A DNA stretch of 23,165 bases from a virus: positions 1 through 23,165 of the IMG/VR virus record IMGVR_UViG_3300042731_002549; one strand, 5' to 3'. Under the pieces are notes generated by a model. The model was given only the letters and a program-made list of their open reading frames with translations. It was not told where the DNA came from and did not search any database. A program made the position numbers and the translations under genes. Position 1 is the stretch's first letter. Each line of letters starts with the position of its first letter. Of this stretch, positions 1 through 23,165 are shown piece by piece.

Positions 1-101
1 CGCCACAGCAACAGCCACCAGCTTACGGCCAACAGCCACAAGGCGGCGCGCCGGCTTACGGCCAAGCACCCCAACAGTCTACGGACTACCTGCCGCAGTA
101 G
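1..101 (+). CDS. C-terminal end of an upstream protein, possibly a phage ssDNA-binding protein (partial)
   Basis: The reading frame starting at base 3 is open from the window edge to a TAG at 99-101. The 32 visible residues are rich in Pro, Gln, Gly, Ala and Tyr, with a loose repeat of AYGQ-type motifs, and end in STDYLPQ. A disordered Pro/Gln/Gly tail just before a DNA polymerase gene is typical of phage single-stranded DNA-binding proteins, but no folded domain is in view, so this identity is inference only. A terminator hairpin begins eight bases after the stop, so this is probably the last gene of its transcript. Any other protein with a low-complexity tail would fit equally well. Confidence 0.5.
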   Translation, partial: PQQQPPAYGQQPQGGAPAYGQAPQQSTDYLPQ

Positions 102-108
102 CACTCCC

Positions 109-134
109 GCCCGCTCCGGCGGGCTTTCTTTTCT
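109..134 (+). terminator. Rho-independent terminator after the upstream gene
   Basis: A perfect 6-bp GC stem (GCCCGC at 109-114 pairing with GCGGGC at 119-124) encloses the tetraloop TCCG. It is followed on the + strand by the T-rich run TTTCTTTTCT at 125-134. This is the classical intrinsic terminator layout. It lies directly after the stop at 101 and before the small ORF at 150, so the polymerase block may need read-through or its own promoter, which I could not identify. Confidence 0.75.
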
Positions 135-149
135 AAAAAGGTGACTGGT

Positions 150-383
150 ATGCACTTCCACAAAGAGAAAGGCCGGCAGGTGCTCGACATGTCGGGTGAC
201 ATGGTCCTCACTTTCAACAGGGACTTGGTTCTCGCTCGTTCCAAATCCGCCGCCCCGCAGGTGGTCCGCAGTGCGACGTATATCTGCGACATGGGCCGGT
301 TGACCTTGCGCGGCAAAATCGCGACGTCGTTCCGCGCTCTAGCGTTTATATGGGGAGGGGACCCGCGATGCGCAAACAAGTAA
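150..383 (+). CDS. Small hypothetical protein upstream of DNA polymerase (77 aa)
   Basis: I do not recognise this protein. The ATG at 150 is preceded by AAGGTG at a spacing of six bases; an in-frame GTG at 141 is less likely because it overlaps that ribosome binding site. Codon third positions are mostly G or C, as in the neighbouring genes, which supports real coding. The product is basic and mixed in character, beginning MHFHKEKGRQVL, with no signal peptide or clear membrane segment. Its last 16 bases overlap the start of the polymerase gene in another frame, and its 3' part contains the polymerase ribosome binding site, so translation of the two could be coupled. It could instead be a chance open frame in GC-rich leader DNA. 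Confidence 0.5.
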   Translation: MHFHKEKGRQVLDMSGDMVLTFNRDLVLARSKSAAPQVVRSATYICDMGRLTLRGKIATSFRALAFIWGGDPRCANK

Positions 384-2722
384 TAGAACACCCCGACACC
401 GGCCACATATTTGTCGGCGAGTGGGGCGACTGCGGCGTTGACCCGACCCGACTGCCTGCAGGCACACGGATCGCCACGACGACAGGGGTGTCGACAGTGC
501 TCCCGTCTATGGACTTCGAGACCTACAGCGAGGCGGGCTTTGTGATCGACCCGCACACCGGCAAAGTGCGCGGTGCGGGTTCCAGCGGCAAAGGCGGCCT
601 GCCTGTAGTGGGCACGCCTGTCTACGCGGAGCACCCGTCGTGCGAGATACTGTCGCTAGCCTATGATTTAAAAGACGGGCGCGGTCGACGCCGTTGGCTG
701 CCTGGTACGCCGTACCCTGCCGACCTGCTCGACCACATAGCCCGAGGCGGCGCGATTGAGGCGTGGAACATAACTTTCGAGTTTTATATCTGGAACCTTG
801 TCGCCGTGCGCAAGCTAGGGTGGCCACCCCTTCAAATCGACCAGTGTTTTTGCGCCATGGCCAAGTCGCGCCGGTACAGCATGCCGGGCGCACTAGGCAA
901 AGCGGCGCAGGTGCTCGGCACGGCGGACAAGTTAAGCGACGGGAAACGATTGATCCAAAAACTAACACGACCCCACACTCCGACGAAAAGCCGTCCGGAC
1001 GTCCGCTGGACACCCGCGACCGCGTGGCAGGACTTCGTCGACTTCTATGCGTACAACGAACAGGACGTCGCCGCCGAGGACCATGCGGCGGCCCTTATTC
1101 CCGACTTGACCGATTACGAGCTGCCGGTGTGGCGCATGGATCAAAAAATCAACATACGCGGCGTACGGGTCGACACCGTCACACTCGACGCCGCTCTCGA
1201 CATCTTAGGGCAGGCCGAGCGCAAGTACACACAGCGCCTCGCCGAAGTGACGGGCGGTGCGGTGGGCAGCGCGTCCGAAGTGGCCAAGCTGCTTGCCTGG
1301 CTCGCGTCCGTCGGTGTTCACTTGCCAAGCCTCGACGCCGAAGCGGTGCGCGACGCCCTCAAGTCGGAGGGCATACCTGCTGCCGCCCGTGAGGTGCTCG
1401 AGATTCGAGAGGCACTTGCGTCCGCCAACGTCAAAAAGCTGCGGTCCCTAAAACTGCAGGTGTCCAGCGACGGTCGCCTGCGTGACCAGTACTCATACTG
1501 CGGGGCGGATCGCACGGGACGGTGGTCGGCGGGTGGCGTGCAACTGCAGAACATAACGTCGAAAGGCCCTAAAACGGCAAGCTGCGCGGACTGTGAGCAG
1601 TACTTCGGCGCACACCACGCCGCCACGGGTTGCCCACGGTGCGGCGCGCCGGACTGGGCTGTCGAGCCCGCGCCCGAGTGGACCATCGAATGCGTCGAGC
1701 AAGCCATCGCGGACATACGCACCGGTGAACTCGCGGCGGTCGAATGGTACTGGGGCACGGTGGTCGCGACGTTGTGCGGCTGCCTGCGCGGGATGTTCAT
1801 GGCAGCGGAGGGGAAAAAATTCGTGTGTGTTGACTTCTCGGCCATCGAGGCAGTCGCCGCGGCTTGCTTGTCGCGCTGTCAATGGCGGATCGACGTGTTC
1901 GCTACGCATGGCAAAATTTACGAGATGTCGGCGTCTAAGATAACAGGCACGCCGCTCGAGGTTTACGACGCGTACAAAAAAGAGCACGGCATGGCGCACC
2001 CCGACCGCAAGAAAATCGGCAAGGTCGCCGAGCTGGCGAGCGGGTACGGCGGCTGGGTCGGCGCGTGGCGTAACTTCGGGGCGGATATGGATGACGACGA
2101 GATAAAGCGCCAAATACTAGCATGGCGGGAAGCCTCCCCCGAGATCGTCGAAATGTGGGGCGGCGAGTACAAGTGGTGCGGCCCCGGCAAGTGGGATTAT
2201 AAACACGAACTGCACGGCCTCGAGGGTTGTGCCATGCAGGCGATCATGTATCCGGGTTACGAGTTCACGCATTACGACATATCGTATTTCGTGCGTGACG
2301 ACGTTCTGTTCTGCAGGCTGCCGTCCGGCCGCTTCCTGCACTACCACGAACCGCGCCTCGTACCTATCGAGGACAAGCTGCGGAGGGGCCCTGCGCACTC
2401 GATCACGTTTATGGGGTACAACTCTAACCCGATGAAAGGTGCGGTCGGCTGGCAGCGCTTGGAGACGTACGGCGGGAGACTGTTCGAGAACGTGGTGCAG
2501 GCCGTGAGCCGAGACATACAAGCCGAGGCGCTGCTGCGTGCAGAAGCGGCAGGGTATCCGATTGTCATGCACACGCACGACGAGGGCTGTGCCGAAGTGC
2601 CGGACGACCCACGCTACAACGTCGACGACTTGTGCCAGATCATGGCGCACCCGCCGACATGGTGCCAGTGGTGGCCGTTAAAGGCGGCAGGCTGGGAACA
2701 CAAACGGTATCAAAAGGATTAA
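368..2722 (+). CDS. Phage family A DNA polymerase with 3'-5' exonuclease domain
   Basis: A replicative PolI-type polymerase of 784 residues. The ATG at 368 is chosen because GGGGAGGGG lies just upstream; an in-frame ATG at 350 has no such site. The exonuclease domain shows D49-F-E51 (MDFETYSEAG), an Exo II-like WNITFEFYIWN segment and an Exo III-like YNEQDVAAED segment. The polymerase domain shows motif A DFSAIEA with Asp489, motif B near residues 546-565 (DRKKIGKVAELASGYGG) and motif C HTHDEG with Asp738. No 5' nuclease domain is present, as usual for phage enzymes. Between the QLQNI segment and motif A lies an inserted Cys4 zinc ribbon (C406-x2-C409-x12-C422-x2-C425). The Arg that usually follows the IE of motif A is Val here; I recall related phage polymerases with the same feature but cannot check. 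It implies the phage replicates with its own polymerase. Confidence 0.95.
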   Translation: MRKQVIEHPDTGHIFVGEWGDCGVDPTRLPAGTRIATTTGVSTVLPSMDFETYSEAGFVIDPHTGKVRGAGSSGKGGLPVVGTPVYAEHPSCEILSLAYDLKDGRGRRRWLPGTPYPADLLDHIARGGAIEAWNITFEFYIWNLVAVRKLGWPPLQIDQCFCAMAKSRRYSMPGALGKAAQVLGTADKLSDGKRLIQKLTRPHTPTKSRPDVRWTPATAWQDFVDFYAYNEQDVAAEDHAAALIPDLTDYELPVWRMDQKINIRGVRVDTVTLDAALDILGQAERKYTQRLAEVTGGAVGSASEVAKLLAWLASVGVHLPSLDAEAVRDALKSEGIPAAAREVLEIREALASANVKKLRSLKLQVSSDGRLRDQYSYCGADRTGRWSAGGVQLQNITSKGPKTASCADCEQYFGAHHAATGCPRCGAPDWAVEPAPEWTIECVEQAIADIRTGELAAVEWYWGTVVATLCGCLRGMFMAAEGKKFVCVDFSAIEAVAAACLSRCQWRIDVFATHGKIYEMSASKITGTPLEVYDAYKKEHGMAHPDRKKIGKVAELASGYGGWVGAWRNFGADMDDDEIKRQILAWREASPEIVEMWGGEYKWCGPGKWDYKHELHGLEGCAMQAIMYPGYEFTHYDISYFVRDDVLFCRLPSGRFLHYHEPRLVPIEDKLRRGPAHSITFMGYNSNPMKGAVGWQRLETYGGRLFENVVQAVSRDIQAEALLRAEAAGYPIVMHTHDEGCAEVPDDPRYNVDDLCQIMAHPPTWCQWWPLKAAGWEHKRYQKD

Positions 2723-2727
2723 TCAAC

Positions 2728-3069
2728 ATGAGAACATTAGACGAAATTGTCGACGCGGTCCGCCGTGGCGACGAGGTAGAACACGACGAACTGCGACTCG
2801 CTGTGGTGGCGTTCGATGTGCTGCTCGCCAACCTGGACCTGCCACAGGACCACGCGCGACTAAGCAAGTACATGCTTGCCGCCGGTTTACCCCCTCGCCG
2901 GTACGTCGGCAAGGCCAACGACCCCGACCAGCCCGAGTCGGTCGAGTGGTATGTGCGCATGAAAGCGGTCAGCACCCCGCAGTCGCACGAGTGGGACGGC
3001 GACCACTGCGCAAAGTGTGGCGACTCCGACTGGTATGCAGGGCCGACGTGCAAGGGGAGGACGTCGTGA
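2728..3069 (+). CDS. Small cysteine-containing phage protein of the polymerase operon (113 aa)
   Basis: Function not recognised. The ATG at 2728 follows the polymerase stop by five bases, with AAGGA nine bases upstream. The N-terminal half is a predicted helical segment (RTLDEIVDAVRRGDEVEHDE) of a style common in small phage early proteins. The C-terminus contains DHCAKCGDSDW followed by a further Cys, which looks like part of a small zinc-binding knuckle. Its TGA stop overlaps the GTG start of the next gene as GTGA, so the two are probably translationally coupled. The pairing with another cysteine-rich protein suggests a nucleic-acid-related role, but that is inference. Confidence 0.75.
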   Translation: MRTLDEIVDAVRRGDEVEHDELRLAVVAFDVLLANLDLPQDHARLSKYMLAAGLPPRRYVGKANDPDQPESVEWYVRMKAVSTPQSHEWDGDHCAKCGDSDWYAGPTCKGRTS

Positions 3070-3401
3070 ACTGGGAGGTCCGCGCCGTTGAGTACCAGCT
3101 CAAACTCGGCGGCAAGCCTCGGCGGCGCAAGCATTACCGCTGCGGGTCGTGCAGGGGTCGCGCCTCGCTGGCGAGAGAGCTGTGGCTATACACCCGACCG
3201 CCTGCGTGCAAGTCGTGCGGGGCGGTGGATTGGCGGCTGGACATGCACAGAACCAAAGAGTTGACGACGCGAACAGGCGTCTACAACGTGTGCCACTGCC
3301 CAGGACTGACGCACCCGCACAGGGCGGGGAGTTCGGTGTGGTGTGAGTTACACAAGACGGGTCCGACCGAGGACGATTATGTCAGTCGTTACGGGAGGTA
3401 A
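3066..3401 (+). CDS. Putative zinc-finger protein (111 aa)
   Basis: The GTG start at 3066 is set by GGGGAGGA just upstream and by the GTGA overlap with the previous stop; the longer upstream extension of the open frame is arginine-rich shadow sequence. Three cysteine clusters are visible: YRCGSCRG near residue 25, PACKSCGAVDW near residue 50, and a C-x-C / H-x-H / C-x2-H group ending the protein (VCHCPGLTHPHR then WCELH). This could bind two or more zinc ions. I recall similar CHC-G-PHR-GS-C small proteins in phage early regions but know no assigned function. The last 20 bases overlap the 3' end of the convergent spanin gene on the other strand. Confidence 0.75.
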   Translation: MNWEVRAVEYQLKLGGKPRRRKHYRCGSCRGRASLARELWLYTRPPACKSCGAVDWRLDMHRTKELTTRTGVYNVCHCPGLTHPHRAGSSVWCELHKTGPTEDDYVSRYGR

Positions 3402-3840
3402 ACCATTCGACGAGCGCCTCCTGGCGGCGCATGTTCTCCCGGCAAATTGCGTAATTTTCCGTCACGACACGGAGCGCGTCGACATCGGTTGCAACGGTGT
3501 CGGAGGTGCTAGCAGTTCCGCCGGGGGTTGCGCCGGTCTCGGGCACTCCTGCGGCTTGATTGTGTGTGCGCAGCCAGTCGCCACTAAGATCACAGCGCCC
3601 AGCGCTATCGCTTTCAGCATAACGGATAACCTCTTTAATGATGACACGCCCCTCGGCCTCGAGGGCAGCGCGCTCGGCGGCAGCGGCGCGACCTAATGCG
3701 TCGGCGCGATCCTGCTCGAGTTGTTCGATCTTGCGGGCGTCTTGCAGCGCCTGGTTGTGCCCAGCGTCGATGCGCCACTGGTTGACGGTCCAACCGGCCA
3801 CAAACCCCACCACCAAAACACCCGCGTATATTTTAATCAT
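3382..3840 (-). CDS. Rz: Inner-membrane spanin (Rz-like)
   Basis: A 152-residue protein with an N-terminal membrane anchor (IYAGVLVVGFVAGW) and a long charged helical, probably coiled-coil, periplasmic segment (EQLEQDRADALGRAAAAERA). This is the standard i-spanin plan: it pairs with the outer-membrane lipoprotein Rz1 and fuses the membranes after peptidoglycan is cut. The ATG at 3840 overlaps the preceding gene by eight bases; an upstream in-frame TTG at 3852 would add four residues and is less likely. The position at the end of the lysis cassette, and a lipoprotein gene nested in another frame, make the call firm despite low sequence conservation of the family. Confidence 0.9.
   Translation of the reverse strand: MIKIYAGVLVVGFVAGWTVNQWRIDAGHNQALQDARKIEQLEQDRADALGRAAAAERAALEAEGRVIIKEVIRYAESDSAGRCDLSGDWLRTHNQAAGVPETGATPGGTASTSDTVATDVDALRVVTENYAICRENMRRQEALVEWFTSRND
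3462..3620 (-). CDS. Rz1: Outer-membrane lipoprotein spanin (Rz1-like), nested inside Rz
   Basis: A 52-residue lipoprotein fully embedded in the Rz gene in a different frame. The ATG at 3620 follows AAAGAGG by nine bases; a GTG at 3647 is in frame but would place nine residues before the signal peptide. The signal MLKAIALGAVILVATGC ends in a lipobox-like VATGC with Cys17 as the predicted lipidation site. The mature part is short and proline-rich (ECPRPAQPP, APPTPLQP), as in lambda Rz1. The nested arrangement is known from lambda and many other phages. Outer-membrane spanins require an outer membrane, so this is the best evidence here for a Gram-negative host. Confidence 0.92.
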   Translation of the reverse strand: MLKAIALGAVILVATGCAHTIKPQECPRPAQPPAELLAPPTPLQPMSTRSVS

Positions 3841-4072
3841 GGTCCCGCTCAACAGGTAGACGTACGTGCTCGTACATTAATTTGATCGCACCGACAAGCG
3901 CACCCATATACGCGAACGCACCGGCGTGCTGCCACTCCTTCCACTCAGCAAACCCGCCGACGTACATGGTGTGGAAGTCGTACGCCAGCCAGCACACGAA
4001 CAGAAAGCCGACGTTTTGAATAACACGCCAGCGCTGCAGGACGTGTATCACGTCACGAGAGGAGGTGCTCAA
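3833..4072 (-). CDS. Putative small holin (two membrane segments)
   Basis: A 79-residue protein between the XhlA-like protein and Rz. Two hydrophobic segments are visible (VGFLFVCWLAYDF and AGAFAYMGALVGAIKLMY) with a charged C-terminus ending in ERDHD. Size, topology and position fit a class II-like holin that releases the leaderless endolysin. The start is a TTG at 4072 with GGGGGTG upstream, overlapping the previous gene by 20 bases; an in-frame GTG seven codons later is an alternative. I cannot match it to a named holin family, so it could be an antiholin or another membrane component of the cassette. Confidence 0.65.
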   Translation of the reverse strand: MSTSSRDVIHVLQRWRVIQNVGFLFVCWLAYDFHTMYVGGFAEWKEWQHAGAFAYMGALVGAIKLMYEHVRLPVERDHD

Positions 4073-4430
4073 CTAACACCCCCGCGAGCAATAGGACAAA
4101 ACCACCGAGCACTGCCCGTTTTATTGAGCGGACGTCGTCCTCGTGGTTCTTGATCTTTTTTTCGATGACTTGCAGCCTCCCGTCCATTTCACGGTCGACC
4201 GTCAGCCCGTCGCGCACTTCCTCTGCGAGGCGTCGGACTTCGATTGCGAGGTCATTGGTTTGGACGGCATACTGCCCGACAAGCTTCTCCATGTCGCTGT
4301 GCATGCGGGTCATGTTCTCATTCATGGCGACCAACTGCGTCACAACGGCGTCGAACTTAGTCGACACGATCTCGTTGTTTGCGCGGGTTACTGCCTCAAA
4401 TTCGGGGCGGGGTATAAAGTCTGCGCTCAT
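4053..4430 (-). CDS. XhlA-like (haemolysin-type) membrane-anchored lysis protein
   Basis: A 125-residue protein consisting of a long predicted coiled-coil region (TRMHSDMEKLVGQY through REMDGRLQVIEKKIKNHED) followed by one C-terminal membrane helix (AVLGGFVLLLAGVLVEHLL). This plan matches the XhlA family, which works with holin and endolysin in several phages and prophages. The ATG overlaps the endolysin stop as ATGA. Position between endolysin and the small membrane protein supports a lysis role. A tail-associated coiled-coil function is possible but less likely. Confidence 0.7.
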   Translation of the reverse strand: MSADFIPRPEFEAVTRANNEIVSTKFDAVVTQLVAMNENMTRMHSDMEKLVGQYAVQTNDLAIEVRRLAEEVRDGLTVDREMDGRLQVIEKKIKNHEDDVRSIKRAVLGGFVLLLAGVLVEHLLS

Positions 4431-4969
4431 AATGCCCCCACTCGGTGGGATAGCCAGCCGTACAGGAAGCGTTCGTCTTTTTCGCGGCGCTCGGCCAGTT
4501 CAACGTACGCGGCGCCCTGCAGGCAGTCCAGCGCCCGGCGGAGAATGCGCTCGTCTCGGTGCGCCAGGTATGCAGCAAGGGCGCGCAGTGTTGCGGGTCC
4601 GATTTGACCGTCGACGACTAGGTCGGGGTACAAGCGGCCGCGGTTGTTAAGAGTGGTTAGGGCTCGCTGCAGGAACGTCCCTGCGCGGGTCGGCCCCATG
4701 TTGACGGCAGTGTCGACGACTTCCTCGGCGATAGCGTTGGACATGTCGGCGAGCTGGTCGCCCCCTACGCTGTCCCAGTACCGCCCGACGTAAATCTCGA
4801 AAGCAACCGAGCGCGGCATGTCGGCCATGAGACCCCCATACCCGGCAGCCCGTGCGACCGCTTCGGTCACACCCCAATTCGTCGCACCGCCCGAGTCGAG
4901 CGGATCGTCAACGAAGCCGCCCTCCCGGTCGATTATCCCTTCTATTACTCTCGTTTTTAGGTCCAACAT
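4427..4969 (-). CDS. Endolysin, glycoside hydrolase family 108 (lysozyme-like muramidase)
   Basis: A 180-residue peptidoglycan hydrolase. The N-terminal domain begins IIDREGGFVDDPLDSGGATN, the hallmark of GH108 (ZliS-type) lysozymes, with the predicted catalytic Glu at residue 16. The C-terminal half (PDLVVDGQIGPATLRALAAY) matches the small peptidoglycan-binding domain usually fused in this family. There is no signal peptide, so export should depend on the holin candidate downstream. The ATG at 4969 is chosen over an upstream in-frame ATG at 4999 because GAGG lies seven bases before it and it starts just after the preceding stop at 4972. Confidence 0.93.
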   Translation of the reverse strand: MLDLKTRVIEGIIDREGGFVDDPLDSGGATNWGVTEAVARAAGYGGLMADMPRSVAFEIYVGRYWDSVGGDQLADMSNAIAEEVVDTAVNMGPTRAGTFLQRALTTLNNRGRLYPDLVVDGQIGPATLRALAAYLAHRDERILRRALDCLQGAAYVELAERREKDERFLYGWLSHRVGAL

Positions 4970-4971
4970 GT

Positions 4972-5379
4972 TCACGCCTCGCCGGGGTAGTCGTCCCATT
5001 TTGGATGACTCGCAGCCAGTTCGTCAAGCGTCGGCAGCGTGCCGGACGCCACAACGGCGTCGCGATACAGGACCAGCTCGTCGGCTAGCCAGCGCATCCG
5101 CTGCGCTTCCGCCGCGACGCGAGGCACTGTCGAGTCGTGTAGTGTGCGCATCTCGTAATAGGACGGATACCCCTTGTCGCGTGCGATGGCGTTGGCGTAT
5201 CCCTCCAAGTGCCCGACCAGCGCGTCGACCTGTTTGTCGACTAACTCGCTTTGCGTCTCGAACGGCTCGGCGTTGTCGATGTCGTCCTGCGTAACGTACC
5301 CGAGGCGGAGCAAGTCCGCGACGGGGCCGCTTGAATTACCGTGCGTCGCTTGTGTGTGTTCGGGGTTTGTGTACTTCAT
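4972..5379 (-). CDS. Hypothetical protein downstream of tail fibre (possible fibre accessory/assembly protein)
   Basis: A 135-residue soluble protein starting MKYTNPEHTQATHG, with ATG four bases after the tail fibre stop. Most of the chain looks helical (DKQVDALVGHLEGYANAIAR), and the C-terminus (LYRDAVVASGTLPTLDELAA) resembles in style the C-terminal ends of tail-fibre-assembly proteins that sit at this position in many phages. No catalytic motif is visible and I cannot assign a family. A role in folding or attaching the fibre is inferred from position only. Confidence 0.6.
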   Translation of the reverse strand: MKYTNPEHTQATHGNSSGPVADLLRLGYVTQDDIDNAEPFETQSELVDKQVDALVGHLEGYANAIARDKGYPSYYEMRTLHDSTVPRVAAEAQRMRWLADELVLYRDAVVASGTLPTLDELAASHPKWDDYPGEA

Positions 5380-5382
5380 ACT

Positions 5383-6645
5383 CTACAGCCTCGCGTTAAT
5401 GTCTATGTAGCGCCCGCTTTCGTTCTCAAAAGCCAAAAAGAATGTATCCCCTACGGAATGCGTGCCCGTGGTTCGAGTCACCGCGGCCGCCGCGGCTTTC
5501 ACTCCGATGTCGAAGGAGCTTGTGAACGTGGCGGGGTTGTTCAAGCCCGACACCTGTCTGATTAGAAACGCCCCGGCAGTGGGGACCCCGATGATAACGG
5601 GCACTGTTCTTTTCTCGGTATAATAGAAAGGCGCAGACACAACAGTCGAGGACGTCGCGTGGCCGATGCCGAGCACCGTCTCGTCGGCGGCAAACGATTG
5701 CATGCGCTCGAAATACCGCTTGCACTCCGCCAAGTCAGTGGCGTAGCTGTTAGGCTCGAACACACTCGGGACGGTGCCCTCTTCTAGTTTTTCCGCGGTA
5801 ATTTCCACAAAGTCACCAGCTGACTTAACCCACTGCGTAGACTGGTCCGTGCTGATAAAGTCCCCGTCCTGCCACACACCTGTCGTCGACGTCTGGAACG
5901 TGCCCTCGTTGCACCCTGCTACGCGCAATTGAAAGCCCAGACCGTCGGCGTCGCCCGATACGGTGTTCGCCTCGAAAGGTACGACCACCGACACGGTGTT
6001 CTCGCCTGAGACCACGTCCACGTCTACAATATACGTCCGAGTGGGCGCTATCCTGCGAAATGCGATAGGGATTTTCCCCGAGAAATTAGTGGTTATCTTT
6101 GCCGAGTACACGACCGTTTTCGAGTTAAGGCCGAGCACGTTCTGCGTCTCGAAACGGCGCTCGTAACGCCCGGCTATCTTAACCCCCGACAAGTCTGTCA
6201 CGGCGGAGCCTGCCGTCACTTTTACGGTCCGAAGCCCGTCAGCGGCCCCCCTTGTACCCGTCAGCGACCCCGTCCCCGAGGTGTTCGCAGCGGTTATCTC
6301 GTCCGCTATGTAGACCGGGGTGCTCCCTACGATTGTAGGCCCGTCCCCGTTTTCCTGGCTAACCGCCATCGACGGGTTAATTATATAGTTTTTGCGTTTG
6401 AGACCCAGGATCGCCTCGAGGTACTGCGACGCGCCGACCTTGTCAGGCGTGCCGGTTGGTGTGATACCAGCCTCGCCGAGCAGTGCTTGCCCGAGCCCGA
6501 ATAGGTCATTAATTAATGCCTTCTCCCATGGCGTGCCTGTGCCGTCGCCGGAAACCGCGACGTTTTGCGCCTTTCCGTAGGGGTAGCCGTCCGGGTCGGA
6601 CGTGTCGATCTTGCCGGGGTATTGTGTGGCCGGGTTTATAGCCAT
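5383..6645 (-). CDS. Tail fibre / receptor-binding protein
   Basis: A 420-residue structural protein. The N-terminal ~90 residues (AINPATQYPGKIDTSDPDGY) probably attach it to the baseplate. The middle part contains a beta-rich jelly-roll-like domain of the type common in phage fibres, ending in EKLEEGTVPSVFEPNSYATD and LAECKRYFERM near residues 300-315, a signature often seen in fibres and lectin-like tail proteins. The last ~100 residues form a separate domain, likely the receptor-contacting tip. The ATG at 6645 follows AGGAG by eight bases and begins after the previous stop at 6657; a start at 6687 inside the upstream gene is rejected. It directly follows the baseplate genes. Confidence 0.82.
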   Translation of the reverse strand: MAINPATQYPGKIDTSDPDGYPYGKAQNVAVSGDGTGTPWEKALINDLFGLGQALLGEAGITPTGTPDKVGASQYLEAILGLKRKNYIINPSMAVSQENGDGPTIVGSTPVYIADEITAANTSGTGSLTGTRGAADGLRTVKVTAGSAVTDLSGVKIAGRYERRFETQNVLGLNSKTVVYSAKITTNFSGKIPIAFRRIAPTRTYIVDVDVVSGENTVSVVVPFEANTVSGDADGLGFQLRVAGCNEGTFQTSTTGVWQDGDFISTDQSTQWVKSAGDFVEITAEKLEEGTVPSVFEPNSYATDLAECKRYFERMQSFAADETVLGIGHATSSTVVSAPFYYTEKRTVPVIIGVPTAGAFLIRQVSGLNNPATFTSSFDIGVKAAAAAVTRTTGTHSVGDTFFLAFENESGRYIDINARL

Positions 6646-6656
6646 GAGGTTCTCTC

Positions 6657-8015
6657 CTATTCGTACGTGACTAACATGCCGAGCCACAACTGCAGCGGGC
6701 AGATTTTAAGACAAAGGCGTTCGAACTCCGCGCGGCGTGTCGTGTCCACGCTGGCGGTCGTCCCGAACTTTTCACCCCCAATATACAGGAAGTATGGCCA
6801 CAGTGCAGGGTCCGTCGGCAGGTCGTACGTGCGGGGGCGGAACCTGTACCCGAAAATTTCGCCAGCTTGTGCCAGCGGTTCGCCAGCTTGTGCCAGCGGT
6901 TCGCCTGCCTCGACGCCTGCCGTGAGTACTTTCGTGACCTTGTTCACCAGCGGAAAGCCGACCGGCGTTATGGCCTGCCCAGCTTGTGCCAGCGGTTCGC
7001 CTGCCTGTGCCAGCGGTTCGCCTGCCTCGACGTAGTACACAACATCCTGCGAGTCGTCGGCAAGCAACAGCAACGGGTTGCGGGGCGTCAGGTTGGGGGG
7101 TGGCGTATATTTCGGGTTAGGCAAGGGGGAAATGAGGGTCGCGGGGCTTTCTTCAGATTTACCAAAATATGCGGCCTGGACATAAACATCAGTGCCGATT
7201 GTGCCTGTAACCCCGTCCGCATCTCTTATAATAAGGTCACAGCCTATGTCGTCCTCATCACTGGCTAGCGTAAAAGAGTAGCAAACCAACACCCATCCGT
7301 CTGGCAGTTCAGTGTAAGTATAATTATCACCATCACCATCGGTTATATTTCTTACGAAGCCGGAGAGGAAACCGCCTGCCAGTGTGTTAACACGCCAATA
7401 TGTGGACACAGGGCCGCTACTTGCTTGTTTTAATAGCGCGCAAGCGTATATAGTCTCGCCAGCTAAGGCATTAAACCTAGACGTGCTTAGGGAAAATTTA
7501 GCGAATCCGGTGTTTGTTGTTATTTCAAAAAGACCATAATCTGGAGCGCCTGAAGGGTTCTCCCCTGTTATCGTGGTAATCTCCCCAAACCCCGCGACCC
7601 ACGCACTCGGATCAAACGGACTAGGCATGTAATTAGTGCCGGTGTACTCGATGGCTGTGCCCGGCAGGAACTCCGGCTCCCACCACTCGTGAACGTAAAC
7701 GTCGAACCCTGCCGCCTGCAGTGTGTCCTGTATGTATCGAGGCGACTGCCCGCCGGACGCCTTCCAAGCCGCCGAGAGACGGGCGAGCCGCGAGCCGGTG
7801 CCTAGCTTTTGCGTAAAGCCGAATTGCTCGTCCCACTCGTCAAGCGCGCGGGTCGATCCGACAAATAAATCGAAGTAAATCTCGCCGAGGTACTGCTCGA
7901 CGTTCTCCCACACCAGCGCAAGGCCGAGGAAAAACCGGCGCAGCGGCTTATCAGCTATAAGGGACCACGCCCTGCCGCGCGGCAACAGGTGCTTGTATAA
8001 CTTTAGATATTTCAC
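6657..8015 (-). CDS. Mu gp48-like (YmfQ/DUF2313) baseplate protein with inserted lectin-like domain
   Basis: A 452-residue protein, about twice the size expected for the family. Residues 1-118 match the YmfQ/gp48 N-terminus (KHLLPRGRAW, then a segment ending in GFDVYVHEWW). Residues about 130-295 are a foreign-looking beta-rich domain with ALAGETIYACALLKQ and YTELPDGWVLVCYSF, resembling jelly-roll carbohydrate-binding modules. After a linker carrying the repeat VEAGEPLAQAGEPLAQAG twice, the family C-terminus resumes (DLPTDPALWPYFLYIGG, LCLKICPLQLWLG). The inserted DNA is visibly AT-richer than its surroundings. The start is a GTG at 8015 overlapping the gp47-like stop (GTGTGA) with GGAGG upstream. 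It probably joins baseplate to fibre and may itself bind cell-surface glycans. Confidence 0.85.
   Translation of the reverse strand: MKYLKLYKHLLPRGRAWSLIADKPLRRFFLGLALVWENVEQYLGEIYFDLFVGSTRALDEWDEQFGFTQKLGTGSRLARLSAAWKASGGQSPRYIQDTLQAAGFDVYVHEWWEPEFLPGTAIEYTGTNYMPSPFDPSAWVAGFGEITTITGENPSGAPDYGLFEITTNTGFAKFSLSTSRFNALAGETIYACALLKQASSGPVSTYWRVNTLAGGFLSGFVRNITDGDGDNYTYTELPDGWVLVCYSFTLASDEDDIGCDLIIRDADGVTGTIGTDVYVQAAYFGKSEESPATLISPLPNPKYTPPPNLTPRNPLLLLADDSQDVVYYVEAGEPLAQAGEPLAQAGQAITPVGFPLVNKVTKVLTAGVEAGEPLAQAGEPLAQAGEIFGYRFRPRTYDLPTDPALWPYFLYIGGEKFGTTASVDTTRRAEFERLCLKICPLQLWLGMLVTYE
6861..7032. repeat. Two copies of a short tandem block in the gp48-like gene
   Basis: Two blocks 117 bp apart (about 6882-6915 and 6999-7032) share a nearly identical sequence ending in GCCTGCCTCGACG. 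Each block contains two tandem 21-bp units built around TGTGCCAGCGGTTCGC; the first pair (6861-6881 and 6882-6902) is identical. On the - strand they encode VEAGEPLAQAGEPLAQAG twice, separated by 21 residues. The spacing is in frame, so the array behaves as a protein-level repeat, not a CRISPR. Confidence 0.9.
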
Positions 8016-9208
8016 ACGACGACCTCCGCTTTTGCCGCTTCGCCCTCGCCCAGTACGTAGAATTGTAAGTCGAAGCCCGTCCCAGTGGCGCGGAACGTCA
8101 CGCCCGAAAAGGTGCCCTGTAACGCGGTTAACACGTCCTCGACGGCACCGGCGACGGCTGTCTGCGAGATGGTGTCGCGGGCAGGTGGGACCGTCAGCCC
8201 TTCGATATAAGGCGCACGGCCTCGGAAGTATTCTTGTACGGCGTTAGTGACGGCCGTCTCGGCCTGCGCGAGGTTGGGGGCTGCGAGGCCCGTCACGGTC
8301 ACGGTGAAAGCGGTCCGCGTGATTGGGTAAACGTTCACGAACGCACCTGCAGGGCGGCGACTGGCCAGCCCGTTCTCGTCTAGTTGGATGGCGGCCTGCA
8401 CGGCTTCAAGCTGCGCGGGGGTCGGTATGCCGTCAGCGCTGCCGCTGCTCGCCACAGTGGCCTCGACGTAGACGTCGACCTGACCAGGCAGCGCGCTTGT
8501 ATATGGGTACACGTTCAAAATGCCCGCAGCTTCCTCACCCCACAGTTCGTAGTCTGCGTACGCGCCCCCCTGTGGCGGTTTCTGCCAACGGTCAAGCACG
8601 CGCTGTCGGTAGGCGGCAACGGTCTCGCCGTTTGCCCCCGTCGTGGTTTGGCCAGTGACCGTTGCTGTCTGCGCCACGTTGGCCAGTGGGTTCGCGAACG
8701 ACAGCTCGTCGCCGTTGCTCATGTTGCCGATGGCACCGCGCCCTTGCTCGCCGTTCGGGTCGTTGGACGCTCTGACGGTGATCGACACGACTGGCGCGTC
8801 GAGCAGTACCTCGGCTGTGATTATATAGACGACACCTGTCGCACGGTTGACGAGCTGTGTGCCTGCGGAGAGGCTCCCTGTCTGGCTGCTGACGGTCACG
8901 TCGGCGGTTAGCTCGGCCTGCGTCGCGCGTTTAAGGTCCGTGACGCCGACCTGTCGACCCCACTCCTGCAGCGGGCGGAACGTCACACCGTTGACCGTCA
9001 CTTCGTCGTATGTTGCGGTGCGTACGAACATTTGTAAGAACGTGAACCCGCCGAATTTGTAAAGTACGACGGCAACAGCCGCCAGCGCTTTCGACAACAC
9101 GGTAATGAATGCGCGGGGCAGGAGTGCCGACGCCAAGCCGAGGCTTGACTCGACCTGTGCTTTTATGTTCGCGGCGATTTGTGCCGTCGTGGGTACTGTT
9201 GGGATCAT
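8012..9208 (-). CDS. Mu gp47-like baseplate wedge protein (Baseplate_J family)
   Basis: A 398-residue protein with the layout of the Baseplate_J family: N-terminal helical region (TTAQIAANIKAQVESSLG), a hydrophobic stretch, a middle section with RQVGVTDLKRATQAE and NGETVAAYRQRVLDRW, and the GGAYADYELWGEEAAGILNV segment typical of gpJ/gp47 proteins. It forms part of the baseplate wedges that open during sheath contraction. The ATG overlaps the gp46-like stop (ATGA), and its own stop overlaps the GTG of the gp48-like gene. The order gp46-gp47-gp48 is the same as in phage Mu. Confidence 0.93.
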   Translation of the reverse strand: MIPTVPTTAQIAANIKAQVESSLGLASALLPRAFITVLSKALAAVAVVLYKFGGFTFLQMFVRTATYDEVTVNGVTFRPLQEWGRQVGVTDLKRATQAELTADVTVSSQTGSLSAGTQLVNRATGVVYIITAEVLLDAPVVSITVRASNDPNGEQGRGAIGNMSNGDELSFANPLANVAQTATVTGQTTTGANGETVAAYRQRVLDRWQKPPQGGAYADYELWGEEAAGILNVYPYTSALPGQVDVYVEATVASSGSADGIPTPAQLEAVQAAIQLDENGLASRRPAGAFVNVYPITRTAFTVTVTGLAAPNLAQAETAVTNAVQEYFRGRAPYIEGLTVPPARDTISQTAVAGAVEDVLTALQGTFSGVTFRATGTGFDLQFYVLGEGEAAKAEVVV

Positions 9209-9606
9209 TGGGTCGGCCCTGCCTGATTAAATTCGAATACCGTCTCGCCGTCTATGTTAACGGAAATTCTAACGGCGTTCACGCTCGGGATCGTCACGTC
9301 GACGTCGACCGCCTGCGCGTACCCACCAGCAACGACCCACGACAGGTCGGAGAGGACGGCGTCCTTTATGGGTAACATGCGCGAGGGGGTAACGATTGCG
9401 GCGTTTATGGCCTTGGCTGTGCGGGCGGGGTACGTGTTGGCGGGGTCGTTCTCCGACAAGTCCCCCCACCATGGCTGTGCGTCCTCGTTGCCCCCGAACA
9501 TTGATAAGTAAACGGCTGTTTGCAGCCCGTCGGTCAATTCTACGCCCGCCGAGGTGGCTGCGATGTCCCCGTCGTTGTCTGTCTGAAAAAGTAGCACGTC
9601 GGTCAT
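9205..9606 (-). CDS. Mu gp46-like baseplate protein
   Basis: A 133-residue protein beginning MTDVLLFQTDNDGDI with GVELTDGLQTAVYLSMFGGN and an EDAQPWWGDL segment, matching the short gp46 wedge proteins of Mu-like phages (gp25-related fold). The ATG at 9606 forms an ATGA overlap with the preceding stop; a longer in-frame version from 9864 would add 86 His/Arg-rich residues that are shadow sequence of the neighbouring gene. It stands between the unassigned 172-aa protein and the gp47 equivalent, so it likely helps join wedge to hub. Confidence 0.9.
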   Translation of the reverse strand: MTDVLLFQTDNDGDIAATSAGVELTDGLQTAVYLSMFGGNEDAQPWWGDLSENDPANTYPARTAKAINAAIVTPSRMLPIKDAVLSDLSWVVAGGYAQAVDVDVTIPSVNAVRISVNIDGETVFEFNQAGPTQ

Positions 9607-10121
9607 GTGATCGTCTCCGGGAATGGCGTCGGCGTGGCCGTCGGCGGTATTAACTCGACTATAACACACGGGATCGTTTTGACGACAGCCTCGGTGGCGG
9701 CGTACAGGCCCTCGAAGCCAGGGGGCGAAGGCGACGATATGAATGCGGTGATCGCTGCTGTCATGTCTGAGTACATAGCCGCCCCGTTTACCGTTACGGA
9801 CTGGACCGCCGTGCCACCGTGTGCAGGTGTGCCGGTGGTGGTGCATGTCGCCCAATAGTCGCAAATACCTTGCGCCAGTTTAGCGACACCTGCGGGGGTG
9901 TTGTCCATTGTGAAAGCGGCCTCGAGGATCGACACGTCTCCCCCGGCGGTTAGGTCCGCACCGGGCAGCTCCCCCTCGGTGCTGTACGCGTAATATGCGG
10001 CGGCCAATTCGGCACCGATGGCGGCGTTTGACAGCAAGGGGTCGCGGTCAATGCCGCGCTGTATTTGAGCTTGTACCGCCGTCTCGCTGGGGGCCGCACC
10101 GGTCGTCGCGTTTAAAGTCAT
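9603..10121 (-). CDS. Unassigned protein inserted in the baseplate cluster (172 aa)
   Basis: Not recognised. It starts with an ATGA overlap with the spike gene and ends with an ATGA overlap with the gp46-like gene, so it is certainly translated within the baseplate operon. The sequence is rich in Ala and Thr (NAAIGAELAAAYYAYSTEG, CDYWATCTTTGTPAHGG) with a Pro-rich C-terminus (LIPPTATPTPFPETIT). The Mu tail region has no equivalent between gp45 and gp46. I have an impression of similar Ala-rich ~170-aa proteins near tail genes of other phages but cannot name a family. It may be a minor virion or baseplate assembly protein. Confidence 0.75.
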   Translation of the reverse strand: MTLNATTGAAPSETAVQAQIQRGIDRDPLLSNAAIGAELAAAYYAYSTEGELPGADLTAGGDVSILEAAFTMDNTPAGVAKLAQGICDYWATCTTTGTPAHGGTAVQSVTVNGAAMYSDMTAAITAFISSPSPPGFEGLYAATEAVVKTIPCVIVELIPPTATPTPFPETIT

Positions 10122-10612
10122 GGTATCGCAGGCCCTGTCGGTGCGCCGAGGTTGCCGACGTGGCGGTGGGTGTTGAGGCTGATACCCGTCGCGGATATGT
10201 AGTCACCTGCAGGGTCGAGCTGCGCGCCGTTGCTGAATTCGACCGAGCCGTCCGGGTTAAACGTGTTGTCCCCCGCTTCGGTGGTCACGACCACGGAGCC
10301 GTCGGCCTTTACGTGTACCGCTGCGACGACCGCACCCCCTTCGGTGCGCGCCGTTGCCCGGAACTCTCCCGGCTGCGCGGTGGGTTCTGCTTTCGGGTCC
10401 ACACAGCCGGACGCGTTGGGCTTGCCGTTGCGCTTGGTCGGGTCGATGGTCGCGACATCGCCAGGCAGCGGGAGGCTGTCGACGTTGGGGTCGGTCATTA
10501 GCACCGCGTTGACGGTTGCGCCGCCACCCTGGTCGACCTTGATCGACGGGTACTTCTCGCCGTTGGGACCCGTCAGGCGCTCGACTGATAGGATTAGTCC
10601 GTTTATTGCCAT
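10118..10612 (-). CDS. Mu gp45-like central tail spike (baseplate assembly protein V)
   Basis: A 164-residue protein starting AINGLILSVERLTGPNGE, an OB-fold-like N-terminus, followed by beta-repeat sequence (VHVKADGSVVVTTEAGDN, NPDGSVEFSNGAQ) that would form the trimeric triple-stranded helix of the spike. The C-terminus NTHRHVGNLGAPTGP carries the H-x-H motif that in P2 gpV and Mu gp45 binds an iron ion at the membrane-piercing tip. The ATG overlaps the end of the gp44-like gene by ten bases. In the virion it should cap the hub and pierce the outer membrane on contraction. Confidence 0.92.
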   Translation of the reverse strand: MAINGLILSVERLTGPNGEKYPSIKVDQGGGATVNAVLMTDPNVDSLPLPGDVATIDPTKRNGKPNASGCVDPKAEPTAQPGEFRATARTEGGAVVAAVHVKADGSVVVTTEAGDNTFNPDGSVEFSNGAQLDPAGDYISATGISLNTHRHVGNLGAPTGPAIP

Positions 10613-11808
10613 GGTAGCCTCGCAGGTACTCCCCCCGCGAACGACTCAGGCAGGACAAGGACGAGGGTCGCTACGTCTTGTCTGCGGAACGTCACGGAGC
10701 GGATCAAAAAATTGTATGGTTGGTAAATCATAGCACCGGGCGCGGTCACGGTCACGGTGTCCCCTGGTTCCCACAGGCCGCCCGCTTCGTTGCGCCACGT
10801 TGACACCTCGACGGAATACTCGACGGAGCTGGCCAGCATACGGCCGAACGCCGCCTCGGTGGCGGCTTGGAGTTCCCCGGCAGCTAGGTCCGGCAGGTCG
10901 ACGGTTTTGGGTCTCATAATATTACGCGCAAAAGGGTTTTTAACTGTTGACTGCTGCCCCCCTTCGTTGCCGACGTCGGCGGGTTCGATGCCGGTCACGT
11001 CGCTGTAGTACGCCTGCGGGTTGAACTGCGGCGCGGCGGATAACATCGGAGACGATCCTGCGGTCAACCGAGCAACGGGCACCGACGCCGCAGGCTTGCG
11101 GAACACCAGCGCACCGGCTGTCGTGTTGCCCACTACAAGGCCCCGCTGTTTTGCCAGCTTTATCAGAAACGACAGCACCGTGTCCGTCGGGCGTACCTCG
11201 ACTTGGTCGAAAGTGGCACCCGCACTGCTCTCGAATATTACGGGGACGCCGAAGGGGGTGGCGAGTTGGGTGGCGATCAGCGCCAAGTCTAACCCGTTGA
11301 ACGTCAACGGGAACGCCGAAGCGGGTGGCGAGCAGTCCGACAGCACGCCCGGCAGGGCGTAACCCGCGGCGGCTATGGTGCGCGGCGTGCCGAATTGAGG
11401 TGTCGGCGTCAACTGCGTGCCAGTGAAAAGCGGCGCCCCTCCGACCGTAATCACAACAGGGGCAAAAGAGAAAGGCGCGAACGTCTCCCGGAACCCCGGC
11501 TCGTCGGGCTCGAACGGCCCTGTCAACTCGTAGGTGTCTAAACTGTCTAGGCTGCGGGTCACAGTGACCGTCGACCACCTAGAATAGGCCGCGCCGTTTA
11601 TCAGGACGGCCACCTCGTTGCGCTCCGACGCCGACGTGCCGATGGGCTGGCGGTTGCCTTGCGCTGGTACGCGAAGGGTCAGCCCTGCAGGCATAGGCTC
11701 CGGCGTGCCGGGGTTGGCGGACCGCAACAGCGCCGCGTCAGTCGCTACGCCGTAGACGTTGCGCGATACTGTCTCGAACGTGTCGCCGTCGCGGGTCGTG
11801 TAGCTCAT
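10603..11808 (-). CDS. Mu gp44-like baseplate hub protein with N-terminal LysM-like segment
   Basis: A 401-residue hub component. The N-terminus (YTTRDGDTFETVSRNVYG ... GLTLRVP) looks like a LysM domain, followed by the hub body (NEVAVLINGAAYSRWSTVTV, RPTDTVLSFLIKLAKQRG) typical of the gpP/gp44 family related to T4 gp27. The ATG overlaps the preceding stop by four bases. It would form the trimeric ring on which the gp45-like spike sits. An added N-terminal LysM-like segment is common in hub or hub-cap proteins and helps join tube to hub; a peptidoglycan-binding role is not implied. Confidence 0.9.
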   Translation of the reverse strand: MSYTTRDGDTFETVSRNVYGVATDAALLRSANPGTPEPMPAGLTLRVPAQGNRQPIGTSASERNEVAVLINGAAYSRWSTVTVTRSLDSLDTYELTGPFEPDEPGFRETFAPFSFAPVVITVGGAPLFTGTQLTPTPQFGTPRTIAAAGYALPGVLSDCSPPASAFPLTFNGLDLALIATQLATPFGVPVIFESSAGATFDQVEVRPTDTVLSFLIKLAKQRGLVVGNTTAGALVFRKPAASVPVARLTAGSSPMLSAAPQFNPQAYYSDVTGIEPADVGNEGGQQSTVKNPFARNIMRPKTVDLPDLAAGELQAATEAAFGRMLASSVEYSVEVSTWRNEAGGLWEPGDTVTVTAPGAMIYQPYNFLIRSVTFRRQDVATLVLVLPESFAGGVPARLPWQ

Positions 11809-13043
11809 ACGTAGTACACCACCGTGCGCCCTGCAGGTATCTCGAGAATTTCGTCACCTGTTAGGCTGTTTGAATTTATGAAAAAGTCCAGCCGGTCGTC
11901 GACGCTGCCGTATAGCTCGGCAACCAGGTCGATGATAGAACGGGAGCGCGTCAGTGTGAGGCGCTGCTCGCGCTTTAAACTAAAAGACAGGTCAACCGCG
12001 AACCCAGCGGCGGTCGCAACGGCGTCCTGTAGGCGTTGGTAGGCGTCTCCGGTGTCTATGCTGCCCAACGCCGGGTAGTTCGCGTCGCGCCATGCGACGA
12101 CAGCGTCGAACGCCGACAGGACGTCGTCCGCTGCAGCCAGCGCGTCATTCTGCGTCTCGAACTCGCTGGTCACAATAGACAGCGCCATGGCGGCGACGGC
12201 GGCGGTCGCATTGACCTCGCCGCCCTTGAAGGCGTTAAGCGCTAAATTATCAAGGCCGGGGCTCGCCGTCGGTGCGCCGGACAGGGACCGCGCGAGGTTG
12301 CCGTACGCGTCAAGGCGAGCCGCGGCACCCCCTGCGATCTGCGCGGGCAATTGCGAAAGGCGCTGCGCTTGGAACGCAAGCGTCAGCGGCTTGCCCACTA
12401 GGACGTCGATGCCGGTATCAATGGACGCCTTCACAGCGTCATACTGCGAGAACACGTCGGCTTGTTGCTCTGCCACTTCTGACAGTGCGCCGTCGACCGT
12501 GGCTATAAAATTTTTAAACTGGTTAGCGAACGTCACACCCTCTGACACGGTGGCAACGTTGAGGCCGTCGGCGAAGTCCGCGGCGCTTGCGTCGTTGAAA
12601 GCTGCCACGCTTGCGACTATCGCGTCGGCGGGGTTGGCCACCCCGTCAGGGTACACGACGCCGGTCGTCTCGTAGAACGTCACCGCGACGACTGCTTGAT
12701 TCGCACCGCTTTTCAGGCGGTCGGTTCTGTCTACGGACCCGACAGGCACCACGTCGATTTGCCCGTATATCGGGTGCGTCAGTAGCCCCGCCCCACGCTC
12801 CGTCAGTGCTTGCTCGAAAGCGGTGGCGGCGATGTCGTAGTCGTCACCCCAAAATATCGCCTGGATAGGGTATCGGCGGCCGGTGCTGCCGAGGCTTTGG
12901 ACGTACGTGCCCTCGCCGTCTGGATACTCGAAAGCGGAGTTTTTAAAGTCTTGTGACCGGGACACGTCCTCGAAGTCGAAAGGGTGCGTCGAACCGCTGG
13001 GCGCGTCATACTGCGCGGACCGTATTCTGTCTTGCCAACTCAT
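11805..13043 (-). CDS. Mu gp43-like (DNA circularisation protein N family) tail protein
   Basis: A 412-residue protein beginning MSWQDRIRSAQYDAPSGSTH and FEYPDGEGTYVQSLGSTG, the start of the 'DNA circularisation N-terminal domain' family to which Mu gpN belongs. The family name is historical; the protein is a tail/baseplate component analogous to tube-to-hub adaptors. The middle is Ala-rich and helical, and the C-terminus (RSIIDLVAELYGSVDDRLDF) resembles a LysM-like tail. The start codon overlaps the tape measure stop (TAATGA), and the stop overlaps the gp44-like start. Confidence 0.88.
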   Translation of the reverse strand: MSWQDRIRSAQYDAPSGSTHPFDFEDVSRSQDFKNSAFEYPDGEGTYVQSLGSTGRRYPIQAIFWGDDYDIAATAFEQALTERGAGLLTHPIYGQIDVVPVGSVDRTDRLKSGANQAVVAVTFYETTGVVYPDGVANPADAIVASVAAFNDASAADFADGLNVATVSEGVTFANQFKNFIATVDGALSEVAEQQADVFSQYDAVKASIDTGIDVLVGKPLTLAFQAQRLSQLPAQIAGGAAARLDAYGNLARSLSGAPTASPGLDNLALNAFKGGEVNATAAVAAMALSIVTSEFETQNDALAAADDVLSAFDAVVAWRDANYPALGSIDTGDAYQRLQDAVATAAGFAVDLSFSLKREQRLTLTRSRSIIDLVAELYGSVDDRLDFFINSNSLTGDEILEIPAGRTVVYYV

Positions 13044-14593
13044 TAAAAGGCCCCCGATGATTCAAGGCGGATAGCTGCCGCCGTGTTCTTGTCTTGTTGT
13101 AACTCGGCGCGGCCGGTCTCGTCGCGGATCGTCAGCTCGGCGGAGCTGGTCGTGCGGCGTTCCTCGATGCTGCGTGCTGTTTGTTCGGCGGCAGTGATCA
13201 CCTGCGGGGTGTTTTGGCCTGCGCCCGTCCCGTCGGTTACTTCGACGGACGCTTTGCCCCCGAGTAAGCTGCCCGCCGCTCCTGCGATTGCCCCGATGCC
13301 GTCTTTTATCATTTTAAATGGCGCGAGAATCTTGTCCAGCATGCCCGACACGAACTCGACGCCCGAAGCGGTGGCGCTTTTTATGCTCTCCCACACGCCT
13401 GACATGGTCGCGGCGACGCTGTCCCAATTCGCAGCGAGCGCGATGCCCCCTGCGATCAGCAAGCCGATGGCGGCGACGATCAGGCCGATGGGGTTGGCTG
13501 TCAGTGCGAGGTTGAACGCGAGGACGACGAACCGCAGGGCCTTAAACAGCCCCACCGCGAGCCAGCCGGTCGCGACGAGTACTTTGCCCGCGATGGCCCA
13601 CGCGAACGTGACCACCTTGGCGACGAGCATCACGGTATTAAACGCGAGGGTCGCCACTTTCAAGGCGATCACCATGGCCAGCCAACCCCCTAACACCTTA
13701 ACGAGCCCGAGTGCGACTTGCGACAGACTGTCGGCGTTGTCGGTTATAAATTGGATTCCCTCTGCGAGGCGCTGGGAAATTAGCTTGCGGTTTTCTACGA
13801 TCCACCCGCGCGTCGCTTTCGCTAGGTTCGTCAGCTCTGGCGCGAGAGGTGAGACCGCATCGGCGGTCAGTCCGAAAATAGACCGTTTCAAGCTGTCCAC
13901 GCTGTCGTTGTACGCCTCGAGGACTTGCGCCTGCTGCATGGTTATGACGCCGTTTTGGCGCTGCTCTTTACGTAGACGCGCAATGGCGTCGGCGCTGTTG
14001 TCTGATATGTTGGCAAGTTTTAGGCCCGCACGGCTAAACGCTGCCGACGCGAGGGCGGCACGGTCCGACGCGTTGGTCGTCTCGCGCATTTTGTTGATTA
14101 GTATCTCGAAAGCTTCGGAGCTGCTGCCCGCGCTGGTGATTTGGTCGAGCAAGGCGGTGTCCGTCTTTTTTAACAACGTAACGAGGGCGCCGGAGCCTGC
14201 ACGCGCTTCGCCTAGTCGCTTCGTAAATGCGCCGAGGCTGGATTCAAACAGTTTTGTGTCGACGCCGCTCTGCGATGCGACGAAGCCCCACTCCTGCAGG
14301 TCCTCGATGGGGAAGTCTATGCGCCGGGAAGTCTTTGCGAGGTTGTCGGCCGCGTCGGCCACTTTGTTCAATGCGCGGACGCCTATGCCCGCCCCGACGG
14401 CTAGTGCGCCACCTGCGACGGCACCTGTGCGCATTAGCCCCGCGTTGACGTTACCGACTGCGCGGTTCGTGCGGCGGAGGCCACGCTCTAGTCCTTGGTT
14501 GAAGCGGCGGACGCTCTGCCCCATTTTACTAACTGGGGCGGTTATTTTATCCACTGCGCGGAACACCGCGTCGACTGAAAAACGACTAGCCAT
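13043..14593 (-). CDS. Tape measure protein
   Basis: A 516-residue protein with the expected plan: N-terminal basic helical region (SVRRFNQGLERGLRRTNRAV), extended Ala-rich helices, a hydrophobic block around residues 290-400 with repeated membrane-like segments, and a charged C-terminus. It sets tail length and is ejected with DNA; at about 0.15 nm per residue it would give a tail near 77 nm, short for a myovirus (inference). The ATG at 14593 lies eight bases inside the end of the frameshifted chaperone extension, the usual arrangement. The hydrophobic block may insert into the host inner membrane during ejection. Confidence 0.93.
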   Translation of the reverse strand: MASRFSVDAVFRAVDKITAPVSKMGQSVRRFNQGLERGLRRTNRAVGNVNAGLMRTGAVAGGALAVGAGIGVRALNKVADAADNLAKTSRRIDFPIEDLQEWGFVASQSGVDTKLFESSLGAFTKRLGEARAGSGALVTLLKKTDTALLDQITSAGSSSEAFEILINKMRETTNASDRAALASAAFSRAGLKLANISDNSADAIARLRKEQRQNGVITMQQAQVLEAYNDSVDSLKRSIFGLTADAVSPLAPELTNLAKATRGWIVENRKLISQRLAEGIQFITDNADSLSQVALGLVKVLGGWLAMVIALKVATLAFNTVMLVAKVVTFAWAIAGKVLVATGWLAVGLFKALRFVVLAFNLALTANPIGLIVAAIGLLIAGGIALAANWDSVAATMSGVWESIKSATASGVEFVSGMLDKILAPFKMIKDGIGAIAGAAGSLLGGKASVEVTDGTGAGQNTPQVITAAEQTARSIEERRTTSSAELTIRDETGRAELQQDKNTAAAIRLESSGAF

Positions 14594-15202
14594 TTGACTT
14601 CGTGTGCTCCTGTAGTGTGCGGCGAACTCCGTTATAAAAGAAACGCAGCTCGCGCGTCGTAAGTGTCCGCACGTCCGGCAATGCCTGATAACTTTGCGAT
14701 ACTTGCAAAACCATCTCGGGGTAGACGTTGGCGCGGACGTGCGCCTTGTGCCAGTAGTCTACACCAAGCCGGACCAGCGGGGTACTTACGACCCCATAAA
14801 AAGGGTGGCCACTGCCTGCGCGAACTTAAAGTCCGGCCCCGACATGCTGCCGAACAGTTTCACATTCTTTTTGGTAATCGATGCCATAAAAGCAAAAAGC
14901 TTTCGGACGGTCTCTTTGTCTTTGTACGCGTCCATCGCCATATAATCCACGCCTTTCGGTACGTGAAAGGTTACGTCGGCGCAATCACCGATGGCGGTTT
15001 TTAGTTGGTAGTTCAAGCTTCCGTCATCGCCCACGTTAGCGCGGCCCGCTTCTATGGCGGAAACGACGCGGCCCGATAACTTCTCGAAGTCGACACGGCT
15101 GTCCTCGTCCATTTTTGACAGGTCCGTCTCGATGTCCCACGCTTCTGCGAAAGCTTCGAATTCTGATAACGCCACCTCTCGGGCGACTGCCTGTTTTGTC
15201 AT
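14586..15202 (-). CDS. Tail assembly chaperone, -1 frameshifted long form (gpGT-like, 205 aa)
   Basis: The short chaperone is read to codon 135 (TTT at 14800-14798). A one-base backward slip then gives an uninterrupted 70-residue extension starting YGVVSTPLVRLGVDYWHK, including the segments YPEMVLQVSQSYQALPD and RELRFFYNGVRRTLQEH, and ending at TAG 14588-14586 inside the tape measure start. The extension has no plausible start of its own near its 5' end and otherwise leaves a 192-bp gap. The last -1 frame stop upstream lies near 14825, so the slip must occur within the last dozen codons of the short form, which include the run of five Ts. Conserved frameshifting in chaperone genes just before the tape measure is well established for tailed phages. 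Not tested experimentally here. Confidence 0.85.
14786..15202 (-). CDS. Tail assembly chaperone, short form (gpG-like, Mu gp41 position, 138 aa)
   Basis: A soluble acidic protein lying between tail tube and tape measure, where tail assembly chaperones sit. It starts MTKQAVAREVALSEFEAF; the ATG at 15202 follows AAAGGTGAG, while a longer in-frame start at 15256 reads through the intergenic stem-loop and is rejected. The body includes FEKLSGRVVSAIEAGR and YMAMDAYKDKETVRKLFAFM. Chaperones of this class coat the tape measure while the tube polymerises and are absent from mature virions. The C-terminus (KFAQAVATLFMGS) covers the slippery run that makes the long form. Confidence 0.88.
   Translation of the reverse strand: MTKQAVAREVALSEFEAFAEAWDIETDLSKMDEDSRVDFEKLSGRVVSAIEAGRANVGDDGSLNYQLKTAIGDCADVTFHVPKGVDYMAMDAYKDKETVRKLFAFMASITKKNVKLFGSMSGPDFKFAQAVATLFMGS
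14798..14802 (-). other. Putative -1 ribosomal frameshift site in the chaperone gene
   Basis: The zero-frame codons are ACC CTT TTT ATG GGG TCG TAA. The run of five Ts allows the tRNA on TTT (14800-14798) to re-pair on TTT after a one-base slip, with ATG in the A site. This is not a textbook X XXY YYZ heptamer, because CTT would re-pair poorly on CCT, so single-tRNA slippage is the simplest reading. A second possibility four codons before the stop is slippage on G GGG. Confidence 0.7.
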
Positions 15203-15223
15203 GTTGCTCACCTTTTGAATGGG

Positions 15224-15276
15224 TCGACGCGCCCCGCTGGGGGCGGGCATGGGCAAGGCGAGTAGCCGCGCGTCGA
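15224..15276 (-). promoter_or_regulatory. Large intergenic stem-loop between tail tube and chaperone genes
   Basis: A perfect 9-bp inverted repeat (TCGACGCGC at 15224-15232 and GCGCGTCGA at 15268-15276) brackets a second, inner hairpin (GCCCC at 15231-15235 with GGGGC at 15240-15244). It fills most of the only sizeable gap (92 bp) in the tail operon and lies just before the chaperone ribosome binding site. There is no T-run on the - strand after it, so it is probably not an intrinsic terminator. It may set mRNA stability or the ratio of the abundant tube to the less needed chaperone. Confidence 0.5.
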
Positions 15277-15294
15277 TAGTGCCTTTTTAGTTCG

Positions 15295-15678
15295 TTACTG
15301 CTTGCGCAGTTTACCCGGCCCCATGACGTTGACGGACGCCGTCGCGTTGGCGCTGCTGTACTGCGTCTCGCCGGTCAACTGGCCCGTGCCGCCGTACACT
15401 GCGGCGCTCGCGTAGGTGATCACGACGGGGAAATAATCGCCGCGATCTTGCAAGTCCTGCAGGTACTCGTGGTCGCCTCGGTCGTCGTCGACTACCAGGG
15501 TTAGACCGTCGAGCTGTAGGGGTACTCGGGTTTTAATTAATCGCGCGGTGCCGTCGCCGTTGGACTGCACCTCGTTCTCGAAGCCGCCCAGCTTGCGGTT
15601 GACTTCTGCGTCCTGCGCGACGGCGAACTCTCGACCGTCTAGCGCAATGCTTTCTATTGGACCACCGACTGCTGCCAT
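15295..15678 (-). CDS. Tail tube protein (Mu gpM-like)
   Basis: A 127-residue protein directly after the sheath gene, with GGPIESIALDGREFAVAQDA, RKLGGFENEVQSNGDGTARL and LQDLQDRGDYFPVVIT, matching the Mu-type tail tube family. The tube polymerises inside the sheath and conducts DNA. ATG at 15678 with AGGAG nine bases upstream. The length is as expected for the family. A 92-bp spacer with a stem-loop follows, in contrast to the overlapping junctions elsewhere in the operon, consistent with a need for high expression. Confidence 0.93.
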   Translation of the reverse strand: MAAVGGPIESIALDGREFAVAQDAEVNRKLGGFENEVQSNGDGTARLIKTRVPLQLDGLTLVVDDDRGDHEYLQDLQDRGDYFPVVITYASAAVYGGTGQLTGETQYSSANATASVNVMGPGKLRKQ

Positions 15679-15694
15679 GTTGATCGCTCCTATT

Positions 15695-17191
15695 TTACGC
15701 CACTATTGCGGCTTGTCCGAAAAAGAAACCGAAGTTTAAGTCGGTGCTGATAATGTTCGCATTACCCGAAAGCTTAAACGTCGCAGCGATGTCTAACCGC
15801 TTCGGGTTGCTCTCGTTAATGTTGGCGCGCGTGTTGTCCTTCGCGAAGTCTGCGTCGGAGATGATCGCGTTCAGCGCCAGCGAGTCCCAAAGCGCGCCGA
15901 GCGCACCGGTCGCCATTTTTGGCTTTTTGGCCGTGGCGTTGACAGTGGGCTGGTCGTCAGGAATCAACGGCGCACCGTCCCACGCGGCCGTGTTGAATAT
16001 CAGGTCGACGTTAAAAATTATGTTTTGCAATTTGACGATGTCGTTCACGTAGCGATACGCCGGAAGCGGGTCGCCTGCAGGGTGGTAAAACGTCACAGTG
16101 TCGGCAAGGTTCACCACGTTGTCCACGACGTCGACGGTCGAGCTGCCTGCTTTAACGGCTTGGTCTCGCTGCGGGTATGTCCACTGCTGCGCGTCGGTGC
16201 CTGGCGTGATACCTGTCAAGCGCTGGCGGGCGTAATCTTGCGGCGCGTTGTTGTTCGCTATTGGCGCGATGCGTGCGACGGCGCGAGCGGCTACCACAAA
16301 CGGTAGATTCGCCGAGCCGGGTGCGACTAGCTGCGAGTTGGTGCGGTCTGTTGCACGCGCGTCAGTGACGGCCGTCGCGGTCGTGACGTCCGCCTCGGTG
16401 TTGCCCACGAAAGCGACCATCGGTTTGCGTGTCAACGCGCCCCACCGGCCTTCGCCGAACGCCGCGAACTTGTCAAGCGTGGCGGTGTCGGTGCTCTCCA
16501 TAGCGTTAATGAATAACGTCTCCCATACGTTGCCGACTTGGTCGAGCGCGTCTTGCACGTCGGGGTTTGTGGCACCGCCGGTTGGCTGCGTGATGGCGTA
16601 CGTGACACCCTTGTCGGTTGCGCCTACCACCTCGACGGTGATCGCGTTACCGCTTTCGCCACCCCACTTCGCGTCGATGGCGACGTCGGTGGTGTTGTCT
16701 GTTGCTACGACTGGCAGCTCTAGTGTGCTGTTAATCGCTGCGGTAATCGCTGCGGTGATGTCTGCCACGGCTGCGCCCGCTTCAACGGTAAACGCCGCCG
16801 ACGGGATACCATTCACGACGATGTTGTAATTTGACAGCTCGGCAGTCGTCACGCTCGGAGTTATGTCGCCCGAAGCGGTAATCGCTGCGCCGTCGTCCTC
16901 GAGAGGGTACACGGTCACGGGTACGGAGCCGACGCCGTCGCCGTTTATAGGCAGCAACTCGCGGGCGATTAAATGGATCGGGGAGCCGAAGCCGTACAGG
17001 CTGGCAGCTTCGCCCGCGCTGGTTACGCGTCGCTTTGTCGTGTCGTACGTTGCGGCGCTCGCGCCTTGTGCTACGACTGCGATGCGTTGTGGGAGCGCAA
17101 CCGCACCCCCTGCACGCAGGTCTACAAATTCGGTTTTAATGCCGAGCACGCGCGCAACGGCGGAGAGATCGACTGCGGTACTTGTTGCCAT
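15695..17191 (-). CDS. Contractile tail sheath protein (Mu gpL-like)
   Basis: A 498-residue sheath protein, full length for the Mu-type family. Diagnostic segments are the N-terminal VARVLGIKTEFVDLRAGGAV, RRVTSAGEAASLYGFGSP, and the C-terminal part with LWDSLALNAIISDADFAKDN and SNPKRLDIAATFKLSGNA, the conserved core that makes intersubunit contacts. Its presence defines the phage as a myovirus. ATG at 17191 follows GGAGG by seven bases. The middle region (residues ~110-240) is Ala/Thr/Val-rich and probably forms the exposed outer domains. Confidence 0.95.
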   Translation of the reverse strand: MATSTAVDLSAVARVLGIKTEFVDLRAGGAVALPQRIAVVAQGASAATYDTTKRRVTSAGEAASLYGFGSPIHLIARELLPINGDGVGSVPVTVYPLEDDGAAITASGDITPSVTTAELSNYNIVVNGIPSAAFTVEAGAAVADITAAITAAINSTLELPVVATDNTTDVAIDAKWGGESGNAITVEVVGATDKGVTYAITQPTGGATNPDVQDALDQVGNVWETLFINAMESTDTATLDKFAAFGEGRWGALTRKPMVAFVGNTEADVTTATAVTDARATDRTNSQLVAPGSANLPFVVAARAVARIAPIANNNAPQDYARQRLTGITPGTDAQQWTYPQRDQAVKAGSSTVDVVDNVVNLADTVTFYHPAGDPLPAYRYVNDIVKLQNIIFNVDLIFNTAAWDGAPLIPDDQPTVNATAKKPKMATGALGALWDSLALNAIISDADFAKDNTRANINESNPKRLDIAATFKLSGNANIISTDLNFGFFFGQAAIVA

Positions 17192-17207
17192 GGTGTGGCC
17201 TCCGGTT

Positions 17208-17882
17208 CTAGGTTGTAAAATCGTAGTCGGTCTCGATCACGATCTCGTTATCGTCCGCCCTTTTTAGGCGCGCTGAAATTAGGTCAAGCACTTCCGGCGC
17301 GTATTGAGGACTATATTCGTTGAATTGAACATTAAAAGCAATACGTGCCCCTGCGACGTGCGCGGTGTTCTCGGCGTCCTGTTGGGGTTGGAAATATGTG
17401 ATCGACTCGATCCAACGGGAGCCGACGAGCCCTTTCTGCTCGAGGTAGGTGTATTTGTAGCTCATTAAAATGTTACGCACTAGCTTGATGGCGCGCTTTA
17501 CCGCTTGCGCCGCCTGCGCGTCACCTACTAGCTGACCCCCCGCCGGGTTGTCGGAGCTGACGCCGTACCCGTACAGGTCGATGTTGTACGTAGTCGACGA
17601 CCACTGCCTGCCGGTCGGGTCGCTTTTGTTTGCGACGTAATCTGTCGAGTCGAACCATACATTGACCACCGGTGTCTCGGTGTCGACATCGGGCGGGAAC
17701 ATTTCCCAGCGGTTCGACCTATCCTGGTAGACACGCAAGTCCCACAGCGTGGGGTCTGGCTTGCCGGTGGACGCAGCGAGTGCGGCCTGCGCGGCCGCCT
17801 CGGTTTTAATAATCGCGGCGATCTCGTCGGCGATCAGTTCGAAATTGTCTTGCTTGTCTATTAGCTCGAGAGGTTGGCTCAT
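17208..17882 (-). CDS. Tail terminator / completion protein
   Basis: A 224-residue protein between the neck protein and the sheath, where tail terminators lie. It begins MSQPLELIDKQDNFELIADE, continues with a helical region and a beta-rich core (NRWEMFPPDVDTETPVVNVW, SSTTYNIDLYGYGVSSDNP). The ATG at 17882 overlaps the previous stop as ATGA with GAGGA upstream; an in-frame ATG at 17906 is inside the upstream gene and rejected. By position it would cap the tube and sheath and join tail to head. The family match is by context and style, not by a diagnostic motif. Confidence 0.75.
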   Translation of the reverse strand: MSQPLELIDKQDNFELIADEIAAIIKTEAAAQAALAASTGKPDPTLWDLRVYQDRSNRWEMFPPDVDTETPVVNVWFDSTDYVANKSDPTGRQWSSTTYNIDLYGYGVSSDNPAGGQLVGDAQAAQAVKRAIKLVRNILMSYKYTYLEQKGLVGSRWIESITYFQPQQDAENTAHVAGARIAFNVQFNEYSPQYAPEVLDLISARLKRADDNEIVIETDYDFTT

Positions 17883-18265
17883 TGTCGATAGTCCTCGAGC
17901 ATGCAAACAATCAGGCCGAGCGCCCGGTCAGGGTCGGCACTGCGCACTTTAAACGTCCACGGCTGCCCGTTTATGTCGTCGAATTGGATGATCCACGGTT
18001 TCGACGTGCGTTCTGTTACGTTGCGCGGTAAAGATGAAAAGCCCGCAGCTGTGAGCGCCGCGAGCCTTATGGATACTGACGCAGACCGCCCGCTGACGAG
18101 CTGTCCTGTGTCGGGGTCGATGACTTGCGCGATGTCGTTCGAGAAACCTTTCAGCGGCTTAGACACCCCGGCGGGGTCCGTGACCGTTATCGGCCACCCG
18201 AAGCCCGTCTCGGTGTTCTCGAGTATGAGACCGAGGTCTCGTTCTGCTAGGTCGCGCAAGCCCAT
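17879..18265 (-). CDS. Head-tail connector / neck protein (FII-like position)
   Basis: A 128-residue protein starting MGLRDLAERDLGLILENTET and including GFSNDIAQVIDPDTGQLVSG, SVSIRLAALTAAGFSS and WTFKVRSADPDRALGLI. I recall closely similar small proteins at this place in other myovirus head-tail clusters, annotated as head-tail joining or hypothetical. A beta-rich neck component that docks on the portal or adaptor ring fits size and position. The start follows the FI-like stop by four bases with AAAGG upstream, and the stop overlaps the tail terminator start. Confidence 0.75.
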   Translation of the reverse strand: MGLRDLAERDLGLILENTETGFGWPITVTDPAGVSKPLKGFSNDIAQVIDPDTGQLVSGRSASVSIRLAALTAAGFSSLPRNVTERTSKPWIIQFDDINGQPWTFKVRSADPDRALGLIVCMLEDYRQ

Positions 18266-18269
18266 CGGT

Positions 18270-18605
18270 TTAACCTTTGTTTTCGATGATGTGGCCGGAC
18301 TTCACAAAGCTTTTTATTGCCTCGTCTCCGCCTGCCAACATGTCGGCGGTCACTTCGTCGGCGGTGTCGCCTGACAAAATACCTTTCTTGCTTGTTATCG
18401 CCTTGCCTGGCGCGACAGTGTACTCCGCGGCGGCTGGCTCTGCTGGCGCTGGCTCTGCTGGCGCTGGCTCTGCTGGCGCTGGCTCTGCTGGCTCTGTGCG
18501 CAGCTCTTTAAGCTTTTCAGTCATTTGCGCGTTACTCATTCCCGAGACGTCGGTCTCTGGCGACACTGCGGCAATGGCTTCGATCAATTCTTTATTACTT
18601 GGCAT
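18270..18605 (-). CDS. FI-like protein with Ala-Glu-Pro repeat linker (111 aa)
   Basis: A 111-residue three-part protein. Residues 1-36 (NKELIEAIAAVSPETDVSGM) look like a small helix-extended-helix (HeH/SAP-like) module. Residues 37-60 are a tandem repeat of AEPAP. Residues 61-111 (APGKAITSKKGILSGDTADE ... FVKSGHIIENKG) resemble a short beta motif seen in other phage head proteins. It sits directly after the major capsid gene, where lambda has gpFI, which helps terminase find proheads; that role is inference from position. ATG follows AGGTGAG. The repeat is encoded by near-identical 15-bp units, so length may vary between relatives. Confidence 0.75.
   Translation of the reverse strand: MPSNKELIEAIAAVSPETDVSGMSNAQMTEKLKELRTEPAEPAPAEPAPAEPAPAEPAAAEYTVAPGKAITSKKGILSGDTADEVTADMLAGGDEAIKSFVKSGHIIENKG
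18436..18495. repeat. 15-bp tandem repeat encoding AEPAP
   Basis: Three identical 15-bp units GGCTCTGCTGGCGCT at 18436-18450, 18451-18465 and 18466-18480 are followed by a fourth unit (18481-18495) with changes at its end. Read on the - strand they give Ala-Glu-Pro-Ala-Pro in series within the FI-like protein. The near identity at DNA level suggests recent slippage expansion. Confidence 0.95.
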
Positions 18606-18619
18606 ATTCTCACCTGTTC

Positions 18620-18654
18620 AAAAATGGGAAAGGCGGCCCGCCGTGGCGAGCCGC
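18620..18654 (-). terminator. Hairpin after the major capsid gene (possible leaky terminator or mRNA stabiliser)
   Basis: A 9-bp stem (18633-18641 with 18646-18654, one G-T wobble) with a 4-base loop starts six bases after the capsid stop. On the - strand it is followed by CTTTCCCATTTTT, an imperfect T-run; on the + strand it is followed by TTTTCT. Placement just after the most highly expressed gene suits partial termination or 3'-end protection of capsid mRNA. Confidence 0.45.
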
Positions 18655-18659
18655 TTTTC

Positions 18660-19754
18660 TTATAGCTGGGTGTCAGCGCAGCCGAACGTGTCAATCGCGA
18701 CCGGGATCATTAGTGGGCGTGAGCCCACACCGGCGTAGATCGTCTCGTTGTCTGCACTCAGCCACGCGTTAGTCGACAAGTCCATGCCCTGCGAGCGGCC
18801 ACTCATACGCGACGGCAACTCTGGCAGGATGCGCTGGCCGATGCCTAGCAACGCGCCAATGTTAGGGATCGCACCGAACGAAGCGTCGAGGCGACCATTT
18901 GCCGCTTGTACGATAAACTTGCCGCTGTCCATAAACTGCGTCGAGTTCCCTGTCTGCGGGTCCTTGTAGCGGCCGTCGTACGTCCAAACCTCAAGGGAGT
19001 AATTGCCCACTTCCATGACGCCGTGGTAGATACCACCCTCGCCAAGGTTGCGCATTGCGTTGATCTCGCCAAGGTTCGCGCGACGTGCGTCGAAGCGGTC
19101 AAGGAACCCGTCGGTCTGCAGTAGGTTCTCCCACGCTGCGTCGCCAAAGATGATGCGGTCAGGTTTCATCAGGCCGTCACCTCGAACGACATCGCAAAGC
19201 GACTTGACGTCTCCCAGCTTCCCAGCCAAGGCGGCCGTGGCCCACGAAGTGCCCACCGTCGGGAAATGCGACGCTTTAGGCTTGTAGTCCAGCTCGTAGA
19301 CAGCCGTGCCGCTCGCGTCGGTTAATGTTACCTTGCCGGTCTGCATAACCTGCGAGGCTTGCAGCTCCATAGCGCGGCGGATTTTGCGCTCGGTTTTGCG
19401 CATTACATTAAACACGCGCATGATCAAATTGGCACGGAACGCCGGGTCCTCGAAAGGGTTTTGTCCTGGCATGCGTTTGATCAGGTCGTGAGAATTGACG
19501 ACGACCGCTTCCTTGTGGATTGGCGGCTTGAAACCTTTATTTGTGTAAAGGTCCTCGCTATTCATGCGGTAGCCGGTGCTTAAATCTTGCACCACGATCG
19601 ACACTTCCTCGTCACTGCGTACGATGTCGATCTCTACTTCCTCGGAGTTGTGGAAGTTTTCAGGGCGTGCGCGGAACATGCCTGCGAAAAAGGAGGTCGG
19701 TTCGGCCTCTTGGTAATACGCGCCTATCATGCGCGCCGTGTTCTTGCCTGACAT
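18660..19754 (-). CDS. Major capsid protein (lambda gpE family)
   Basis: A 364-residue protein of the Phage_cap_E family, near the usual ~340-350 residues. Characteristic segments are the N-terminal YYQEAEPTSFFAGMF, then STGYRMNSEDLYTNKGFKPP, AVVVNSHDLIKRMPGQNPFE and MRKTERKIRRAMELQASQVM, and the central FGDAAWENLLQTDGFLDRFD. The fold is expected to be HK97-like. ATG follows AAGGGGA. It is preceded by a decoration protein gene and by the protease/scaffold, the lambda order C-Nu3-D-E. It makes the icosahedral shell. Confidence 0.95.
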   Translation of the reverse strand: MSGKNTARMIGAYYQEAEPTSFFAGMFRARPENFHNSEEVEIDIVRSDEEVSIVVQDLSTGYRMNSEDLYTNKGFKPPIHKEAVVVNSHDLIKRMPGQNPFEDPAFRANLIMRVFNVMRKTERKIRRAMELQASQVMQTGKVTLTDASGTAVYELDYKPKASHFPTVGTSWATAALAGKLGDVKSLCDVVRGDGLMKPDRIIFGDAAWENLLQTDGFLDRFDARRANLGEINAMRNLGEGGIYHGVMEVGNYSLEVWTYDGRYKDPQTGNSTQFMDSGKFIVQAANGRLDASFGAIPNIGALLGIGQRILPELPSRMSGRSQGMDLSTNAWLSADNETIYAGVGSRPLMIPVAIDTFGCADTQL

Positions 19755-19764
19755 GGTCGTCCCC

Positions 19765-20166
19765 TTATTGGTTATCTAGTCCGCCCAACTCGTTAACGTC
19801 AACGGCAACAAGGCCGAAGTCGCGCAACTGGTCAAGCACTGCGGTGTCGACGTTGGAGCCGTCGCCGTCCGCGTTAATAATTAAACGCTCTTTTCGAACG
19901 TCACCCGATACCATCGCGCGCACTGACTCGTCGCCTGCGCCTGCAGCCGTTACGTCGTACGTTAAAACCGCCTTTGGTATGCCGTTTTCGTTGGTGGTGC
20001 CGCCTTTAACGAAGGGGACCAGCTTGCCCGACACGGAATCGCGGGCAAGGATTGTGCCTTCGGCAACAGTGGCCGCGCCTGCGAACGTCAGCAAGTTATC
20101 ACGGAATTGTCCGCCGCCTAGGCCGACGCTGCCCGTGTCTACTTTTTGAATGCGAATATTAGCCAT
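19765..20166 (-). CDS. Head decoration protein (lambda gpD-like)
   Basis: A 133-residue beta-rich protein between scaffold and capsid genes, the position of lambda D. It contains GTILARDSVSGKLVPFVKGG, the segment in which decoration proteins usually read 'GtvLgr...GklvP', and GIPKAVLTYDVTAAGAGDES. Such trimers bind the expanded shell at threefold sites and stabilise it. ATG at 20166 follows GGGGGTG and begins two bases after the protease stop at 20169. Confidence 0.85.
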   Translation of the reverse strand: MANIRIQKVDTGSVGLGGGQFRDNLLTFAGAATVAEGTILARDSVSGKLVPFVKGGTTNENGIPKAVLTYDVTAAGAGDESVRAMVSGDVRKERLIINADGDGSNVDTAVLDQLRDFGLVAVDVNELGGLDNQ

Positions 20167-20168
20167 GA

Positions 20169-20525
20169 CTACGCACCCCCTTGTTCAATGCCGAGGCCCT
20201 GCTCGACAAGTGCTGTCACCGCGTCCGACTCGTCCGCCGTGGCGTCCGTGTTGTCTGCACCGGCTGCGGCTGCCGTAGCGGCTGCCGTGTCGGCTGCGGC
20301 TGCTGCCGTGTCGCGCTTATTCATGCCTGCGGCCATGTAAGTGGCGTTAAGCTTAGCGGTCATTTGCTCGCCGTCGGTGATCGCCTGCGTTGCGGTCGCC
20401 ATGTCTCCCGACATCTCGCCCATGATCAGGTGCGCGCTCACGCGGTCGCGTTCCTGTGTTGTGCCTTCCTGCACAGCCGCCGCATATACGTCGGGGTGCT
20501 GGGCCTTTAGTGTGTTTAGGTCCAT
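20169..20525 (-). CDS. Nested capsid scaffold protein (Nu3-like), in-frame internal start
   Basis: Inside the protease gene an ATG at 20525-20523 has GGAG eight bases upstream and begins MDLNTLKAQHPDVYAAAVQE, the typical start of phage scaffold domains fused to or overlapping prohead proteases. The product would be 118 residues: a helical charged region followed by an Ala-rich tail (AAAAADTAAATAAAAGADN). In lambda the scaffold Nu3 is made from the same kind of internal start within gene C. Separate expression is inferred; it could also be made only as part of the fused protease. Confidence 0.65.
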   Translation of the reverse strand: MDLNTLKAQHPDVYAAAVQEGTTQERDRVSAHLIMGEMSGDMATATQAITDGEQMTAKLNATYMAAGMNKRDTAAAAADTAAATAAAAGADNTDATADESDAVTALVEQGLGIEQGGA

Positions 20526-21350
20526 TTTCCGGTCTCCGGTTTGGTCCCCGCCATGGCTGGCGGTTGCGTTAGACGATCCACTCTCGACGATGCTTAGGGC
20601 TGCGCCCTGTATGCCGTCGATCATGCCTCGCTTTAATGCCTCTCCGGCCAGAACGGTTCCGCCCTGTCCGAATTCGGCGTTTACTGTATCGGCCGAAACG
20701 CCACGCCCTTCGGCGATAGCTTCGACAAAAATCTCGTGCAGCGCGTCCAGTTCCTCGACCACGGCTGCGCGGCCCTCCGGCGTGTTGACGTCGGGGCGCT
20801 TGTTGGGTGCGTTGGTGCTGGTTATATCCACGCGGCTGTCGTCGTTTGACATCGTCACTACGATGCCGACGGACCCGAAGCGGGTCGCGCGGTTGGCTGC
20901 GACAATTTCGTCGGCTTGACTCACAAGCGCGAACGCGGCGGACGCGGCCATGTCTGAGACGACAGCTTTAATCGGTTTCTTTACTGCCTGCATGGCAGCG
21001 ATAGTGTCAAAAAGGCCGTCGATTGTGCCACCGGGGCTGTCGACGGACATCTCGATCCGCTCGATGTTGGGGTCGTTCTCGGCGGCGTGCAGGGCGGCGT
21101 TGATCTCGCTGTACGTGGTGTTGCCCCCGCCGAACAGCATCGCCATAAAACTGGGGGCCTTTGTCATAATCCCCGAGATCGTAATCTCGGCGGTTTTGCC
21201 CGCAACGGTCAGAACGCGGGAGCTGTCGCCCGCCTTGAAGCCGTTGGCCGCTTCGAATTGTGCCTGCTGCTCTGCGGTCACGTTGGCGGCTTGTGAGTAC
21301 GCCGCCTCCATAACGCGTTTTGCTTCTGTCGCGAGTAACCAATGGTACAT
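20169..21350 (-). CDS. S49-family prohead protease with C-terminal scaffold domain (lambda gpC-like)
   Basis: A 393-residue serine peptidase of the SppA/S49 type. Visible motifs are VDSPGGTIDG near residues 103-112, the nucleophile Ser137 in DMAASAAFAL, FGSVGIVV, and the candidate catalytic Lys184 in NKRPDV. The lid segment ALKRGMIDGI follows. From residue 276 a scaffold domain continues in frame and ends in an Ala/Thr/Asp-rich low-complexity tail. It matures the procapsid by cleaving scaffold and perhaps portal. ATG at 21350 follows AGGAGG by seven bases, the strongest ribosome binding site I see in the window. Confidence 0.93.
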   Translation of the reverse strand: MYHWLLATEAKRVMEAAYSQAANVTAEQQAQFEAANGFKAGDSSRVLTVAGKTAEITISGIMTKAPSFMAMLFGGGNTTYSEINAALHAAENDPNIERIEMSVDSPGGTIDGLFDTIAAMQAVKKPIKAVVSDMAASAAFALVSQADEIVAANRATRFGSVGIVVTMSNDDSRVDITSTNAPNKRPDVNTPEGRAAVVEELDALHEIFVEAIAEGRGVSADTVNAEFGQGGTVLAGEALKRGMIDGIQGAALSIVESGSSNATASHGGDQTGDRKMDLNTLKAQHPDVYAAAVQEGTTQERDRVSAHLIMGEMSGDMATATQAITDGEQMTAKLNATYMAAGMNKRDTAAAAADTAAATAAAAGADNTDATADESDAVTALVEQGLGIEQGGA

Positions 21351-21371
21351 GCGCGCGCCTCCTATATTTTG

Positions 21372-22163
21372 TTATATGCTAACACCGCCCAGCGGGTAAA
21401 TGCTAGTACTGAGTAAAACCCATGATGCCCGTATAAAAACCGCCTGCCCTGACGTCTCCCCCTCGACGGTAAAAATGACATCGGTGCCGGGCGCCACTCG
21501 GTCGGGTGCGGGGTTCTTGAATTCGGGGGACGGGTCCCCGTCTCTTTGCGCGACTGTGGCAAAGGCCAGGTAGAAAATGTTTGTGTTTGCTGGGCGCGTA
21601 TAAATTCGTATGATGGCGGCCGTGTTGGACCCCGTCGACTTTTGCATCGAAGCGATCAGGCCAATAATTGACGCCGTGCTCCCTGCTGGTACGGTGTACA
21701 CTCCGGGGAAGCCTTGCTGCGCGACGGCGCTGTATGTGAAAAGCACCGCGGCGTCGGCCGCCCTGCGCACTGTCACCGTGCCGACTGTCGCTTCTGTGCC
21801 GACTGTCACCGCGTCGTTAATGCGCCACCACCCTGTCGACGTGACGGGCGTTGTGCCTTGGAGTACCACCTCTGCCGACCGTGCAGCGCCGTCGGCGCCC
21901 AGCCCTTCCACCATTACGACGCGCCCTATGTCGTCGTTGGTGCTCGACTCGATTGTGATGCCGGCCCCGCCTGCAGGTAGGAACGGGTAATCCCTCGGCC
22001 CGTAGTCCGCACCGGGCACGACGACAAATTCGCCGGGGGAGGGGATATTCGGTTTGGAGTGGCTCCGGTTGGTGCCTGCCGCCCCCTTCACAACGCCGGT
22101 GGAAAGTGCCAGCCCGAAGTCGTGGACCGGCGACAGCGTAAACGTCGCATTATCTATCTGCAT
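21372..22163 (-). CDS. Putative virion structural protein between portal and protease
   Basis: A 263-residue protein starting MQIDNATFTLSPVHDFGLA; the ATG overlaps the portal C-terminus by 14 bases. It is beta-rich, with ITIESSTNDDIGRVVMVEGL, EVVLQGTTPVTSTGWWRIND and YTVPAGSTASIIGLIASMQK. This pattern (ss...D..G..v.v.GLd...... E.v.L.GTtpV.t...w.rin) recalls a group of structural proteins seen in many phages, including marine podoviruses, but I cannot verify that. It is not part of the lambda head gene order, so it is an accessory head component, perhaps decorating or spike-like. A head-fibre role is possible. Confidence 0.75.
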   Translation of the reverse strand: MQIDNATFTLSPVHDFGLALSTGVVKGAAGTNRSHSKPNIPSPGEFVVVPGADYGPRDYPFLPAGGAGITIESSTNDDIGRVVMVEGLGADGAARSAEVVLQGTTPVTSTGWWRINDAVTVGTEATVGTVTVRRAADAAVLFTYSAVAQQGFPGVYTVPAGSTASIIGLIASMQKSTGSNTAAIIRIYTRPANTNIFYLAFATVAQRDGDPSPEFKNPAPDRVAPGTDVIFTVEGETSGQAVFIRASWVLLSTSIYPLGGVSI

Positions 22164-23165
22164 TGGCTTCGGCCCACGCTTCGGTCACTTCCTCGAGCTG
22201 TGCGGACAACGCCGCGCGCTCTGCTTTTGCCATGGCGTCGCTGCCGAACTCCTTCTCGATCTCGAGCATGGGTCGAGCGGCGTCCGCTTTTAGTTTGTTT
22301 TCGGCTTTCAACCGCTTCATGTTGCGCGAGAACTTGGTCCCTGTTAGTACGCGGGACTCGCGGGCGTTGTTCGACCAGCCCTCGGCGACCAATATCTGCG
22401 ACGCCTTGCCAGCTTTCGCCATGTCGGTCGATGGTTTGATCGACCCGTACCAGTCGGCGCACGTCCAGCTCGCAAACTCGGCATACCTTGCAGGGTCACG
22501 CCACGCGTCGAGCAAGCCCTGCGCGCGGATAGTGCCGCGCAATGCGCTGCTGACGAGCCACTCCTGGTATATCGGTGTGCAAAAGCTTTCGCCCCAATTT
22601 GACCAGAACCGGTTGATATACATTTTGAACTCGTTTATAGCCGCCTGGCTGGCGCTGTAGTTTTTCTCGAACGACAGCGTCAGCACTTCCGGCGGTATCT
22701 CCAACGCCCAGCCGACGCCGTTTAGGATCGCCGCCTCGAACGTGCCGAAGTTTGTGTCGGTGCCCTCGCCTCCGGACGACGGGCTCCTCCCCGACTTGTA
22801 GTTCCTCGAACACTACGCCCGGGATATGCGCGGACATGTTGAAGCGGCGGGGTGTGCCTTTAGTTGTGTTGTCTGTGACGTCAGCCGAGCCCCGGCGAGT
22901 AGCCGCGCCAGTCATTGGCAGCGTGCCCGGTTTGTCGGCAGTCTTTTTGATAAACATAGCCATGATCGAATTAATTACGGCTTTGCGTTGCGTGCTGTCG
23001 CGATAGCGGTCTATTTCCTTTAGGGACTGCAGGACGAGAGACAACAGCGGCTGCCCGCGGACGTCGTCCAGGCGTCGGTCCGTGCCGTACACTAGCCACG
23101 ATATGCGGCGGCCGGACTTTTCGCCGTACGCCGGAATACGTTTAAAACTGCCGTCGGTCTGTTGT
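22150..23165 (-). CDS. Portal protein (lambda gpB family), C-terminal part, interrupted by a frameshift near 22785
   Basis: The 5' end lies beyond the window. The upstream frame, open from the window edge, gives SGRRISWLVYGTDRRLDDVR, RGQPLLSLVLQSLKEIDRYR and QRKAVINSIMAMFIKK, diagnostic of lambda-family portals, and runs to HIPGVVFEELQVGEEPV. After this the portal sequence continues in the +1 frame (GGEGTDTNFGTFEAAILNG, EIPPEVLTLSFEKNYSASQA, INEFKMYINRFWSNWGESF) to the TAA at 22152-22150. The upstream frame stays open as meaningless Arg-rich sequence to 22496. The downstream frame is closed by a TAG near 22815, so the shift lies roughly between 22780 and 22810. Either an assembly error or a real inactivating mutation. 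The portal is the dodecameric DNA gate of the capsid. Confidence 0.9.

Follow-up and report, generated by a model that had tools for sequence, protein, structure and literature searches.

The tail assembly chaperone (TAC) gene of the analyzed viral DNA very probably ends in a programmed −1 ribosomal frameshift, as judged from sequence comparison. The gene is located on the minus strand of the window, i.e. the whole stretch of 23,165 nucleotides under analysis (IMG/VR record IMGVR_UViG_3300042731_002549). Tail chaperones with frameshifted endings are an established feature of phages, P2 and lambda being examples. A hidden −1 frame product had been proposed as a chaperone extension in a preliminary description of this DNA; the observation was confirmed, and the reading is supported by the homologues described below.

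In the proposed mechanism, most ribosomes would synthesize the 138-aa chaperone and terminate at the TAA codon at 14788. A minority would pause near CTT TTT ATG, where tRNA-Phe on UUU would slip back one base to the overlapping UUU (a U_UUU tetramer). Translation would then proceed in the −1 frame (TAT GGG GTC GTA...) and add 70 residues before reaching the TAG that lies within the tape measure gene; the predicted fusion comprises approximately 205 aa (135 TAC residues plus 70). We infer a shift of low frequency that takes place as a single-tRNA step. If the roles are analogous to those of lambda gpG/gpGT and P2 gpE/gpE+E′, the tape measure would be coated by the chaperone part, and the extension, present on few copies, would bring in the tail tube protein. 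The ratio of the two products would then matter for tail assembly, and the fusion would connect the tube to the tape measure, as it does in lambda.

The chaperone locus and its overlapping reading frame

The genetic organization of the locus (sheath, tube, TAC, gap, tape measure) is presented in Table 1. The matches of the neighboring genes to PHROGs place the TAC gene between those for the tube protein and the tape measure, which is the position of frameshifted chaperones. The TAC stop is separated from the tape measure ATG (14593) by 192 bases (14785–14594). The extension ORF consists of this gap plus 21 bases around it, and reads Y-GVVSTPLVRLGVDYWHK...KSNG.

Table 1. Features of the tail module in the window.
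Feature	Position	Strand	Evidence and remarks
Tail sheath protein (contractile tail)	15695..17191	−	PHROG 165, E 9.2e-94
Tail tube protein, upstream of TAC	15295..15678	−	PHROG 4699, E 1.2e-38
TAC, zero-frame product, 138 aa	14786..15202	−	ATG 15202, TAA 14788–14786; PHROG 4648 (function unknown), E 3.7e-25
Stretch with both frames open, 37 nt	14789..14825	−	−1 frame bounded by a stop directly 5′, zero frame by TAA directly 3′
Inferred shift site CTT TTT, followed by ATG 14797–14795	14798..14803	−	U_UUU tetramer at 14801–14798
−1 frame extension, 70 residues + TAG	14586..14798	−	Homologues; TAG at 14588–14586
Tail tape measure gene	13043..14593	−	PHROG 8125 (tail length tape measure), E 8.8e-41
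DNA circularisation/baseplate hub protein (Mu N-like), downstream of tape measure	11805..13043	−	PF07157, E 2e-15; PHROG 184, E 2.8e-51

The coordinates given in the preliminary description (TAC stop, gap, tape measure start, run of five T at 14802–14798, and TAG overlapping the 5′ end of the tape measure gene by eight bases) were all correct. The same applies to the 70 residues in the −1 frame, counted from the TAT codon at 14798, and to the slip window of about a dozen codons, since the −1 frame opens 37 nt 5′ of the TAC stop.

The TAC of the window matched the Pfam family PF10109 (Phage_TAC_7; E/41/14) with 15.4 bits (E 0.019), below the curated cut-off of 25 bits, and it was not filed as a member. 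Ten of 17 members of the TAC family matched PF10109 at E ≤ 0.1 (best 8.7e-7), which points to distant kinship only with the family that includes P2 E and Mu 41. An AF2 model of the TAC had a confident fold (pLDDT 94), and a PDB fold search with this model found nothing. The extension was modeled as a beta hairpin followed by two helices (pLDDT 82). Its sequence had no match in Pfam or PHROG, and its model none in a PDB fold search. The best matches among viral structures, A0A2I7R0A8 (68 aa) and A0A0K1LKA8 (42 aa), agree in length with two mis-annotated ORFs at this position in Vibrio relatives and may be these ORFs.

Several other features of the window were recorded. A strong hairpin (approximately −29.5 kcal/mol as RNA) is present in the tube/TAC intergenic region (15203–15294, minus strand), just before the ribosome binding site of the TAC gene. 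The minus strand also encodes a protein with AGEPLAQ repeat units near its C-terminus (VEAGEPLAQAGEPLAQAG, several copies; 6657–8015) and a small protein with AEPAP/EPAPAEPA repeats (18270–18605). No match was obtained in a plasmid search or in an Rfam scan of the window.

The extension is protein-coding and stays in the −1 frame throughout the TAC family

Separate tblastn searches with the TAC and with the extension identified largely the same phages, of Shewanella, Acinetobacter, Pseudoalteromonas, Aeromonas, Oceanospirillum and many Vibrio. The matches of the extension included Shewanella phage SppYZU01 (E 7e-15) and Acinetobacter phage Scuro (E 2e-12). In each of the 20 loci fetched, the extension was offset from the TAC frame by −1. 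A further 162 loci were obtained by scanning IMG/VR and genome contigs with an alignment of tube proteins and a three-member alignment of extensions, which were used instead of broad alignments, as the divergence within the latter was too high for scanning the collections. With profile HMMs of the TAC and the extension, the −1 offset was seen in every one of the 177 loci (of 177) that hold both parts intact, approximately 20 isolated phages among them. The loci with a single part (four with the TAC only and four with the extension only) were all cut by contig ends. One IMG/VR contig, 3300037126, equals the window over the compared stretch and does not constitute independent evidence.

According to the preliminary description, a lack of homologues carrying the extension would have spoken against the proposed product. 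The outcome was the opposite: every untruncated homologue has the extension in the −1 frame and under purifying selection. In 18 independent close pairs, substitutions located 3′ of the zero-frame stop were distributed over codon positions 1, 2 and 3 of the −1 frame as 93, 53 and 252. Since the differences fall mostly at third positions, the extension is protein-coding. The consensus FFGLVRTPLVRxG...VYxEMLLQICRDYxGLPDxRTLxAxEIRFFYxGLRxELKxHT runs unbroken across the zero-frame stop, and the conserved residues G.V..PLVR.G span it. The family has a conserved downstream ORF in a shifted frame, which overlaps the chaperone gene and lacks its own initiation site.

The open frame itself could have arisen by chance, without any function, as in 432 of 5,000 dinucleotide shuffles (8.6%) no stop interrupted 65 codons of the −1 frame. 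For this reason, an open frame alone is weak evidence, and the significance of the extension derives from the homologues that carry it. The homology between phages with the frame preserved (E values as low as 7e-15), the third-position bias and the complete frame consistency refute this explanation, and its probability is practically nil.

The absence of any ATG-started gene in the gap had also been noted. This statement needs refinement, as an in-frame ATG is present at 14714 (extension codon 29), but it would begin an ORF of just 42 residues and is not preceded by a Shine-Dalgarno sequence. It was therefore considered whether the 70 codons represent a separate small gene, or a remnant of one, with its own start and not joined to the chaperone. 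This ATG aligns with a Met present in all 67 members of one alignment (A6), and in several phage records a portion of the region is listed as an ORF in its own right (VP16T orf15T, AeroV_348, H188). However, the Met is absent from the VP16, SFCi1 and AeroV groups, and the conserved G.V..PLVR.G lies upstream of it; no Shine-Dalgarno-led start precedes the conserved part in the extension frame. In addition, a separate gene would not need the nucleotide-level selection on CTT TTT described below. A separate gene is, on these grounds, very improbable, and extension of the chaperone is the preferred reading.

The homologues add a protein domain that accompanies the chaperone in far more than one hundred viral contigs from the environment and in approximately 20 isolates. 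This domain is absent from Pfam and PHROGs; public annotations mostly omit it or designate internal fragments of it as separate genes.

Two further observations concern the relatives. In those from Vibrio (L008, L011, L012, L016–L018, L021 and L023), an opposite-strand block of small genes, including HTH or NinH-like ones, is located between the tube and TAC genes. The same tail module is also present in contigs of bacterial MAGs (L104, Nitrospinota; L105, Shimia), so relatives may be prophages of these groups or phages co-binned with them.

The shift site and its variants

The zero frame at the end of the TAC gene reads GCC ACC CTT TTT ATG GGG TCG TAA. As already described, this sequence contains no X_XXY_YYZ heptamer. 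It does contain a Z_ZZN-type slippery sequence, T_TTT, in which three identical bases across the codon boundary allow −1 re-pairing of one tRNA. Runs of five or more T occur 23 times on the minus strand of the window.

Conservation of the site was examined in 54 independent members, obtained by clustering at 85% identity, with one derived clade (clade 2, described below) left out. All 54 have xxT TTT at the same place, and where the codon preceding TTT encodes Leu it is CTT in 44 of 44 cases, compared with 20.7% of the Leu codons in the same genes (binomial p ~8e-31). These two results identify U_UUU as the shared, invariant minimal site, and it is under selection at the nucleotide level.

In most relatives the next codon is TTG, TTA or TTC, which results in a P2-type heptamer, U_UUU_UUN. 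Only the tetramer is present in the window, Scuro, L059 and L097 (next codon ATG), in the VP16 group (ATT), and in L048 and L098 (CTG). In a tree constructed without the columns of the site itself, the window was placed among heptamer members (L122, L085, L101 and L146), and about seven changes between heptamer and tetramer were counted, at least three of them forced by well-supported branches. The site of L122, CTT TTT TTG GGG TCG TAA, differs from that of the window by one base of the next codon (TTG vs. ATG). Given this nesting among relatives with canonical sites, the ATG of the window is one base away from a P2-type heptamer.

The fusion could also originate from RNA polymerase slippage at the T-run, whereby some mRNAs would contain more or fewer U than the gene encodes and would yield the fusion by ordinary translation. 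Relatives carry T7 to T8 at this place, but the run in the window is of five T only, and efficient transcriptional slippage in bacteria occurs at longer runs. Furthermore, such slippage is independent of frame and would not demand the constant phase of xxT TTT seen in all 54 independent members, which makes it extremely unlikely as the source of the fusion.

A second tetramer, G_GGG (ATG GGG TCG), is located two codons later in the overlap of the window, which makes the assignment of the exact slip codon provisional. A shift there instead of at U_UUU would also yield the −1 frame, and relative L105 has G_GGG (CTG GGG TAG) and no T-run. However, the fourth G is lost in other tetramer-type relatives (GGT in Scuro, L059 and L097; ATT TCT in the VP16 group), which keep T_TTT, and relatives with GGT or GGC at this position have no G_GGG tetramer. 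Use of G_GGG is accordingly improbable, and U_UUU is preferred.

The tetramers U_UUC and U_UUU have been measured in E. coli, where they shift with a stimulator present, and they are used by IS elements; U_UUU needed a pseudoknot to shift above background (PMC4066793). Tail chaperones without a classical heptamer are also known (PMC10885494). The site is thus unusual for a tail chaperone, but it does not represent a new kind. The preliminary description had left a choice between a single-tRNA slip and a new variant; the former is the better option, whereas the latter does not hold for a tetramer already measured.

No stable stem was found 3′ of the site in the window (z between −0.2 and +2.1; stems only), i.e. 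no stimulatory structure of the kind associated with efficient use of Z_ZZN sites, and no Shine-Dalgarno-like stimulator was seen upstream of it. A family-wide downstream hairpin, suggested by Thr3-Gly3 pairing seen by eye, was rejected, as it showed no covariation (z 0.05) and the window lacks the stem.

In clade 2, a well-supported sister clade (38 tree rows; L033, L034, L046, L053, L060, L104 and others), the site is replaced by G CTT TTA ATG GAY TAG. The extension is kept in the −1 frame, and what is left of the site is U_UUA alone, a motif that performs poorly in E. coli. Four members (L065, 1714–1745; L080, 2075–2112; L068, 2850–2880; L075, 2866–2896) have no Z_ZZN within the eight codons that precede the TAC stop; their extensions still carry GLV.TPLVR in the −1 frame, conserved across the stop. 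The poor-site clade and the few loci without a site indicate that U_UUU is not universally required.

Members of a sub-clade (L053, 2903–2952; also L071, L052, L075, L064, L068, L159 and L092) have in common a stem-loop of two parts directly after the TAC stop. In the alignment, 89% of the cells are paired and four cells are changed on both sides; the covariation score was reached in 13 of 500 shuffles, and the region is also coding. With this modest covariation, the stem-loop is a possible frameshift stimulator. A wider scenario, which we regard as rather doubtful, is that the heptamer repeatedly decayed to a tetramer (in the window, Scuro, the VP16 group and others), and in one clade to CTT TTA ATG GAY TAG or, in some of its loci, to no recognizable site, with the −1 product still made via an undescribed mechanism that may rely on the downstream stem-loop. 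The natural series of sites (heptamer, tetramer, U_UUA and no site) in genes that are alike in other respects makes the minimum for −1 shifting in phages directly testable.

Comparison with known frameshifting systems

The system of the window is of the broad kind of frameshifted tail chaperones and would work like P2 E/E′, with an extension family of its own. The preliminary description had pointed to Mu-like phages, but the closest parallel is P2 (−1 shift, T6G, eight-base overlap). The extension showed no detectable similarity to Mu 41′. Comparisons by hmmsearch and hhalign of the extension with the single sequences of P2 E′, Mu 41′ and lambda T gave no significant match.

P2 shares with the window the order sheath–tube–chaperone–tape measure and the −1 frame, and E′ has neither a ribosome binding site nor a start of its own. 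E′ overlaps gene T by eight bases, as the extension overlaps the tape measure gene, and reaches 37 nt back into E, as in the window (PMC3931495). The P2 site is GGT TTT TTG, and a U_UUU_UUG-type heptamer is present in most relatives of the window, whereas the window itself has no heptamer (U_UUU_AUG).

With regard to Mu gp41, the order of the tail module is otherwise nearest to the Mu-like one, with an N-like DNA circularisation protein downstream; however, the shift in Mu is −2, at a G-rich site, and that proposed here is −1. In lambda the heptamer is GGGAAAG, and the T domain is longer than the extension and unrelated to it. The likeness to lambda gpG/gpGT concerns the functional model, i.e. 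a short chaperone and a rare −1 extension before the tape measure (PMC5009743).

The Z_ZZN sites of the IS1/IS3 families (U_UUU, U_UUC) represent the same minimal single-tRNA motif (PMC4066793), but they occur in a transposase context and usually with a strong RNA stimulator, of which none was found in the window. Non-heptamer motifs of tail chaperones are also distinguished by PRFect ("five" and "twofive"), and the sequence CCTTTTT of the window fits "twofive", going by the name of the motif (PMC10885494). Those motifs were inferred from annotations of Actinobacteria phages, whereas the site of the window is backed by cross-family conservation in phages of Gram-negative bacteria.
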